Origin: Opitutales bacterium
Lineage (GTDB): Bacteria > Verrucomicrobiota > Verrucomicrobiia > Opitutales > JABSRG01
DNA: 64,000 bases
Direction of reading: 5' to 3'
NCBI GenBank assembly: GCA_028280845.1
Contig: JANQKZ010000038.1
Span: forward strand, 1-64,000
In this document: in pieces, positions 1-64,000 of the stretch
Layout of the letters: each line of letters begins with the position of its first letter
Numbering within the stretch: position 1 is the stretch's first letter
Program-made: the position numbers and the translations under genes
The notes under the pieces: model-generated
Database searches by the model: none
Seen by the model: only the letters and a program-made list of their open reading frames with translations
Told to the model about the DNA's origin: nothing

Positions 1-320
1 CTTCCCGTGTTTATCGTTCCCTGCTTCTCAAAAAGGAGAATCCAGCACGGCTGATCGGCTACCGGTCGATGCTCTACGCCCTTGGGCACACATACGAAAT
101 CTCCCTCCGCAAGATGTTGCTCCCCCTCCCGATACTGCATCGTAAACTCCCCTTTGAGCACATAAAATCCCTCATCGGATTCATCGTGGTGATGCCAGAC
201 GAATTCACCCTCTATGCGCGCCACTTTTAACGCGTGGTTATTGACCGTTCCCACGATGTGGGGCCTCCAGGTGTCTTCGATTTTTCCCAGGCCCTGTAGA
301 ATGGAAATGATTGGGTTCAT
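1..320 (-). CDS. Cupin-domain protein, 3' end cut by window edge
   Basis: Reading leftward from an ATG at 318-320, about 106 codons stay open to the edge of the window, so the C-terminus is missing. The protein is a single small cupin barrel. Cupin motif 1 is seen at His43, His45, Glu50 and Gly57 (WHHHDESDEGFYVLKGEF). Motif 2 is at Gly73, Pro79 and His84 (GDFVCVPKGVEHRP). These residues would bind one metal ion. Stand-alone cupins of this size are often annotated as mannose-6-phosphate-isomerase-like, but the substrate cannot be told. It is divergent from the TonB receptor gene. The fold is clear; the function is unknown. Confidence 0.85.
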   Translation of the reverse strand, partial: MNPIISILQGLGKIEDTWRPHIVGTVNNHALKVARIEGEFVWHHHDESDEGFYVLKGEFTMQYREGEQHLAEGDFVCVPKGVEHRPVADQPCWILLFEKQGTINTG

Positions 321-417
321 GAGGATAACCTACTCCCCACCATGCGGCTGCAGCGATTCCTTTTATCAGATTTTCCTTTCATTTCCCCAAAAAAATGCGA
401 TCCAATCTCAATACTTA

Positions 418-444
418 TTGACACCGGTTCTCATTTTTTATCTG
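418..444 (+). promoter_or_regulatory. Candidate sigma-70 promoter for the TonB receptor
   Basis: A perfect TTGACA lies at 418-423, with TATCTG at 439-444 as the best -10 match. The spacer is only 15 bp, shorter than the optimal 17, so this is a weak call. It sits about 40 bp before the receptor start, in the divergent gap shared with the cupin gene. I looked for a Fur box here and found no convincing one. Confidence 0.3.
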
Positions 445-483
445 TGTGGTGCTTTGTCTTCCTGAGATAGGGTATCATTCCCT

Positions 484-2712
484 GTGGAAAAATTGATGAA
501 TATCACCTTAACGAACGCTTACAAACCCGGGTTAACGATGATGTTGACCGCCGCGATGACGGCCAGCGCCCCGGCCAATATAGAGGATCTTTCGACTTTT
601 GAGGTCATAGGCTCCAAAGAAGCAGTCTGGGATCTGCCCGGCTCAGGTGCCTTTATCGAGATTCAAAATAGTGAAGACTTTCGCTACGACGATATCAACC
701 AGCTCCTTCGGGAAGTACCCGGAGTTTATACGCGGGAAGAGGATGGCTATGGATTGTTTCCCAACATCAGCCTGCGCGGGGTTGATCCGGGTCGAAGTGG
801 AAAAGTAACCATCATGGAGGACGGCATATTGATGGCTCCGGCTACCTACGCAGCACCCTCTGCCTACTATAGTCCCACCGCAGGTCGAATGGCTGGCCTG
901 GAAATTCTCAAGGGATCAAGTCAGATTCAGTATGGGCCACATACGACGGGTGGAGCGATCAACTATATTTCTACACCAATACCCCAGAACCAACGGGGGT
1001 ATGCCGAACTCTCCTATGGATCGAATAATGATCTGATAGGCCATATTAACTATGGCAACCGGGTAAGCAAGGGGGACCAGCAATTTGGGCTTCTCCTGGA
1101 GATTTACCACCGCCAGAACGATGGGTTTAAGACGATTCAACCCGCAGCCGGTGGAGGATATGCGGGATCGGACGATACCGGTTTTGATCGCACCGACTAC
1201 ATGGCCAAGTTCATGTGGGCGCCCAATTCCGATCATCGTTTCGAGGCCAAAGTCGGATACTCCGAGATGTTGGCCAACGAAACCTACCTCGGCCTTTCAG
1301 AGGACGATTTCGCGCGTGCTTCCACCGATCGTTATGCCGCCAGCCGTTTTGATAACATCGATACCGACCATTGGCGGACTTACCTCCGACACACCTGGAG
1401 CCCATCCACCCGATTTGAAGTCTCCACGACTGCTTATTACAATAAGTTCCACCGCAATTGGTATAAACTGGATAAGGTGAATGGCACCACCCTTTCCCAA
1501 GCCCTTTTCAATGATCACCCCGACTACCCTACCCTCGTCGGATCTACCGCAGGCAGCCTGAAGGTCAAAGCCAACAACCGCGACTATTACGGACAGGGAA
1601 TCCAGAGTGATGCCGTTGCCCTGTTTCAGTCCGACACCATGAGTCACAAGCTGAGTTTCGGCCTTCGTTTACATGAAGACCAGATTCGCCGCTTTCAATG
1701 GGCCGACATTTACAACCAGGACGATACCGGAGCCATTGTGGGAGATCCCGCTTTCTCTGGCCCTGAAAATGAAGGGGACCGGGAACAGACGGTCACCGCC
1801 CTCGCTGCCTACATCCGCGATGAAATCAGGATTGGAGATTGGCAGTTCACCCCCGGCATTCGTTTCGAATGGCTCGATTGGGACTATTTCCGGGCCGACA
1901 GTAGAGATCCCGCCATCGAGGACTCAGGAAACCTCAACATGGTCGCCCCGGGAATCAGCGTGCAATACGCTAAACATGAAAATTGGACTGCATTTGCCAG
2001 CTATCACCGTGGCATCTCTCCGCCGGCTCCATCCGGATTGCGAAATGGCTTGGAGGAAGAAAAGGCAGATAGCTTCGAAATGGGTGCCCGGTTTCGTGGA
2101 AACCAGGGATTCTATGCAGAAACACTCCTCTTCTATACCGGCTTTCAGAACCTGATTACGTCGGAATCCGTCGCCAATGGAGGGTCTGACGCTAACATCG
2201 GAGAAGTGGATTCCATCGGGGTAGAAGCCCTCGCCGGAATCGATCTTGGCGAATTGAATGACTGGGGAATAGCAACCCCCATCTACGTATCTGCTACATA
2301 TACGGATGCCACCGTGATCAATCCTACGGATGGACAGACTGATCCTGAATCCATCTTCTACGGCGCTGAGGATGGCAATCGGCTGCCCTATATTCCGGAG
2401 TGGCAGTTTTTCGCCTCCGCCGGATTGGAAGGTGATAACTGGGCCACTCAGCTGCGAGCGAGCTATGTCGGCGAACGATTTGGAACCGGAGACAATGCGT
2501 TGGCCGATCCTACTGATATCCGGGTAGGCAAGTTAGATTCCCATTTCATCCTGGATTGGTCGGCCAGCTACAGGATCTGGGATAATCTCACTGCCTTTGT
2601 TTCCGCAACCAATCTATTGGATGAAACCTACGTCGCCTCCCGGCTGCCCCATGGGCTCCGACCGGGTGCGCCACGACTGTTCCGTTTTGGGCTCCGGATG
2701 GACTGGTACTAA
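484..2712 (+). CDS. TonB-dependent outer-membrane receptor, FecA type
   Basis: A 742-residue TonB-dependent transporter of the FecA-like group (COG4772), which brings ferric chelates or similar ligands across the outer membrane using TonB energy. After a signal peptide (about residues 1-30), the plug domain runs from about 60 to 190. It carries the usual pattern of a receptor plug: LREVPGVY, then ISLRGVDPGRSGKVTIMEDG, then YGPHTTGGAINYIS. The rest is a 22-strand-type barrel rich in aromatic and acidic residues, ending in a terminal Tyr as outer-membrane proteins do. There is no N-terminal STN signalling domain and no sigma/anti-sigma pair nearby, so FecIR-type signalling is not expected. The start is GTG at 484, or ATG at 496. 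The ligand is not determinable. Confidence 0.9.
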   Translation: MEKLMNITLTNAYKPGLTMMLTAAMTASAPANIEDLSTFEVIGSKEAVWDLPGSGAFIEIQNSEDFRYDDINQLLREVPGVYTREEDGYGLFPNISLRGVDPGRSGKVTIMEDGILMAPATYAAPSAYYSPTAGRMAGLEILKGSSQIQYGPHTTGGAINYISTPIPQNQRGYAELSYGSNNDLIGHINYGNRVSKGDQQFGLLLEIYHRQNDGFKTIQPAAGGGYAGSDDTGFDRTDYMAKFMWAPNSDHRFEAKVGYSEMLANETYLGLSEDDFARASTDRYAASRFDNIDTDHWRTYLRHTWSPSTRFEVSTTAYYNKFHRNWYKLDKVNGTTLSQALFNDHPDYPTLVGSTAGSLKVKANNRDYYGQGIQSDAVALFQSDTMSHKLSFGLRLHEDQIRRFQWADIYNQDDTGAIVGDPAFSGPENEGDREQTVTALAAYIRDEIRIGDWQFTPGIRFEWLDWDYFRADSRDPAIEDSGNLNMVAPGISVQYAKHENWTAFASYHRGISPPAPSGLRNGLEEEKADSFEMGARFRGNQGFYAETLLFYTGFQNLITSESVANGGSDANIGEVDSIGVEALAGIDLGELNDWGIATPIYVSATYTDATVINPTDGQTDPESIFYGAEDGNRLPYIPEWQFFASAGLEGDNWATQLRASYVGERFGTGDNALADPTDIRVGKLDSHFILDWSASYRIWDNLTAFVSATNLLDETYVASRLPHGLRPGAPRLFRFGLRMDWY

Positions 2713-2743
2713 TCCATTAGTCTTTCCTTTATTAAAAACAGGC

Positions 2744-2834
2744 GGCCGAACATTTGGATTTTGGAAGAGTCGAATTGACCTGAGCCTTGCCTCGGACCTC
2801 AATTCATATGCTCTTGGAATTCAAATGTTCGGCC
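2744..2834 (+). terminator. Long imperfect hairpin followed by a T tract
   Basis: GGCCGAACATTTG at 2744-2756 is the exact reverse complement of 2822-2834. The pairing extends inward with A-U and G-U pairs to about 2762/2816. Then AAGAG (2765-2769) pairs with CTCTT (2811-2815), GAATTGA (2772-2778) with TCAATTC (2799-2805), and CTGAG (2780-2784) with CTCGG (2791-2795). ATTTTTTATT follows at 2835-2844. The simplest reading is a terminator for the TonB receptor gene, but the fold is far longer than usual and it covers the candidate start codon of the next gene. A small RNA or a cis-regulatory element is also possible. Confidence 0.45.
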
Positions 2835-3835
2835 ATTTTTTATTCATGCTAAACATCCTGGTGTGGGTGACTTGCCTGAGCCTTCCACTTCAGGGAGCCC
2901 CAAACCCCTTACGGGTTGGCATCATCATCAATGAGCGTCTCCCTTCCATCGATGAGGAGCAAATCAAAGACATCCTGCGCCACGCTCGGAAGGAAGCCAA
3001 CCAAGTCTATTCGCTCAATATCGAATATACCGCCCTGACCACGCACACGATGGCCGGCTACTTCGAGCCCTACCGGGAAATCGTTCTGAATAAACATAAA
3101 ATTTTTCAGTACGCGCTCAATATTGATGGGGCCTCCATTATGGACCTCCAACGCGCCCTGCTCATTGAGTACGGCCAGGATTCCCTGGAATCCCTGCTTC
3201 CCTTTGTCCGGAGCGCCCTTCCTGAGCTAGGCGACCGGAATTTCACCAACAAAATAGACCTCATGGGAGCCCTCGCTGAGTTGCAGGTGCAGAAGCTCAG
3301 CCAGTTAAAAGCCATCCTCCTGGAAGATGGGCAGCCCCTCCTCGGTGGGGACAATCTACATCAATTCATGCTCTGGTGGTTTTACCTCCGGGAGCAGGAG
3401 GACTTCGATGTCATCATCACCAATCAGCTCCTGGCCAGCGCCGAGACCTTTCACCCCGAAATCCATGGTGCCGCTCGCGGGGGCGTAGCCACCGGCTTTG
3501 CCGGCCCAAGTTACAACCGGTATGGCGGGGCTGCCCTCGTTTCCCTGTTTCCCATCATCAGCTCCCTCGACTTTTTTGAGTCGGGAAGAGGCGGCAACTA
3601 TTCCTCGGAGGAAGTCGTGGAAAGCGCCTCCGCCATCCTCCTCCACGAGCTGCTGCATCTCCTGCGCCACGAAAAGCACCAATGGAGTCATCCCCACTGC
3701 ATCATGAATCCCACTCCAGGATTCCGCTACCGCGAATGGGCCGCAGATATCCGAAAAAATGGCCCCTGCCTGGAATGGCACGATCCTTCTCCGTTCCTTC
3801 AGAGGACCTTTGCTCAGTTCAGGGTGTTTCCTTAA
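2825..3835 (+). CDS. Secreted HExxH zinc metallopeptidase, metzincin-like
   Basis: A 336-residue protein with an N-terminal signal peptide (hydrophobic segment to about residue 27, then Ala-rich cleavage context LQGAP). Near the C-terminus is a zinc-peptidase motif, HELLHLLRHEKH, with His274, Glu275 and His278. His282, His285, His289 or His291 could be the third ligand. HCIMN follows, where Met294 resembles a Met-turn. Archaemetzincins use HExxHxxGxxHC with a similar tail, but the Gly is absent and the spacing differs, so I do not assign a family. The start is ATG at 2825 or ATG at 2846. The latter would put the start just after the hairpin and T tract. It lies directly downstream of the TonB receptor gene. 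The peptidase role is inferred; the substrate is unknown. Confidence 0.75.
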   Translation: MFGHFLFMLNILVWVTCLSLPLQGAPNPLRVGIIINERLPSIDEEQIKDILRHARKEANQVYSLNIEYTALTTHTMAGYFEPYREIVLNKHKIFQYALNIDGASIMDLQRALLIEYGQDSLESLLPFVRSALPELGDRNFTNKIDLMGALAELQVQKLSQLKAILLEDGQPLLGGDNLHQFMLWWFYLREQEDFDVIITNQLLASAETFHPEIHGAARGGVATGFAGPSYNRYGGAALVSLFPIISSLDFFESGRGGNYSSEEVVESASAILLHELLHLLRHEKHQWSHPHCIMNPTPGFRYREWAADIRKNGPCLEWHDPSPFLQRTFAQFRVFP

Positions 3836-4145
3836 CGGGGCGAACTAGAGTGTTGGCTTCAGGTAAAAAGGCTGAGGCTCACGGCAAGCTTCCCTCTCAA
3901 AGTGAGAAACCAACTGAAAAGGAGGTGGAGGCTTCCGGATCCCGGAACCAGCGGATCTGAGGATTGGAGGCATCATCATTAAACCAAACCCGCCGGGGGC
4001 TTCCCCCGGATTTCAAGACAGGGAATGGAAAAAGCCATTTCCGATAACGACCCCCCTGCGCCCGTTGGCATGCCCCGTCCCCGTTTTTGGAGCAAAAATT
4101 CGGCAAATTTCGAACCGGGTATTAGCAGGGATTGCTTATTCAAAT
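3836..4145. other. Convergent intergenic gap of 310 bases
   Basis: This lies between the peptidase (plus) and the large membrane protein (minus). Apart from the hairpin at 3993-4009 I see no gene, RNA or repeat. Short open frames in it run out of the peptidase gene and have no codon pattern or start context of their own. Confidence 0.5.
3993..4009 (-). terminator. Strong GC hairpin in convergent gap
   Basis: CCGGGGG (3993-3999) and CCCCCGG (4003-4009) form a 7-bp stem with a 3-base loop. On the minus strand the stem is followed by CGGGTTTGGTTT, a broken T-rich tail, which would suit termination of the membrane-protein gene. The plus-strand tail is poor (ATTTC). Confidence 0.5.
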
Positions 4146-6263
4146 TTAGGGAGTTAATTCCAAATTTATGATCCGAAACGTCAACGACCTGGGGTCCCTC
4201 GGATTAGGTTTTCGGGGTTGAATATCACTTTTGATTAGCAGCCGGGTCATACCCGGCTTGAGTTCAATCTCAGGCAAATCAACCGTAGTAGATTGGACGC
4301 CTTCTACCTGTTGGACGGTCTCCCCATCAATTTGAATCGTGAAGTTGCCCGGCATGATGCCCGCAATTTTGAAGGAAATCCTCCGTTTGACAGGTTCTGA
4401 CGTAGGGTTGTTCAGGTCATACCACCCCGTGGATTCTTGTGACCAGACCCAGGAATCCCCCTGCAGGAGTTCATCATGAGAGAACATGGGGCCCTTTAAC
4501 TTATGGATCATGGTGATCTCAACCTGCGAGGGAATATTAACGATATCTACAAATACCTTGTCCCCTGCTTCAGAGTGAATGAAGTCAGAAGCAGGCAGGA
4601 GACTGGTTAATGATTGCAGGATCTTGGCAGCACGGTCTTCAAACCCATTCCGGTGCACAATTATTCCACGGAATCCCATGGCCCTGAGACTCGGGAGCAT
4701 AACTTCAATAGATAATCTTTCTATTTCAAACTGCCAGTCATCTCGAGAACGGCCCTTGTTCGATCCATAGGAGAAGTGCCCTTTTTCAGAAAACAAGTAT
4801 GTCCGAAACAACTCATAATCCGCTAATTTAAATCGATTTCCGCCTTCCGGAAAGACGATGACAGGGAGCATGAAAATCTTATCACCCATTTCAATTTTCT
4901 CATCAACCGCGGCCCCAAACTTTTGGTCAGAGAGCATTCCCTGAAAAACAGGAGAGGTGATACTATGGTCTAATCGGTTTTTACTGACCGGATAAATATC
5001 CCAGAGGCCGATTGCAAAAATGCCGACCAACACGGAGATCCGAATGCCCTTTCCCTTTATTTGTCGGAGCAAAAGGGGAATCGCAAAGAGACTAATCATG
5101 AGGATAAAGACCGAAAAGCGCATGCTCCCTCGAAATACCGTCAGTCCCATGAGCCCTACAAATAAATTGAGGCCACCGGCCAGGGAGTAGATAAGGATCC
5201 AACCCATGGAAATTCCCAGGATCTTTATTTGCCGGGTATCGTCCGAATTACCTCTGGCCAGAAAGCCCCAAATCAGAATCCCAAAGCCAATGACACCAAT
5301 CACTCCAATGTAGGATTTCATGGCTTCGCCTACCCCCATCAACCCAATGGATGGATTATAATATTTGGAAATAGAAAACTCAACCAGCTGACTCAAGTTA
5401 TGTCTGGCCGGGAGAAATAATTCAGGCAAGTGGAGTCCGTAAAAGAGTTGCCCAGCAAAATTTCGGGCCACCACCCCGGTATTTTCACCTGCTTCCCATC
5501 GGTAAGTGAGCGTATCCCACTGTGTTAAAACAAAGGAAAAAACAGCCAGTCCAATTCCCGCTAGATACCGGTAACGATCAGAGTGCTTAGCATAAAACTT
5601 GAATATAAAAACCCATCCCGTCAGTTGAAGGGTCATGTAGGTGTAGTAGGGGTTGAACAACCCAGTGCAGACAAAAATCAAACAAAACCTTATGAAATTT
5701 GATTTATCTTTTAGGTAGGAACTCTCCGCTACCCCACGGAACAATACGGCCAAGCCAGGTGGAATTAAAAAGGCATAGGTCAGTGTCAAATGTCCGAGGT
5801 TTCTCGACAGGGCATAATAAGAGATCCCGAAAAGAATGCTTAAGCAGGCGGATTCCAGGACGGATGCACGCAGGTGCCTTAATGCCCAATAAGCACCAAG
5901 GGCATTCAGCAGATGAGCGACCAGGAGTGCGATATTTACCCCCGGACCCAGGCCAAACCAATTGACTAAGTGTCCGCAAAAGCTGAATAACAAATCCTCA
6001 GTTTGGGGCGCGTCGTTCCAATTCCCCGTATAAGGAGCACCCAACCGTTCTGGAAACTTTTGGCCAAGGAAATTGACCTGTTTGGATTCCCCATAGGTTT
6101 TGGAGATCGCCAAAACCGCAATACCGTCCCCATTGTAGATGGCGGGGTATTGAAACGATTCTGGAGTGATCCTGTGGTAATAAAACGCGGCCAGAAAGAG
6201 CGTCATGAATGAAACCAATAGAAGGGAAACCCACTTCATAATTTCTGGATGTTTTGTATTCAT
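4146..6263 (-). CDS. Large multi-pass membrane protein, GT-C glycosyltransferase-like
   Basis: A 705-residue protein. The first 430 residues or so hold about ten hydrophobic membrane segments with short loops. The last 270 form a soluble, probably periplasmic part. The first loop after helix 1 is long and acidic (it contains NGDGIA and NWNDAPQTED), which is the place where GT-C glycosyltransferases carry their catalytic acidic residues. That layout suggests a lipid-linked-sugar transferase or a related envelope enzyme, but no family-defining motif is recognised. The gene is visibly more AT-rich than its neighbours, a possible sign of transfer. It stands alone between a convergent peptidase and a divergent methyltransferase. 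The membrane topology is well supported; the function is inference. Confidence 0.65.
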   Translation of the reverse strand: MNTKHPEIMKWVSLLLVSFMTLFLAAFYYHRITPESFQYPAIYNGDGIAVLAISKTYGESKQVNFLGQKFPERLGAPYTGNWNDAPQTEDLLFSFCGHLVNWFGLGPGVNIALLVAHLLNALGAYWALRHLRASVLESACLSILFGISYYALSRNLGHLTLTYAFLIPPGLAVLFRGVAESSYLKDKSNFIRFCLIFVCTGLFNPYYTYMTLQLTGWVFIFKFYAKHSDRYRYLAGIGLAVFSFVLTQWDTLTYRWEAGENTGVVARNFAGQLFYGLHLPELFLPARHNLSQLVEFSISKYYNPSIGLMGVGEAMKSYIGVIGVIGFGILIWGFLARGNSDDTRQIKILGISMGWILIYSLAGGLNLFVGLMGLTVFRGSMRFSVFILMISLFAIPLLLRQIKGKGIRISVLVGIFAIGLWDIYPVSKNRLDHSITSPVFQGMLSDQKFGAAVDEKIEMGDKIFMLPVIVFPEGGNRFKLADYELFRTYLFSEKGHFSYGSNKGRSRDDWQFEIERLSIEVMLPSLRAMGFRGIIVHRNGFEDRAAKILQSLTSLLPASDFIHSEAGDKVFVDIVNIPSQVEITMIHKLKGPMFSHDELLQGDSWVWSQESTGWYDLNNPTSEPVKRRISFKIAGIMPGNFTIQIDGETVQQVEGVQSTTVDLPEIELKPGMTRLLIKSDIQPRKPNPRDPRSLTFRIINLELTP

Positions 6264-6372
6264 TCAGCTTTCTTTTCTGCAAAAACTGGCATTGTGCTGG
6301 AAATCGTTTAGATGTTCAAACGAAACCATGGCCCCCATTGCTTTAAGTCTTCGGCCGACCCCGGGCTAGCCT

Positions 6373-7116
6373 ATGTCTTTTAAAGATCACTTTTCTGGCC
6401 ATTCTTCTGACTACGCACGCCACCGGCCGACCTATCCGGACGCGCTCTTCAGTTATTTGAGGGATCGTTGCCGTTTCCGAAACCATGCCCTGGACTGCGC
6501 GACCGGGTCTGGACAGGCAGCTCACGGGCTAACTCCCTATTTTCGTGAAATAACCGCCATTGATGCAAGTATGGAGCAACTGGAAGCTGCTCTTCCTCAC
6601 TCCAAGATCACCTACAAGCAGGCCCCTGCGGAAAAAATTCCGATTCGGGAAGTTTCGGTAGACCTGGTCACGGTCGCACAAGCCCTCCATTGGTTCGATT
6701 TTGACTGCTTCTATGCCGAAGCAGCCCGGGTCTTAAAACCCAAGGGGGTCATCGCTATCTGGGCTTATGAGATGACGCGCGTATCGCCCGAGATCGATCT
6801 CATCCTGAACCATTTTTATAACCAGACTGTCGGTCCCTTCTGGCCTCCCGAACGCGCGTATGTGGAAAATCAATACAAGGATATCCCCTTCCCTTTCAAA
6901 GCGTTTGCCGCCCCTACTTTTTCCATGATGAAGCACTGGAACCTGACCCAGCTCTTGGCTTACCTTTCGACTTGGTCCGCCGTAAGACGCTATATGCAGT
7001 CCGGCAAGGAAGACCCTATCCCGGCCTTGCGGGATATGTTGCTCCCCTACTGGGGAGCGGAAGATAATGAGCGGTTGATCACCTGGCCCCTCATGATGAA
7101 AATTGGATCCGCATGA
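6373..7116 (+). CDS. Class I SAM-dependent methyltransferase
   Basis: A 247-residue methyltransferase of the Methyltransf_11 type. Motif I, DCATGSGQAA at about residues 40-49, is the SAM-binding glycine loop. An acidic residue ending strand 2 follows (ITAIDASMEQ), and motif IV-like VTVAQALHWFDFD is near residue 100. The HWF signature is common in a group of small bacterial and yeast (Tmt1/Crg1-like) methyltransferases acting on small carboxylates, but the substrate here is unknown. Its stop codon overlaps the start of the next gene by four bases, so the two are probably translated together. Length is normal for the family. Confidence 0.85.
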   Translation: MSFKDHFSGHSSDYARHRPTYPDALFSYLRDRCRFRNHALDCATGSGQAAHGLTPYFREITAIDASMEQLEAALPHSKITYKQAPAEKIPIREVSVDLVTVAQALHWFDFDCFYAEAARVLKPKGVIAIWAYEMTRVSPEIDLILNHFYNQTVGPFWPPERAYVENQYKDIPFPFKAFAAPTFSMMKHWNLTQLLAYLSTWSAVRRYMQSGKEDPIPALRDMLLPYWGAEDNERLITWPLMMKIGSA

Positions 7117-7721
7117 ACCACCTGGCCCACGCCCTGTTCTCACCTGCCGACCCGGAGATTCAAGTCGGCAATATCATGGCTGATATGATCCGCCGGGACC
7201 CCGGTATGAATTTGGCCCCCGGGATACAGGCAGGCATCCAGCTTCATCAACGACTGGATCGATTTGTAGACGCTCACGAAGGGTTGAAGTCGGCCCGGGG
7301 TCTGATTTCCGATTCACGCCGTCGCTACGCTCCGGTTCTTCTGGATGTGTTTTTTGATTTTTATCTGGCGAGCCTATGGGAGAATTCCAATCTGCCTCCC
7401 TTAGGGACCCTTGTAGACCAGCGTTGCCGGGAGATGGAACGCCACCTGGAAACCCTGCCCCTCCACTACCCTAACGCCATTCGGCGAATGGTCATCAACC
7501 GCTGGATCACCTATTACGGAGACCCTCACCACCTCAAGACGGTAATCAATGGTCTCAGCCGGCGGGCCCGGCCGGGGAATCCCCTCCTCGGAGCCGATCT
7601 GGAATACAAAGGCCGAGAAGCCTTATTTCAGCCCGTGTTTAAGCAGCTCCTGGTTGACTTGATGTCCACGTTTGAAACCGATCCGCTGACTATCGAGTTT
7701 GGGGAACTCACCCCGGCTTAG
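7113..7721 (+). CDS. acpH: Acyl-carrier-protein phosphodiesterase, AcpH-like
   Basis: A 202-residue member of the AcpH (DUF479) family. In E. coli AcpH hydrolyses the phosphodiester bond between Ser of ACP and 4'-phosphopantetheine, giving apo-ACP. Family hallmarks are the N-terminal MNHLAHALF, then GNIMADMIRRD near residues 22-32, the LHQRLDRFVDAHE block around 50, and DVFFDFYLA around 88; the conserved His and Asp residues are thought to bind the metal. The ATG overlaps the stop of the methyltransferase gene. It is convergent with fabG-acpP-fabF, whose product AcpP would be its natural substrate. Activity has not been shown for most distant relatives, so the exact reaction is inferred. Confidence 0.8.
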   Translation: MNHLAHALFSPADPEIQVGNIMADMIRRDPGMNLAPGIQAGIQLHQRLDRFVDAHEGLKSARGLISDSRRRYAPVLLDVFFDFYLASLWENSNLPPLGTLVDQRCREMERHLETLPLHYPNAIRRMVINRWITYYGDPHHLKTVINGLSRRARPGNPLLGADLEYKGREALFQPVFKQLLVDLMSTFETDPLTIEFGELTPA

Positions 7722-7729
7722 GCTGGACG

Positions 7730-7752
7730 GGGTCCGCCACAAGCGGAAACCC
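7730..7752. terminator. Hairpin between convergent acpH and fabF
   Basis: GGGTCCGC (7730-7737) pairs with GCGGA, a two-base bulge, and ACCC (7743-7752) over a 5-base loop. There is no clear T tract on either strand, so this is only a candidate shared terminator. Confidence 0.35.
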
Positions 7753-7804
7753 TAAACGATCACTTCCCCGAGGAGCTGTGCTTCTACTAGCCCCAACTGT
7801 CTTA

Positions 7805-9070
7805 CTACCCCGCAAACTTCTTGAAGATCAGGGAGGCATTATGCCCGCCAAAACCGAGATTGTTACAGACCGCTACATTAACGGACGTTTCAATCTTATT
7901 GTTTGGCACATAATCCAAATCGCAATCCGGATCCGGATCATCGTAATTGATCGTGGGGGGGATGACATCCGTTTCCAGCGCCTTGGCGCAGACAGCTGAC
8001 TCAATTCCACCGGCAGCCCCCAACAGGTGACCCGTCATGGATTTGGTCGAGCTCATCTTTAACTGATAGGCGTGATCGCCGAACACCGATTTTACCGCCA
8101 TGGTCTCGAACTTGTCGTTGTAGGGGGTCGAGGTACCATGGGCGTTGATGTAGTCCACTGCTGTCGGCTCCAAATCCGCGTCCTTCAGTGCCAGCTTAAG
8201 GCATCGCGCAAGGCCTTTTCCCTCCGGGTGCGGCATCGTAACATGGTGCGCATCGCAATTCGCGGCATAGCCAACCAATTCACAATAAATTTTAGCTCCA
8301 CGAGCCTGGGCATGCTCAAGCGACTCCAGCACCAACACCCCAGCGCCTTCCCCCATAACAAATCCGTCGCGCCCCACATCAAAGGGGCGGCTCGCCCTTT
8401 CGGGCGTGTCATTATACTGCGTGGACATGGCCCGCATTTTGCAAAAACCTGCGTAGCTCAGACGGGTTACAGCCGCCTCGCTCCCCCCTGTCAGCATAAT
8501 ATCGGCTTCTCCATTCTGGATCATCCGGAAGGAGTCCCCCACCGCATGAGTACCCGTGGAGCAGGCGCTGACAATGGAATAGTTCGGACCTAAAGCACCA
8601 TATTGAATAGCCACCAGGCCCGATGCCATATTCGAAATTAAAGAGGTGATCATGAAGGCCGATACCTTCCGCGGCCCCCCCTCAATCAAAGCTGAGGATT
8701 GATCTTCGATGGTCTGCATGCCCCCAATCCCTGATCCTATAATCACACCGAACCGTTCTTTATCGAGCCCCTCAACTTTAAGACCAGCGTCTTTCACGGC
8801 CTCGGCCGAGGCACCGACCGCCAGATGAGTAAACCGGTCATTCCGCTTCGCTTCCTTTCCATCCATGTATTGGGTGGCGTCGAAGTCTTCAATGACTCCG
8901 CCTACTTTACAGGGAAAAAGCTCAGGATCAAAACGGGTAATGGCTGTGATACCGCTTTTTCCAGAACAAAGATTGTCCCAGAAAGTATCAACATTCAGGC
9001 CAAGCGCCGTGGTAACGCCAAGACCAGTCACGACCACCCGTCGCGGTTGCGAAGGAGACAGCATAGTCAA
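7805..9070 (-). CDS. fabF: 3-oxoacyl-[acyl-carrier-protein] synthase II
   Basis: A 421-residue beta-ketoacyl-ACP synthase II. It condenses malonyl-ACP with acyl-ACP, releasing CO2, in each elongation round of type II fatty-acid synthesis in the cytoplasm. The Cys-His-His triad is intact: Cys170 in IVSACSTGTHAVG, the first His in NAHGTSTPYND (about residue 310) and the second in MTGHLLGAAGG (about 346). The start is ATG at 9070, with a second ATG two codons later. It is the last gene of fabG-acpP-fabF, 37 bases after acpP, and faces the convergent acpH-like gene. Confidence 0.97.
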   Translation of the reverse strand: MTMLSPSQPRRVVVTGLGVTTALGLNVDTFWDNLCSGKSGITAITRFDPELFPCKVGGVIEDFDATQYMDGKEAKRNDRFTHLAVGASAEAVKDAGLKVEGLDKERFGVIIGSGIGGMQTIEDQSSALIEGGPRKVSAFMITSLISNMASGLVAIQYGALGPNYSIVSACSTGTHAVGDSFRMIQNGEADIMLTGGSEAAVTRLSYAGFCKMRAMSTQYNDTPERASRPFDVGRDGFVMGEGAGVLVLESLEHAQARGAKIYCELVGYAANCDAHHVTMPHPEGKGLARCLKLALKDADLEPTAVDYINAHGTSTPYNDKFETMAVKSVFGDHAYQLKMSSTKSMTGHLLGAAGGIESAVCAKALETDVIPPTINYDDPDPDCDLDYVPNNKIETSVNVAVCNNLGFGGHNASLIFKKFAG

Positions 9071-9107
9071 ATTGGGTTTTTAAAGCCGTTACTAACGGCT
9101 CGGAAAT

Positions 9108-9371
9108 TTACTCGGAAGCCGCGCCGGACTTTTCCTTGATGTATCCAATGACATCGCCGACGTTTTGCAGTTTTTCAGCTTCGGATTCAGGAATCTCTCC
9201 CTTGATTTCGTCTTTAAATTCTTCCTCGAACGCCATGATAAGCTCAACGGTATCGAGGGAATCGGCACCGAGATCATCCAGGAAACTGGCCTCCGGGGTG
9301 ACTTGCTCCTCGTTCACATTGAGCTGGTTGACGATAATGTCCTTAACGCGGGATTCGATGTTGTCTGCCAT
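9108..9371 (-). CDS. acpP: Acyl carrier protein
   Basis: An 87-residue acidic acyl carrier protein. The phosphopantetheine attachment site is Ser38 in [11 protein letters not shown], the most conserved part of the family. The helix II acidic patch ([10 protein letters not shown]) that docks with partner enzymes follows. It carries growing acyl chains for fatty-acid and lipid synthesis. Length and sequence are normal, with a short Ala/Ser-rich tail. It sits between fabG and fabF in the usual order and is the likely target of the nearby AcpH-like protein. Confidence 0.98.
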
Positions 9372-9409
9372 AATAAAGGAAGTGCTCTCAATTAAATTTC
9401 AAAGAGGGA

Positions 9410-10156
9410 TCACATGACCATGCCGCCGTCAACTGTAAAAACCTGCCCGGTTATATAGGAGGCTTCGTCCGAAACGAGAAAGGCCGTAATACCAGCTATA
9501 TCTTCCACCGTTCCAAGGCGTTTCAAGGGCACAAACTTGGTAATATTCTCCCGGGCTTCGTCGCCCAATTCCGCGGTCATATCAGTCTGGATGAAGCCGG
9601 GGGCCACAGCATTGACCGTGATTTTCCGAGCGGCAAATTCTTTCGCCAGGCTTTTGGTAAACCCAATCATTCCAGCCTTTGCCGCCGCATAATTGGCCTG
9701 CCCGGCATTGCCCATAATGCCGACCACGGACGTGATATTGATGATTCGGCCCCACCGGGTCCGGGTCATAGGTCTGGCCAGATACTTGGTAAAGGTAAAG
9801 CAGCTCGTGAGGTTGGTCTGAAGGACCGCATCCCAATCTGCTTCTCCCATCCGGAAAAGCAGATTGTCCCGGGTAATTCCCGCGTTATTAATAAGGATAT
9901 CCACCGTGCCCTGTTCTTCCAGAACCTGTTCACACAGCGTTCTGACCGCCGCAGAATCAGCGACGTCCACCGGGTAGGCAACGGCCTCACCGCCTGCCGC
10001 ATTAATGGCCTCGGCGGCTGAGCCACAGGAACCGGGTGACTTGCTTACACAGATGACCTTATAGCCGTCTGCTCCTAATCGTTCGGCAATGGCGCGACCA
10101 ATGCCACGGCCAGCACCCGTTATCAGTGCAAGGCGTTTGTTGGTTTCTTCAGACAT
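9410..10156 (-). CDS. fabG: 3-oxoacyl-[acyl-carrier-protein] reductase
   Basis: A 248-residue short-chain dehydrogenase/reductase. It uses NADPH to reduce beta-ketoacyl-ACP, the first reduction of each fatty-acid elongation cycle. The cofactor motif TGAGRGIG is at residues 13-20, NNAG at about 90-93, and the catalytic Ser143, Tyr156 and Lys160 are all present (NITSVVG and YAAAKAG). The C-terminal YITGQVFTVDGGMVM is typical of FabG. It is first in the fabG-acpP-fabF unit, with 38 bases before acpP. Confidence 0.96.
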   Translation of the reverse strand: MSEETNKRLALITGAGRGIGRAIAERLGADGYKVICVSKSPGSCGSAAEAINAAGGEAVAYPVDVADSAAVRTLCEQVLEEQGTVDILINNAGITRDNLLFRMGEADWDAVLQTNLTSCFTFTKYLARPMTRTRWGRIINITSVVGIMGNAGQANYAAAKAGMIGFTKSLAKEFAARKITVNAVAPGFIQTDMTAELGDEARENITKFVPLKRLGTVEDIAGITAFLVSDEASYITGQVFTVDGGMVM

Positions 10157-10213
10157 GTCGGGAAGATTTCAGGTTGATGCGGGAATGACCAGTCAAATGA
10201 GACCGTCTCCGGA

Positions 10214-11380
10214 TTAATAGACATCCTTCTGATACCGCTTTTCCTGGCGGAGCCTTCTCAGATAATGTTTAGCTTCAGGACCGGCAGGCCCGCCATACGT
10301 CTGGATAATATCCATGAGCGCGGCCTCCACGTCTTTGGCCATCCGGCTGGCATCCCCGCAGATGTAAAAGGCGGCCCCGCCCTCGAGCCATTCCCAAATG
10401 GCCTCACCGTTTTCTCGAATCTTATCCTGGACGTAAATTTTGAAATCCTGGTCTCGAGACCAGGCCGTATCCAGTCGCTGCAGGACTCCCCTTTCCTGAA
10501 AAGCTTTGAGGTCCTCTTCATATAAAAAGTCACAGGACGCATGTTGATCTCCAAAAAACAGCCAATTTCGCCCCTTGGCTGCAGTCGCTTCCCGCTCTTG
10601 TAAGAATGCACGAAATGGGGCGATTCCAGTTCCCGGACCCACCATGATTACATCCTGATCTCCATGCTCAGGTAGTCGGAAGTGGCTCTTCGCCACGTAA
10701 ACCGGCAAGGTGGGTTCATTCAATGGACATCGGTCCGAGAGGTAAGTCGAGCCTACCCCAAACCGTTCCCTTCCGTTGGTCGTGTATTTGACAACGGCGA
10801 CGGTCAAATGGATCTCTTCCGGGTGTTGGGTGGGAGCAGAAGCAATAGAATAAAGGCGGGGGGTCAATTTCCGCATAAGGGCCACCAGCTTCTGGGCTGG
10901 AATTTCAACACTGGGATAATCCTCGAGCAGATCGGGAATCTCCCGCTCGGCTAAATACACTTTGAGAGCCTCCCGGTTTTCCCGGGACAGGAGATCCTTA
11001 ATTTTCGCTTTATCCGTCTCATCCGATGCGAAGTCCAGCAGCCCCTCCAGGATCTTTTTGTTGGGGCTCGCCAGCGCCAGGCGGGTCTCCAAGGCTTCCT
11101 GGAAGGAAATCGGCTCATCGCCTTCCGCCAAGACAACCGGTTCCCTCCCATCCGTTTTTAACCTGGCCAGAATGGCCGAAACCACATCGGGATGGTTGGT
11201 GGGAAAAATCCCGAGGGAATCTCCCACGGTATATTCAATACCGCTACCGGCCAGGCTCACCACCAGGTGACGGGTATCCTTGGCTGAGCCTTCTTTATTG
11301 AGGTTGCGGTTTTCGACCAAAGTTGCCACGAACGGGTTTTCCTTGGTATATTCTGCTGCAGTCTGATTCATTTCAGCCAT
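10214..11380 (-). CDS. CysJ-like NADPH flavoprotein reductase lacking the flavodoxin domain
   Basis: A 388-residue protein matching the FAD/NADP half of the sulfite reductase flavoprotein and cytochrome P450 reductase family. The FAD-binding motif RLYSIAS is near residue 190, GVGSTYLSDR near 225, and the NADP-binding GPGTGIAPFRAFLQER near 270. YICGDASRMAKDVE and the C-terminal YQKDVY closely resemble the end of CysJ. The N-terminal flavodoxin (FMN) domain is absent, so it would pass electrons from NADPH through FAD to a separate FMN protein, a ferredoxin or a reductase subunit. No sulfite reductase haem subunit lies nearby. It is divergent from the pseudouridine synthase gene and 57 bases upstream of fabG. 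The partner is unknown. Confidence 0.85.
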   Translation of the reverse strand: MAEMNQTAAEYTKENPFVATLVENRNLNKEGSAKDTRHLVVSLAGSGIEYTVGDSLGIFPTNHPDVVSAILARLKTDGREPVVLAEGDEPISFQEALETRLALASPNKKILEGLLDFASDETDKAKIKDLLSRENREALKVYLAEREIPDLLEDYPSVEIPAQKLVALMRKLTPRLYSIASAPTQHPEEIHLTVAVVKYTTNGRERFGVGSTYLSDRCPLNEPTLPVYVAKSHFRLPEHGDQDVIMVGPGTGIAPFRAFLQEREATAAKGRNWLFFGDQHASCDFLYEEDLKAFQERGVLQRLDTAWSRDQDFKIYVQDKIRENGEAIWEWLEGGAAFYICGDASRMAKDVEAALMDIIQTYGGPAGPEAKHYLRRLRQEKRYQKDVY

Positions 11381-11434
11381 AAATCGATTGTTCTTTGGTC
11401 GTTACGTCTACTAGCAATTACCCAGCCCGTCTTT

Positions 11435-12190
11435 ATGAATGATTTTTCAGAAAAAAACCAACCGAATTCCGGGGTGCGTCTCCAGAAAATCCTCGCCGAA
11501 CGAGGCCTGTGTTCACGGCGCGAAGCAGATACCTGGATTCAGGAAGGTTGGGTCAAAGTAAATGGTCGGGTGGCGGAACCCGGCACCCGGGTAGACCCTG
11601 ACAAAGACCAAATTGTCGTCAAGGGTAAAGGTTTGCCCCCCAAGGTGCGGGTAGAACCCATCACCCTGATCGTAAATAAACCCAAAGGTGTCATTTGCAG
11701 CCATAGCGATCCTCACCATTCTCACACCATTTACGATCTCCTTCCTCGTCGCTTGCAAGACCGACGTTTCATCTGTGCGGGACGCCTGGACAAAGACTCT
11801 GAAGGCATGCTGATCCTCACTACCGAGGGAGGCCTCGCCAACCGCATTATGCATCCCAGAAACGAGGTCATCAAGCGGTACCGGGTTCAGCTCAACCGGC
11901 CCTTTCCCCAAGACAAAATCCCTCTCCTTCTTGAAGGTAAAATGGTTGAGGGCGACCTGCTAAAAGCAGACAAGGTCATCCCTGCTCGGAGGGGAAAGGA
12001 CGCAGACCTCAAGCTGGAGGTCCACCTGAATCATGGAAAGAAACGGGAAATCCGGAAACTCTTCGAAGCTTTTGGTTTCTATGTGAAAAAATTGAAGCGA
12101 TTCCAGATCGGGCGCCTGGTCCTGAAAGGAATCCCTCCGGGCGGTCTGAGGCCCCTCACCCAGCATGAAATTGAATCCCTGCTCCAGTAG
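11435..12190 (+). CDS. RsuA/RluB-family pseudouridine synthase
   Basis: A 251-residue pseudouridine synthase. An S4 RNA-binding domain occupies about residues 15-60 (LQKILAERGLCSRREAD). The catalytic domain follows, with the active-site Asp in AGRLDKDSEGMLILTTEGG near residue 115. It isomerises uridine to pseudouridine in ribosomal RNA. The RluB, RluE, RluF and RsuA branches share these motifs. RluB (23S U2605) is the most common annotation for proteins of this type, but I cannot separate them by eye. It stands alone, divergent from the reductase gene, with 54 bases shared as promoter space. Confidence 0.9.
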   Translation: MNDFSEKNQPNSGVRLQKILAERGLCSRREADTWIQEGWVKVNGRVAEPGTRVDPDKDQIVVKGKGLPPKVRVEPITLIVNKPKGVICSHSDPHHSHTIYDLLPRRLQDRRFICAGRLDKDSEGMLILTTEGGLANRIMHPRNEVIKRYRVQLNRPFPQDKIPLLLEGKMVEGDLLKADKVIPARRGKDADLKLEVHLNHGKKREIRKLFEAFGFYVKKLKRFQIGRLVLKGIPPGGLRPLTQHEIESLLQ

Positions 12191-12278
12191 AACCCTTCGC
12201 TTTCTTACACCATCACCTCGAATCCGCGCATTATTCGATTGATTGGCCATAGAAATAACCTTTATCCCTATCTTTGAG

Positions 12279-13181
12279 ATGTTTATGAAATTTTCCAGAC
12301 GCCTGTGTTGCCTCCTGGTTTTCACCGGGGTCCTGACGCCCAACGTTCAGGCACAAGAAGAGCTCCCCGTCTTTCTAGAGCCGGACTCCAATCTGACCCC
12401 CATTGCCACCCTCGATCCGACCCAGATCGATATGATCGACACCCTGCCCGTCCTCGATGCCAATCTCGCGGCCCAGGGCTGGATGTTTACCGAATACTTC
12501 GGCACCTTCGTGGGTTTTGTCGATCCGGAAACGGTGACCAAAAGCCTTGGACTCACCGCAAATACTCCGGTCTATTTACGGCCGGACCGGAACAGCCCCG
12601 TGCTGGCCCTCATCCAGGAAAACGACCCAGTCGAAATTATTCGCGTGGGCACCGACTGGACAGAGGTGGAATTTAAGAAGCTGGTCCCCGTATACTTCCA
12701 GATACCTCAGGAAACGGATACTCTTCCCCAGACCGAAGATCCCTCCATGACAGGCCCGGCAGTTCTCCCTCCGGTAACGGATGCACCTATCCCCGTGGAC
12801 CCCCTTAGCCGGACCACGGAAAGTGCTGAGCTGGAGGAGCTCGACCCCATCGAAACTCCACCCGTTATTACGCCCGGCGGTTTGGAAGAGGACGAAGCAT
12901 CGCCCACCATTGTTCCCCGCGGTGCCCCTGCGGTCGACATCCCCAGAATGATTCAGGGAAAACTTCGTCCAGCCAATCGGGTCTTTGGCTTCGCCCCGAA
13001 GTATCGTTATGAGCTCCAGAGCGGCACGAAGAAACGAATTGCCTGGGTCGATCTATCCGAGGTCATGGTCCACTCCCTCTCGGATTACGAATTTAAGCAG
13101 GTCATCGTTTACGGAGAGATTGTGGAGCTCTCCAGTGGACCTCCGCTTGTTAAGGCAAAGACCATTCGGCTTCAGTTCTAA
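12279..13181 (+). CDS. Secreted protein with SH3-like domain, proline/acid-rich middle
   Basis: A protein of about 300 residues that I cannot name. A signal peptide covers the first 25 residues or so (hydrophobic LCCLLVFTGVLTP, cleavage near VQAQ). Residues about 60-140 resemble a bacterial SH3 domain, with AQGWMFTEYFGTFVGFVD and later VYLRPDRNSPVLALI. The middle is low-complexity and rich in Pro, Glu and Thr. The C-terminal 80 residues form a second beta-rich segment. It is probably periplasmic or envelope-bound. The start is ATG at 12279 or 12285; an upstream TTG at 12243 would destroy the signal peptide layout. The RDD membrane gene follows 27 bases later, suggesting one transcript. Confidence 0.75.
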   Translation: MFMKFSRRLCCLLVFTGVLTPNVQAQEELPVFLEPDSNLTPIATLDPTQIDMIDTLPVLDANLAAQGWMFTEYFGTFVGFVDPETVTKSLGLTANTPVYLRPDRNSPVLALIQENDPVEIIRVGTDWTEVEFKKLVPVYFQIPQETDTLPQTEDPSMTGPAVLPPVTDAPIPVDPLSRTTESAELEELDPIETPPVITPGGLEEDEASPTIVPRGAPAVDIPRMIQGKLRPANRVFGFAPKYRYELQSGTKKRIAWVDLSEVMVHSLSDYEFKQVIVYGEIVELSSGPPLVKAKTIRLQF

Positions 13182-13208
13182 TCGGCCCGCGGTCAATAAC
13201 CTGCTAAG

Positions 13209-13865
13209 ATGGTTGCCCCGGAGGATTTATCTCCCGAAGAAGCGCCTCCTGGTGGACCCGGGGAGCGACAATCGGCTACGAATGTCCGGGAGGCGGTATT
13301 TGGAGACGGAGGGCCGCTTCCCGCCGCACGGCTCGGCCAGCGCTTCATTGCCTTTTCTCTCGATGTCCTCCTGGTCGGGGCTTTTATCGGTCTAATCCTG
13401 TTTCGCTTTGTTCTCCCCGAGTTCTACCCCAGCGAATATCAGGAGCTCATGCAGTGGTACCAGTCGACCAGTGATTCTATTGAAGAAGGGGAAACGCCTC
13501 TACAGTCAATGGAACGGGAATCCCTTCCCGAGCCCATTTGGAAACTCATGCTATTTATTCAGAACTTTATCGTCATGGGGTTTTGGCTCTACTTTGGGGT
13601 GTGTGAATCCTTTTTCCAGGGGAAGACACTCGGGAAACGGGTATTCCGGCTGAAAGTGGTCGGCATTCGGAATCTAGGTCATCTCAACCTTGGGCCGGCC
13701 CTGTTGCGTTCGCTTTTAAAAACCCTCTGCCTTTTCACCCTCTTCCCGCTGTTCCTGATCAGCTTCGTTCTCGTCTTTTTTGTCAAGTATCGTCGCGCTG
13801 GACATGACCTCGTGTCGCAAAGTATTGTCATCGAGGATAATTTGGAAATAGTGGAAGCCGAATAA
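13209..13865 (+). CDS. RDD-family membrane protein
   Basis: A 218-residue protein with an RDD domain. After a 45-residue Pro/Gly-rich cytoplasmic lead come LGQRFIAFSLDVLLVGAFIG, holding the conserved Arg and Asp of the family, then a loop, a second helix (IVMGFWLYFGV) and a third hydrophobic region near the C-terminus (FTLFPLFLISFVLVFF). GKTLGKRVFRLKVV between them is characteristic. RDD proteins are of mostly unknown role; some act in ion or sodium transport. It follows the SH3-like secreted protein gene closely and probably shares its transcript. Confidence 0.85.
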   Translation: MVAPEDLSPEEAPPGGPGERQSATNVREAVFGDGGPLPAARLGQRFIAFSLDVLLVGAFIGLILFRFVLPEFYPSEYQELMQWYQSTSDSIEEGETPLQSMERESLPEPIWKLMLFIQNFIVMGFWLYFGVCESFFQGKTLGKRVFRLKVVGIRNLGHLNLGPALLRSLLKTLCLFTLFPLFLISFVLVFFVKYRRAGHDLVSQSIVIEDNLEIVEAE

Positions 13866-13953
13866 GAGATTAACTCGCCCTCCAAGAGTCTCGACTTTTC
13901 CATCCGGAATGGCCCACACTATGGTTTCCCATATTGATTAAAAGCGCCATTTT

Positions 13954-15132
13954 ATGAATTCTTCGGAAGTAACCGAGAACGAACCGAAACTGCCAACCAC
14001 TTCCAGGGCTCCCTGGTCGTTAGCCCAAAAACAGGCTCCAAAAATCCTGGTAGTCGACGACCAGCCCATAAATATCAAGCTGCTCCAGCGTAAATTGGAA
14101 CGGCAGGGGATGGAAGTTACCGTTGCCTACAACGGCAAGGAATGTCTCAAACAGGTGGAAGCCTTTACCCCGGACCTCATCCTGCTCGATATCATGATGC
14201 CTGAGATGGATGGCATTGAAACCTGCAACCATCTTAAAAGTAATCCTAAGACGGAGACTATTCCAATCATCTTCATCACAGCCAAGGCGTCCAAGGAAGG
14301 AAAGCTCGAAGGCCTGGGAGCAGGAGCCGTCGACTATATCACCAAACCGATCGACCTCGATGAGACCCTGGCCCGGGTCAATACCCAGCTGCGGCTTCAA
14401 GATATGTTCCGCGAAAACCTCGAACTCCAGCGCAGGCTGGGAGAGACCCGACGCTCAGCGGCAGTGGGAGCCATCACCCAGGGCATCGCTCACAATCTGA
14501 ACAATCTACTGGGAGTAGTCGTTGGCTATCTCGACCTGATTAAGGCAGGGTCCAAAAGCCCCGACATGGTTGAGCGCAGTGTGGGGCTGATGGACAATGC
14601 AATTGATCGCATGGTCACCATCATCCGCCAACTGAGTTCGATTGCCCGCAATGATCGCCTGGAACTCAAACCGATCAATCTCCGCGATCTCATTATTGCC
14701 TCAGTCAATCGCTTTAAATCGGACAACGGAATCGAGACGGATATTCAGATTCAATCGACGGTCCCCGCAGATTTTAAGTTGAGTGCCAACCTCGAAGTAT
14801 TTGAGTCGGTTCTCAGCTCAATCCTGATCAATGCATGGGAAGCGTACGGAGACGATCATGAGGGTCCACGCCCCATCGAGGTCATTACCGAAATTGTTCA
14901 GGAATCCCGCCAACGCGTCCTCATGATGTACATCAACGATGAAGGTCTTGGCATTTCCCCGGAAGTGGCGGAAACCATGTTTGAACCCTTCATCACCACT
15001 AAAACCAGCGTAGGTCGGGGCATGGGCCTTACCATCGCCCGCCACGCCCTCCGTAATTTAGGCGCAGATATCTACGTAGCCACCCGCAAAGACACGGGTG
15101 TTGTCGCCCAGATTCGCTATCCCCTTATCTGA
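13954..15132 (+). CDS. Receiver-histidine kinase hybrid
   Basis: A 392-residue two-component protein with the receiver domain first. The receiver occupies about residues 29-150, with acidic Asp35-Asp36, the phospho-acceptor Asp79 in LILLDIMMPEMDG and the conserved Lys in YITKPID. A helical linker leads to an H-box, GIAHNLNNLLG, with the probable phosphorylated His180. The ATP-binding domain has an N-box in NAWEAYGD, a G1 box in DEGLGIS, and F and G2 boxes in EPFITTK and GRGMGLTIA. There is no membrane segment, so the signal arrives through phosphorylation or protein contact. No separate partner regulator lies next to it. The domain assignment is firm; the pathway is unknown. Confidence 0.92.
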   Translation: MNSSEVTENEPKLPTTSRAPWSLAQKQAPKILVVDDQPINIKLLQRKLERQGMEVTVAYNGKECLKQVEAFTPDLILLDIMMPEMDGIETCNHLKSNPKTETIPIIFITAKASKEGKLEGLGAGAVDYITKPIDLDETLARVNTQLRLQDMFRENLELQRRLGETRRSAAVGAITQGIAHNLNNLLGVVVGYLDLIKAGSKSPDMVERSVGLMDNAIDRMVTIIRQLSSIARNDRLELKPINLRDLIIASVNRFKSDNGIETDIQIQSTVPADFKLSANLEVFESVLSSILINAWEAYGDDHEGPRPIEVITEIVQESRQRVLMMYINDEGLGISPEVAETMFEPFITTKTSVGRGMGLTIARHALRNLGADIYVATRKDTGVVAQIRYPLI

Positions 15133-15144
15133 GGCTCCGCCTCA
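15130..15144 (+). terminator. Hairpin at the kinase stop codon
   Basis: TGAGGC (15130-15135, including the stop codon) pairs with GCCTCA (15139-15144) over a 3-base loop. No T run follows directly, so it may serve a Rho-type end or RNA stability rather than intrinsic termination. A second inverted repeat, GAGTGAAA (15145-15152) and TTTCACTC (15201-15208), follows. Confidence 0.35.
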
Positions 15145-15235
15145 GAGTGAAAAGGATAGGCTAATCATCTCTTTGGGGTGTCCGCATTTTTCATTTTCAC
15201 TTTCACTCCTCAAATCACCAACCTAAGCTGGCGGT

Positions 15236-16045
15236 ATGATCAAAGTCGCATTCTTAGGCGCTGGACGCATGGCGGAAGCTATGGTTCGAGGGATGATTGC
15301 CCAACAGGCTTGCCGACCCGAAGAAATTGGGTGCATGAGCGGATCGGGTAAAACCGCCCGGACCCTCGCCGAGGCGACCGGTATTCATCATGTGCCGGAC
15401 ATGCGGGAACTGGTCACCGAGGCCGCCACCTCCATTCTCGCTTTTAAGCCACACCAGCTCCAATCCATGCCCCCATCCCTGGCCGATTGGACCGCTGGCA
15501 AATGTATCATTTCTGTGCTGGCCGGAATCCCGATCCATCGGCTTTTTCACCAGTTTCCTATGGCCGAAAACATTATTCGAGCCATGCCCAACACTCCTTC
15601 TGCCATTAGCCAGGGAATGACCGGGTACTCATGGTTAAAGGCACCGGAACTTAGCGCCGAGAGAATCATCGAACAGGTATTGGTGCCACTCGGACCAGCA
15701 ATTGAGGTGGAAGAACGACTTATTGATGCGGTCACGGGCATCAGTGGCAGCGGAGTAGCCTTCGTTTTTGAGTTTGTGCGGGGGCTTCGCAACGCCGGAG
15801 TCATCCAGGGCATCCCAGAAGACAAAGCCCATACCTTTGCTATTCAAACCCTCCTCGGAGCAGCTATGCTCTTAAAGCAAACCGGACAATCTCCCGAAGA
15901 CCTGATCGCCCAAGTAGTTTCTAAGGGAGGAACCACTGAGGCGGGTCTGACCTACCTCAATTCTGAAGGATTTGAAGAGCTTATTCACGGGGCGGTAGCG
16001 GCCGCCACCCACCGGTCTCAGGAAATTTCCGGGCATTTCCAATAA
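15236..16045 (+). CDS. proC: Pyrroline-5-carboxylate reductase
   Basis: A 269-residue P5C reductase, which converts 1-pyrroline-5-carboxylate to L-proline with NAD(P)H, the last step of proline synthesis. The N-terminal Rossmann motif is AFLGAGRMAEAMVRG. The family signature appears as AVTGISGSGVAFVFEFV near residue 165, followed by the C-terminal dimerisation helix with KGGTTEAGL at about 222-230, where the Thr-rich loop binds substrate. Length is normal. It stands alone, with its stop two bases from the end of the convergent cupin gene. Confidence 0.95.
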   Translation: MIKVAFLGAGRMAEAMVRGMIAQQACRPEEIGCMSGSGKTARTLAEATGIHHVPDMRELVTEAATSILAFKPHQLQSMPPSLADWTAGKCIISVLAGIPIHRLFHQFPMAENIIRAMPNTPSAISQGMTGYSWLKAPELSAERIIEQVLVPLGPAIEVEERLIDAVTGISGSGVAFVFEFVRGLRNAGVIQGIPEDKAHTFAIQTLLGAAMLLKQTGQSPEDLIAQVVSKGGTTEAGLTYLNSEGFEELIHGAVAAATHRSQEISGHFQ

Positions 16046-16047
16046 AC

Positions 16048-16371
16048 CTACTGGAAGTGGATCGCCAACCACACGGCATCCATACTTACCGCTGACACTC
16101 GGTGCCTGAGATGCGACGGCAGGTAGACTGCGTCTCCCGCTTTTAATTCAAGGGTCCCATCCTCAAATTCCAACGCAGCCGTTCCCATTGCAAGTAATAC
16201 CCATTCGTCCACGTCCTGATCATACCAAAAGCCCGGCTCACTGGCTTCGCCTCGGGATATGATGTGTTCCAGCCTGAAGGCTTTACCCTGGAGTAAATCC
16301 GTGAACGTTTCCCTGCCTTCTTCTCGAGTGGCTAGGCCTTCCGCAAATAAGTTTTGAACCTGGGGTAACAT
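16048..16371 (-). CDS. Small cupin-domain protein
   Basis: A 107-residue single cupin. Motif 1 is partly seen around FWYDQDVDEWVLLAMGTAAL, where the usual HxH has become YDQDVDE, so metal binding may be altered. Motif 2 is GDAVYLPSHLRHRV near residues 84-97 with Pro and His conserved. Similar small cupins are often annotated as phosphoribosylaminoimidazole-carboxylase-like or cupin-4 family, with no defined substrate. The ORF ends almost against proC. It is divergent from the secreted esterase across 273 bases. Confidence 0.8.
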   Translation of the reverse strand: MLPQVQNLFAEGLATREEGRETFTDLLQGKAFRLEHIISRGEASEPGFWYDQDVDEWVLLAMGTAALEFEDGTLELKAGDAVYLPSHLRHRVSAVSMDAVWLAIHFQ

Positions 16372-16644
16372 GACTCCGGATTATCCCGTAGATCTTTCAG
16401 CGAGGGCTTTCTCTTCAGCAACTGAAGCGGGTTCTGACAGGCAACCAAAGACTGGAGAGTATACACGTATAGCGCTCATTGTTCCATCATACCCCGATAA
16501 TGATAGCCGAACCATCCCAAAAACAGGGATACTGGCATTACTTCGGAAATCAAGGGGTTCACACCCCAAGAGGGGAACAAATAAACTGAGCGAAGCTTCT
16601 GCTTCTTTCTTTTGGTTCAGCTCATGATCTTCATAATGCAAATC

Positions 16645-17958
16645 ATGAAAATTTCCATTACCCCGCTGGTTCTCGTGTTCCACCTATCACTCTGCTGCTG
16701 GACCTCGATCCTTTCGGCCGCACCCATTCATATTGCCCCGGATAATCCGAGTGGAGTCTATAAAGTGAATGACACCGTGGTCTGGACGATCTTGCGTGAC
16801 CTGTCCGTAAAAGAAGTGAACTACAACGTAAAGCGGGGCGGGCAGACTTCAGTTGAATCAGGCCGTCTTGAATTTGTGGGGAATCAGGCCACGCTGCAGA
16901 CACCATTCAATGCCCCGGGTGCGCTTCTCCTTGAGGTCTCCTGGACCGATGCTGACGGCGAGGAGCAACGCGCCCTGGGGGGTGCCGTTGCTAGTCCATC
17001 CGATATTCTTATGTCTCTGCCCCCGCCTGAGGACTTCAACGAGTTTTGGGAATCAAAAATCGAGCAACTCCAATCCATTCCCCCCAATCCGAAACTGCAT
17101 AAAGTGGAACTCGAAACCGGGGAGAACCGGATCAACTACTGGAAAATTCGAATGAACCATGTTGGAGGATCACAAATCCGGGGCCAAATCGCCCGTCCTG
17201 ATGAGGAGCGTCCCTACCCTGCTCTCCTCATACCGCAATGGGCCGGCGTCTACCCTTTGCAAAAGGAATGGATCACCAGCTTTGCGGATCAAGGATGGCT
17301 GGTTCTGAATATCCTGGCACATGATCTCCCCATAGATGAGGAAGAATCCTATTATGAAACCTTGAAAGCAGGCCCTCTGGGCGACTACTACAGCATCGGC
17401 AACACCGATCGGGAAACTTACTACTTCCTGCGTATGTATCTATCCTGCTACCGGGCTGCCGAGTATCTAACCCGGCGCCCTGACTGGGATGGGCAAACAC
17501 TTGTGGTCATGGGCGGCAGCCAGGGGGGGCAACAAGCCCTTGTCACTGCAGGGTTGCACCCAAAAGTCACCGCCGCATTAGCCAATGTGCCGGCAGGCTG
17601 TGATTTAACCGGTGAGGAAGTGGGGAGGCAGAATGGCTTTCCGACCTACTTTTGGAACCCGGGAATTCTAGATTCTCCAGCGGTCAGAAAGACCGCCCGG
17701 TATTTTGATGTCGGCAACTTCACCTCTAATATCCAATGCCCCGTTTTGGTTGGCATCGGGCTCTTAGACGAAGTCTGCTCCCCGGAGGGAATTTTTGCGG
17801 CTATTAATGGTATCCCCGACCAATCCCGGGTCGAGCAGGTCATCATGCCCCAGGCTCCTCATGGAAACGTCGATGGGGCCCAGGAAGCATACAACCAGAG
17901 AGCCAACGAGGTCTGGTTACCTGCCCTCTTAGAGACGAATACACCACCAACTTGGTAG
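16645..17958 (+). CDS. Secreted acetyl xylan esterase (AXE1-type) hydrolase
   Basis: A protein of about 437 residues. A signal peptide (to about residue 29, ILSAAP) is followed by a 100-residue beta-rich domain and then an alpha/beta-hydrolase of the acetyl xylan esterase/cephalosporin-C deacetylase group. The nucleophile Ser lies in VVMGGSQGGQQAL, the acid Asp in GLLDEVCSPEG and the His in PQAPHGNVDG. These enzymes remove acetyl groups from xylan or other sugars, which fits a polysaccharide-degrading lifestyle. The start at ATG 16645 is chosen over ATG 16624 and 16636 because it gives the best signal peptide; no strong ribosome site helps. It stands alone. The substrate is inferred. Confidence 0.88.
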   Translation: MKISITPLVLVFHLSLCCWTSILSAAPIHIAPDNPSGVYKVNDTVVWTILRDLSVKEVNYNVKRGGQTSVESGRLEFVGNQATLQTPFNAPGALLLEVSWTDADGEEQRALGGAVASPSDILMSLPPPEDFNEFWESKIEQLQSIPPNPKLHKVELETGENRINYWKIRMNHVGGSQIRGQIARPDEERPYPALLIPQWAGVYPLQKEWITSFADQGWLVLNILAHDLPIDEEESYYETLKAGPLGDYYSIGNTDRETYYFLRMYLSCYRAAEYLTRRPDWDGQTLVVMGGSQGGQQALVTAGLHPKVTAALANVPAGCDLTGEEVGRQNGFPTYFWNPGILDSPAVRKTARYFDVGNFTSNIQCPVLVGIGLLDEVCSPEGIFAAINGIPDQSRVEQVIMPQAPHGNVDGAQEAYNQRANEVWLPALLETNTPPTW

Positions 17959-18005
17959 GGCTATGACCCTCTCCGCATTCCAGAGACGGAGTCTCGGACA
18001 TAGCC
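17959..18005 (+). terminator. Nested hairpin after the esterase gene
   Basis: GGCTATG (17959-17965) pairs with CATAGCC (17999-18005). Inside, GAGAC and GTCTC form a second stem over a 3-base loop, and CTCCG and CGGAG offer an alternative. No T tract follows, so intrinsic termination is uncertain; the position between convergent genes supports a transcription end. Confidence 0.4.
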
Positions 18006-18081
18006 AACCTCAATATACCTGAAAGAAAAAACTGAAAAGACCAGGCTCCCCATAAATTTGCTTTTAGCCCAGCTCAGGCCT

Positions 18082-19089
18082 TCAAATAAACACCATGCTC
18101 AGAATAGCTACGCTGAGTAGAATCCACGTCACCATCACGGCCCAATACAGGATCGGGTGCTCCTGCTTGGAAATCGGTTCCATAAAATGAGTCGTTCCAT
18201 ACTTCAGGTCGGGCAGTACCCACATCAGGAAAAAAATCCCCCAGGCCCATTCTGCTTTTGTCGCCAGAATAGTATAGACCATAACTAAGCCGGTGATGGC
18301 TCGCCACTTAATCCGGCCCTCAAGCTTCGGTGGGTAAATCTCCGGCCCTGATCTTTTTGTATCCGCCTCGGACACGAGAATCCCCGCTCCTTGCGGGTCC
18401 TCAGCGACAACATGGGTTCCGCTTTCATTTTCGTATGTGATGAGGACCTTTCCACCTTCGGCAATGATCAACCGCTTCGCCGCACTCAAGTCGGACACCG
18501 TGAGACGAACTGCCCAGTACTCTTTCTCCCCTTTCTCCGAATTCGGTGCAACCTGCAGGTAGGCTACGTGTTGGCCTCTTTCATCCTCTACCGCGTAGCG
18601 ATTCCCACTTTCTGGTTTAAAACTCCAACCAAAAAGCTCCGCATAAAACCCGGAAACCCGATTCAAATCACTGACAAACAGTTCACTCCCACCCCATTGT
18701 CCTGCCATCCCTATCTGAGGTGGACTATTCAACTTCTCGCCCTCATAGCAGGTGAACCCAGCCCCGGCGGGATCCCGGATCAAGGCAATCCGTCCACTCA
18801 ACGATTCCTCTTCTAATTCGACTTTTGCCCCCAAGGTCCGCGCCTTTTCCACCACCCTGTCTATATCCTCTACCTTGAAGTAGGTCATCCAGAAGGACGG
18901 CATCCGGATCTTCTGAAAGAAAGCAGGCATCTCGTAAATCCCGGCGACCTCACGATTACCAGACGACCCAATGCTATATCCGCTTCCATCGTCCATGGCA
19001 TGGAACGACCAGTGCATCAATCGACCGTAAAACCGGCGGGCTTGCTCTACATCGAAAGTCGATAGATCCGTCCAGATACAGGTCACCAT
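18082..19089 (-). CDS. Double VOC-domain protein with C-terminal membrane helices
   Basis: About 335 residues. Two vicinal-oxygen-chelate (glyoxalase-like) domains lie in tandem. The first covers about residues 1-115 (MVTCIWTDLSTFDVEQARRF), the second about 130-245 (GSELFVSDLNRVSGFYAELFG, then EDPQGAGILVSEAD). The last 80 residues hold two or three hydrophobic helices (VMVYTILATKAEWAWGIFFL and YWAVMVTWILLSVAILS). VOC proteins bind a metal and small molecules, but the role of this one is unknown. A membrane tail on a VOC protein is unusual. It is the last gene of the ACIII-cbb3 operon, 53 bases after the ccoP-like gene. The start is taken as ATG 19089; an upstream start would run into that gene. 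Confidence 0.8.
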   Translation of the reverse strand: MVTCIWTDLSTFDVEQARRFYGRLMHWSFHAMDDGSGYSIGSSGNREVAGIYEMPAFFQKIRMPSFWMTYFKVEDIDRVVEKARTLGAKVELEEESLSGRIALIRDPAGAGFTCYEGEKLNSPPQIGMAGQWGGSELFVSDLNRVSGFYAELFGWSFKPESGNRYAVEDERGQHVAYLQVAPNSEKGEKEYWAVRLTVSDLSAAKRLIIAEGGKVLITYENESGTHVVAEDPQGAGILVSEADTKRSGPEIYPPKLEGRIKWRAITGLVMVYTILATKAEWAWGIFFLMWVLPDLKYGTTHFMEPISKQEHPILYWAVMVTWILLSVAILSMVFI

Positions 19090-19142
19090 GGGAGGGTTAT
19101 TTATTCTGCTCGAAGAGGGGACGGAATGGGATGGAAAAGCCC

Positions 19143-19847
19143 TTAATTCAGTGGGTAAACCTGAAGAATTTCGGTTCCATCCCAAGGTCCACGGTTCCCT
19201 AACTCTTCGCGCAGCGAAGTCACTTGAGATTCCAGAATAGGTTCGTAAGCATTGCCCCAGGCATTGCGCACATAGGTCATGACAGCAGCCAAATCACGAT
19301 CCCGGCGAAAAGCAGGATGGGCTCCGAATGCCGGCATATTCCCATTGTATTGGTTACCCTTTACTTCAATCGGGCCAACCAGGCCATGGAGCAGGATAGC
19401 GATCAACCGATCAGGATCGCCATCCACCCAGCGCGAATCCACTAAAGGCGGATATACCCCCGGCGACCCCATTCCACTGGTTTGGTGGCATGTAGCACAG
19501 TTGGCATTATAGAGCCTCTCTCCGCGAGGAATTAGCCAATCCAGGGAGTCGTAATCAATCGGAACCTGGGAGCTGGGATCCACCACCTCGAAATCCGTGG
19601 AATAGGCATACCATTTGAAGTGGCCGGAATTCGCTTCAAAATAAATCCCCGCCCAGAAAGTCAGGGCACAAAACACAAATAGCAGGTAGATGGGAATGGG
19701 AGAGAACCCCTCAGTAGGCTCTTCTTTCTCACGCATGAGCTGGGCGTGAACATCCTGCAACGAATCATCGCCCAGTTTGGCATGCTCAAGAATCATGTGC
19801 TGATCCTCAGGGGCAGGGGCTCCGGGTCTTTCTTCTGTGGTTGACAT
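19143..19847 (-). CDS. CcoP-like membrane-anchored monohaem cytochrome c
   Basis: A 234-residue cytochrome c with one membrane helix near residues 52-70 (YLLFVFCALTFWAGIYFE) and a periplasmic c-type domain. The haem site is CATCH, with the axial Met likely in NGNMPAFGAHP. The gene position after ccoN and ccoO, and the N-terminal layout, fit CcoP, the third subunit of cbb3 oxidase. Typical CcoP has two CxxCH sites and only one is present here. It would bring electrons to the CcoO/CcoN core. The spacing to ccoO (42 bases) and to the downstream VOC gene suits one operon. Confidence 0.85.
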   Translation of the reverse strand: MSTTEERPGAPAPEDQHMILEHAKLGDDSLQDVHAQLMREKEEPTEGFSPIPIYLLFVFCALTFWAGIYFEANSGHFKWYAYSTDFEVVDPSSQVPIDYDSLDWLIPRGERLYNANCATCHQTSGMGSPGVYPPLVDSRWVDGDPDRLIAILLHGLVGPIEVKGNQYNGNMPAFGAHPAFRRDRDLAAVMTYVRNAWGNAYEPILESQVTSLREELGNRGPWDGTEILQVYPLN

Positions 19848-19889
19848 GGGAAATAGTTAAAATCTTTGAGCGATTGTGATGCGTGCAGG

Positions 19890-20621
19890 TTATTCGGGCA
19901 GCTGAGCTTCAGGGAGGGAATAGTCCACTCTCAGGCTGAGAAGGTACTCCACCAGGGCCTCGCCTTCTGCGGTGGGGACGACTTCATAACCGGGAGGAGG
20001 AGCCGAGGGATGCCCATTTGGAATATTGACTACTAACTTGTCCGGTTTGCTCCCGACAGGTCTCACTTCATAAAGGAATCTGAACGACGGCATAAGAGAA
20101 CCCGGAGAAGTAATTGTGGGATCCCATAGGTGAGAGTGGTGCCAGTCACGGCCGGCAGCGTCAAACAGACGATTACCTACCGCTGCCAGGTCGGGTCCGG
20201 TCCGCATGGTACCTAACAACACGCGATCCTGGAGAACATAATCACGGGCTACGCTACCCCGCAGACCCCAGTTGCGAGCAATATCGTTGCCGAACCCTTC
20301 GTGCCTGACCTGTTGGGAATGGCAGTACATGCAACCCAGCGAAATGTAGACCTGCTTACCCTGTTGGGCCAGGCCAACGGGCGCTTGGGGGTGTAGAGTT
20401 TCACCAGGGGCCGGTACCCCTTCAACCTGAATGGAGCTACCGTCCTCTTTTTCCACCGAGGCCATCACTCCCGTGATGGCATCACCCGTATTTGGATTAA
20501 CATATTGTTCGGTAGCGGGCTCCAGAGCTCCCAGCTGCACATGGCTGGATAGCACGATCCCAGTCCAGCTGAAGGCTATGCAGAAGAAGATACCAAGAAA
20601 AAGGAGAGGAAGATTTTTCAT
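19890..20621 (-). CDS. ccoO: cbb3-type cytochrome c oxidase subunit II
   Basis: A 243-residue monohaem cytochrome c of the FixO/CcoO family. One N-terminal membrane helix is at residues 4-25. The haem site is CMYCHSQQ with the following RHEGFG. The segment [15 protein letters not shown] and [17 protein letters not shown] (with the likely axial Met) are typical of CcoO. It transfers electrons to the haem b/CuB core in CcoN on the periplasmic side. It starts three bases after the end of ccoN. Confidence 0.93.
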
Positions 20622-20624
20622 GTC

Positions 20625-22124
20625 CTATTTACCTCCTCCTACAGATTCGCCTTGCAGCAGAGTTGGACCTGACGCTTCAGGTCCGGGTTGAACGCGCAGG
20701 AGAATCCAGGCGAAATTAATGGCAAAGGCCAGGTGTCCAATCGTCAGCAATATGCCCGAAAAGGAGCGAGACATTAACCACGGTCGAGTATTCTGCATAA
20801 CCTCCAGGAAGGTATAAACTGGAACGCCATCCTCCGTCACTGCGTTGAGCTGCATACCTTGAATCCAGCCTCCAACATGCAGACCGACCAGCATCACCCC
20901 AATACCAATCGCACAGCACCAGAAGTGAATTCGAATCAACGTGGCGGATGGCCATTCGCGATAGATCAGACGAGGCAACATAAAGTAGATGGCCCCGAAC
21001 ATAATCATGGTGAAGAAGGCATATACCCCATGGTGAGCGTGGCCTACGGTGAAATGAGTAAAGTGGGTGATCTCATTGACGTCTCGGAGCGACATGGTCG
21101 ACCCGATCAGGCTAACCAGGGTGTAGGACATAGCCCCAAACACCACAAAGCGTAAAGTCGGACTTTTCCAGACTGCTGAATGCTCACCAACCACGGTTAG
21201 GTGGTGGTTAACCGCCGTCACAATCACAGGGATCACCATCATGACACTGCCCACGATACCGGCAGTCTGCAACCACACCGGAATCGGACCACCAATCAGA
21301 TGGTGCACCCCCGCCCAATTATAGAACAGAGCCAGCGACCAGAATCCCAGTATCGACAAGTAATAACTGTGGATGGGCTTGCCCAGCACTTTGGGTATGA
21401 GGTAATAGGCCGCAGCTAATCCCATAGGGGTCATCCAAAGCCCCAGGACGTTATGGGCAAACCACCAGTTAGTGATCGGTTGAATCACGCCACGAGCCGG
21501 TGCGAAAATGATCATAGTCTGCGAGACAAAATATAGCCAGGGGAACCAGAACAGCGCTCCCAGGATATACCACTGCGACACGTAAACGTGTTCCCCTCGG
21601 CGATATCTAAAAGATACGATACCCCACACCGCGATCAAGGCGTAGGAAAGGGTCAGGAGCGGCACGACGTTGGGTGGCATTTCGATCCATTCGACCGAGG
21701 TCATATCTCCGGCCAAAATCCCGTATATACCTACCGTCACCGCAATATTCCAGAACACACCAGCCGCATAAAGGAGCCCACCATGGCGGATTGGAGCCCG
21801 GCAGAGCCTGGCCATTAACCAGAGTCCAACCGCAAAGATCACATTATTCGACCAGCCATATATCATGGCGTTCAGGTGAGCAGAACGCACCCGGCCGAAC
21901 GTCCAGAAGGCCGATTCCGCCATGAATTCCGGGGTGTGACTCTTGATAGCAGCCATCAGCGCGAACACGGTCCCCGCCAATAGCCAGAGCACGGCAGAAA
22001 TCAAAAAGAGGAGAGCAGGTCCGCGCATCGAACGATCGATTACGGCTAGCTGGATCTGCTCAGACTCGCCCCGCCCTTTATAAGGGTTCAAGGCCTTGGT
22101 AAATGCTGTGGACAATGCGCTCAT
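20625..22124 (-). CDS. ccoN: cbb3-type cytochrome c oxidase subunit I
   Basis: A 499-residue subunit with about twelve membrane helices; it holds the low-spin haem b and the oxygen-reducing haem b3/CuB centre. Conserved His sites are visible: SAHLNAM for the low-spin haem, WWFAHNVLG and VHHLIGG for CuB, and HFTVGHAHHGVYAF for the two haem b ligands. Tyr in HSYYLSILG is a candidate for the cross-linked tyrosine. It reduces O2 to water and pumps protons in the cytoplasmic membrane. cbb3 enzymes have high oxygen affinity, which suggests growth at low oxygen. It follows ccoS by one base. Confidence 0.95.
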   Translation of the reverse strand: MSALSTAFTKALNPYKGRGESEQIQLAVIDRSMRGPALLFLISAVLWLLAGTVFALMAAIKSHTPEFMAESAFWTFGRVRSAHLNAMIYGWSNNVIFAVGLWLMARLCRAPIRHGGLLYAAGVFWNIAVTVGIYGILAGDMTSVEWIEMPPNVVPLLTLSYALIAVWGIVSFRYRRGEHVYVSQWYILGALFWFPWLYFVSQTMIIFAPARGVIQPITNWWFAHNVLGLWMTPMGLAAAYYLIPKVLGKPIHSYYLSILGFWSLALFYNWAGVHHLIGGPIPVWLQTAGIVGSVMMVIPVIVTAVNHHLTVVGEHSAVWKSPTLRFVVFGAMSYTLVSLIGSTMSLRDVNEITHFTHFTVGHAHHGVYAFFTMIMFGAIYFMLPRLIYREWPSATLIRIHFWCCAIGIGVMLVGLHVGGWIQGMQLNAVTEDGVPVYTFLEVMQNTRPWLMSRSFSGILLTIGHLAFAINFAWILLRVQPGPEASGPTLLQGESVGGGK

Positions 22125-22125
22125 G

Positions 22126-22377
22126 CTATAACCGGGTCCCCTCCTGTTCGGGTTGGATTCGGCGGGGCCGATCGATGTCTCTCAACTTACGTTTCCGTTG
22201 AGGAAATGCATCCTGGGTGACACCTTCGGGTTCATCCTCATCAAAAATAACGCGGGACCCTTTATCAAAGTCTTTTAACTGCCCCTTCTTGGACGCCCAC
22301 ATCAATCCATAGACGGCTGAGGCAAAAAAGGCCAAGCCCATGAGAAAAATAATAACAAGGTAAACGTTCCAGGTCAT
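22126..22377 (-). CDS. ccoS: cbb3 oxidase assembly protein CcoS
   Basis: An 83-residue membrane protein: one helix (residues 6-27, YLVIIFLMGLAFFASAVYGL), then WASKKGQLKDFDKGSRVIFDED, which matches the CcoS signature of Gly-Gln, an acidic patch and IFDED. CcoS is needed to insert haem and CuB into cbb3 oxidase. The C-terminal 40 residues are highly charged and longer than usual. It lies directly before ccoN, whereas in Proteobacteria it is normally in ccoGHIS. The assignment rests on the short motif and context. Confidence 0.8.
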   Translation of the reverse strand: MTWNVYLVIIFLMGLAFFASAVYGLMWASKKGQLKDFDKGSRVIFDEDEPEGVTQDAFPQRKRKLRDIDRPRRIQPEQEGTRL

Positions 22378-22392
22378 TCAGGTTGAGGGGTA

Positions 22393-22710
22393 TTATGGGG
22401 TTTTAGCTTGGTAAGCCTTAACCGTGAGCTCCATTGCGTCTTTCAGGGGCACTTTATAAACTCCTTTTTCGGCATCGACAACCTCAAGGGTATCGACCTT
22501 CGACGCCCAGGCACTTTCAGATTCCATACGGATTTGTAGACGTTGCTCCGCAGTTTGTGCGAGTGGATCGTCTGGGCGATTTGGCAAGTAGGCTAACCAC
22601 AGGACAAATGCGAAGAGCAGGATGGAACCGAGAGCCCCGATGACCGTTAAAGTCTGGTTGCTCAGGAAAGGTTCTTCCGGGGAAACGTCGTTATCGGTGG
22701 GATTACTCAT
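22393..22710 (-). CDS. Small single-helix membrane protein of the ACIII operon
   Basis: A 105-residue protein, beginning at the ATG at 22710 and overlapping the end of actF by eight bases. One membrane helix at about residues 20-42 (TVIGALGSILLFAFVLWLAY), then a soluble part with the segment GVYKVPLKDAMELTV. I recall similar segments in small proteins beside ACIII and caa3 oxidase genes in other bacteria, but cannot cite one. It may be an ACIII accessory subunit or an assembly factor. An upstream start in actF is possible but not favoured. Confidence 0.75.
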   Translation of the reverse strand: MSNPTDNDVSPEEPFLSNQTLTVIGALGSILLFAFVLWLAYLPNRPDDPLAQTAEQRLQIRMESESAWASKVDTLEVVDAEKGVYKVPLKDAMELTVKAYQAKTP

Positions 22711-24025
22711 GGCAATTGACAGCACTTTCGATGCGGGGATCGCGGATGGGGATAACTTCAACAGTCTTCATGCTCCGGAGGAAAGCCCAAACACAAATTC
22801 CACCTACGCCTACCAGGGCGGCAAGGTCGAAGACGATATCCAACCCATTGTAGATGACCGGACTTACAACATATCCCATGGGGTTGGCATCCGTGATCTC
22901 AACAGTCTTCTGACGGGGAATGATATTGTAGTAGAGATCCACCAAGTGGAACACGATAATCCAGGCACTGATGAACATCAGCCGAGAGGTGATCACCTTG
23001 GTCTTATACCAGAGCAGGTTAAGGAAGGGAAAAAGGAAGTGGAAAAAGACCAGGCCAAGCAACATCCAACCCCAGGCGCTCAGCCCGCCTTCAAGAGCGA
23101 AAAGACGGTCGTTAAACCAGTAGGTTTCTTCCGGGATGTTGGCATTGTAGATCAAAAAGTACTGGGAGAAAACGATATAGGCCCAAAACACGGTAAAGGC
23201 TAACAGCATACAGCCAAGGAGATACCGGTGTCCCCGATTGAAAAGCCCTCCACCCAAACGGCCATTTTGCATCATAAGAATACAGATGATAACTGCCGCC
23301 GCCGTAGCCCCGCGAATGGAAGCCGCAAAGAACCAGACCCCATACATGGTGGAGAACCAGTGGTAGGACAGGCTCATAAACCAATCAAAGGCGGCAAAGG
23401 TCGCCGCGAGCGCCGTGGCAATGATCCCAAAAGCGGAGAGGATCCGGGCTTGTCTGGCCCATTTCACATCGCCGTCCTGTTCCATCGTAAAGGATACCTT
23501 GCGGAGCCGCTCTGCAAGAAACACCAGGACCCCAAAATAGACCACAACCCGGGCAATAAAAAAGCCGACATTCAGGTAACCGCTCTTGGCTTGGTAGAGC
23601 ACATCGCTCGCCACCGTTTCTCCTCCAGGCAGGCTGTAGCTTGGATCCATCCATTTCCAGATCAGGCCGGGATAGCCGGAAAAGAGGGATACCAGGATAA
23701 GAGGAATAAATAGAAGGGCGAGCCACTTCATCGCGGCCAGGCCGTGCTCTAACTGCCGGCGGATAATCACGGGCCATCCCGCATCAAACACGTACCAGAT
23801 CATGATCAGGAACAGCATGCCGATTCCCAACGAGAGCCAGAAGGACAAGCCGAGCAACCAGCTCATAGCATAGCGGGAATTGTGTTGGCTGGCTCCGAGA
23901 AGGAGGCCAACCCCCGCCAGGGAGAGGCCGATAAAGCCGACAATCAATGCGATGGTGGAAAAATCCTTACCCTTGCCGGATGCGACGGCCTCAGGCACGG
24001 TTACGGATGCGGAATCAGCACTCAT
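22703..24025 (-). CDS. actF: Alternative Complex III integral membrane subunit ActF
   Basis: A 440-residue membrane protein with about ten helices, of the NrfD-like type that pairs with ActC in Alternative Complex III. ActF anchors the complex and helps form the quinone-side membrane unit. Features include a long hydrophobic N-terminal half and an aromatic C-terminal region. Its ATG overlaps the stop of actE by four bases, and it overlaps the next small membrane gene. Family assignment is by operon position, length and topology; exact catalytic residues are not clear by eye. Confidence 0.88.
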   Translation of the reverse strand: MSADSASVTVPEAVASGKGKDFSTIALIVGFIGLSLAGVGLLLGASQHNSRYAMSWLLGLSFWLSLGIGMLFLIMIWYVFDAGWPVIIRRQLEHGLAAMKWLALLFIPLILVSLFSGYPGLIWKWMDPSYSLPGGETVASDVLYQAKSGYLNVGFFIARVVVYFGVLVFLAERLRKVSFTMEQDGDVKWARQARILSAFGIIATALAATFAAFDWFMSLSYHWFSTMYGVWFFAASIRGATAAAVIICILMMQNGRLGGGLFNRGHRYLLGCMLLAFTVFWAYIVFSQYFLIYNANIPEETYWFNDRLFALEGGLSAWGWMLLGLVFFHFLFPFLNLLWYKTKVITSRLMFISAWIIVFHLVDLYYNIIPRQKTVEITDANPMGYVVSPVIYNGLDIVFDLAALVGVGGICVWAFLRSMKTVEVIPIRDPRIESAVNCHE

Positions 24026-24675
24026 AGACCCAGTTCCCTTTTCTGTTCGGGCGTCAATTCCGCCTCGGTTGCACTAAATACTTTCTGGAGGGCGCGCACA
24101 TAGAGCACTACAGCCCAACGCTCCTCCACCGTTAGCTTATCTCCATACCCCATCATGGTATTATACCCGTAGGTAATGGTGTTGTAGATGTTTCCATCCG
24201 GCCGTTGCCGGTAAATGTCGGTCGTCAGGTTCGACGCGTTGATTCCATAATTCAGGGTCACGCCATTGCCTTCGCCCAGTCCACCGTGACACACCGTGCA
24301 GAAAATATCATACTTTTGACGGCCCAGCTCCATTAGCTCATAGGTCACCGGGAGAGGAAACTCACTAATCTCATCGCCGTTTGCATCCTTACCGGTGAGC
24401 AACTCAGGCCGCTCTATGACCACGTTTTCGTATTCTCCGGAAAAGACGGCCACCTGGTTCAATCCGGTTCCCCGCACAACGGTTCCGCCCACTGGCATCC
24501 GGTCGTCCATCCGGTTCCCGTAAAACTGGTTTTCACCCTGGGGATGAAACTTCTGCTGGCGGTCCATATCAGGGAAGATATACAGCGGTGTTTTCTCCGT
24601 TTTCGTTCCTCGGAACCCTGCAATGGATATCACTGCAATGAGGGTAAAGGTGAAAAATATTAGAAAGTATTTCAT
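24022..24675 (-). CDS. actE: Alternative Complex III monohaem cytochrome ActE
   Basis: A 217-residue cytochrome c. An N-terminal membrane or lipoprotein-like segment (residues 3-20) is followed by the haem site CTVCHGGLGEGNG and a probable axial Met in NTMMGYGDKL. ActE is thought to pass electrons between the ActA haems and the terminal oxidase. The gene lies eight bases after actD and overlaps actF. Its length matches the family. Confidence 0.9.
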   Translation of the reverse strand: MKYFLIFFTFTLIAVISIAGFRGTKTEKTPLYIFPDMDRQQKFHPQGENQFYGNRMDDRMPVGGTVVRGTGLNQVAVFSGEYENVVIERPELLTGKDANGDEISEFPLPVTYELMELGRQKYDIFCTVCHGGLGEGNGVTLNYGINASNLTTDIYRQRPDGNIYNTITYGYNTMMGYGDKLTVEERWAVVLYVRALQKVFSATEAELTPEQKRELGL

Positions 24676-24683
24676 GACTGACG

Positions 24684-25244
24684 CTATTCGGGGAGATAAT
24701 CCACGCTGGTGGCTCCGAGTTTTTCGAGAAACCCGAATGTTTCATTCATTTCAAATTTTGGATCCTTCCGCTGGATCACCACAAAGAAGCGGTCGTCCGT
24801 TGCGTTCTTGAAGTCCGGATGGTTAAACACCGGGTGGTAGTATTGCGGCAGGAGATTCATGAGAAACATCCCTCCAAGCGTACCAAAAGCCGCCAGGAGA
24901 ATAGTCATTTCATAGGTGACCGGGAAGGGGAAGATCGGGCTATACAGGGGCTTACCACCAACGATCAAGGGGTAGTCAAAGTCGCCCATATACCAGACGA
25001 TCAGGTTCCCCAGAATGAATCCGGTTATCCCTCCGATAAAGGTAAAAATCGGCACCTTAGACCGCTTCAACCCGCTCGCTTTCTCCAGGCCATGGACCGG
25101 AAACGGGGTATAGGAGTCAAATTTCTCATAACCGGCCTGGTGAATATTCTCGCAGGCATGATATATATCCTGCGCGTTTTCAAAGGAAGCGATGATGCCC
25201 CAGACGCGTTTCTTCTCAGAAGTGGTTTCAGTTGGTGCGTTCAT
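24684..25244 (-). CDS. actD: Alternative Complex III subunit ActD (DUF3341)
   Basis: A 186-residue protein of the DUF3341/ActD family with two hydrophobic helices in the middle (about residues 65-90 and 108-132) and a cytoplasmic N-terminus. The N-terminal fold resembles a ferredoxin-like domain ([20 protein letters not shown]). It makes contacts inside the membrane part of ACIII and carries no cofactor. Its ATG overlaps the stop of actC by four bases. Confidence 0.9.
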
Positions 25245-26809
25245 TGGTCTACACCCTCCTCTCCGTGATGGTGAACGGGGGTTTTGGCTTTATGGGTATG
25301 GCTGTCACGATGGTCTGTCCCGTGGTAGTGGGGGTCGCCCTGCGGCATCGATAAAGCCTTAACTTCCGACAAAGCCATTAGCGGTAGGAAACGGATAAAC
25401 AGGAGAAAGAGGACCGAGAACAGACCGAAGGTTCCGAAATAGGTAAAGATGTCGACCATGGTCGGCGAATAGTAGCCCCACGAACTGGGAAGAAAGTCAT
25501 TGGCCAGCGAAGTCACTGTAATGACGAAGCGCTCAAACCACATCCCCACGTTGACGAAAATCGATATGACCCAGACTAACGCCGCATTGTCGCGAACGGA
25601 TTTAAACCAGAATAACTGGGGACTGATCACATTACAGCTAATCATAATCCAGTAGGCCCAGGAGTATTGGCCGAAAGCCCGGTTGACGAAGGCAAATCCC
25701 TCGTAGGGATTCGCCCCATACCAGGCGATGAAGAACTCCATTGCATAGGCGTATCCTACCATCGATCCGGTCGCCAGGGTGATCTTACACATATTATCGA
25801 TGTGCGCCTGGGTTATGAGATCATGGAGTCCGTAAAGCGCCCGCAGGGGGAGCATGAGGGTCAACACCATACCAAATCCGGAAAAGATGGCCCCCGCCAC
25901 GAAGTATGGAGGAAAGATCGTCGTGTGCCACCCGGGAAGGATAGATGCGGCAAAGTCGAAGGACACGATGGTGTGCACCGATAGCACCAACGGTGTACAA
26001 AGCCCGGCCAGGAGGAGGTAGGCCATTTCAAAGTTGCGCCAATGGTTGGTGGAACCACGCCAACCGGCAGAAAGGATCGTATACAGATAAAGGCGAAACT
26101 TCTGGTAACCGATTTGGAAGGCCTTTTCGACGGCCCCGCTAGCCCCTTCAATCCTGCGCTTAGCTACCTCTCCACACCGGTCACGGATGGTTGCGAAGTC
26201 GGGAATCATTCCCATACACCAGAAGAGGAAAGAAACCGTGCCATAGGTGGAGACGGCGAACACATCCCATTCAAGGGGGGAGCGGAACTGTGGCCAGATC
26301 CAATTGGCATTCGGGAGCGGGAACAACCACCAGGCAAACCAGACTCGACCCACATGGAAGAGCGGAAAGATACCGGCACAAACCACCGCGAAAATGGTCA
26401 TGGCTTCCGCTGCCCGGTTAATCGAGGTGCGCCAGCTCTGTTTTAAGAGGCAGAGGATGGCGGAAATCAGAGTTCCAGCGTGGCCGATCCCGATCCAGAA
26501 TACGAAGTTGACGATGGCCCATCCCCAATTGACTGGGTTATTCAGACCCCAGACTCCGACCCCTGTCGATACCAGGTAGGTCAAACCCATCAGGGTAAAG
26601 CTGGCTGTCAGGGCGGCAACGGTAAATGCGATCCACCACCAGGTCGGAGTCTTCACCTCCACAATGCTACAGATCAGATCCGTGATATAGTGAAAACTTC
26701 GGTTGTTTTCGACAAGGGGACGTTGCGGCAGCGAGACCGGGTCCACCTTCTTCAGCACCTCCGGCTTTGGTGCTTGTACTGTTTGAAATTCTTCCGCTGA
26801 TAATGCCAT
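25241..26809 (-). CDS. actC: Alternative Complex III NrfD-like membrane subunit ActC
   Basis: A 522-residue NrfD/PsrC-type protein with about ten membrane helices. It would form the menaquinol-binding site at the periplasmic side, next to the Fe-S clusters of ActB. The tail after residue 480 is cytoplasmic and His-rich ([24 protein letters not shown]), a metal-binding-like tail that is mirrored in the ActB C-terminus. It follows actB by 18 bases and overlaps actD. Topology and length agree with the family. Confidence 0.92.
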
Positions 26810-26827
26810 GGTCAGGTAAGCAAAAGG

Positions 26828-29800
26828 TTAGTGATCCCCATGAGCGTCGTGGGCTGCTTCTTCGTGGTGTTCATCACCATGGTGCTCCCCATGGCCAAAG
26901 CGTTGTTCATAATCCTGCCGAAGGAAGGGCTGGGTGTAGGCATCCGGCATGTGCGGGTTGGGATTCCGCAGCTTGGCCAGATAGGTCGTGCGCGGACGCA
27001 CGTTGAGGTAGCCCAGGACAGCATAATCGCGATCGTTTTCCTTGGCCTGGTATACCCTCGCGGTCGGATCAGTGGTATCCCCAAACTCGATCGCGTCGCT
27101 GGGACACACCTGTTGGCAGGCCACCTTGATCTGGCCATCCGGCACATGAACGTCGCGCATATTACCCGCCTTAGCCATGGCCACCTTGTGGTTGATCTTA
27201 CCTTCTTCGATACGTTGGACACAGTAAGTACACTTTTCCATGACCCCGCGCATGCGAACCGTCACATCCGGGTTGGCCTTCATCTCAACGAGTCCGCCAT
27301 GGGGGTCGTCCATCTGCTTCTTGCCAAGGGGCCCGAGGTACACCTCGTCCTTGTCCCGCTTGTTCCAATCAAAAAAGTTGAATCGACGCACCTTGTAGGG
27401 GCAGTTGTTCGCGCAGTAGCGAGTCCCCACGCACCGGTTGTAGGCCATGGTATTGAGCCCCTGGTTGTCGTGAACCGTCGCATTGACCGGGCAAACACTC
27501 TCGCAGGGAGCCAGCTCGCAGTGTGCACAAGCCATACCCTGGAAGGAAACTTGAACATCTTCTGGCACGGGCAAGGGGTCTTCGTCATTCAGCGCAGCCC
27601 CATGATTCACGGTGGCGCCATTCTGGCCGTTCACCGCTTCATGATAGGATGGGGAATGAACTTGCTCAGAAAAATACCGATCAAGACGAATCCAGTGCAT
27701 TTCACGACCGCGAAGGACCTGGTCCTTTCCGACGATCGGAATATTGTTTTCGCTCTGACAAGCGACTACGCAGGCGTTACACCCGGTGCACATGTTGAGG
27801 TCGATCGACATTCCCCATTGCTGTGGCGGAATGAAGTCTTTGGCATGTTCCTCCTTGGACCAGGTCTTGGAATATTGAGGTGGTTCCCCGAAACTTGGAT
27901 GCCCATAAAGCGAGCCTCCACGCGGCTGATTCAGGCGCTTGGCCTCCGCCGGATCATTCTGGTTTTTCCCGTAGATCAACGGCGAGTGGGATTCCATCCC
28001 CATCTTATCCACGAAGGAACCCGGACGCCCGTGTTGCTCGCCAAACTGCTTGGACGTCTTGATGTATTCTTCCGTCGTACCCTCGCGTATGACGGCACGT
28101 CCCTCCAGCGACCAATGCTCCTGAGTGTTTGCCAATTGGTAAGAGGGCTCATCTTCCAGGATCCTGATTGTCCCTCCGGACTTGAAGGAGACTCCATTCT
28201 GCTTGAGGGGATAAAAGTCGAACCCTGCACCCTTTCCTACACGGCCTGTTTCACGCCGACCATACCCGAGAGGAAGAATAACGGTATAGGAAGCCAGCCC
28301 TGGTAAGACGTGCACCGGACCTTTTACCTTCACTCCATCCAGTTCCAACTCAGCGATTGGCGCATATTCTTTGCCACGCTTCCACACCCCTTTGCGAACC
28401 TGGATTGAGAATCGCTCACCAAACCCACCCTGCATGATGCCTTCGCCTCCGATGAGCGGATATCCGCTTTCAGCCTGTAGCTTTTTGGCCAGGCGCGGAC
28501 TGACAATAATGGCATTGTCCCATGTCAACTTGGTCATGGGCTCCGGACACTCCTGCAGCCATCCATTATTGCCGTAACGCCCATCGAAGACACTGCTGCT
28601 GGAAACCCAGCGCACCTCGATGGAATCACCACTGAGTGCAGGAGGTCTCAGTTGAAAGTCCAGAACCGTATCGATCAGGTTGCGTTCGAGGAAACGGACC
28701 TTGGCGACAGCAAATTCACTATCTTCCAGAACCCCTTCTGCCAGGAAACGGTTAAACGCCTGATCGACATTGCCACGGGTCTGGAGTTTGTCAAAAGTCA
28801 GGCGGACCTGATTGTAGGGATTGGTTTCCAGTTCACCAAGAATCCGGGCGATGAGCTCAATTTCACCAATTGTGTCAAAGAGCGGTTCGATCACCGGTTG
28901 GACCGGGACGACCACCCCGTCCAAAGTGCGTCCATCACTCCAGCTTTCCAAATAGTGAGACGCCGCCACGTGGAGCGTGGCCTTAGCACTGGTTTCATCA
29001 TAATGATAGCCAAATCGGACCACCTCATCCACTGACTCCTGCAGGGCCGCCCACTTCAGGCCGGCCGGTGCGTTATAGACAGGATTCCCGCCAATGATGA
29101 CAAGCGTGTGGATGTCGCCAGCCTCAATTTGTGTGGCCAGGACGTCGATGGTCGTAGCTGGGTTTTCGGGAAGTTCCAGGTATTCGACGGATTCCCCGGC
29201 AAGGGCTTCATTCAACACTGCGGTGAGCAGGTGTACTTCCTCACTCTGATGAGATCCAGGGAACACAATGGAGTAACCCTGGTGCTCAAAGAGATCCTTC
29301 GCGCATTCCTCGATCCAGTGGGAATCTACCTGCAGGGCGCTTCCTTTTTCCTCCAATACCTCGATGAGACGCGCATCTCCGCCGGAGAGTTTCAGAACTT
29401 CAGCCGTCATCAAAGCGGTAAAGGCCGAAACCTGGCTGGAGGAGAGTCGCATACGGTGGTCCGCCATGCCGCCGGTCAGCGTCATGTTGGACTCGACCAC
29501 GTAAAGCCGGTTCATCCTGCCTGCGTCTTTCGCATTCTTGATCTTCCGGTTCCCGGTGAAATACCGGGTATAGGCCAGAGAGCCAGGTTCCTTGTCGAGG
29601 AAATCCCCGTCCAAGGAAAGAACCCGCTTGGCTTTCGAAAAATGATAGATGGGACGCAGCGAACGCCCCGTCAGATTCTTCAGTGAGCGTTCCGGGTTGC
29701 CATAATCCACCGCATTATACTCGGCCCAGGTCGCATTCGGATATTGCTTCGTCAGAGTCTGAGCCATCCGCAGGCGCGTGGGCGAAGAAGACCCCTCTAC

Positions 29801-30379
29801 CAGGAAGGCAAAGCCCTTACCGCGGTTCAGACGCAACTTTCCATGAAGACCGGACAGGCGATCCAGTAAATCGGTCAATCCTACTTGGTTGCCCTGTAAA
29901 TCGCGCGATTGAGTCGACCGATCGACATCATAGAGGTCGAGCACACTGGCCTGAGCAAAGGTATTGGTGCCACCTCCGAAGTGCGGAAAGCTGGGATTGC
30001 CCTCCACCTTGGTCGGTCGTGAACCATGCGTTTCTACGATCAGCGGGATGTTACTGATAGCGTCTGGGAACGAACTGGAATAATACGTGGCTACGCCCGG
30101 AATCACATTCTCTGGTTGCTGCGCATAGGGCAGCACATGCATCTTGGGGCGGCGGCATCCGGCCAGGCCAATGCCGGCCAGGCCAAATGAAGCAGCCATA
30201 ACTTTCATGAAGCTGCGTCGATTGACGCCCTCCATGAGCTCAGCTCCCTGGGGGAACTCGCGCTCTACCCATTCTTTAAAGGATGGAGTCGATACCAGAT
30301 CGTCGAGGCTGCGCCAGTAGCGTGGCCCGGTTAAATCGTCCGTCTTTGGTTCGGGTTTGGAAATGACTTGAGAACTCAT
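26828..30379 (-). CDS. actB: Alternative Complex III Fe-S subunit ActB
   Basis: About 1183 residues. A Tat signal with the twin arginines at residues 54-55 (NRRSFMKVMAAS) leads to a possible lipobox Cys at 75. The large central part resembles a molybdopterin oxidoreductase fold that has lost its cofactor in this family. The C-terminal third has four Fe-S motifs: CTGCNACVVACQ, CELAPCESVCPVNA, CVGTRYCANNCPYKVRRF and CTYCVQRIEEGK with CQQVCPSDA. It carries electrons from quinol oxidation to the ActA haems. A His-rich tail ends the protein. The start is ATG 30379, overlapping the actA stop as ATGA. Confidence 0.94.
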   Translation of the reverse strand: MSSQVISKPEPKTDDLTGPRYWRSLDDLVSTPSFKEWVEREFPQGAELMEGVNRRSFMKVMAASFGLAGIGLAGCRRPKMHVLPYAQQPENVIPGVATYYSSSFPDAISNIPLIVETHGSRPTKVEGNPSFPHFGGGTNTFAQASVLDLYDVDRSTQSRDLQGNQVGLTDLLDRLSGLHGKLRLNRGKGFAFLVEGSSSPTRLRMAQTLTKQYPNATWAEYNAVDYGNPERSLKNLTGRSLRPIYHFSKAKRVLSLDGDFLDKEPGSLAYTRYFTGNRKIKNAKDAGRMNRLYVVESNMTLTGGMADHRMRLSSSQVSAFTALMTAEVLKLSGGDARLIEVLEEKGSALQVDSHWIEECAKDLFEHQGYSIVFPGSHQSEEVHLLTAVLNEALAGESVEYLELPENPATTIDVLATQIEAGDIHTLVIIGGNPVYNAPAGLKWAALQESVDEVVRFGYHYDETSAKATLHVAASHYLESWSDGRTLDGVVVPVQPVIEPLFDTIGEIELIARILGELETNPYNQVRLTFDKLQTRGNVDQAFNRFLAEGVLEDSEFAVAKVRFLERNLIDTVLDFQLRPPALSGDSIEVRWVSSSSVFDGRYGNNGWLQECPEPMTKLTWDNAIIVSPRLAKKLQAESGYPLIGGEGIMQGGFGERFSIQVRKGVWKRGKEYAPIAELELDGVKVKGPVHVLPGLASYTVILPLGYGRRETGRVGKGAGFDFYPLKQNGVSFKSGGTIRILEDEPSYQLANTQEHWSLEGRAVIREGTTEEYIKTSKQFGEQHGRPGSFVDKMGMESHSPLIYGKNQNDPAEAKRLNQPRGGSLYGHPSFGEPPQYSKTWSKEEHAKDFIPPQQWGMSIDLNMCTGCNACVVACQSENNIPIVGKDQVLRGREMHWIRLDRYFSEQVHSPSYHEAVNGQNGATVNHGAALNDEDPLPVPEDVQVSFQGMACAHCELAPCESVCPVNATVHDNQGLNTMAYNRCVGTRYCANNCPYKVRRFNFFDWNKRDKDEVYLGPLGKKQMDDPHGGLVEMKANPDVTVRMRGVMEKCTYCVQRIEEGKINHKVAMAKAGNMRDVHVPDGQIKVACQQVCPSDAIEFGDTTDPTARVYQAKENDRDYAVLGYLNVRPRTTYLAKLRNPNPHMPDAYTQPFLRQDYEQRFGHGEHHGDEHHEEAAHDAHGDH

Positions 30380-31029
30380 CGGTGACAGCCAGAGCAAGAA
30401 AGAGGAGGGTTAATATTCCATTGGTGAACGAGATCTTCACCCATCCGTGCCTGGGCCTGTTGACTCTCCGCTTCCCAGTTCAAGTCATACACCTTATCCA
30501 ATGGCCGGATATAGTCTTCCGGATTTTTGTGACACTCCAGACAGAAGGCCATACTCAGCGATTTGGCGTGATAGACCACCTCCATCTCATTGATCTGTCC
30601 ATGGCATTCCACGCAGCTGATCCCACGATTCACGTGAGCCGCGTGGTTGAAATAAACATAGTCTGGAGTCTTATGAATTTTCACCCATTGCACCGGCTCG
30701 CCCGTAGCATAGCTTTCACGAATCGGGGCCAGTTGCGGACTGTCCGTCAACACCATGCTATGGCAACTCATACAGGTATTGGTCGCTGGTACATTTGAAT
30801 GCTCAGAACGATCCACATAGGTGTGACAGTAACGACAATCCATACCAACTTGCTCCACATGCAGACTGTGATCAAAGGCCACCGGTTGCGTAGGTTGATA
30901 GCCGACCCTGGAATACTTCGGGGTAAAATAGTAGGTTACCCCTGCGATCACCGCCGATGCTGTCATCGCTAAAGCAATGATTACCTTTAGTGGGATCAGA
31001 TTAACCGATTTTTTGAATAAATTTGCCAT
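30376..31029 (-). CDS. actA: Alternative Complex III pentahaem cytochrome ActA
   Basis: A 217-residue multihaem cytochrome c, first gene of the operon. One N-terminal membrane helix is at residues 14-35 (VIIALAMTASAVIAGVTYYF). Five CxxCH sites follow: CRYCH, CMSCH, CVECH, CLECH and CSGCH near the C-terminus, matching the five haems of ActA. The chain links the ActB clusters to ActE and the oxidase. Its stop overlaps the actB start. Confidence 0.95.
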   Translation of the reverse strand: MANLFKKSVNLIPLKVIIALAMTASAVIAGVTYYFTPKYSRVGYQPTQPVAFDHSLHVEQVGMDCRYCHTYVDRSEHSNVPATNTCMSCHSMVLTDSPQLAPIRESYATGEPVQWVKIHKTPDYVYFNHAAHVNRGISCVECHGQINEMEVVYHAKSLSMAFCLECHKNPEDYIRPLDKVYDLNWEAESQQAQARMGEDLVHQWNINPPLSCSGCHR

Positions 31030-31146
31030 GTTCTATGGAACGATCCTCAAATCATAGGGACTAATACGTCTCCAACAGGAGCTAATAGGTGGCCTTTCCA
31101 TCGCGGTTCCTATAAGCACAAGCAGTCAGAAACCGTTTTGAGTGAC

Positions 31147-31201
31147 CACAGAAATCACGGGCAGTCCACCCGCTGATACTAACTTCCTGTGTGAGTTGGT
31201 A
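31147..31201 (-). promoter_or_regulatory. Structured leader hairpin upstream of actA
   Basis: Read on the plus strand, CACAG at 31147-31151 pairs with CTGTG at 31197-31201, and CGGG (31158-31161) pairs with CCCG (31169-31172) over a 7-base loop. The same bases form the fold in the minus-strand leader of the act operon. The role is unknown. Confidence 0.35.
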
Positions 31202-31254
31202 GTGTTTGTTGCGTTTGAAAAGTCTGCTAGCCATTAAAGGCGTCTAAGTTGGAT

Positions 31255-31291
31255 TAAAAACAGGCAAAACCCAGCGCTAATGAGCCGCTGG
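31255..31291 (-). terminator. Intrinsic terminator of the copper ATPase gene
   Basis: On the minus strand CCAGCG (31291-31286) pairs with CGCTGG (31276-31271) over a 9-base loop and is followed by GTTTTGCCTGTTTTT. This is a clean Rho-independent terminator 129 bases downstream of the ATPase stop, so the ATPase and the act operon are probably separate transcripts. Confidence 0.7.
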
Positions 31292-31419
31292 ATCCGGTGT
31301 AAAACTTCGCGAGGCGACGTGCCCAAAGTCAACGGTTTTATGGCTCATAAGCAATTCTTTTTTAGGAAGATGCAGGCTCAACATTTTTTTTAATGCGATG
31401 CATTAGAATTGATTACATG

Positions 31420-33489
31420 TCATGCGAAATCCTTTTCCGGAATTGGAAGGATACGTGCGGAATATACCGCTCGACTGGAAACCAGAATACTTGAACCGAC
31501 CATCAACAAGGCCGCCACGACAGGGTGCAGGAGCCCTGCGGCCGCCAGCCCCATTCCAATTAAATTATAGGTTGCGGCAAAGATCAGATTACCCCAGATC
31601 TTCCCTTGAATATTGCGAGCCAACCGGACCGCCTCTGGTAATAATTCGAGGGATTCTCCTACAAGTACGCCCGTTCCGGTCGCTTGCGTGAGTTGACTTC
31701 CCGAGTCCACTGCCAGGGATCCGGAAGCAAGTGCCATGGCTCCGGCATCATTAATCCCATCACCAACAAACAAAACATCCTGACCCTTCTCTGCAAAATC
31801 CCGGACCGCCTTAGCTTTATCCTCCGGACTTTGTCCCATCCGGACTGGGAATCCTTCGATTTCCTCCCATGGACTGGCTGGATCACCTGTCAGGACTTCT
31901 CCCTGAATCCCCAGGGATTGGAGCTTCCGAAAGACCTCACGGACCTCGGAGTGCAAGGACTCAGTCATGAAAAATGCCCCCATCACCTCGCCCTTAACCA
32001 GAACATAGACGCGCTTTTTGGAGGGAGATCGCACCTCAGCTTCCTTCAGCCAATCACAGCTAACGTCATCGAGCTCACCGACAAACACTTCCACCGGCTT
32101 CAACATCGTGGCTGCCCCTACGGATTCCAGCTCTGGGGTCCCCTCTCGGGCCAATAACCTTCCGGAAATCCCTCTTCCGGAATGAAGCTGAGTCTCCAGG
32201 ACCGACCAGAGCCCGTCATCAAAATCAATCTTTCCTCGAATCCATCGAGCCACGCTATCGCCTACAGGGTGCGCATGCCGGGATTCTAGAGATAGCACCA
32301 ACTGATAAAGGGCCTCCTCTGTCCAGGCCATCCCCGGGCAGGGAACAAATTCTGAAATTTCCAGGTTGGACCGGCTGAGCGTCCCTGTTTTATCAAACAG
32401 CCACCGGCGACTTCCGGCCAGAACATCCAGGATTTTGGCCGATTTCGAAACCAGGCCCATTCGACTTAGGTTCAGAAGCCCGGACCAGACTGCAATAGGC
32501 GTGGCCAAGCCCAACGCACAGGGACAGGCCACCAGCAAGACCGCCATGCTGTTGAAGAGTGCCCGATCCCAGGGGCCGGCCAGGCTCCACCCCACAAAGG
32601 TCAGCACGCTGATGGTAACAACTAGCGGAAGAAAAATCTGTGTCAGGCGATCAGCTTGTTGCTGGAGCCGGGAGGGATGGCCGGGAGCTTCCCGGACCGT
32701 TTTTATAATCTGGTCGATTACCCGCTCCCCCTTTGTCTGCTTTACCTCCACCGTGAAAGCGGCATCGATCGCCCAGGTGCCTGCCATCACATGCTCCGCT
32801 TCGACCCGGAGCACCGGGCCGGGTTCACCCGTCACCGCAGTCTCCTTGACATAACCGGTTCCTCTTAAAATTTGACCATCGACTGTGAACGGTTCTCCGG
32901 GTAACACTTGCACCCACTCCCCCTTGCGGATCCGGTCAACCTGGACGCGCTCCACATGGCCGCAGGAGCTGACACGCGTTGCCGTATCGAATGCCTCCTC
33001 ATAGTCGCCCGCCGCTTTCATGGCCCGCGATCGGGATTGTTGCCCAACCCATTTGCCTACCGTGTAGACAGCCAGTACGATGGCCACGACCTCGTAATAC
33101 ACGCTGCCCTCGTTCCGGAAGGTAGCCACCAGCGAACCGACAAACGCCCCCGTGGCGGTTAACAGGAACAGCCCCTCCACGGCCAGACGCCGCTCCCGTA
33201 TCATCACCCAGCTGGATTGAATTAAGCCAGGCCCAAGAAGAGCAAAGACTAGAAGCGTAGAAAAGATCAGCCATCCGTGAACCAGCAAGTAAGCCTGCGA
33301 CCCAAAGGCGGGTGGAGTTAAATTAAAAGCCAGTCCCCATACCATGGTCTGCCCCGCCACCACCAGGGATATTCCGAGCCTCAGCCAAACTTGAGAGGCC
33401 GATACTTCCGGCTGCTTCCCCTCTCCATGACAACAACTCCCTTTCTCCTCAGTTATTGGTCCTGGTGGTTGATCATTGCAACACGACAT
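31420..33489 (-). CDS. Copper-transporting P1B-type ATPase, CcoI-like
   Basis: About 689 residues. Metal-binding CPCALGLATP is in helix 6, followed by the phosphorylation site DKTGTLSR and the hinge GDGINDAGAMA, so it is a P1B copper ATPase. Only MSCCNDQ and GSCCHGEG occur at the N-terminus, where an HMA domain is usual. The gene lies just upstream of the ACIII-cbb3 operon, and CcoI/FixI-type ATPases export copper for CuB of cbb3 oxidase, so this is a likely CcoI. The start is ATG 33489; an earlier start would add an unlikely 35-residue lead. It ends in a good terminator. Confidence 0.88.
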   Translation of the reverse strand: MSCCNDQPPGPITEEKGSCCHGEGKQPEVSASQVWLRLGISLVVAGQTMVWGLAFNLTPPAFGSQAYLLVHGWLIFSTLLVFALLGPGLIQSSWVMIRERRLAVEGLFLLTATGAFVGSLVATFRNEGSVYYEVVAIVLAVYTVGKWVGQQSRSRAMKAAGDYEEAFDTATRVSSCGHVERVQVDRIRKGEWVQVLPGEPFTVDGQILRGTGYVKETAVTGEPGPVLRVEAEHVMAGTWAIDAAFTVEVKQTKGERVIDQIIKTVREAPGHPSRLQQQADRLTQIFLPLVVTISVLTFVGWSLAGPWDRALFNSMAVLLVACPCALGLATPIAVWSGLLNLSRMGLVSKSAKILDVLAGSRRWLFDKTGTLSRSNLEISEFVPCPGMAWTEEALYQLVLSLESRHAHPVGDSVARWIRGKIDFDDGLWSVLETQLHSGRGISGRLLAREGTPELESVGAATMLKPVEVFVGELDDVSCDWLKEAEVRSPSKKRVYVLVKGEVMGAFFMTESLHSEVREVFRKLQSLGIQGEVLTGDPASPWEEIEGFPVRMGQSPEDKAKAVRDFAEKGQDVLFVGDGINDAGAMALASGSLAVDSGSQLTQATGTGVLVGESLELLPEAVRLARNIQGKIWGNLIFAATYNLIGMGLAAAGLLHPVVAALLMVGSSILVSSRAVYSARILPIPEKDFA

Positions 33490-33663
33490 TGTCGAAAAGA
33501 TGGACCATTCACACCGCTTTTCAAAATTAAAAATTTCCTTAGTAGAGTGACTAAAAACAAATATTAATAAGGGAGACAAAGGGCGAAGACCCACCTAAGC
33601 CTTCAAACTCTTCATTCCCCCACGCTTGCCTCACTGGAAATCTCGATTTAACTGCTTCTATAA

Positions 33664-34164
33664 ATGTCGCAAACTGTAGAACGGCCAAACGTCCCCGGAA
33701 TTGAGATCAAGGGCCAACACCTCCTCCTCCTGATTATCCTTCCTCTGACTTTGGTCGTGGGAGCTGCCTTCATGTGGCTGAGCCCAATCGTCACAGCGAA
33801 AAAGCCGGGGCATCTCTATATTGGCCTCCGCTTCAGCGATGAACGCTCCGTTCAGTTCATTGATAAAAATATCACGAACCCCCTTGTCACCTTCGAGGTA
33901 TTCAGTGGCGAAACGGGAACCACCGGAACGCCCCTCCATCACTACGAAGAACTCCGCCGCGGAAAAAATATCATCGACTTATCTGACCTTCCTGATGCGA
34001 CCTACCTCCTGCACTTTCAAAGTGAGGGCTACCGGAACCTTACCATCACCATGGAGAAACTGGACGGAGAATTTCGCGATACCCCTGCCAAAGTCGTCCC
34101 CCAGGGATCCAAGGTCATGGATCAATTCGTAGGCGTCGTCATGCTCGACGCCACGACCAGGTAA
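33664..34164 (+). CDS. Single-helix membrane protein, divergent from the copper ATPase
   Basis: A 166-residue protein that I do not recognise. One membrane helix is at residues 18-40 (LLLLIILPLTLVVGAAFMWL), followed by a 125-residue periplasmic beta-rich domain. FixH/CcoH, a copper-delivery partner of cbb3 assembly, has the same size and topology, but its signature residues are not evident. Its place opposite the CcoI-like ATPase makes an assembly role worth testing. No SD sequence is obvious. Confidence 0.65.
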   Translation: MSQTVERPNVPGIEIKGQHLLLLIILPLTLVVGAAFMWLSPIVTAKKPGHLYIGLRFSDERSVQFIDKNITNPLVTFEVFSGETGTTGTPLHHYEELRRGKNIIDLSDLPDATYLLHFQSEGYRNLTITMEKLDGEFRDTPAKVVPQGSKVMDQFVGVVMLDATTR

Positions 34165-34226
34165 TTCGGTTCTTCAAGTTTGAAGTCAGCAGGACAAAGG
34201 CCAGCTCAAAAATCTTAAGTCTTAGA

Positions 34227-34988
34227 TTAAATCCGCCCCACCTGTATCACCTTTTTCGATACTCGATTCAACTCCCGGTCATGCCGCTTCGAATGAGGAT
34301 CATATTTCCCCAGAAGGTCCCAGAACCGTTTCGAGTGGTTCATCTCGGTCACATGGGCGAGCTCGTGGTAGATCACGTAATCCTGCAAGCGGGGAGCAAG
34401 CAGAACCAATCGCCAATTCAACGAAATTTGACCGGAACTGGAGCAGGACCCCCACCGGCTCGCCTGGTCGCGAACCACCACTTTGACCCTGTATTGAGGC
34501 AGCCCTGACCGGGCCATCAGGGATTGAGTCCGTTCCGTCAGGGCTCGCTTGGCAAAGGTGCGCACTGTTTTCACCAAGGCGGCCTCCGTCTCAGTGTGCG
34601 GATTCAGATGAAGATCGACAAACCCTGCGGATCGCTGCCAGTGCAGCGCAGTTCGATGACCTCGAAACTTAAATCGGATCGGCCAGGTCTGTCCCGCTGC
34701 AGTCAGCACCTTCCGCTCCTGCAAAAACTCCAGCAGGGAGAGGGGCTTGGGTTGAGCATTCAACTGGTCCATCAGCCAGTCACCCTGGCCCTTTAAAAAA
34801 TCAAGCGCATCGTGGAAGCGGGTATGCCACGGGATACTGAGCACAGCCTGGTGATCCTGACCGACCCAGACCCGGATATAACGCGACCGCTTGGATCGCC
34901 GGATCTCTACGGGAACCAGAACCAGCCCATCCCGGGTCGGTAAATCGACCATCCGGTGACTCGGTTCTTTTGTCCGTGAAATCAACAT
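34227..34988 (-). CDS. YgjP/DUF45-type zinc metallopeptidase
   Basis: A 253-residue protein of the M48-related YgjP (DUF45, WLM-like) family. The motif YHELAHVTEMNHSKRFW gives His208, Glu209, His212 and a further His218, and RWGSCSSSGQISLNWRL precedes it at 178-193, as is typical. These are cytoplasmic zinc peptidases of unclear substrate. The N-terminal 100 residues are a beta-rich domain. It precedes no obvious operon partner; mazG lies 14 bases upstream on the same strand, so they may be co-transcribed. Confidence 0.88.
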   Translation of the reverse strand: MLISRTKEPSHRMVDLPTRDGLVLVPVEIRRSKRSRYIRVWVGQDHQAVLSIPWHTRFHDALDFLKGQGDWLMDQLNAQPKPLSLLEFLQERKVLTAAGQTWPIRFKFRGHRTALHWQRSAGFVDLHLNPHTETEAALVKTVRTFAKRALTERTQSLMARSGLPQYRVKVVVRDQASRWGSCSSSGQISLNWRLVLLAPRLQDYVIYHELAHVTEMNHSKRFWDLLGKYDPHSKRHDRELNRVSKKVIQVGRI

Positions 34989-35002
34989 AATCAGAAAGGA
35001 TC

Positions 35003-35701
35003 TCAGGCCTTCACCTCAGATTCCCTTCCCCCTATTTGTCCACTCAGCTCCTTCATCAAACGTTGTGTATAGCGCCTCAATGCCGCTTCGGGGTCGAGCT
35101 TGGCTTTCCGGGCCGCAGCAACCCATTGAAAGAGAAACTCCCCCAGTTCAGCTTCCGTCAAAGTCCCCTGGCTTTCTGAAAGAGCCGCATCGTCCAACAG
35201 TTCTCCCGTAGGAATGCCCTTCCGGTCGATTTGTTTGTAGACTTCGTAGGCGAATAGCAATGCCGGCAGTCGCGGTGGCAAATCCTTAAACAGCTGACCT
35301 TCAGGTGGATTCGGACGGGCTTTCTTTTCAGCTGCTTTGATGGCTTCCCACTCTACCAACACCTTGTCTGAAGTGTCCAAGCGCGCCTTAGTGGCCGCGT
35401 CCCCAAAGACATGGGGGTGGCGTCGCACCAGCTTGGCATTGATATCGGCTGCAACCGCCTCGAGGTCAAACTGATCCGCCTCTTCCGCAATTTGGGCATG
35501 CATCACCACTTGGAGAAGAACATCCCCTAACTCTTCTCGCATGTGCTCATAATCCCCGTTATCGATCGTTTCCAGCAACTCGGAGCATTCATCTATGAGC
35601 GCCTGGCTGAGGGTTTGGTGGGTTTGCTCGCGGTCCCAGGGACAACCCCCGGGTGCGCGTAAGGTGGCAACCGTTTGTCGCAAAGCATTCAGGTTAGACA
35701 T
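35003..35701 (-). CDS. mazG: Nucleoside triphosphate pyrophosphohydrolase MazG
   Basis: About 232 residues. MazG hydrolyses NTPs to NMPs plus pyrophosphate and cleans the nucleotide pool. The N-terminal domain shows the fingerprint GGCPWDREQTHQTL, then ECSELLETIDNGD and EELGDVLLQVVMHAQ, with the acidic residues that bind Mg. The start is taken as ATG 35701 (MSNLNALRQTV); the upstream frame is out of keeping with the family. It is divergent from trpC across about 65 bases and upstream of the YgjP-like gene. Confidence 0.9.
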   Translation of the reverse strand: MSNLNALRQTVATLRAPGGCPWDREQTHQTLSQALIDECSELLETIDNGDYEHMREELGDVLLQVVMHAQIAEEADQFDLEAVAADINAKLVRRHPHVFGDAATKARLDTSDKVLVEWEAIKAAEKKARPNPPEGQLFKDLPPRLPALLFAYEVYKQIDRKGIPTGELLDDAALSESQGTLTEAELGEFLFQWVAAARKAKLDPEAALRRYTQRLMKELSGQIGGRESEVKA

Positions 35702-35766
35702 AGTGCAGCAAGTCTCAGGTTCGTTCGAAATCAACTTGCCTGTTTCTGCTTTGGGGTCAATTCAGG

Positions 35767-36585
35767 ATGATGCCGATGGATAAATTACAGGAAATCATGG
35801 CGTGGAAGCGGCAAGAAATTGCTCCACGGATCCGCCCCGTCCGGGAAGATGAACTCACCCGTTATGCGAGAATGGAGCGCTATGGGTCCACCTTTGCCGC
35901 CGCCCTCGCCCAGCCGGATCGCCTGTCGGTCATCGCTGAGATCAAGCGTCGCTCCCCCTCCGCTGGTGATATCGCCCAGGGGATGGATGCCGAGGAACAG
36001 GCACGCCGCTATGTGAACGCCTCTGTGGACTGCATGTCCATCCTTACCGATGAGAAATATTTCGGTGGAACGCTACGTGACCTCTGGGATGCCATCGAGT
36101 TCCTCGAAGTCCACCAACGGGATATTCCGGTCCTTAGAAAAGACTTCATGATTCACCCCGTGCAAGTGGTCGAGGCTGCCGAAGCCGGGGCCAAGTGTAT
36201 TCTCATCATTGTGCGCGCATTGGCCCAGGAAGAGATGCAGGCTCTCTATCAGGCGGCCGAACAGGCCGGCCTGGATGCTATTTTTGAAATCCATAATGAA
36301 GCCGAACTGGAGCAGGCTCTCCCCCTGAACCCCAAAATCATTGGCGTCAATAACAGGGACCTGACCCGCTTCGTCACCGACCTCGCCATTTCCGAAAGCC
36401 TCATCCCTCAGATTCCCGATGATGTTTTGACCATCAGCGAAAGCGGGATCTTCGAAGTGGAGGATGCCGAGCGAGCCCGGGCAGCCGGCGCCAATGCTAT
36501 TCTGGTCGGCGAGGCCCTCATGCGAATCGAAGACCCGGATGAGCTGGAAACCCGGGTACAGGCCTTTCAGGATACGGGCGCTTAG
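35767..36585 (+). CDS. trpC: Indole-3-glycerol-phosphate synthase
   Basis: A 272-residue TIM-barrel enzyme that forms indole-3-glycerol phosphate from CdRP in tryptophan synthesis. Conserved residues include Lys in EIKRRSPSAG near residue 60, SILTDEKYFGG near 90, the catalytic Lys in VLRKDFMI and the Glu/Asn in GVNNRDL, with ISESGI near the C-terminus. The start could be ATG at 35767 or 35776. rsmA follows four bases later. No other trp gene is in the window. Confidence 0.95.
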   Translation: MMPMDKLQEIMAWKRQEIAPRIRPVREDELTRYARMERYGSTFAAALAQPDRLSVIAEIKRRSPSAGDIAQGMDAEEQARRYVNASVDCMSILTDEKYFGGTLRDLWDAIEFLEVHQRDIPVLRKDFMIHPVQVVEAAEAGAKCILIIVRALAQEEMQALYQAAEQAGLDAIFEIHNEAELEQALPLNPKIIGVNNRDLTRFVTDLAISESLIPQIPDDVLTISESGIFEVEDAERARAAGANAILVGEALMRIEDPDELETRVQAFQDTGA

Positions 36586-36589
36586 GAGC

Positions 36590-37435
36590 ATGAATCTTGA
36601 CCTGTTAAGCCCCACGCAGACGCGAAAAATCCTGGAGGAACTGAATCACCAGCCGCGGAAAAATCTCGGCCAGAATTTCCTTATCGATGGCAACATCGTG
36701 TCTAAATCCCTCAGGCTCGCCGAGGTCCAACCAGACGATACCGTCATCGAAGTGGGTCCCGGGCTGGGCACCCTCACCCGTGGGCTCCTCTCCGCCGGTG
36801 CCCGCCTCTTCGCCGTCGAGCGCGACCCCACCCTTGCCCAGTGGCTGCGAGACTCCCTCGGCGACCATCCGGCCTTCCACCTCATCGAAGGTGATGCCTG
36901 CGATACACCGGTTGGCACATTTCAACACACACCTGGGGTGGCCTATAAAATCGTGGCCAACCTTCCCTATGCCATTTCCTCTCCCTGGATGGAAGCGGTC
37001 CTCCAGCAGGATGTCCTCCCCTCCCGTATTGTCGTCCTCGTCCAAAAGGAAACGGCCGATCGCATGACAGCCGAACCGGGATCCAAGGCTCTGGGCTCCA
37101 TTTCCATTTATCTTGAGGGGGCCTACCAACGCCTGCCTGGGCACCGCGTCCAGGCCTCTTGCTTCTACCCCATCCCCAAGGTAGATTCCGCGCTCTTCCA
37201 TTTGTCCTTAAAAGATCACCCCTATCGCTATTCCAAGGCCTGCCGCGATGCCATCCGTCTGATTTTCACTCTCCGTCGCAAACAGGTTGGCTCCTCCGCT
37301 AAAAAATTCCTCCCCGAGCCAGCCTACAGGACATGGATGGAGGCACTCCCCGACCTCGGCACCACCCCCCAGGCCCGTCCAGAAACCCTGCCCTTTCCCG
37401 CCTGGCGTAGACTTGACTCCATCCTTCTCGGCTAG
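36590..37435 (+). CDS. rsmA: 16S rRNA dimethyladenosine transferase
   Basis: A 281-residue KsgA/RsmA. It methylates two adenosines in the 3' hairpin of 16S rRNA using SAM. Motifs: KNLGQNFLIDGNIV, SAM-binding IEVGPGLGTLTRGL, and the catalytic NLPYAISSP. The start ATG at 36590 is chosen because TAGGAG lies just upstream and because NLGQNFL falls at the usual position. It starts four bases after trpC, so they are likely one operon. The C-terminal helical domain is complete. Confidence 0.95.
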   Translation: MNLDLLSPTQTRKILEELNHQPRKNLGQNFLIDGNIVSKSLRLAEVQPDDTVIEVGPGLGTLTRGLLSAGARLFAVERDPTLAQWLRDSLGDHPAFHLIEGDACDTPVGTFQHTPGVAYKIVANLPYAISSPWMEAVLQQDVLPSRIVVLVQKETADRMTAEPGSKALGSISIYLEGAYQRLPGHRVQASCFYPIPKVDSALFHLSLKDHPYRYSKACRDAIRLIFTLRRKQVGSSAKKFLPEPAYRTWMEALPDLGTTPQARPETLPFPAWRRLDSILLG

Positions 37436-37507
37436 GCTTTAGCGTTCGGAAAAAAGGCGCGTATATAGGAGGGGGGTCACCTCCCTGACCGCATCCGACA
37501 GGCGCTG

Positions 37508-37630
37508 CTAGGTATCTGCCTTGACCGAATCGGTGTCATCCTTCACCTGCCGCGCCAGGTAGACAATGGATACGATGACCCCTCCTGCTGCAAGCAGCTC
37601 CGCCGGGGCGCCCAAAGCATCCCAGCTCAT
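37508..37630 (-). CDS. 40-residue small membrane ORF, possible truncated gene
   Basis: An ORF of 40 codons begins seven bases after the ugd stop, with a purine-rich GGGGG upstream. It encodes a single hydrophobic helix (ELLAAGGVIVSIVYLARQV) after MSWDALGAPA, then a charged tail ending at TAG. The start resembles longer proteins with an N-terminal helix of the pattern MxWDAIGAIGE. In the same frame, 22 more codons follow the TAG (RLSDAVREVTPLLYTRLF) before a TAA at 37439-37441. It could be a real micropeptide or the remains of a longer gene. Confidence 0.5.
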   Translation of the reverse strand: MSWDALGAPAELLAAGGVIVSIVYLARQVKDDTDSVKADT

Positions 37631-37636
37631 CCGTGT

Positions 37637-38998
37637 TTAACCCCCTTTTCCTATTCCTTGTGCATCAAATCCAATTGCTCGGAGCGCCGGAAGGTCGACG
37701 ATATTACGACCGTCAAACAGGAAGGCCGGTTTTAACATACCCGCAAAGACACGCTCATAGTCCAAAGTGGCCAATTCATCCCATTCCGTCAGAATGGCCG
37801 CGGCATGAGCTTCTTGAGTAGCCTCGTAAGCCGTGGAACAAATCTCGACCCGGGGATCATCTGGCTCAATGCCCAGGTCACGGTAAATGGTCGAGGCTGG
37901 AACTTTAGGGTCGTAGATGGCCAAATGTGCATTCTCCAGCAACAGGTCTCGGCACACATAAATGGCTGCCGATTCCCGTGTATCATCCGTATCCTTTTTG
38001 AAGGCGAAACCGAGGATAGCGATCCGTTTTCCGGACACGGTATTGAAGAGCGAGGTAATCATCTTCCGGGTAAATCGCTTCCTCTGGTAGTCATTCATCG
38101 AGACAACCTGCCGCCAGTATTCCGCCACCTCGGGAAGGCCGAAATATTCACACAAATAGACCAGGTTCAGGATGTCTTTTTGAAAACAGGATCCGCCAAA
38201 CCCCACTGAGCTCCGTAAAAACTTGGGCCCGATCCGACTGTCCGTCCCGATGGCCCGAGCGACCTCATCCACATCCGCTCCCGTGGCTTCGCACAAGGCC
38301 GAAACCGCGTTAATGCTCGATATGCGTTGGGCCAGGAAGGCGTTCGCGGTCAATTTCGACAGCTCCGAGGACCATAGATTGGTCGTCAGGATCTTCTCCC
38401 GGTCTACCCAGGATGCATACACCCCCACCAGGGCCTCCACCGCCTGCTGCCCTGCCTCATCCGTTTCTCCCCCGATCAGCACCCGGTCGGGGTTTAACAG
38501 ATCCCGAATTGCCGTACCCTCCGCCAGGAATTCCGGGTTCGATAATATCGAAAATTGATACCCACCCGAGGTGCTTTCCAGAATGCGCTGGATCGTTTCC
38601 GCCGTCCGCACCGGGATAGTGGATTTTTCTACAATGATTTTGTCCCCTTCGGCCTCCTTCGCAATCATCCGGGCCGTCGACTCGATATATTTCAGGTCAG
38701 CCGCCTGGCCGGCCCCCACCCCATAGGTCTTGGTCGGTGTGCCGACACAGATAAAGATAATATCCGCCTCCTTGATAGCTCCTGCCACATCGGTACTGAA
38801 AAAGAGACTCTTTCCCCGCTCCGCCTGAACGATCTCATCCAACCCGGGCTCGAAAATCGGAAGGTCATCCGAATTCCAGGCCGCAATCCGGGCATCGTTA
38901 ATGTCCACTACCGTGACCTTGGCGTCTTCACATTTCTGAGCGATTACCGCCATGGTCGGGCCACCGACATATCCTGCACCTATACAACAAATATTCAT
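37637..38998 (-). CDS. ugd: UDP-glucose 6-dehydrogenase
   Basis: A 453-residue nucleotide-sugar dehydrogenase. It oxidises UDP-glucose to UDP-glucuronate with two NAD+, for capsule, LPS or cell-wall polysaccharide. The NAD motif [15 protein letters not shown] is at the N-terminus, and the catalytic Cys is in [14 protein letters not shown] near residue 276. The C-terminal UDP-binding domain ([18 protein letters not shown]) is present. Some sequences of this length are closer to animal-type UGDH. No glycosyltransferase operon accompanies it. Confidence 0.92.
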
Positions 38999-39062
38999 CT
39001 TATCTTGAAAGGAGACTAAAGAGGAAAAGGAGTAGAACTAATTCATAATGGGGCAATGCTTT

Positions 39063-40334
39063 TTATGAAAAGGTCTTCGCCACCTCGCCAAAACGCCGGC
39101 TTGCCTCAACTAAACGGTCAGATTCCAAGGCGCCATAACTGAGTCGAACACAGTTGTCGGGTTCATTCCCGGTGAAGGACAAATCGCCCGGCACATAGAG
39201 CACTCCCCGATCGATGCAGGTTTCACAAAAGGGTTGACCGATGCGGGTGTCGATGTGCTCAGGTCCTCGCAGCCACATCAGCAGGCCTCCCTCCGGCTTG
39301 TCCCAGGCCCACCCCAGATCTCGTATCCCGGTGGCCTCCAGAGCTTCGTCCATCATGTCCGCTTTCTCGCTGTAGTGCTTACGCTGGTGCTGTAAATAGC
39401 TTTCGTAGAGGCCCTGCTTCAACACATATTCAATGATCCCCTGACTGAAGTGACTGGTGCCAAAATCATGGTGGCCCTTCGTCGACAGCATTTTCTCCAG
39501 CCAGTGTGCATCGGAGCAGACGCCGTAGCCCACCTTCATCCCCGTTGCAAAAGGTTTAGTAAAGGTTCCCAGAAACAATTTGGGCAGTGGATCGTAAGCT
39601 TCCAGGCTGAAAATCGATCGAGCAGGATATGGCTCCTTGAAGTAGAGATCCCGGTAGGCCGCATCTTCGAGGACGGGAACAAAGAGGTCCTTTTCATCCA
39701 TCAATTTGGCCAACTCAACTTTATCCGCCTCCGGCACGCACCGGGAGGATGGATTGGCGAAGTACCCAATGAGGTACAGGGCCTTCACCCGATTCCACTT
39801 TCCGGAGTATTTCAAATCGTCGAACAGGCCTGCCGTGCCCTCTAAATCGATCCGGCCATCCGGGAGCGAGGGCATTCCTACAGCTTCAATACCAAGACCT
39901 TTCAGCATCTCCAGAAAGACAAAGTAGCTCGGCCGCTCAACAAGAACGATATCTCCCGGGTCACACAAGGTCTGCATTGCCAGGTAGAGGCTTTGCTGGG
40001 AACCGTTGGAGACAATCAACTGGTCAGTCCCGATGCAGCCGCCACGCTCCCCCGGAAACCCCTCCAGCCACTGGCGAATTTCTTCCCGCAACCCCAGCTT
40101 TCCCTGGTTCAATCCGTATTGCAGAATTCCATTCGGGGCGTCCGCTTCGGTGAGCGCAAGCACAGCTTCCCGGACCAGCTGCTTGGGCAGGATGGAATTG
40201 TCGGTAAATCCAGCCGCAATCGACAGGATGTCACGATTCTCCAGGGCCCGGGCCATCAGGTCAGTGATGACAGAAGGATCCATGCGTTCACCCATCGAAG
40301 AGTATCGAACGCGTTGGGAAACGGGAGTTTTCAT
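39063..40334 (-). CDS. PLP-dependent class I/II aminotransferase
   Basis: A 423-residue fold-type I enzyme of the AAT-I group, close in length and motifs to LysN/2-aminoadipate-type aminotransferases. The PLP-binding Lys is in FLGTFTKPFATGMKVGYG near residue 250. VSNGSQQSLYLAMQ near 110, and LYLIGYFANPSS near 190 with its Asn-Pro, match the family. It lacks the N-terminal GntR/MocR DNA-binding domain. The amino-acid substrate cannot be told. It is divergent from the alpha/beta hydrolase gene. Confidence 0.88.
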   Translation of the reverse strand: MKTPVSQRVRYSSMGERMDPSVITDLMARALENRDILSIAAGFTDNSILPKQLVREAVLALTEADAPNGILQYGLNQGKLGLREEIRQWLEGFPGERGGCIGTDQLIVSNGSQQSLYLAMQTLCDPGDIVLVERPSYFVFLEMLKGLGIEAVGMPSLPDGRIDLEGTAGLFDDLKYSGKWNRVKALYLIGYFANPSSRCVPEADKVELAKLMDEKDLFVPVLEDAAYRDLYFKEPYPARSIFSLEAYDPLPKLFLGTFTKPFATGMKVGYGVCSDAHWLEKMLSTKGHHDFGTSHFSQGIIEYVLKQGLYESYLQHQRKHYSEKADMMDEALEATGIRDLGWAWDKPEGGLLMWLRGPEHIDTRIGQPFCETCIDRGVLYVPGDLSFTGNEPDNCVRLSYGALESDRLVEASRRFGEVAKTFS

Positions 40335-40396
40335 CCCACCAGATTCTCGGGGGCTTTACACAATTAGCAAGCACACTATTCTTTTCCGTTTAAGCA

Positions 40397-41236
40397 GTGT
40401 CCTCCACAAAACCTATGATTGCTCAGATATTTATCCCCATCGGGTGCGTTTTGGCTGCTGCTTACGTCCTGCTCTTCCTCTTTGCCCTCTTCCGGTCGGA
40501 CGCCATGATTTTCCCGGCTCCCCCCTCGAAGTATGGTCCCGAAATTGTCACTACGACCCTGACCTCAGCTTCCGGCTATCGCATTCCGGTTCTCCTCCAC
40601 GACAACCCGGAAGCTGAGTTCACTATCCTCTTCAGCCATGGGAATGGGGAAGATCTTGGGGATTCGGTGGAAGGATTGGCAGGGTTTCAAGCCTACGGCT
40701 TTCAAGTCGTCGCCTATGATTACCCTGGCTATGGACTCAGCACGGGTCGAGCAACCGAAGCCAATACCTATGAAGCGGCGGATGCCGTCTACAAATGGTT
40801 GACGAAGGAAAAAGGCATACCTCCCGAAAGAATCATCGTCTATGGGCGCTCCCTGGGTTCCGGCCCCTCCATTCATTTGGCCGGCCAGCACCCTGCGATC
40901 GCGGGCATAATCCTTGAAGGGGCGTTCGCCTCTACCTTTAGAGTCATGCTACCGATCAATATCCTCCCATTTGATAAATTTGAAAATGAAAAGAAGTTAC
41001 GGTCTATTGATATTCCCCTCCTCGTCATCCATGGTGAACGGGACCAGGTCGTTCCCTTCTGGCATGCCAAAGCCAACCTTAACGCATCACCCAGCAGCCA
41101 TAAATCCTACCTCTGGATTCCAGGGGGGGGACATGTGGATGCCGCCCATCTCGCCTCCGATGCGTATTGGAAATCTATCCATGAATTTGTAATATCCATC
41201 AAAACCAGAGAAACCATTACCCATGACGGAGACTAA
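40397..41236 (+). CDS. Membrane-anchored alpha/beta hydrolase
   Basis: A 279-residue hydrolase of the BEM46/abhydrolase group. An N-terminal hydrophobic segment (IFIPIGCVLAAAYVLLFLF) anchors it. Nucleophile Ser is in YGRSLGSGPSIH, Asp in HGERDQVVPFWH and His in GGGHVDAAH. DYPGYGLSTG matches this group. The substrate is unknown. It overlaps the start of the DJ-1/PfpI gene by 14 bases, so the two are translated together. Confidence 0.88.
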   Translation: MSSTKPMIAQIFIPIGCVLAAAYVLLFLFALFRSDAMIFPAPPSKYGPEIVTTTLTSASGYRIPVLLHDNPEAEFTILFSHGNGEDLGDSVEGLAGFQAYGFQVVAYDYPGYGLSTGRATEANTYEAADAVYKWLTKEKGIPPERIIVYGRSLGSGPSIHLAGQHPAIAGIILEGAFASTFRVMLPINILPFDKFENEKKLRSIDIPLLVIHGERDQVVPFWHAKANLNASPSSHKSYLWIPGGGHVDAAHLASDAYWKSIHEFVISIKTRETITHDGD

Positions 41237-41783
41237 TCTACTCCCCACCGCCCTGATCATCCTGCATCCCGGCTTCGAAGAAATGGAAGCCATCACGCCC
41301 ATCGACCTGCTGCGTCGGGCAGGCGTTGCCGTTTCCATTGCCAGTGTCTCCGATCGCCTCACGGTGATTGGAAAAAGTAATATCCACGTGCATGCAGAGG
41401 TGTTGTTGGAGAATGTATCCGAGCGAACCTTCGACCTTATCGTGCTCCCGGGCGGCCCCGGCGTCCAGGCCATGAAGTCGGACCTACGCATCCACGCTAT
41501 GCTCCGTCAGCAACATGAGGCCAGGCGATGGATCGGAGCCATCTGCGCAGCTCCTCTCGCCCTCCATGAGGCCGGCATTCTGGAAGGCTACAGCTACACC
41601 GCCCACCAGTCGACAGCCGACACACTGACCGAAATCGATGACTCTGTTGAAGTCGTGGTGGATGAACCAATCATTACCTCCCGCGGCGCGGGTACCGCCA
41701 CCGAATTTGCCCTCCAGCTGGTTGAAACGCTTACCGGCATCGAAAAGCGCGACCAGATCGCCAAAAGCATCCATTGGGAATAA
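41223..41783 (+). CDS. DJ-1/PfpI-family protein
   Basis: A 186-residue protein of the DJ-1/ThiJ/PfpI superfamily. The conserved nucleophile elbow is AICAAPLALHEAGIL with Cys near residue 104, and the acidic partner is in HPGFEEMEAI at the N-terminus, so it belongs to the DJ-1 branch (YajL-like). Members act as deglycases, chaperones or glyoxalases; the activity of any one is debated. It overlaps the hydrolase gene upstream. Confidence 0.9.
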   Translation: MTETNLLPTALIILHPGFEEMEAITPIDLLRRAGVAVSIASVSDRLTVIGKSNIHVHAEVLLENVSERTFDLIVLPGGPGVQAMKSDLRIHAMLRQQHEARRWIGAICAAPLALHEAGILEGYSYTAHQSTADTLTEIDDSVEVVVDEPIITSRGAGTATEFALQLVETLTGIEKRDQIAKSIHWE

Positions 41784-41824
41784 ACGCCGGTTTGGTCGCA
41801 ACCAATTTACCTTCACGAATCACA

Positions 41825-43243
41825 ATGAAAACCCACTTTGACTACATTGTAATTGGCGGTGGCAGCGCGGGATATTCGGCGGCGAGGACGGCCCGGGAAT
41901 ATACGGATAAAGTCGCTATCATCGACAACAGCGACGAACTGGGAGGCTTGTGTATCCGTAAAGGCTGCATGCCCTCCAAAACGGTGATCTACTCTGCGGA
42001 AGTACTACACCACGCTCAAAAGGCGGACAAATTCGGGCTTACGATTCCCGGGGCATCCGTCGACATGCCTGCCTTGCTTCAACGTAAACGGACTATGGTG
42101 GAAGATTTCGCCGAATACCGGGTAAAATCCCTCGAATCGAACACCTTCACCCTGTTTCGAAATCGGGCAGAATTCATCAACGAAACCACCCTTCGGCTCG
42201 ATGACGGCACCAAACTGACTGCTGACTTTTTTATGATTTCAACTGGCTCTGCAGTCAATTGGCCAAACATCAATGGGCTCGGTCCAGAACAGGCCCTGAC
42301 CAGCGATGAGATTCTGGAACTCGACTTCCTCCCCGAGTCCATCATCGTCCTGGGAGGAGGTATTGTCGCCTCCGAACTCGCCCAATACCTCAATCGGATC
42401 GGCACCCGGGTGACCATGATTCAACGGAGTGACCGTATTCTCAAAGAGTTCGATTCCCATGCCTCCGATGTGGTCGAAAAAGCGTTTCGGGATGAGGGGA
42501 TCGACCTCTACACTGGAACCCGCCTTCGCCGGATTACCCATTCCGAGTCAGGCAGTGTATGCGTCGATTTCGACCACGGGTCCGAGATGATCACCGTAGA
42601 AGCCGGCCACCTGTTCAATGCGCTGGGTCGGCACCCGAACACAAGCTCACTCGGCTTAGAAGCTGCTGGGGTCAAACTGCGTCCCAGTGGTCATATTCAA
42701 TGCAATGAATTCATGCAGACCAGCAATCCACGTATCTATGCTGCTGGCGATGTCGCCGGACCGGATGAAATCGTCCACATCGCTGTCAAACAGGGCATGG
42801 TAGCCGCTAAGCACGCCTACCAGCAAAAGGTTCGAGCTCTCAGTTATGACTTCCCCCTTTACGTCATCTTTACCGATCCTCAGGTCGCCTTTTCCGGAAT
42901 GAGCGAAGGACATCTGCGTTCTCGCCACATCCCCAGCTTCAGCGCCAGTTACTCATTTGATGACCACGGGAAATCCATTCTCATGGAAGCCAATTATGGC
43001 CACGTCAGAGTCATTGCTGAAATGCCCACCGGCCGCATTATGGGTGCTGAGTGTGTGGGTAAAGATGCCGGGGAGCTCATCCACGCCCTCAATGTCGCCA
43101 TCGGGCTCAAAGCCACCGTCTTCGACCTCCTCCAGATCGACTGGTATCACCCCACCCTGTCTGAAATCTGGGAATACCCTCTCGAAGAAATCGCCGACCG
43201 CATCAAAGCCGACCACCCCGACCACACCCCCGACTGGTATTAG
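41825..43243 (+). CDS. Dihydrolipoamide dehydrogenase-like flavoprotein
   Basis: About 472 residues of the class I pyridine nucleotide-disulfide oxidoreductase family. FAD binding: IVIGGGSAGYSAA; redox disulfide: LCIRKGCMPSKT (C-x4-C); NAD binding: ILVLGGG-like IIVLGGGIVASELA; second FAD: IYAAGDVAG. The C-terminal HPTLSE provides His-Glu of the active site. It could be a lipoamide dehydrogenase or a mercuric-reductase-like relative; no 2-oxoacid dehydrogenase gene lies nearby. The start is ATG 41825. It lies 41 bases after the DJ-1 gene. Confidence 0.88.
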   Translation: MKTHFDYIVIGGGSAGYSAARTAREYTDKVAIIDNSDELGGLCIRKGCMPSKTVIYSAEVLHHAQKADKFGLTIPGASVDMPALLQRKRTMVEDFAEYRVKSLESNTFTLFRNRAEFINETTLRLDDGTKLTADFFMISTGSAVNWPNINGLGPEQALTSDEILELDFLPESIIVLGGGIVASELAQYLNRIGTRVTMIQRSDRILKEFDSHASDVVEKAFRDEGIDLYTGTRLRRITHSESGSVCVDFDHGSEMITVEAGHLFNALGRHPNTSSLGLEAAGVKLRPSGHIQCNEFMQTSNPRIYAAGDVAGPDEIVHIAVKQGMVAAKHAYQQKVRALSYDFPLYVIFTDPQVAFSGMSEGHLRSRHIPSFSASYSFDDHGKSILMEANYGHVRVIAEMPTGRIMGAECVGKDAGELIHALNVAIGLKATVFDLLQIDWYHPTLSEIWEYPLEEIADRIKADHPDHTPDWY

Positions 43244-43312
43244 AGCGATCCCACTGGTGGAATTTTTCTCTTACGTGTTCCTGGAGCCTTGGGATTGACC
43301 CCCGGCTTTTGC

Positions 43313-43510
43313 TTAGAGCCACCCGACAAGGGCTAAAGCCAGCAAGACCAGGAATAGTAATCCGGCTACAAACCACCAGGGCTGTGTCCCATTCTGCCCT
43401 TTCCCTCGCCCGGTATGTTGATCGGTTCGCCCTTCGGGAGAGGCTTTGGAGTCGGGTTCAACATCTGTTCCACGGACCGGGGATTTATCTGGGAGTTGGG
43501 AGTGGCTCAT
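43313..43510 (-). CDS. Small C-tail-anchored membrane protein
   Basis: A 65-residue protein with a polar, Gly/Asp/Lys-rich N-terminal 43 residues and one C-terminal helix (WWFVAGLLFLVLLALALVGWL). The start codon ATG at 43510 directly abuts the stop codon of the SMP-30 gene, which strongly suggests translational coupling. Function unknown. The sequence composition looks like a real protein, not a chance frame. Confidence 0.6.
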   Translation of the reverse strand: MSHSQLPDKSPVRGTDVEPDSKASPEGRTDQHTGRGKGQNGTQPWWFVAGLLFLVLLALALVGWL

Positions 43511-44458
43511 TTAATCGGATAACGGAATCGCGACACGTTTTAACTGATTTTCCGCTGTAATGTATAGCGTTTTTCCATCCGGAGTGATGGCGCAATTGGA
43601 TGTCTTCCATCCTGTGGAAAGGACCCCAATGACATCACTATCCGGAGTCAAAACCAGGAGTTCGTCGCTCATTCCATATAGTGCAATAAAGAGCCGCCCA
43701 TCCGGGTCCACCGCCATCCCATCCGGCCTCCCCTTTCCGATCTTCCGGAGATCAAAAAACAGTTCCGGTTTTCCTATCTGAGCTCCCTGAACCGTGGACC
43801 GGTAAATCCGCGTTTCCTTCATTTCCGCCAAATAAAGGACTTTTCGTTTAGGATCAAAAACGACTCCGTTAGGAGTTTCAAAAGATTGCGGGAAGGCGTA
43901 GATAGATTTATCCTCCAAGTCCACCACATAGCATCGGTTGTCCATGATCTCGCGGGCAGTATCCCCTTTCCTCAATACCCCCTTCCAATAAAAGGAGCTG
44001 AACACCAGGGTGTTTTCAAATACCGCGAGGTCGTTGGGACTGCCAAATCGCTTCCCCTTCCACCGTTCAGCAATCACTTCCCGTGAACCCGGGCCCTCCT
44101 CCAGGTGATGCCGAACCACCATGCGGCCTGCAGCTTCACATGCATACATCCAGTCTCCCTCTATGAATAAACCATTGGCTTTATGGCTATTTTGCGCCCA
44201 TACGGTCGTAGTTCTCGATCTCGGGTTAAACCGGAGTATCTGGCTTCCCTCTATATCCGAAAAATAAACGGTCCCATCTGGACCGATAGCAGGACCCTCC
44301 GTGAACCCGTGTCCGCGAGAAACCACCTCAATGGGCCAGGACAACGTGGGGACCAGGACATGCTCAGGTCCTTCAGAGGAAAATAGGCTATGGGAACAAG
44401 ACCATGAGCCAATACTCAGAATAGCCATCATCCACAGTCGTACCATTTCAATTCGCAT
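43511..44458 (-). CDS. SMP-30/gluconolactonase-like lipoprotein
   Basis: A 315-residue beta-propeller of the SMP-30/LRE family, lactonase-like. A lipoprotein-type signal ends in SIGSWSC near residue 20. Propeller motifs include GHGFTEGPAIGPDGTVYFSD, SPNDLAVFENTLVF and RPDGMAVDPDGRLFIAL, with the metal-binding Glu, Asn and Asp of the family visible. It probably hydrolyses a sugar lactone in the periplasm. The small membrane gene follows without a gap. A repeat region precedes it. Confidence 0.88.
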   Translation of the reverse strand: MRIEMVRLWMMAILSIGSWSCSHSLFSSEGPEHVLVPTLSWPIEVVSRGHGFTEGPAIGPDGTVYFSDIEGSQILRFNPRSRTTTVWAQNSHKANGLFIEGDWMYACEAAGRMVVRHHLEEGPGSREVIAERWKGKRFGSPNDLAVFENTLVFSSFYWKGVLRKGDTAREIMDNRCYVVDLEDKSIYAFPQSFETPNGVVFDPKRKVLYLAEMKETRIYRSTVQGAQIGKPELFFDLRKIGKGRPDGMAVDPDGRLFIALYGMSDELLVLTPDSDVIGVLSTGWKTSNCAITPDGKTLYITAENQLKRVAIPLSD

Positions 44459-44610
44459 TTTTAAGGGAGTAGGCTTCGTTAACCGACATTAGATCCACTG
44501 TGCCGTCATCTGATACCCGCCCTCTAAGAACCCCATGCCGAACTCCCACCATCCACCACCCACCACGAGGACCAGCCCCGTCAGGGCCCACCTCCCACCG
44601 GGGTGTCAAT

Positions 44611-44640
44611 ACACAGTGTATATACGCTGTGTATATACAC
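44611..44640. repeat. Tandem GTGTATATAC repeats, operator-like
   Basis: GTGTATATAC occurs at 44616-44625 and again at 44629-44638, 13 bp apart. The second copy is part of the perfect palindrome GTGTATATACAC (44629-44640). ACACAG (44611-44616) also pairs with CTGTGT (44627-44632). It lies in the gap upstream of the SMP-30 gene, where a regulator could bind. Confidence 0.5.
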
Positions 44641-44652
44641 CCGGCGATCCGT

Positions 44653-44931
44653 TTAAAATGCGCCGAAAATGAGGTAGAGGAAACCGAGCAGGATGAGGAT
44701 GCCGACGATTTGCCAGGGGTGGATCTGAATTCCCTTTTTCTCATTCAGTCCTTCCGTATTTAGAAAACGCTCGTAGTTGAAGCTCTGCTCATCTTCGAGG
44801 CCAAGTGAATCTTCCCAGGCCGCCTCCTCGTTCCAGCCGGTGCGTTCGTCGGCGCCACATTCCGGACATGCCAGGGCCTTGGATGGAACATCCGCTCCGC
44901 AAACCGGGCATATTTTTGGGGGTTTCGGCAT
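44653..44931 (-). CDS. Zinc-ribbon protein with C-terminal membrane helix
   Basis: A 92-residue protein. Two CxxC pairs, CPVCGAD and CPECGAD at residues 8-30, form a zinc ribbon. An acidic linker leads to a C-terminal helix (WQIVGILILLGFLYLIFGAF). Such small ribbon-plus-helix proteins are common and of unknown role. It starts six bases after hisA and is likely co-transcribed with it. Confidence 0.8.
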   Translation of the reverse strand: MPKPPKICPVCGADVPSKALACPECGADERTGWNEEAAWEDSLGLEDEQSFNYERFLNTEGLNEKKGIQIHPWQIVGILILLGFLYLIFGAF

Positions 44932-44937
44932 CGTTAG

Positions 44938-45702
44938 TTACATCACTTGGTAGCGTTGAATCGCTTCAGCCAAATCAACAGTTCCATCATACAGGGCGCG
45001 GCCGGTAATGACTCCTTTCAGCGCGGGGCACCGCCTGCCAAGGTCGGCCAGGGCTCCGATGTCGTCGAGCTTGGACACCCCGCCAGAAGCGATCAGGAAC
45101 GCATCCTCAGGCAGCACACCAGCCATGGCTTCCTGCGCTTCCAGGTTCGGACCGGTCATCATCCCATCAGTAGAGATATCCGTATAGATGATCGTCTTGA
45201 CCCCGAGGTCCGCCACCTCTTTTGCAAAGTCCAGGGCATCCACCTCGCTGGTTTCCACCCATCCGCGGGTAGCCACTTTTCCGTCACGTGCATCGATGCC
45301 GACCGCCACTCGATCCGGAAAAGCCTTGATTGCAGATTTCAAAAAACTACGATCTTCAAGGGCCTTGGTCCCCAGGATGACTCGACTGATCCCCCGCTCG
45401 AGGGGGGCTTCCACATCTGCCATTTTCCGAATGCCTCCGCCGATTTGGGTAAATAGGCCTAGGTCGGCCAAATCACTCAGTAAGTGTCCCGTTTGGGGTT
45501 TCCCCTTGAATGCGCCATCCAGATCGACAAGGTGCAGGCAATCGGATCCAGCCGCCTTCCAGTTTTTGGCAGGTTCGAGGGGGTCCTTAAAGTAGACCGT
45601 GGAATCTGATTCTTTTCCCTGGCGCAGGCGTACAGCCTGGCCTCCCTGAATATCGATGGCAGGGAAAATGATAAAGGCGGAGGAGGTGTCAGGTTCAGCC
45701 AT
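44938..45702 (-). CDS. hisA: Phosphoribosylformimino-AICAR-phosphate isomerase
   Basis: A 254-residue TIM-barrel isomerase, fourth step of histidine synthesis. The N-terminal catalytic Asp is in PAIDIQGGQAVRLRQG, with GGGIR near residue 85 and the second Asp in YTDISTDGMM near 172; these two Asp residues catalyse the Amadori rearrangement. IASGGVS is the phosphate-binding site near the C-terminus. No other his gene is in the window. A zinc-ribbon gene follows. Confidence 0.95.
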   Translation of the reverse strand: MAEPDTSSAFIIFPAIDIQGGQAVRLRQGKESDSTVYFKDPLEPAKNWKAAGSDCLHLVDLDGAFKGKPQTGHLLSDLADLGLFTQIGGGIRKMADVEAPLERGISRVILGTKALEDRSFLKSAIKAFPDRVAVGIDARDGKVATRGWVETSEVDALDFAKEVADLGVKTIIYTDISTDGMMTGPNLEAQEAMAGVLPEDAFLIASGGVSKLDDIGALADLGRRCPALKGVITGRALYDGTVDLAEAIQRYQVM

Positions 45703-45754
45703 TTTTTAACTTTGTGAGTTGCCAAGGTAAACGTTTGACCGGAGATGTTAGTCA

Positions 45755-46855
45755 ATGGCGAAAAAAGCAGCTAAGCAAAAAAACACACCCCCAAAGCCCT
45801 TCAAAGCCCCTGATTTCCTGGTGGATCTCTTGAATTCGAATTCGCCCACCGGGCATGAATACGAAGCCCAGGCGGTAATCGATTCTTACGTCAAACCGGT
45901 AGCGGCCGTTTATGAAAAGGATGTCATGGGGAACCGGATTGCAACCATCAACCCTAGTGGGGATCCGATTTTCATGATGGCGGGTCACATCGATGAAATC
46001 GGATTGATCGTCCGCTACATCGACGATCGGGGCTATATCTACTTCGATACCCTGGGAGGACATGACAAAAGCATGATCTCCGGCCGGCGGGTCAATATCC
46101 TCAGCAAAAAGGGCCTGGTCAAAGGGGTAACCGGTAAGCGGGCCATTCATCTCATGAATATGGAGGATCGCAAACGGGTCCCGGAGCTCCATGAAATGTG
46201 GATCGACATTGGGGCAAAAACCCAGGCTGAGGCATTGGAACGCATTTCCATTGGAGATCCTGTCGTATACGACCAGTCGTTTGAGTTAATCCACGGCACG
46301 GTTGGTGTGGCTCGCGCTTTTGATGATCGCGCCGGAGCCTATCTCGTTTGCGAGGTCCTGCGCCGCCTGGCCAAGGACCAAAAGCTGGAATCCCAGGTCG
46401 TCGCCGTCGCAACGACCCAGGAGGAGATCGGTGTCCGCGGGGCCACGCCTTCCGCGTTTAAAGTCGCCCCCCATATCGCGATTGCTGTCGACGTGGGACA
46501 CGCCACGGATCATCCGGATGCAGACCCGAGAAAATTTGGTTCCTTTAAACAAGGCGGTGGGCCAATTCTAGGACGAGGTCCCAACATCAACCCAGTCCTC
46601 TTCAACCGCCTCATCGAGGTAGCAGAAAGGGAAAAGATCCCCTATCAACTGGAAGCAGAGGCACGTAATACCGGCACCGATGCCCGCGCCATCCAGATGG
46701 TCCGCGAGGGGGTAGCTACGGGCGTGGTGTCTATTCCCTTGCGCTACATGCATACCCCGAGCGAGTTAGTCGATCTGGCGGATATAGAAAGCGGCGTACA
46801 GCTGCTGGTAGCCTTTGCCCGCTCGTTGAAGCGAGGCGATTACTTCCACTGGTAG
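45755..46855 (+). CDS. M42-family metal aminopeptidase
   Basis: A 366-residue dinuclear-metal peptidase of the M42 (glutamyl aminopeptidase/FrvX/TET) family. The first His ligand lies in MMAGHIDEIGLIV, the bridging Asp in ARAFDDRAGAYL, the catalytic Glu-Glu in ATTQEEIGVRG, and VDVGHATDHPD supplies another Asp. A short Lys-rich start precedes. These enzymes trim peptides in the cytoplasm as dodecamers. It is divergent from hisA. The gene ends before a convergent hairpin. Confidence 0.93.
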   Translation: MAKKAAKQKNTPPKPFKAPDFLVDLLNSNSPTGHEYEAQAVIDSYVKPVAAVYEKDVMGNRIATINPSGDPIFMMAGHIDEIGLIVRYIDDRGYIYFDTLGGHDKSMISGRRVNILSKKGLVKGVTGKRAIHLMNMEDRKRVPELHEMWIDIGAKTQAEALERISIGDPVVYDQSFELIHGTVGVARAFDDRAGAYLVCEVLRRLAKDQKLESQVVAVATTQEEIGVRGATPSAFKVAPHIAIAVDVGHATDHPDADPRKFGSFKQGGGPILGRGPNINPVLFNRLIEVAEREKIPYQLEAEARNTGTDARAIQMVREGVATGVVSIPLRYMHTPSELVDLADIESGVQLLVAFARSLKRGDYFHW

Positions 46856-46878
46856 CCCCAGCAGAGGCATGTAGCTGC

Positions 46879-46913
46879 ATCGGGTAGCGGTCGCGCTTCG
46901 GCTACAACCCGAT
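46879..46913. repeat. REP-like palindrome between convergent genes
   Basis: ATCGGG (46879-46884) pairs with CCCGAT (46908-46913), and TAGC (46885-46888) with GCTA (46901-46904), giving a strong hairpin with a GC-rich loop (GGTCGCGCTTCG) and a 3-base bulge. TGTAGC just upstream (46870-46875) can also pair with GCTACA (46901-46906). It can serve as a bidirectional terminator. Palindromes of this kind are often dispersed repeats; I could not look for other copies outside the window. Confidence 0.45.
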
Positions 46914-46929
46914 AAGGGCCCAACCAAGC

Positions 46930-47379
46930 CTAAGCATCCTCGCTTTCCGCCAGGGTTTTCAGAGATTCGAGACCCCGGGTCCACATATCGTCAAACATCG
47001 CCTTGAAGAAGGCATCCGTTTCGGTCGTGACCGTGAAGAGCGTTCCCTTATCGGTGACCTCGAAGTCATACGTCTCCACAGATCCCACCCATTTATCAGC
47101 CATTTCATTATCCGGGTCGTCGTTTTGTTCCTTGTCCACCAGGCCGATATGCCGGGCGACGATCTTGGAGGGGGCATCCACCACATCGAGAACTGCCTTC
47201 GTTCCACCCATATTGGGATCCCAGAAGAGCATGGTGGAGCCGGGTTCCCAGGATCCAACAAATTGGGATTCAGACGAAAAAGCGTTCGCCCACTGATTGT
47301 AGAGCCCAGGATCGGTGAAACAGGCCCAGACCCGCTCACGCGGAGCCGCAATTTCAATAGAGTAAGGAAGGATAGCCAT
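46930..47379 (-). CDS. SRPBCC-domain (AHSA1/START-like) protein
   Basis: A 149-residue single-domain protein of the SRPBCC superfamily, AHSA1-type. The helix-grip fold shows IEIAAPRERVWACFTDPGLY at the N-terminus and GSTMLFWDPN, then the C-terminal helix (DAFFKAMFDDMWTRGLESL). Such proteins bind hydrophobic ligands; this one has no defined role. It lies downstream of the broken methyltransferase gene on the same strand. Confidence 0.85.
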   Translation of the reverse strand: MAILPYSIEIAAPRERVWACFTDPGLYNQWANAFSSESQFVGSWEPGSTMLFWDPNMGGTKAVLDVVDAPSKIVARHIGLVDKEQNDDPDNEMADKWVGSVETYDFEVTDKGTLFTVTTETDAFFKAMFDDMWTRGLESLKTLAESEDA

Positions 47380-47450
47380 AAGTAATAAGAAGAATTACCC
47401 GATCTTCCTAATCTTAGCAGCGTGGGCTGTTAAGCTTTTTCTGACAAAAC

Positions 47451-47957
47451 CTACCGGTCCCGCCGGCGATCCCGCAGACTCACAAAGTCTTTGCTTTTAT
47501 CCTCAAAATCAGCCCCGCGGACCATTTCATATATTTCCATTTGGGGATCGGAGTAAACGGATGGAAGGGTGAGACGGATATAATTCACCAGGCTGTGGTT
47601 CATTCCCAGTTTACCTCTGATCGGAATATCACGAGGCACCGAAAAATAGGCCCTTCCGGATGCAGTCAAGCGGGAGTTAACGGATTGATATACCTTCAGC
47701 CGATTATTTCGGGAAAGCACATTGATTACGGATAAACAGGTGGTTGTATCAAACAGTCCTTCAGGTGATTTGGGATAATAATACGGATCATACCGTTCCC
47801 AGCCAAAATACTCGGCATCAAGCCCTCAACCGCAGCCATAATCCAGAATACGGCCCACGAGGAGTCGGCTATCGCTCAACCAGGAAGCAGCTTTACTGGG
47901 CCGACTCCGCTTAATGGCACCACCCAGGGCACGCTTCGAACGGTCAATCCGAGCCAT
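47451..47957 (-). pseudogene. Methyltransferase gene interrupted by an in-frame TGA
   Basis: A continuous reading frame of 169 codons except for a TGA at codon 44 (47826-47828). Before the stop: MARIDRSKRALGGAIK, then RILDYGCG at residues 36-43, the SAM-binding motif I. After it, in the same frame: GLDAEYFGWERYDPYYYP and then ASGRAYFSVPRDIPIRGKLG. The two halves together make a class I methyltransferase. A TGA where an Arg (CGA) would fit points to one base change, a true nonsense mutation or a sequencing error. The 3' part alone, from an ATG-like start, would lack the cofactor site. Confidence 0.75.
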
Positions 47958-48002
47958 GGAGGTAAAGAGGAATTAGACCGCCAGTCCAGGGCGAGGTCTT
48001 AT

Positions 48003-49340
48003 TCAGGCCGCGTCTTTATCGGTCCCGTCGCCTTCTCCAGACTTCGGTTTATCGCTCCCCTTCTTCGATCGCTTGATCTTGGGTTTTCCTTTTCCCTCGA
48101 CCACAGCTTTGGTGACCACGACCTCACGGACTTCGGGGTCTTCGGGCAAGTCATACATCACATCCAACATGATGTTTTCCATGATCGAGCGAAGCGCCCG
48201 TGCACCGGTTTTCAGCTCAAGAGCGCGTTGGGCGATAGCGGCCAGAGCGTCCCTGGAGAACTGCAGCTTCACCCCCTCCATTGCAATCAGCTTGGAATAC
48301 TGCTTGGTCAAAGCATTCCGCGTATTGGAAAGGATGTGCTCCAGATCCTGCTGGGTCAGCTCCTGCAAGACGGAGACCATGGGCAGACGACCAATGAACT
48401 CAGGAATCAAGCCATACCCGACGAGGTCTTCAGGCTGAACTTCTTTCATGAGCTGAGACTTTACCGTGCCGGGCTCGGTCTTACTCGTTTCTTCCCGAGT
48501 GGATTCAAAACCCAGCACCTTACGGCCGGTTCGATCCGAAATAATCTTATCCAGACCGACAAAGGCCCCACCGCAAATGAAGAGGATGTTTGAGGTGTCG
48601 ACCTGGATATATTCCTGGTTGGGATGCTTGCGACCGCCTTGCGGAGGCACATTGCATACGGTCCCCTCGAGGATTTTCAGAAGTGCCTGCTGCACGCCCT
48701 CCCCGGATACATCCCGGGTAATCGAGACGTTGTCCGTCTTGCGGCCAATCTTATCAATTTCGTCGACATAGATGATCCCGCACTCCGCCCGTTTCACATC
48801 GTAATTCGCAGATTGCAGGAGCCGCAGAACAATGTTTTCCACATCCTCCCCCACATAACCGGCCTCGGTCAGGGTGGTTGCGTCGGCAATCGCAAACGGC
48901 ACATCGAGCATTTTAGCCAGCGTTCGGGCGAGCAGGGTTTTGCCACTGCCAGTGGGCCCGATCAACAGGATATTGCTTTTTTCGATCTCGACTCCGTCAA
49001 ATTCGCCACCAACCGCATCGGTATTCCCTTCGACCTTGTCGCGTTCCACTTGCAGACGCTTATAGTGGTTGTAAACTGCGACCGATAATACCTTTTTGGC
49101 ATGATCTTGACCGATGATGTGGTCGTCCAACCGGGCCTTGATTTCCAAGGGCTTCAGCAGATTGAAGGTTTCCGGTTGATCCGGTACAGGACCTTTCAGC
49201 TCACGGTCGATGATCGTCTTACACACCGTGACACAGGAGTCGCAGATATGCACTCCGGCGGGCCCGGCTATCATCTTCCTTACCTCATTCTGCGATTTAC
49301 CGCAGAAGGAGCAGAAGGTCATTTTAGTGGATTTTGCCAT
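48003..49340 (-). CDS. clpX: Clp protease ATP-binding subunit ClpX
   Basis: A 445-residue AAA+ unfoldase that delivers tagged proteins to ClpP. The N-terminal zinc-binding domain has CSFCGKSQ and CDSCVTVC. Walker A is [11 protein letters not shown], Walker [11 protein letters not shown], followed by arginine-finger and sensor regions, and [17 protein letters not shown] near the C-terminus. The IGF-type loop (FIGRLP region) is present. The C-terminal Lys/Gly/Asp-rich tail is longer than in E. coli. It lies 21 bases after clpP. Confidence 0.97.
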
Positions 49341-49361
49341 GAAAGAACGGGAAGCGTAGGA

Positions 49362-49973
49362 CTACTTATCGGTAGGTGCACTACTTTTTTTACGGAATAC
49401 TTCGTCCACCAGACCGTATTCTTTCGCTTCTTCGGCCGTCATATAAAAATCGCGGTCACTGTCGTCACGGATTTGATCCACATTTTTACCGCTGTGTTCG
49501 GACAGGACCTGGTTGATTGTTTCACGCCAGCGTAGGATTTCCTTGGCCGCGATAGAAATATCGGAGGTCTGGCCTCCGGCCCCACCGCTCGGCTGGTGAA
49601 TCATAACCCGGCTATTTGGCAAAGCATACCGCTTGCCAGGCGTGCCTGCGGCGAGGAGGACCGTGCCCATGCTGGCGGCCAGCCCGATGCAGTAGGTTAC
49701 GACATCACAGCTCAGCATCTGCATCGTGTCATAGATGGCCATGCCATCGGTGACGCTACCGCCCGGGGAATTGATATACAGGTTGATATCCTTCTTCGGA
49801 TCTTCCATTTGCAGGAAGAGCAACTGGGCGATGACGGAATTGGCTACGAAATCGTCGATCGGAGTGCCGATGAACACGATGCGATCTTTGAGCAACCGGC
49901 TGTAGATGTCCCAGGCACGTTCCTGGCGGCCATCCCGTTCGTAGACATAAGGTAAAGGTAAATAACTAGCCAC
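49362..49973 (-). CDS. clpP: ATP-dependent Clp protease proteolytic subunit
   Basis: A 203-residue serine protease, forming the double-heptamer barrel. The triad is Ser101 (GLAASMGTV), His126 (MIHQPSGG) and Asp175 (DSDRDFYM), all present. It degrades proteins with ClpX. It sits between tig and clpX, the common order. Upstream is a 103-base gap. Confidence 0.97.
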
Positions 49974-50076
49974 GGAAAATTGGATTTACTTGGTTAAGAT
50001 GCATTCAGGGGGTTGATATAGTCCAAACAAAAGGAAACGGAAGTTTCGAGAGGTTTCCAGTGGGAACGGTAAAAAG

Positions 50077-51411
50077 TTATTCAGCCGCCCCTTCTACCTC
50101 CGGAGTCACTTCAACAATTTCTCCTTCTTTGATCAGGAAATCGACGGTTTTGTTCATTAATGCCGTTTCCCGCAGCGCATTGATGCGCTGGCGATCCTTT
50201 TGAAGCTCTTTGACCAACTTATCCGGCTGGGTGCGGGTCATCATCGCTTCTTGCATGATCAGGGCTGAGAGGTCCTCATTTTCAACCGTGATTTCTTCCT
50301 TCTCGGCGATTTTCAGGATCAGGATGCGCAACTTCAGGCGATCCGCCGCGGCCCGGGAAGCCCCTTCAAAGAGTTCCTCACGGCGTTGTTCAAACTCTTC
50401 CATGGGGACTCCCTGCTGGGCAGAGCGTTGGAGAAAGTCTTGCAGGATACCCTGGGTGGTCTCCTCCAGGGCACTTTCAGGCAGAGGGAAATCAGTCCGG
50501 TCCAGGAGTGCTTTATTCAGCTGTTCCCGCTTGGCACTCCCACTGGCCTGCTGCTTTTGGCCCTCCAGATTCGCCTTGGTCTGTTCCTTCAGTTGGTCGA
50601 GTGACTCCACCTGCAGCCCTTTCAGAAATGCTTCATCCATTTCGGGAAGGACTTTTTCCCGCACTTCTTCAACCACCAGCTCGTAGGTCCCGGTTTTCCC
50701 CCGAAGCTCTTCAATGTGGAAATCATCTCCAAAATTCATCGTAACTTCCTTCGTGTCGCCCGCCTTCATTCCCACCACACCATCGATGACCGCGCGGACA
50801 CCCGGAGCGTCCGCACTGCCGGCCTCTTCCCAGGTTGAAGCTTGCGTGCCATACATGGAGGCATCTGGAGCAAGCTCGCTGATAAGGGCATCCCCCACTT
50901 TTCCGGTATATCCACATCGCACGAAATCCCCGGCCTCGGCGGCTTTTTCCACCACGTTGTACTCGGCGCGCTGTCCGCGGAGCTCTTCCAGGGCCTTGTC
51001 GATTTCCTCTTCGGATACCGCCGTTGGTGGAACTTCCATCCGAATCCCCTTATATTCGGGGAGCGTCACTTCCGGTAGGACGTCTACGGTGAACTTCACT
51101 TCACCGGGCGCCCCCGTCTTGAAATCCCCCCCTTCAAAATTCACCACCGAGTATACTTCCAGGTCACTCTCCTTCATGGCAGCTTCATAGGCTTCATTGG
51201 TGAGCTTCCGGTTCAGTTCCTGGGCGATATCCTTCGCGTATTTCTGCTTCACGATCGCAGCGGGGGCCTTGCCGGGGCGAAACCCGGGAAGCCGAGCCTG
51301 CTTGGCAAACTCCATGATCAGGGACGCTTCTTCGCGTGCAATTTGATCTGCTTCCACCTGAATGGTGAGCAGATGGCGAGTGGGATTAACGGTTTCGACG
51401 TTTACTTTCAC
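50077..51411 (-). CDS. tig: Trigger factor
   Basis: A 444-residue ribosome-associated chaperone. The ribosome-binding segment is in the N-terminal domain (ARLPGFRPGKAPAAIV, matching the GFRxGxxP signature). The central FKBP-like domain follows (about 150-245), then a long helical C-terminal domain. It binds nascent chains at the exit tunnel. First gene of tig-clpP-clpX. The C-terminus ends Glu-Val-Glu-rich. Confidence 0.94.
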   Translation of the reverse strand: MKVNVETVNPTRHLLTIQVEADQIAREEASLIMEFAKQARLPGFRPGKAPAAIVKQKYAKDIAQELNRKLTNEAYEAAMKESDLEVYSVVNFEGGDFKTGAPGEVKFTVDVLPEVTLPEYKGIRMEVPPTAVSEEEIDKALEELRGQRAEYNVVEKAAEAGDFVRCGYTGKVGDALISELAPDASMYGTQASTWEEAGSADAPGVRAVIDGVVGMKAGDTKEVTMNFGDDFHIEELRGKTGTYELVVEEVREKVLPEMDEAFLKGLQVESLDQLKEQTKANLEGQKQQASGSAKREQLNKALLDRTDFPLPESALEETTQGILQDFLQRSAQQGVPMEEFEQRREELFEGASRAAADRLKLRILILKIAEKEEITVENEDLSALIMQEAMMTRTQPDKLVKELQKDRQRINALRETALMNKTVDFLIKEGEIVEVTPEVEGAAE

Positions 51412-51586
51412 GACTTACAAATAACTATGGCGCCGGACTGGCAGCCAGTTTCCTTGAGAAAAACGGATAACAAAAACCAAAGGCAGGCCCTCGGTCAACG
51501 CTCATTTGCCGGTTCCAGGAGGCTTTCAAGCCCATGGCTTTATTCTGGATTATCCGGTAAACCCTGGCAAACTGGTATGATTTCCT

Positions 51587-52558
51587 ATGCCGCTGAGCTC
51601 GAAAAACTTAGCCCTGTTTTATCACCACCTTTCCCGATCCCTGGAAACCGGATTGTCTCTGCCTGCCGCGATTGAGGGAGCTCCTGGCCTCTCCAAAGAG
51701 CAATCCACCGATCTCTCCCGGCGCTTCTATTCGGGTGAAGAACCGGGGCGCGTCATCCGGGATTCCACTGCCCTCTTCCCCGCCTATGATCGTGAACTGC
51801 TGGAAGCCGGCACACGAACCGCACGGGTCCCCGAGCTGCTCACCACCATGGCGGAATATCACGATCTTCGGGTAAAAACCAGCAACATGGTAGTCGGCAT
51901 CCTCATCTACCCCATGATCCTACTCCACATGGCTGCCCTCGTCATGCCCGCCCTCTCCAATATCAGTCTGACCGAAGGTGGATACCAGGGAACGCTGGTT
52001 ACTTATTTTGAAGAGGTCTTCGCCCTGATCGGCTGGATCTGGGCCGGCCTCGGCTTGTTCTGGGTGTTCTTCAGCCTGGAAGCCCCCATTCTGCGCCCTA
52101 TCAAATCCCTGATTCCCGGGGTCGGCCGCTTTATGAAGTATAACGCGCTGTCCCGGCTTTCCTTTGCCTTAAGCGCATTTATGGATGCCGGCATCAATAT
52201 GGCTACCTCCTGGGGACGGGCCGGAGCCCTCACCCAGGACCCCAAGTTAATTCAGGCATCCAACCACATCGCGCAAAGCATAGAAGCCGGGGAATTACCC
52301 AGCGAAGAAATGCAGCAGTTTTCCGTGTTCCCCAAGGAGTTCTCAGCCGTTTACAAAACAGGGGAAAACACCGGTAGCTTGGTGGAAGCCCTCGAGCGAC
52401 AGGCAGTTCGCTATGCCGAGACCGCCCGGAATGCCCTGAAAATTCTTGGAGTCATCCTTCCGGTCGGCATCATGGTGTTGGTTGCCTCCCTAATCGGTTA
52501 TCAGGTGATCTCATTTTACGCCGGGTATTTCAACCAGCTGCAATCGATCGGCGGTTAA
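51587..52558 (+). CDS. GspF/PilC-like type II secretion membrane protein
   Basis: A 323-residue protein with two T2SSF-type helical domains, each followed by a membrane segment (GILIYPMILLHMAALVMPAL near residue 105-124; GIMVLVASLIGYQVISFYAG near the C-terminus), and a third helix near 150. Canonical GspF/PilC proteins are about 400 residues with an N-terminal extension, which is missing here. It stands alone, with no secretin, ATPase or pilin gene in the window, so its partners are elsewhere or it serves another role. Confidence 0.8.
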   Translation: MPLSSKNLALFYHHLSRSLETGLSLPAAIEGAPGLSKEQSTDLSRRFYSGEEPGRVIRDSTALFPAYDRELLEAGTRTARVPELLTTMAEYHDLRVKTSNMVVGILIYPMILLHMAALVMPALSNISLTEGGYQGTLVTYFEEVFALIGWIWAGLGLFWVFFSLEAPILRPIKSLIPGVGRFMKYNALSRLSFALSAFMDAGINMATSWGRAGALTQDPKLIQASNHIAQSIEAGELPSEEMQQFSVFPKEFSAVYKTGENTGSLVEALERQAVRYAETARNALKILGVILPVGIMVLVASLIGYQVISFYAGYFNQLQSIGG

Positions 52559-52569
52559 AACAAATCGCG

Positions 52570-53184
52570 TTAACGCTCGGGCACCGGGTATGACAGGGCA
52601 CCGGCCACCCACGAGTATTCGCCTTCCAGGATGGCGATCGCCTTGGGGACGGAATACACCTCGGTCTGGTTAAGCTTAAGCTCCCATCCTCCAGCTCCTT
52701 CTACTCGATCTCCCAAGGTAAAGGAGAGTTTTTCCAACTCTGCCTTCGCCTGGTCCATTGCAGTTCCTGGCAGAGTTCGGAGAATAATCCGGTCGGCAGC
52801 CATCAGCCGATAGCCTTCCGATTGGATGCCGGCGTCCACATTTGCCGGATCGACTCGAAGCTGCTCAACCACCCGCACCCAGGGCAGGGCCTCTTCCACC
52901 TGCAAGATCCAGATGAACTCGAACCGCCCCGAGGCATCTGGCTGGGATCGATGCCAGGAAAACAATTGGCTCTGGCGCAAATACTCGGGGGAGCCCTCCG
53001 GCAGATTCCGGATACCGGAAGATTCAATGAGGGATTGTATGATTCCCTTAATGGCACCGGGCGAGTCTCTTGCTTCGCCCGAATCCGAGTCGCCTCGCCT
53101 GACCATCAACAATATGGCCACCCCGATGACAACCCCTATCAAATATACTAAAACTTTCTCTTTCCTGCTCAACCCCTTTCTCAT
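52570..53184 (-). CDS. Unrecognised membrane-anchored protein
   Basis: A 204-residue protein I do not recognise. One N-terminal helix (VLVYLIGVVIGVAILLMV) is followed by a periplasmic-type domain of about 170 residues. Predicted mixed alpha/beta, with WHRSQPDASGRFEF and LPWVRVVEQLR among the notable segments. Its start overlaps the stop of the preceding membrane gene by four bases, and both follow aroK. Confidence 0.7.
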   Translation of the reverse strand: MRKGLSRKEKVLVYLIGVVIGVAILLMVRRGDSDSGEARDSPGAIKGIIQSLIESSGIRNLPEGSPEYLRQSQLFSWHRSQPDASGRFEFIWILQVEEALPWVRVVEQLRVDPANVDAGIQSEGYRLMAADRIILRTLPGTAMDQAKAELEKLSFTLGDRVEGAGGWELKLNQTEVYSVPKAIAILEGEYSWVAGALSYPVPER

Positions 53185-53597
53185 GCGGATGGCTCCTCCG
53201 TTTTCATCTGCTTACGCCCATGGATAAAACACGCCACCAGAGCCAGGCCCGGCCCCCAGACCATGCCCAGGAAAAACAAGCCGTTCGCGATCCCCTTGCT
53301 GGCCAGAAACGACCATTCCAGATCAGGCCGTATCCACCGACCTACAGTTAAATATATGATCAATCCCAGGCAGGCGCCGGTTAGCAGGATAGATGCATGA
53401 TATTGCACAAATTTGAACCCAAAGTAAACTCCATCCCCCAGAAAAGTATCAGGGAGTGGAATGCCTTTCTGGCTCCCGCGTAAACTCCGCTTCAACAACT
53501 TCCGCAGAGCCCAGGACACAAGAATACTCACGCCGAAAATAAACACCAGGGCTATGATACCTGACAGCACAAAGCGAAACATATAGCTTACTTCCAT
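53181..53597 (-). CDS. Unrecognised three-helix membrane protein
   Basis: A 138-residue membrane protein with helices at about 8-32, 68-90 and 104-128 (SGIIALVFIFGVSILVSW, ILLTGACLGLIIYLT, GLFFLGMVWGPGLALVA). I know no family for it. It overlaps aroK upstream by ten bases and the next gene by four, so all three are translationally coupled. Nothing else hints at its role. Confidence 0.7.
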   Translation of the reverse strand: MEVSYMFRFVLSGIIALVFIFGVSILVSWALRKLLKRSLRGSQKGIPLPDTFLGDGVYFGFKFVQYHASILLTGACLGLIIYLTVGRWIRPDLEWSFLASKGIANGLFFLGMVWGPGLALVACFIHGRKQMKTEEPSA

Positions 53598-54145
53598 TCA
53601 GGGTTCCAGTTGCGAAGTCCTTCCGTGTAGACCCGCTTTACATGTTGAACGATATCCGCCAGGGGTCGCATATCGGTGGTAATTAACGTGCCTGCATTTC
53701 GGTAAACATTTTCGCGGGATTCCATGAGTTGCCGGATTCTTCTTTCCGGATTCTCTCCCTGCAGCAAGGGTCGGTTTGAATTGCTGGCCGTTCGTTTAAG
53801 CACCGTTTCAGGACTGGCATAGAGACAGATGACAATGCCTTTTTGGCGCAACAGGTCTAACATCCCCGGTTGGACAACAAGCCCCCCCCCGCAGGATACA
53901 ACGCAGCCCGCATCAGGATGTCCACTCTCGATGAAGCGCCGCTCCATTTCCCGAAAGGCGGCTTCTCCTGAATCTTTGAAAATAGCCGGAATGCTGCGTC
54001 CCTGACCGGCTTCAATCTCATGGTCACTGTCCAGAAAGGTGTAACTGAGCAAATCAGCCACGCGCCGCCCCACCACACTTTTACCGGTCCCCATGAAGCC
54101 AACCAGGTAAAGATTCGGAGTCTTGGTTGCAGTTTGTTTATTCAC
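53588..54145 (-). CDS. aroK: Shikimate kinase
   Basis: A 185-residue P-loop kinase that phosphorylates shikimate in the aromatic amino acid pathway. Walker A is GFMGTGKS at residues 16-23. The shikimate-binding Asp is in FLDSDHEIEAGQGRSI, and CGGGLV near residue 80 lies at the substrate site. RPLLQ in the LID is present. It is the first gene of a three-gene overlapping operon and divergent from the polyprenyl synthase gene. Confidence 0.95.
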   Translation of the reverse strand: MNKQTATKTPNLYLVGFMGTGKSVVGRRVADLLSYTFLDSDHEIEAGQGRSIPAIFKDSGEAAFREMERRFIESGHPDAGCVVSCGGGLVVQPGMLDLLRQKGIVICLYASPETVLKRTASNSNRPLLQGENPERRIRQLMESRENVYRNAGTLITTDMRPLADIVQHVKRVYTEGLRNWNPEWK

Positions 54146-54224
54146 GGTTCAGTTGATGCTGTGGCTTGAAATGTGCCCGAAATCACCCAATGGTTGACCG
54201 TATTCGTTCGATCTCAAGGAATTT

Positions 54225-55325
54225 ATGCCATCTGCTCACCCAAGTGCCACATTCGCTGTTGAGGATATTGCTCAATCATTTGAGACGATCTACCAAGAAT
54301 TAGTAACGACTTTCCCGGATCAATACCGACGTCTCACCCCTTTGACCGGTCTTTGGGAAGATCTTACAGAATATTTGGCCAGGCCCGGTAAGCGGCTTCG
54401 CCCCCTCATACTGCTTTCCGGCTACGTCCTCACCTCAAAAAAGGGTGCCTTGCCTCCGCCTCATATTCTGAGAGCTGCCGCCGCTCTTGAATTGTTTCAC
54501 AATTTCGTTCTCGCTCACGATGACATCATCGACGCGGCGAATACCCGACGCGGAGGTCCTTCGCTACATCGAGCCGTGGAGGCCCGCCTGCATTGTCCGG
54601 AACGGATTGCCGAACATCAGGCCATGATTCTCGGCGATGTGGTCTTCTGCTTCGCCGTAGACTGCCTCAATTCTCCCGAGATTCCTCATGCTGCCCAGCT
54701 CGCAGCCATGTCTCAATTTCTCAAGATTGCACAGGACACCGGTGTTGGTGAGGCTCTTGAATTGCTCCTCACCTCCACATCGCTTCCCGACGTATCCGAA
54801 TCTTCAATACACGAAGTTTATCACCTGAAAACAACACGATACACCTTTGAGGGTCCCCTCCTGATCGGTTGCCTCCTCGCCGGTGCCGACCTGGAAACGA
54901 GCGAAGCGCTGGCCAGTCTCGTACATCCCCTCGGCATGGCCTTCCAGATAGAAAACGATCTGCATGAAATCGAGGTGGCCAACCCGGAAGATCCGGACCT
55001 GGGGATGGACCTGGCCGCCGGTGTTAAAACACTTCTGCTACACCAGGCCTATGCCCAGGCCACGGTAGAGGACCAACAGCGGATCATGAATTGGATTGCC
55101 CAGGCCACGGAGAACAAACAGGCTCGCCTCGACTTGGTCCATTTCCTGGGAAAGACCCCTGCCTTTGACACCTTAAAGGCAAAATCTGCCGAGCTCTTTG
55201 ACCAGGCGGAGCGAGAGATAATAAAGGCAGAAATCGACCCGAGCGTAACAGATGGCCTGCTTGCTCTGGTCCGCTTCCTCAACAAACGGCGTTATCATAC
55301 TCAATCGCTTAGGCTGAAAAGCTGA
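54225..55325 (+). CDS. Polyprenyl (isoprenyl) diphosphate synthase
   Basis: A 366-residue trans-prenyltransferase. The first Asp-rich motif, LAHDDIIDAANTRRGG near residue 105, is intact. The second is FQIENDLHEIE near 245, where DDxxD is usual, so it is atypical. KRLRPLILLSG near the start binds the diphosphate. It makes all-trans prenyl chains, such as the side chain of menaquinone or C20 units; the length is unknown. It stands alone. Confidence 0.85.
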   Translation: MPSAHPSATFAVEDIAQSFETIYQELVTTFPDQYRRLTPLTGLWEDLTEYLARPGKRLRPLILLSGYVLTSKKGALPPPHILRAAAALELFHNFVLAHDDIIDAANTRRGGPSLHRAVEARLHCPERIAEHQAMILGDVVFCFAVDCLNSPEIPHAAQLAAMSQFLKIAQDTGVGEALELLLTSTSLPDVSESSIHEVYHLKTTRYTFEGPLLIGCLLAGADLETSEALASLVHPLGMAFQIENDLHEIEVANPEDPDLGMDLAAGVKTLLLHQAYAQATVEDQQRIMNWIAQATENKQARLDLVHFLGKTPAFDTLKAKSAELFDQAEREIIKAEIDPSVTDGLLALVRFLNKRRYHTQSLRLKS

Positions 55326-55534
55326 CCTGAAGGGAAATTTATTTTCGGCAGACGGACTAAAACCTTGTAACCTGCAATTTTATGGCATTTCCGACTGACT
55401 GAGCCGGGCCGAGCGCTTCAGGATTGCTCATTAGTTGGGCAGGGTGGCCCGGGGCTGTGGCAGTCTTTACAATCACAAGATTTGCATCACATCCAAACTT
55501 GCGGGCATCCGAGCTTTATGCCTTACTGACACTA

Positions 55535-55978
55535 ATGGATAATGATGTGGTAGAGGTTTCAATCAAAGGGGTAATGCCTACCTCCAACGGGTGTGCCATT
55601 TTCCTGGGTGCCCCGGAGAAAACCTTTGTTATCTACGTGGACCAAGGCATAGGCAATGCCATCTCTATGACCATCAACGAAGTAAAACGGGAGCGCCCGC
55701 TTACTCACGATTTGGTAGGGTATATTTTTCAAGGCATGGGCATCCATCTGGAACGGGTTATCATCAATGGTGTGGATGAAGGCACCTTTTACGCGCGCCT
55801 GATCCTGAAGCAGGAAAATGAGCTGGGAACCAAACTGGTTGAAATCGACGCCCGTCCCAGCGACTCGATGGTGTTGGCCCTTCAGGAAAAGAAACCAATC
55901 TTTGTGGCCGAGTCCGTTCTCGACGGAGTGGAAGATATGACCGAAATCCTGGAGCGTATTCTCAAGCAACAAAACTAA
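55535..55978 (+). CDS. Bifunctional nuclease family (DUF151) protein
   Basis: A 147-residue protein with the BFN/DUF151 domain. ATG 55535 (MDNDVVEVSIKGVMP) is chosen since the extended upstream frame is not of the family. Hallmarks include AIFLGAPEKTFVIYVDQG, RPLTHDLVG and the C-terminal DARPSDSMVLALQ. Plant and archaeal relatives were reported as nucleases; bacterial function is unclear. The Dus gene begins two bases after its stop. Confidence 0.88.
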   Translation: MDNDVVEVSIKGVMPTSNGCAIFLGAPEKTFVIYVDQGIGNAISMTINEVKRERPLTHDLVGYIFQGMGIHLERVIINGVDEGTFYARLILKQENELGTKLVEIDARPSDSMVLALQEKKPIFVAESVLDGVEDMTEILERILKQQN

Positions 55979-55980
55979 CA

Positions 55981-57060
55981 TTGAAGGCCCTCCCCGAGAC
56001 CATCATCCCCGGGCAACCCATCACAGCCCTGGCGCCCATGCAGGATGTGACCACGCTTCCGTTCATGCGTGTCATTGGGCAATGCGGAGCCCCTGATTTC
56101 TTTTTCACTGAGTACTTCCGGGTCCATTCCACTTCCACCCTCGAAACTCACATCCTCAGTTCCATTACGGATCACAGCACAGGGCGCCCCGTGTTTGCCC
56201 AGCTGATCGGTGAAAGCCTGCCCGACCTCGAACGGACTGTCGCCCTGTTGAAACCCTACCCCACGGCTGGAATCGACCTCAATATGGGATGCCCCGCTCC
56301 CAAGGTGTATAAAAAGAATGTGGGGGGAGGACTCATGCGCGATCCTGATAAGGTGGAAGGTATTTTTGAATGCCTCCGCAATGCCGTAGAGGGACGATTC
56401 ACCGTCAAAATGCGAATCGGGTTTGATAGCACCGAACACTACGAGCGCATCCTTGACCTGGTGAACCAATATGAAATTGATCTGCTCAGTGTGCATGGGC
56501 GAACGGTCAAAGAAGGGTATCGCAGCGAGGTGCATTACGATTTCATCAAGGTGGCCGCCGACCAATGCCACTGCCCCGTCCTGGCCAATGGCAATATCCT
56601 CTCCGCGGAAAAGGCGGCCGATGTCCTGAACTATACCGGCTGTGCCGGGGTAATGATTGGACGCCACGCCATTCGAAACCCCTGGATTTTTCGCCAGATA
56701 CGCGAGTATTTATCCGGAGTAGCCATGTTTGTTCCAGAGCTACAGGATGTTCGGATTTACGTGGACTGGATCTTCGATGCCACAAACGAGCCTGACCTGT
56801 CAGAAAGCCGTCACCTCGGGCGAATGAAAAAACTCCTCAACTTCGTCGGTCTGGGCGTAGACCCTGAGGGCGAATTCCTCAGGACGATGCGGCGAGCCAA
56901 AACCCGCCAGGAACTCCTATCCATTTGTGACACCTATATGGTGGATGACAGCCAGGCCTCACAGCCCTTCGCCCTTGAGCCCTATGATGGACTCGTCGCG
57001 CGCCCCAACTGCGAAGTGCCCCACCAACCAGGCACACTTAGGGCTGCGCTCTTGGGGTGA
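55981..57060 (+). CDS. tRNA-dihydrouridine synthase
   Basis: A 359-residue FMN flavoprotein of the Dus family. It reduces uridine to dihydrouridine in tRNA. ALAPMQDVTTLPFM at the N-terminus binds FMN, and the catalytic Cys lies in NMGCPAPKV. The RNA-binding Lys is in VKMRIG, and LLSVHGRTVKEGY and GVMIGRHAIRNPW follow. The start is TTG at 55981, as the next ATG (56038) would cut the FMN motif. It follows the DUF151 gene by two bases. Subgroup is uncertain. Confidence 0.88.
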   Translation: MKALPETIIPGQPITALAPMQDVTTLPFMRVIGQCGAPDFFFTEYFRVHSTSTLETHILSSITDHSTGRPVFAQLIGESLPDLERTVALLKPYPTAGIDLNMGCPAPKVYKKNVGGGLMRDPDKVEGIFECLRNAVEGRFTVKMRIGFDSTEHYERILDLVNQYEIDLLSVHGRTVKEGYRSEVHYDFIKVAADQCHCPVLANGNILSAEKAADVLNYTGCAGVMIGRHAIRNPWIFRQIREYLSGVAMFVPELQDVRIYVDWIFDATNEPDLSESRHLGRMKKLLNFVGLGVDPEGEFLRTMRRAKTRQELLSICDTYMVDDSQASQPFALEPYDGLVARPNCEVPHQPGTLRAALLG

Positions 57061-57100
57061 AAGTGAATAGGACGCGTTCACTCGCACTTTTTCCTTTCAC
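57057..57100 (+). terminator. Hairpin and T tract after the Dus gene
   Basis: AGTGAA (57062-57067) pairs with TTCACT (57077-57082), and a T-rich stretch (57088-57092) follows, a reasonable intrinsic terminator. An outer pair GTGAAAG (57057-57063) and CTTTCAC (57094-57100) competes with it. Confidence 0.45.
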
Positions 57101-57109
57101 TCCACCAGG

Positions 57110-57673
57110 TTAAGAATCCAACCCGAGCTGTTGTCGACCTTCTGGAGAAATCATATGAGGCGTCCATGGTGGATCCCACACGATATCGACCGTCGCCGCG
57201 TGCACCGCTCCCAGGCTCTCAATCCGGGCCCGGGCATCATCCGCGATGACAGGCCCCATCCCACATCCCTGGGCAGTAAGGGTCATTTTCACATTCACCA
57301 TGTGTTGGTCGTCCCCAATGTCCGTAAGCTTTAAATCGTAAATCAGCCCCAGGTCGACAATGTTGACGGGAATCTCCGGGTCAAAACAGCCTTTCAGGAC
57401 CTCCCAAACCTGGTCTTCACTGAATCCGGAAGCGTCATGCTGGGCAACCGCCCCCCCAGTCGCCTCCCTGTAACGATCCACGGCTTCTTCCCCGAGCACC
57501 GAGATGTTGTCCGGAGCAATGCGATAAAGCATCCCTTTCACCCTAACCGTAACGGATCCCCCCAGGGCCTGGGAAACTTCAACCTCAGTTCCCTCGGGCA
57601 GGACAACCGGATCACCGGCAGGTATAAGAGTGGTGGGACAATCCCTTGATAAGGTCCAGGTATCAGATGACAT
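57110..57673 (-). CDS. sufT: Fe-S cluster assembly protein SufT
   Basis: A 187-residue protein of the SufT/MIP18 (DUF59) group, a long form with an N-terminal beta-rich 80 residues. The core has CFDPEIPVNIVDLGLIYD, then the segment with the conserved Cys, TAQGCGMGPVIADDAR, and the C-terminal VDIVWDPPWTPHMIS. It helps mature Fe-S proteins in the cytoplasm. It starts 2 bases after sppA and may be co-transcribed. ACIII and its many Fe-S clusters give context, but no link is shown. Confidence 0.9.
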   Translation of the reverse strand: MSSDTWTLSRDCPTTLIPAGDPVVLPEGTEVEVSQALGGSVTVRVKGMLYRIAPDNISVLGEEAVDRYREATGGAVAQHDASGFSEDQVWEVLKGCFDPEIPVNIVDLGLIYDLKLTDIGDDQHMVNVKMTLTAQGCGMGPVIADDARARIESLGAVHAATVDIVWDPPWTPHMISPEGRQQLGLDS

Positions 57674-57675
57674 AA

Positions 57676-59493
57676 TTAAAATTGAAGCTCGTATGGCAGG
57701 CGGAGGTAGAGTCCACGGGGATCATCAAATTCTCGCAGCTTTTCCAAGCTTGCTTTGACTTCGTTAATCGCCTTATCCACTTCAGGAATATCGCTTTGGA
57801 TGGCATCAAAAGCTGTGATCCGGGTATCAAAGGCAGAGGCCAGGGCCTCTTCGATCGTTCGCTTCTGGGGATATTCGACAATCTCAAAATCTGCCCCGAC
57901 TCCGGCTGACTCTATGGCGAAGTCAATCGCCGCAAGAAGACCGCCCAATTCATCGACCAGGCCGAGATCCTTGGCGTCGCTTCCCAACCAGACCCGGCCC
58001 TGCGCCATATCATGGACGCGCTCGCGATCCAGCCCACGGTTACCCGAAACTCGATCGAGGAATTTATCGTATATGTCGTCAGTAAAATCCTGGATCAGAG
58101 CCATCTCCTCATCCGTTTTCTCTTCCGAAGGATCAAACATAGCCGCGTAGGGACCCGTCGCAATCTCGTCAAAGGAGAGGCCGAGCCACTCCGCGGCCCC
58201 TTCGTAATTGGCCAGGGCAAGAATGACTCCGATAGAGCCGGTAATGGTCATTTCATCTGCAAAAATCCGATCGCTGGCTGAGGCAATCCAGTATCCGCCT
58301 GAAGCTGCAACAGCTCCAAAGGAAACAATGACTGGCTTTTCTTCATGGATTAAGGATAGTTCGCGCAGCACCAGCTCACTCCCCAAGGCACTCCCCCCGG
58401 GGCTGTTCACCCGCAAGACTACCGCTTGGACATCTTCATCATTGCGGATCTTACGAAGTTGTTTGGCCAGCGCCTTGCCCCCGATATTGGCCGAGGATCC
58501 GGACCCCGCCGAGATGGCTCCCTCCGCGTATACCAAGGCGATCTCATTCGATGGGTCTTCTGAACGGACAATTTTCTTTTGGCCTTCAGCAATATAGTCC
58601 ACCAGGCCTACCTGGCGGAAGGTGTGGCTATCCTCTTCCTCTTTTCCCTGATCTATAAGGAAATCGAGCACCTCATCTCGATAATAGACCGTATCGATCA
58701 ATCCGTATTCCCTGGCATCCTCCGGATATATAAAGGGCGCTTCCTGGGACAGACGGACGAGGTCCGATTTGTCCAGGTCCCGATTCTCCGCGATTGCGGT
58801 TAGGATTCCATCCCACATGCCGTCCATCAGCACCTGTGTCTGCTCACGGTTTTCAGGGCTGAGCTTATCATTGGTGAAGGACTCCATGGCCGACTTATAT
58901 TTGCCCTGCCGGGTCACCTGGACCCCTACCCCGAACTTTTCCATCATCCCTTTGTAAAACATGATGCGCCCCCCCAGGCCGGAAACATCAATCAGGCCCA
59001 TGGGGTGCATGAACACTTCGTCCGCGACGGAGACCAGGTAGAGATCGCGTTGTGAAGGATTGGTTACATAGGCATACACAGGCTTTCCCGTTTCCTGGAA
59101 TCCCTTCAAGGCCGTCCGGATTTCCCGAAGCGCAGGGTAACCGCTCCCGTAATTGACAGACCTGAGGTTGCCTTCCATGTAGATGGCTTCTATGCGACGA
59201 TCTTCCGCGGCCCGCTCAATCGCCTTAATCATTTCATAGAGATATGTGTCGTCTGTATCTTCGTCCTGGACAATGCTCCGCAGTGCTTCGGAAAACTCCA
59301 TGGAGGGCGGTTTGTCCGGGATATTTCGGCTCAAGCTGATCACCAGGATACTCTCCTGCTTGATCGGTTTGGTTTGCGGCTGGGCACCAGCAGCAAAGAA
59401 GGCGACGATGAGCGCGAAGGAAAACAGGAAAACGAACCAGGAAAAGACCAGAATCAAGGTCCCCTTAAATATGCTTTTGATAAATTTAAACAT
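57676..59493 (-). CDS. sppA: Signal peptide peptidase SppA, 67K type
   Basis: A 605-residue membrane serine protease with two tandem ClpP-like domains. One N-terminal helix (ILVFSWFVFLFSFALIVAFF). The catalytic Lys lies in RQGKYKSAMESFTN near residue 205 in the first domain, and the Ser in GAVAASGGYWIAS near 400 in the second. It degrades cut signal peptides in the membrane. SufT follows two bases after it. Confidence 0.93.
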   Translation of the reverse strand: MFKFIKSIFKGTLILVFSWFVFLFSFALIVAFFAAGAQPQTKPIKQESILVISLSRNIPDKPPSMEFSEALRSIVQDEDTDDTYLYEMIKAIERAAEDRRIEAIYMEGNLRSVNYGSGYPALREIRTALKGFQETGKPVYAYVTNPSQRDLYLVSVADEVFMHPMGLIDVSGLGGRIMFYKGMMEKFGVGVQVTRQGKYKSAMESFTNDKLSPENREQTQVLMDGMWDGILTAIAENRDLDKSDLVRLSQEAPFIYPEDAREYGLIDTVYYRDEVLDFLIDQGKEEEDSHTFRQVGLVDYIAEGQKKIVRSEDPSNEIALVYAEGAISAGSGSSANIGGKALAKQLRKIRNDEDVQAVVLRVNSPGGSALGSELVLRELSLIHEEKPVIVSFGAVAASGGYWIASASDRIFADEMTITGSIGVILALANYEGAAEWLGLSFDEIATGPYAAMFDPSEEKTDEEMALIQDFTDDIYDKFLDRVSGNRGLDRERVHDMAQGRVWLGSDAKDLGLVDELGGLLAAIDFAIESAGVGADFEIVEYPQKRTIEEALASAFDTRITAFDAIQSDIPEVDKAINEVKASLEKLREFDDPRGLYLRLPYELQF

Positions 59494-59657
59494 CTCTTGT
59501 GCAGCAGAATTTTAACAAATCTGTAAATTGTGTATACAAAGTGGGAGCCTCCCCCCGGTCGCAAGTTCCTTTTCAGGTCGTCCTTTTCTTTTTACCAGAC
59601 TGTTGCGGGGATCGGATTGCCATCTCACCTTATCTTCACATCCTCAAGCAGTTAAGG

Positions 59658-61157
59658 ATGAACGTAGACGACAACATCGGCCCATTAACGAACAATCGCA
59701 AGGCCCTCCACATCAATTTGGATCCAGCCATCTATGGAACGATCGCAGAAATCGGGGCCGGCCAGGAGGTCGCTCGCTTCTTTTTCCGGGCCGGTGGCGC
59801 TTCCGGTACTGTGGCGAAAACCATGTCCGCCTATGACATGAAGTTCAGCGACGAGATCTACGGCAAAGCCCCTCGCTACGTCTCACGCGAACGCCTCGAA
59901 ACGATGTTGGACCGCGAGTTCTCCCTGCTTCAACAACGCCTGGATGAGGAACGCGGGGACTCCACCCAGTTTTTTGCCTACGCCAATACCCTCACTACAA
60001 CAGGCTACACGCAGAAAACCGAAGCTCATGGTTGGATGGGGATCCGGTTTCAAACCTCCCCCAAGGCTCCGCCAAATGATATAATCCTCCATCTGCGTAT
60101 GCTCGATAGCACCGCCGATCTTCAGCAGATTGCCGTCGGCATCGTCGGGCTCAATCTGGTTTATGGGGCCTTCTTTTTCCACAACCAGCCCCACCGCCTG
60201 CTGGCTACGCTCCGCGACAACTTAGAGGAAGAACGCATTGAAATAGACCGGATTGACTGTATCGGCCCGGCGTTCGCTGAAGTCAATCCCCGCGTTCATG
60301 CGATCCAACTGGTTGAGATGGGATACACCAAAGCCGTCTTGTTTGGGCCTGGCCAGACCGTGGAATTGCCCTCTACGGTCCTGCGGAAACGCTCCATCCT
60401 GCTGGAGCGGGGAGGATTTCGCCCTTTCACGCTCGTCAATGCCGACATGATCAAAAGCGGCACTGAAACCTTCGCCAAGGCCTTTGATTATGATACCTCC
60501 GAAATGGTGACGATTACCGAGATTACACTGCGCAACCTGCGCCGGACTCAGGAATCCGATCACATCGATTACACCGACCTCCTACACCGTGTGAATATCT
60601 TAAACCAGGCCGGCTATACCGTTCTGGTATCCAATTATTTCGAATATTATCGGTTGAGTGCCTACTTCCGTAGATACACCAGCGAGGAGATCGGGATTGT
60701 CCTCGGAATCAATAACCTCATTGAGATTTTTAACCCTGAATATTATGATGACCTGGATGGGGGAATTCTGGAAGCCTTTGGTCGTTTATTTAAAAATAAG
60801 GTTCACCTTTTGATCTATCCCATGCTGCGCGAAAGCCTCATTGCTTACCTGCGGCAACGTTACATTGAAGATCCGGACACGAAGGATGATGCTTTTTACC
60901 AACAGCTCGGGAGCACGGAAACCCATCTCATTACGGCAGATAACCTTCGAGTCAGAGCCACCCTCCGGAACCTTTATAAATACCTGATTGAAACGCGTTC
61001 GATTATCCCCGTTGAGCATTTCGACGAATCGCACATGAAATTTTTCCCCCGCCAAATCCTGGAAATGGCAAGAGCGAACGAGCCTGGATGGGAGCAGTTC
61101 GTTACACCCGAGGTCGCCGTTTATCTCAAATCGGAAAACCCTTTCGGTCTGGAATAA
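59658..61157 (+). CDS. Conserved protein of unknown function, about 500 residues
   Basis: A protein of about 499 residues. I recall similar proteins in Bacteroidetes-type genomes, sometimes mis-annotated, but cannot name the family. The N-terminus has a striking motif, EIGAGQEVARFFFRAGGASG followed by TVAKTMSAYDM, and a Lys-Ala-Val-Leu-Phe motif mid-way. There is no signal peptide or membrane helix, so it is likely cytoplasmic. It is divergent from sppA. The start ATG 59658 follows AAGG. Further frame upstream to 59499 is not conserved-looking. Confidence 0.75.
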   Translation: MNVDDNIGPLTNNRKALHINLDPAIYGTIAEIGAGQEVARFFFRAGGASGTVAKTMSAYDMKFSDEIYGKAPRYVSRERLETMLDREFSLLQQRLDEERGDSTQFFAYANTLTTTGYTQKTEAHGWMGIRFQTSPKAPPNDIILHLRMLDSTADLQQIAVGIVGLNLVYGAFFFHNQPHRLLATLRDNLEEERIEIDRIDCIGPAFAEVNPRVHAIQLVEMGYTKAVLFGPGQTVELPSTVLRKRSILLERGGFRPFTLVNADMIKSGTETFAKAFDYDTSEMVTITEITLRNLRRTQESDHIDYTDLLHRVNILNQAGYTVLVSNYFEYYRLSAYFRRYTSEEIGIVLGINNLIEIFNPEYYDDLDGGILEAFGRLFKNKVHLLIYPMLRESLIAYLRQRYIEDPDTKDDAFYQQLGSTETHLITADNLRVRATLRNLYKYLIETRSIIPVEHFDESHMKFFPRQILEMARANEPGWEQFVTPEVAVYLKSENPFGLE

Positions 61158-61181
61158 GGGACGTTATTTTTGTGAAAGGGC

Positions 61182-61625
61182 TCAACCCTGCATCAACTCA
61201 GCTGCCCGCCGCTCAATTTCTTCCATCGACAATGTTTCCACAACATGGCTGAAGGACCAGCGATATCCATACGGGTCCAGCACAATAGACGAACGGTGGC
61301 CCCAGAACTGATCCGCCGGCTCACTCAGGCTCTGCATGCCGGCTTCAAGTGCTCGCTGGTGGGAAGCATCGCAGTTCTCTACCACCACGGAAAACAGGCA
61401 CGCGGCCTGTATTCCCTCGGGAAACGCCTCTGCAGACCAGTTCGGGTCGGGGTTCGAGATCCAAATATCCGTGTTTCCCACGCGGAATTGACCATGCGCC
61501 AATCCGCCATCGGGCATTTCCATTTTCACGATAGTTTCGGCCCCGAGGGCCTTTTCATAGAAGGCCAACGCTTCAACGCCATTGTTTACTGTGAGCGAGA
61601 GAGAAACAGTGGGATGGTCATGCAT
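61182..61625 (-). CDS. VOC-family PhnB-like protein
   Basis: A 147-residue single VOC domain of the PhnB type. VSLSLTVNNGVEALAFYEKA at the start, then MPDGGLAHGQFRVG and DPYGYRWSFSHVVETLS near the end, where metal-binding His and Glu are usual in glyoxalases. Its role is unknown; PhnB-like proteins are generally called glyoxalase/bleomycin-resistance family. It stands between the unnamed conserved gene (convergent) and pspF. Confidence 0.88.
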   Translation of the reverse strand: MHDHPTVSLSLTVNNGVEALAFYEKALGAETIVKMEMPDGGLAHGQFRVGNTDIWISNPDPNWSAEAFPEGIQAACLFSVVVENCDASHQRALEAGMQSLSEPADQFWGHRSSIVLDPYGYRWSFSHVVETLSMEEIERRAAELMQG

Positions 61626-61740
61626 GAGGAATAATCAAAGAGGTTGAAAGTTTAAATATAAGACCCATGTACTTTCTAGTGAAACACCCCTGTCGAAACA
61701 AATCCTAATTTTAAAATCGCTCCAAACGTCATGTATTTGC

Positions 61741-62805
61741 CTATCCTTCTGTATTTTCCAAACCGAGTGCGGAGGAATGCTTTCGATACAATCCCCGAAA
61801 CTGATTGTAATTCATCCCAAGGAGATCAGCCGCTTTCTTCTGGTTAAATTGGCAGGCCTCGAGGGCCTTTCTCAAGCACACTTTCTCCATGTCTAGCAAT
61901 CCATCCCGCAGGGGTTGAGCCTCTATCTTGTAGGCAAAATCAAAGTCTCCATGGCTCAGGTCCTGCACCGGTTCAGATCCGGATTGGATGGGTTCAAACG
62001 GGTTCTTAAAAGGATCAAAGGAGATCTCCCGGATGATTCGCCCATCTGTCGCATAAACCGCGCGTTCCACCACATTTTTCAATTCGCGGATATTCCCTGG
62101 CCATCGATACTTTTCGAGTGCCTGCATGGCCCGCTCACTGAATTCAGGTACCTCCGCTAGCCCGATCTCCATCGACATTCGGGTAGCAAAATGCCGGGCC
62201 AACAGCATGATATCTTCTTTTCGTTCCCTGAGCGGAGGTAGGAATAGCACTTCGAAGGATAGCCGATCCAAGAGGTCTTCTTTGAATTTACCCTCCCTCG
62301 CCATCTTGGGTAAATCCGCATTGGTTGCCCCAATTATCCTGACATCCACTTCGATGGACTCCGACGAACCCACCCGCTCAAAGTGGCTATACTCCACCAC
62401 CCTTAAAATCTTTTCCTGAACCGACATTGGAATCTGGCCAATCTCATCAAGAAACAACGTCCCCCCGCTGGCCGCTTCAAACCGACCTCGCCGGCGCCGG
62501 GCCGCTCCCGTGAATGAACCTGCCTCGTGCCCAAACAACTCCGACTCGAGTAAACTTTCCGCCAGGGTGGCGCAGTTCAACGTCACCATCGGTCCCTGCC
62601 ACCGCTGTGACAGGTAGTGTAATCTCGATGCCGCCAATTCCTTCCCCGTTCCCCGTTCCCCGATGATCAGGACTGGGCGCTCCACCTTCGCGACCTGACT
62701 GAGCTGAGCTTGAAAGTCCAGGAAGACCTCAGCCTCTCCGATTGCCTCTTGCATCGGTGGATTTACTTCCTCTACATACCCATAACGTGCCTCTGACTTT
62801 TTCAT
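61741..62805 (-). CDS. pspF: Psp operon activator PspF, sigma-54 dependent
   Basis: About 354 residues with the AAA+ sigma-54 activator domain and a Fis-type C-terminal helix-turn-helix ([20 protein letters not shown]) but no regulatory domain, like PspF. Walker A is GERGTGKEL, Walker [12 protein letters not shown]. The sigma-54-contact loop is GSFTGA where GAFTGA is usual. It activates pspA when PspA is drawn to a stressed membrane. The start is ATG 62805, since the frame upstream has only a TTG at 62829. It is divergent from pspA with a shared regulatory region. Confidence 0.93.
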
Positions 62806-62870
62806 AGCAACAGTGGTGGTTCGCACCAACCAATGGTAAATATCACCAAAAGCGCAATGGTTTTATGCAT

Positions 62871-62917
62871 ACTTTAAAAATCCATAAATTTTTAGTTCCT
62901 GTTCATCAACACTTTAA
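62871..62917. promoter_or_regulatory. Candidate PspF-binding upstream sites
   Basis: ACTTTAA occurs at 62871-62877 and again at 62911-62917, 40 bp apart, close to four helical turns. Both lie in AT-rich DNA upstream of the sigma-54 promoter. The spacing suits an activator bound on one face of the helix. This is an inference from sequence only. Confidence 0.35.
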
Positions 62918-62933
62918 GTATTTTTTTTCAGAG

Positions 62934-62951
62934 TTGGCATATGCGTTGCAT
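62934..62951 (+). promoter_or_regulatory. Sigma-54 promoter of pspA
   Basis: TTGGCAT at 62934-62940 and TTGCAT at 62946-62951 give GG (62936-62937) and GC (62948-62949) separated by 10 bases, the exact sigma-54 (-24/-12) pattern. It lies 41 bases before the pspA start and faces it, as in the E. coli psp operon. Confidence 0.85.
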
Positions 62952-62992
62952 AATTGGAGACGAATCCAAAACAACATTAACTGATTTTAACA

Positions 62993-63664
62993 ATGGGTAT
63001 TTTTTCAAGATTTCGTGATATCGTAAATTCGAATATCAACTCCATGCTCGATAAGGCGGAAGATCCTGAAAAGCTGATCAAATTGATGATCCGCGAAATG
63101 GAAGATACGCTGGTCGAATTAAAAGCGTCCTGTGCAGGGACCATCGCCGCTCAAACCAAGAGCGCCCGCAAATTAGAAGATGCGAAAGAGAAGGCCACCC
63201 GCTGGCAGGAACGCGCCGAACTGGCCATGAATAAAGGCCACGAAGACCTGGCCCGCGAGGCGCTCCTCGAAAAACGCGCCGCCTCCGAAAATGTAGAAGC
63301 CCTCGAAGGTGAACAAACCAACCTGGCCAACCTCGTCGAACAATATAAGTCCGACATCGCCGAACTGGAAGCCAAGCTGGAGCAGGCCCGCAAAAAACAC
63401 CGCGTCCTGGTTCAACGCCACGTCCATGCCGCCAAAAAAGAACGCGCCCAACGCGATATCCGCCGGGTTCATTCCGCCGATGTCATGGGCAAGTTTGATG
63501 CCCTCGAAAGCCGGATCGACCGGATGGAAGCTGATGCCGATCTCGTCAACTACGGCGTGGGCACCAATATCGATGATGCCTTCACCAAGTTTGAAACCGA
63601 CGAAAAAATCGAAGCTGAATTGGAAGCACTGCGCAGCAAGTCCAAAGGGAAAGACTCTGAATAA
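62993..63664 (+). CDS. pspA: Phage shock protein A
   Basis: A 223-residue PspA/IM30 protein, almost all coiled coil. It starts MGIFSRFRDIVNSNINSMLD, with the amphipathic helix that binds membranes, and EDPEKLIKLMIREMEDTLVE next. It guards membrane integrity and, in the family, restrains PspF. The rest is charged alpha helix, ending in a Lys/Asp-rich tail. It starts 41 bases after a sigma-54 promoter. The pspB-like gene follows 57 bases later. Confidence 0.95.
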   Translation: MGIFSRFRDIVNSNINSMLDKAEDPEKLIKLMIREMEDTLVELKASCAGTIAAQTKSARKLEDAKEKATRWQERAELAMNKGHEDLAREALLEKRAASENVEALEGEQTNLANLVEQYKSDIAELEAKLEQARKKHRVLVQRHVHAAKKERAQRDIRRVHSADVMGKFDALESRIDRMEADADLVNYGVGTNIDDAFTKFETDEKIEAELEALRSKSKGKDSE

Positions 63665-63721
63665 GCGTCGCCATGGGGCCTAAAACCTGTTCACATTCAC
63701 CCCATCATCACCCTTTAAACA

Positions 63722-63985
63722 ATGGACGTTCTATTCTTATCCTTCATGGGCCGGTTTGACCCGATCATGATCCCGGTAATCGCAATTATCTGCGGCACCA
63801 TGATCGCCATAACGGCAATAATCAAAGGGAAGAATCCTCCATCCGACAAACCGGAGGAGGAAGAAGCTTCCCGGACCATCCAGGAAATCTATGCGCAATG
63901 CAATCGCCTGGCGGACCGAATCGAAGCCCTCGAAACGATTATTCTCGAGCGCGAACAACGCAATAAACCTGACTCCTCACGATAA
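63722..63985 (+). CDS. pspB: PspB-like small membrane protein
   Basis: An 87-residue protein with one N-terminal helix (VIAIICGTMIAITAIIKG), an acidic linker and a C-terminal helix with heptads (YAQCNRLADRIEALETIILE). This size and layout fit PspB, which senses envelope stress and interacts with PspA. The match is by position and topology more than sequence, so it is moderate. pspC, if present, would lie beyond the right edge. Confidence 0.7.
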   Translation: MDVLFLSFMGRFDPIMIPVIAIICGTMIAITAIIKGKNPPSDKPEEEEASRTIQEIYAQCNRLADRIEALETIILEREQRNKPDSSR

Positions 63986-64000
63986 TTTACCAACACCCCA

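Follow-up and report, generated by a model that had tools for sequence, protein, structure and literature searches.

A double-VOC protein with a three-helix membrane tail from an Opitutales bacterium, and occurrence of the tail alone and with other enzymes

The window, i.e., the whole stretch of 64,000 nucleotides analysed from one contig of an Opitutales bacterium, encodes a protein in which two VOC modules are followed by a three-helix membrane tail, and this fusion was confirmed as real. The double-VOC kind is already known. The new element is the uncatalogued tail, which judged by its sequence is a separate, putatively mobile module, found alone or on other enzymes. We tentatively read the window protein as a membrane-anchored double-VOC binder or enzyme whose target is a lipophilic electrophile or oxidation product, with the adjacency of its gene to a respiratory operon specific to the lineage, and we give this reading somewhat less than an even chance. 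The positions of all features are collected in Table 1.

Table 1. Features of the fusion gene and its upstream neighbours, with positions in the window.
Feature	Positions	Strand	Basis
Double VOC + membrane tail gene	18082..19089	minus	ORF, translation, Pfam; 335 aa
VOC module 1, residues ~1-117	18739..19089	minus	Pfam stretches, model, orthologue alignment
VOC module 2, residues ~130-243	18361..18702	minus	Glyoxalase_6 at 140-236, model
Membrane tail, residues 259-335	18085..18315	minus	model, hydropathy, homologous tails
Tail helix 259-276	18262-18315		model
Tail helix 282-302	18184-18246		model
Tail helix 312-334	18088-18156		model
ccoP-like cytochrome c gene, upstream neighbour	19143..19847	minus	Pfam/NCBIfam, synteny; context, outside the system
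ccoO, ccoN, small ORF, ActF, ActE, ActD, ActC-like genes	19890..26809	minus	Pfam, tblastn synteny; context only

The open reading frame and its translation place the ATG of the fusion gene at 19089 on the minus strand. Pfam recognized two VOC stretches, and the scores assigned the protein to the VOC superfamily (Glyoxalase_6, 9.8e-15 and 55.6 bits with a cut-off of 23.6; Glyoxalase, 1.9e-12 and 48.1 bits with a cut-off of 20.6). The AlphaFold2 model, with a mean pLDDT of 77, placed two VOC modules within residues 1-243, followed by three helices. It was built from a five-sequence alignment of the window protein and four soluble double-VOC proteins of Arthrobacter and Pseudarthrobacter. The tail was modelled at low confidence, with block means of about 37-78, and no relative in the alignment carries it, while prediction from the single sequence was poor (pLDDT 45). 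By hydropathy, each of the nine tails compared has three hydrophobic segments. Solubility is typical of VOC proteins, and the arrangement described in the sequence-only reading, two VOC copies and then two or three hydrophobic helices, was borne out by Pfam, model and hydropathy. The protein starts straight at the first VOC strand, and no signal segment is apparent. The first tail helix is preceded by basic residues (KWR). Under the positive-inside rule these two features suggest that the VOC part should face the cytoplasm, a putative orientation.

The fold search covered residues 1-243. The best match was Rv0577 from Mycobacterium tuberculosis (PDB 3oxh; Z 28.4, rmsd 2.0, 230 residues, 28% identity), likewise with two VOC modules in one chain, and it was also matched by sequence profile (E 1.4e-29). 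However, the match stops at residue 243, and Rv0577 has no counterpart of the tail. Second was AbxF, a spiroketal-forming VOC enzyme with the double-VOC fold (PDB 8stb, 9jt3, 8eo9; Z 24.8, rmsd 2.4, 209 residues, 26% identity), which differs in having no membrane tail and in serving antibiotic biosynthesis according to the PDB title. The two VOC modules superposed over their whole length, and the protein was therefore counted among the Rv0577/AbxF-like ones.

The full-length fusion was found by alignment in three other genomes at 43-47% identity, namely G029, from another family of the same order, and G071 and G227, both from another class of the phylum. The sequence-only reading had staked itself on the fusion recurring in relatives, and these three carry it. 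This recurrence, together with tail-profile scores far above those of shuffled sequences (given below), indicates that the architecture is more than chance. It is also rare: an intact tail was present in two of the 273 genomes sampled within the order, and a fused tail in two of the 288 sampled within the class of G071. In a sample of 337 genomes from the phylum, a close VOC core (E < 1e-100) occurred in three genomes, all with the tail, and the next relative, in G138, reached merely 2.4e-31. The sporadic spread of the fusion suggests transfer and loss. A contig scan returned relatives from Arthrobacter and Pseudarthrobacter only, all of them soluble. Nothing was confirmed in viral contigs with the double-VOC profile, and the tail search gave no match in phage records, nor in viral contigs with one tail sequence as query; a phage or virus origin was rejected on these grounds. 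In the open-access literature searched, neither the fusion nor the tail was found described. In G031, the second half of a tail (L025:8805-8933, 1.7e-7) lies behind a sulfatase gene and seems to be what is left of a lost copy.

In at least three phyla the tail is attached to, or encoded next to, enzymes of three unrelated types, its spread outside the phylum being read from plasmid records. In two Ruegeria plasmids, a search of these records gave a stand-alone tail protein of 84 aa, encoded between a TetR gene and the genes of a Rieske oxygenase and its reductase. In Vibrio, a 94-aa stand-alone tail ORF immediately precedes a radical SAM gene, for which the best models were BchE and HpnJ, both below cut-off. 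In Aureibacter, the counterpart of this radical SAM protein (63% identical to that of Vibrio) bears the tail as a C-terminal fusion, and a tail-less double-VOC gene (37% identical) follows two genes downstream. In G164, an 80-aa copy stands just ahead of a Rieske gene. All of these share a homologous tail with the window protein but, unlike it, do not carry it on VOC modules. A profile made from the four VOC-fused tails only gave the unfused tails 43.7-54.5 bits, compared with a best score of 17.9 in 10,000 shuffles, so the tails outside the VOC fusions are regarded as genuine homologues. The tail has no catalogued family: Pfam returned one weak match in one member (INT_rpt, 0.0041) and NCBIfam none, and a PDB sequence search with the tail gave no meaningful match. 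We consider the tail a possible horizontally mobile three-helix module that would bring unrelated redox or radical enzymes to the membrane, fused or as a separate protein, a view held with little short of even confidence. The enzymes so recruited would be the double VOC, a B12-type radical SAM protein and a Rieske oxygenase, the double VOC being a client with a membrane-dissolved substrate.

Several features of these loci were recorded in addition. The two Ruegeria plasmids (L026:4020-7545 and L028:3957-7470) share a conserved cluster of DUF2141, TetR, stand-alone tail, Rieske oxygenase and PaaE-like reductase. On the Aureibacter plasmid pAT1, a Crp/Fnr-family gene lies upstream of the radical SAM-tail gene (L029:3741-5255), and the wider region holds a YceI-family gene and c-type cytochromes. 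The Rieske gene of G164 (L037:10002-11049) consists of two overlapping ORFs in different frames, for which a frameshift or a fault in the assembly may be responsible; the tail gene there is closely preceded by a tRNA-like sequence.

The neighbourhoods differ among the four fusions and indicate no single pathway. In G029, a TetR gene and two AhpC/TSA-family genes precede the fusion gene on the same strand. In G227, the fusion gene converges on a TetR-like ORF (read from sequence alone), and past this ORF come genes for a haloalkane dehalogenase and a KefF-like flavodoxin-fold reductase. Of the three orthologues, two are thus in detoxification-like neighbourhoods, while in G071 the fusion gene is followed by a DUF4437 cupin gene and the neighbours are not clearly detoxifying. 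An accessory or detoxification factor tied to respiration had been proposed from the sequence of the window; the detoxification part is plausible in view of the TetR, AhpC/TSA, dehalogenase and KefF-like neighbours, whereas the respiratory tie was not supported, as described below. A VOC gene at a locus with a TetR-type regulator is known from nemRA-gloA of E. coli (PMC3739934), of which G029 and G227 are reminiscent; we take that locus as an analogue for the possible regulation of such a gene and not as a sign that the function is shared.

Taken as a mechanism, the two VOC modules would assemble in the manner of Rv0577 and AbxF to give a cavity on the cytoplasmic side, while the C-terminal three-helix module would hold the pair at the membrane. 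At the surface of the membrane the pair may act on a lipophilic electrophile or oxidation product, by binding or by conversion, in a role within the stress or detoxification repertoire. Orientation, anchoring role, substrate class and stress induction are the parts that we infer. The substrate class is suggested by the membrane anchoring, by the families of the tail partners and by neighbours of the TetR, AhpC/TSA, dehalogenase and KefF-like kinds, taken with the loss of the GloA metal ligands (below), which makes the protein probably no glyoxalase I. The partner families, BchE/HpnJ-like radical SAM proteins and Rieske oxygenases, include enzymes for hydrophobic substrates, and the recurring membrane-anchored VOC pair itself suggests a lipophilic substrate. 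Naming the tail would aid the annotation of small hypothetical membrane proteins, and would point to enzymes acting on membrane-dissolved substrates.

The same Rieske and radical SAM partners could be equally compatible with biosynthesis. The window protein would then be a membrane-bound VOC enzyme similar to AbxF, shaping a hydrophobic natural product, pigment or lipid, with the tail bringing it to a membrane-dissolved intermediate. The rank of AbxF in the fold search and the BchE/HpnJ-like and Rieske models matched by the other tail partners are in line with this, but no biosynthetic cluster is evident around the four fusions, and the radical SAM gene of the Vibrio/Aureibacter type was not found in the fusion genomes at E<=1e-20, save for more distant members in G071. 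We regard the biosynthetic role as unlikely, although it deserves some weight.

A ligand sensor or scaffold, in which VOC modules devoid of a catalytic metal bind a small-molecule ligand and signal via the membrane module or a partner, was judged a little less probable still. It is in agreement with the comparison to E. coli GloA, a single-module metalloenzyme of VOC fold whose metal ligands we take to be His5, Glu56, His74 and Glu122. The corresponding residues of the window protein are Trp, Glu, Met and Thr in module 1 and Gly, Val, Ala and Leu in module 2, according to a low-identity alignment in which the FY and DPxG motifs stay in register. A weak similarity to the model of the AfsK-binding protein KbpA, well under cut-off, points the same way. 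However, no signalling partner gene is conserved next to the fusions, and the core of module 1, highly conserved in the orthologue alignment, suits a binding site of either kind.

The fusion gene does sit directly after the ccoP-like gene, as had been noted from the sequence, on the same strand with a gap of 53 bp. A consensus scan of the gap, a weak test, found neither a promoter-like nor a terminator-like site, and co-transcription with the operon is possible. The position, the lack of a terminator-like site and the modelled membrane helices would fit a protein that serves the ACIII/cbb3 chain as an accessory subunit or in its assembly, with the helices docking on the oxidase. In the operon, the name ActD rests on PF11821, and the names ActC, ActE and ActF on gene order and similarity. 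By tblastn, the ActC-D-E-F, ccoN-O and ccoP-like operon was kept in 20 of 20 relatives examined, with the ccoP-like gene undetected in one of them (G022) and the small ORF in several. None of the 20, the same-family genome G001 included, had the VOC gene behind the operon by tblastn synteny, its place being taken by different ORFs. G029 has both elements, but contig 15 carries the operon and contig 11 the fusion. Since the VOC gene was missing behind the operon in all 20 relatives and the two are apart in G029, the adjacency in the window is considered lineage-specific, and the position is probably without functional meaning. The other fusions are all in non-oxidase contexts. The sequence-only reading had also looked to related contexts for the tail, and as regards the oxidase they turned out to be unrelated: no other copy found adjoins one. 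A respiratory accessory factor was rejected as the leading reading by the synteny test in 20 relatives, and we hold such a role to be very improbable.

A membrane-bound, metal-dependent glyoxalase I for methylglyoxal, to which VOC family membership alone might lead, is the least credible of the alternatives and scarcely to be expected, since the GloA ligands are replaced at three of four positions in module 1 and at all four in module 2, which disfavours ordinary glyoxalase I chemistry.

Two further observations concern the surroundings of the gene. The small ORF at 22393-22761, between the ActF-like gene and ccoN, is present in most of the 20 relatives and has no Pfam family above cut-off; it may be a small subunit belonging to the operon. 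The proC, response-regulator/kinase and SH3-like genes at 12243-16045 resemble genes that follow the oxidase operon in G030 (L083), and the VOC, esterase and cupin genes of the window may thus lie between two anciently linked blocks.
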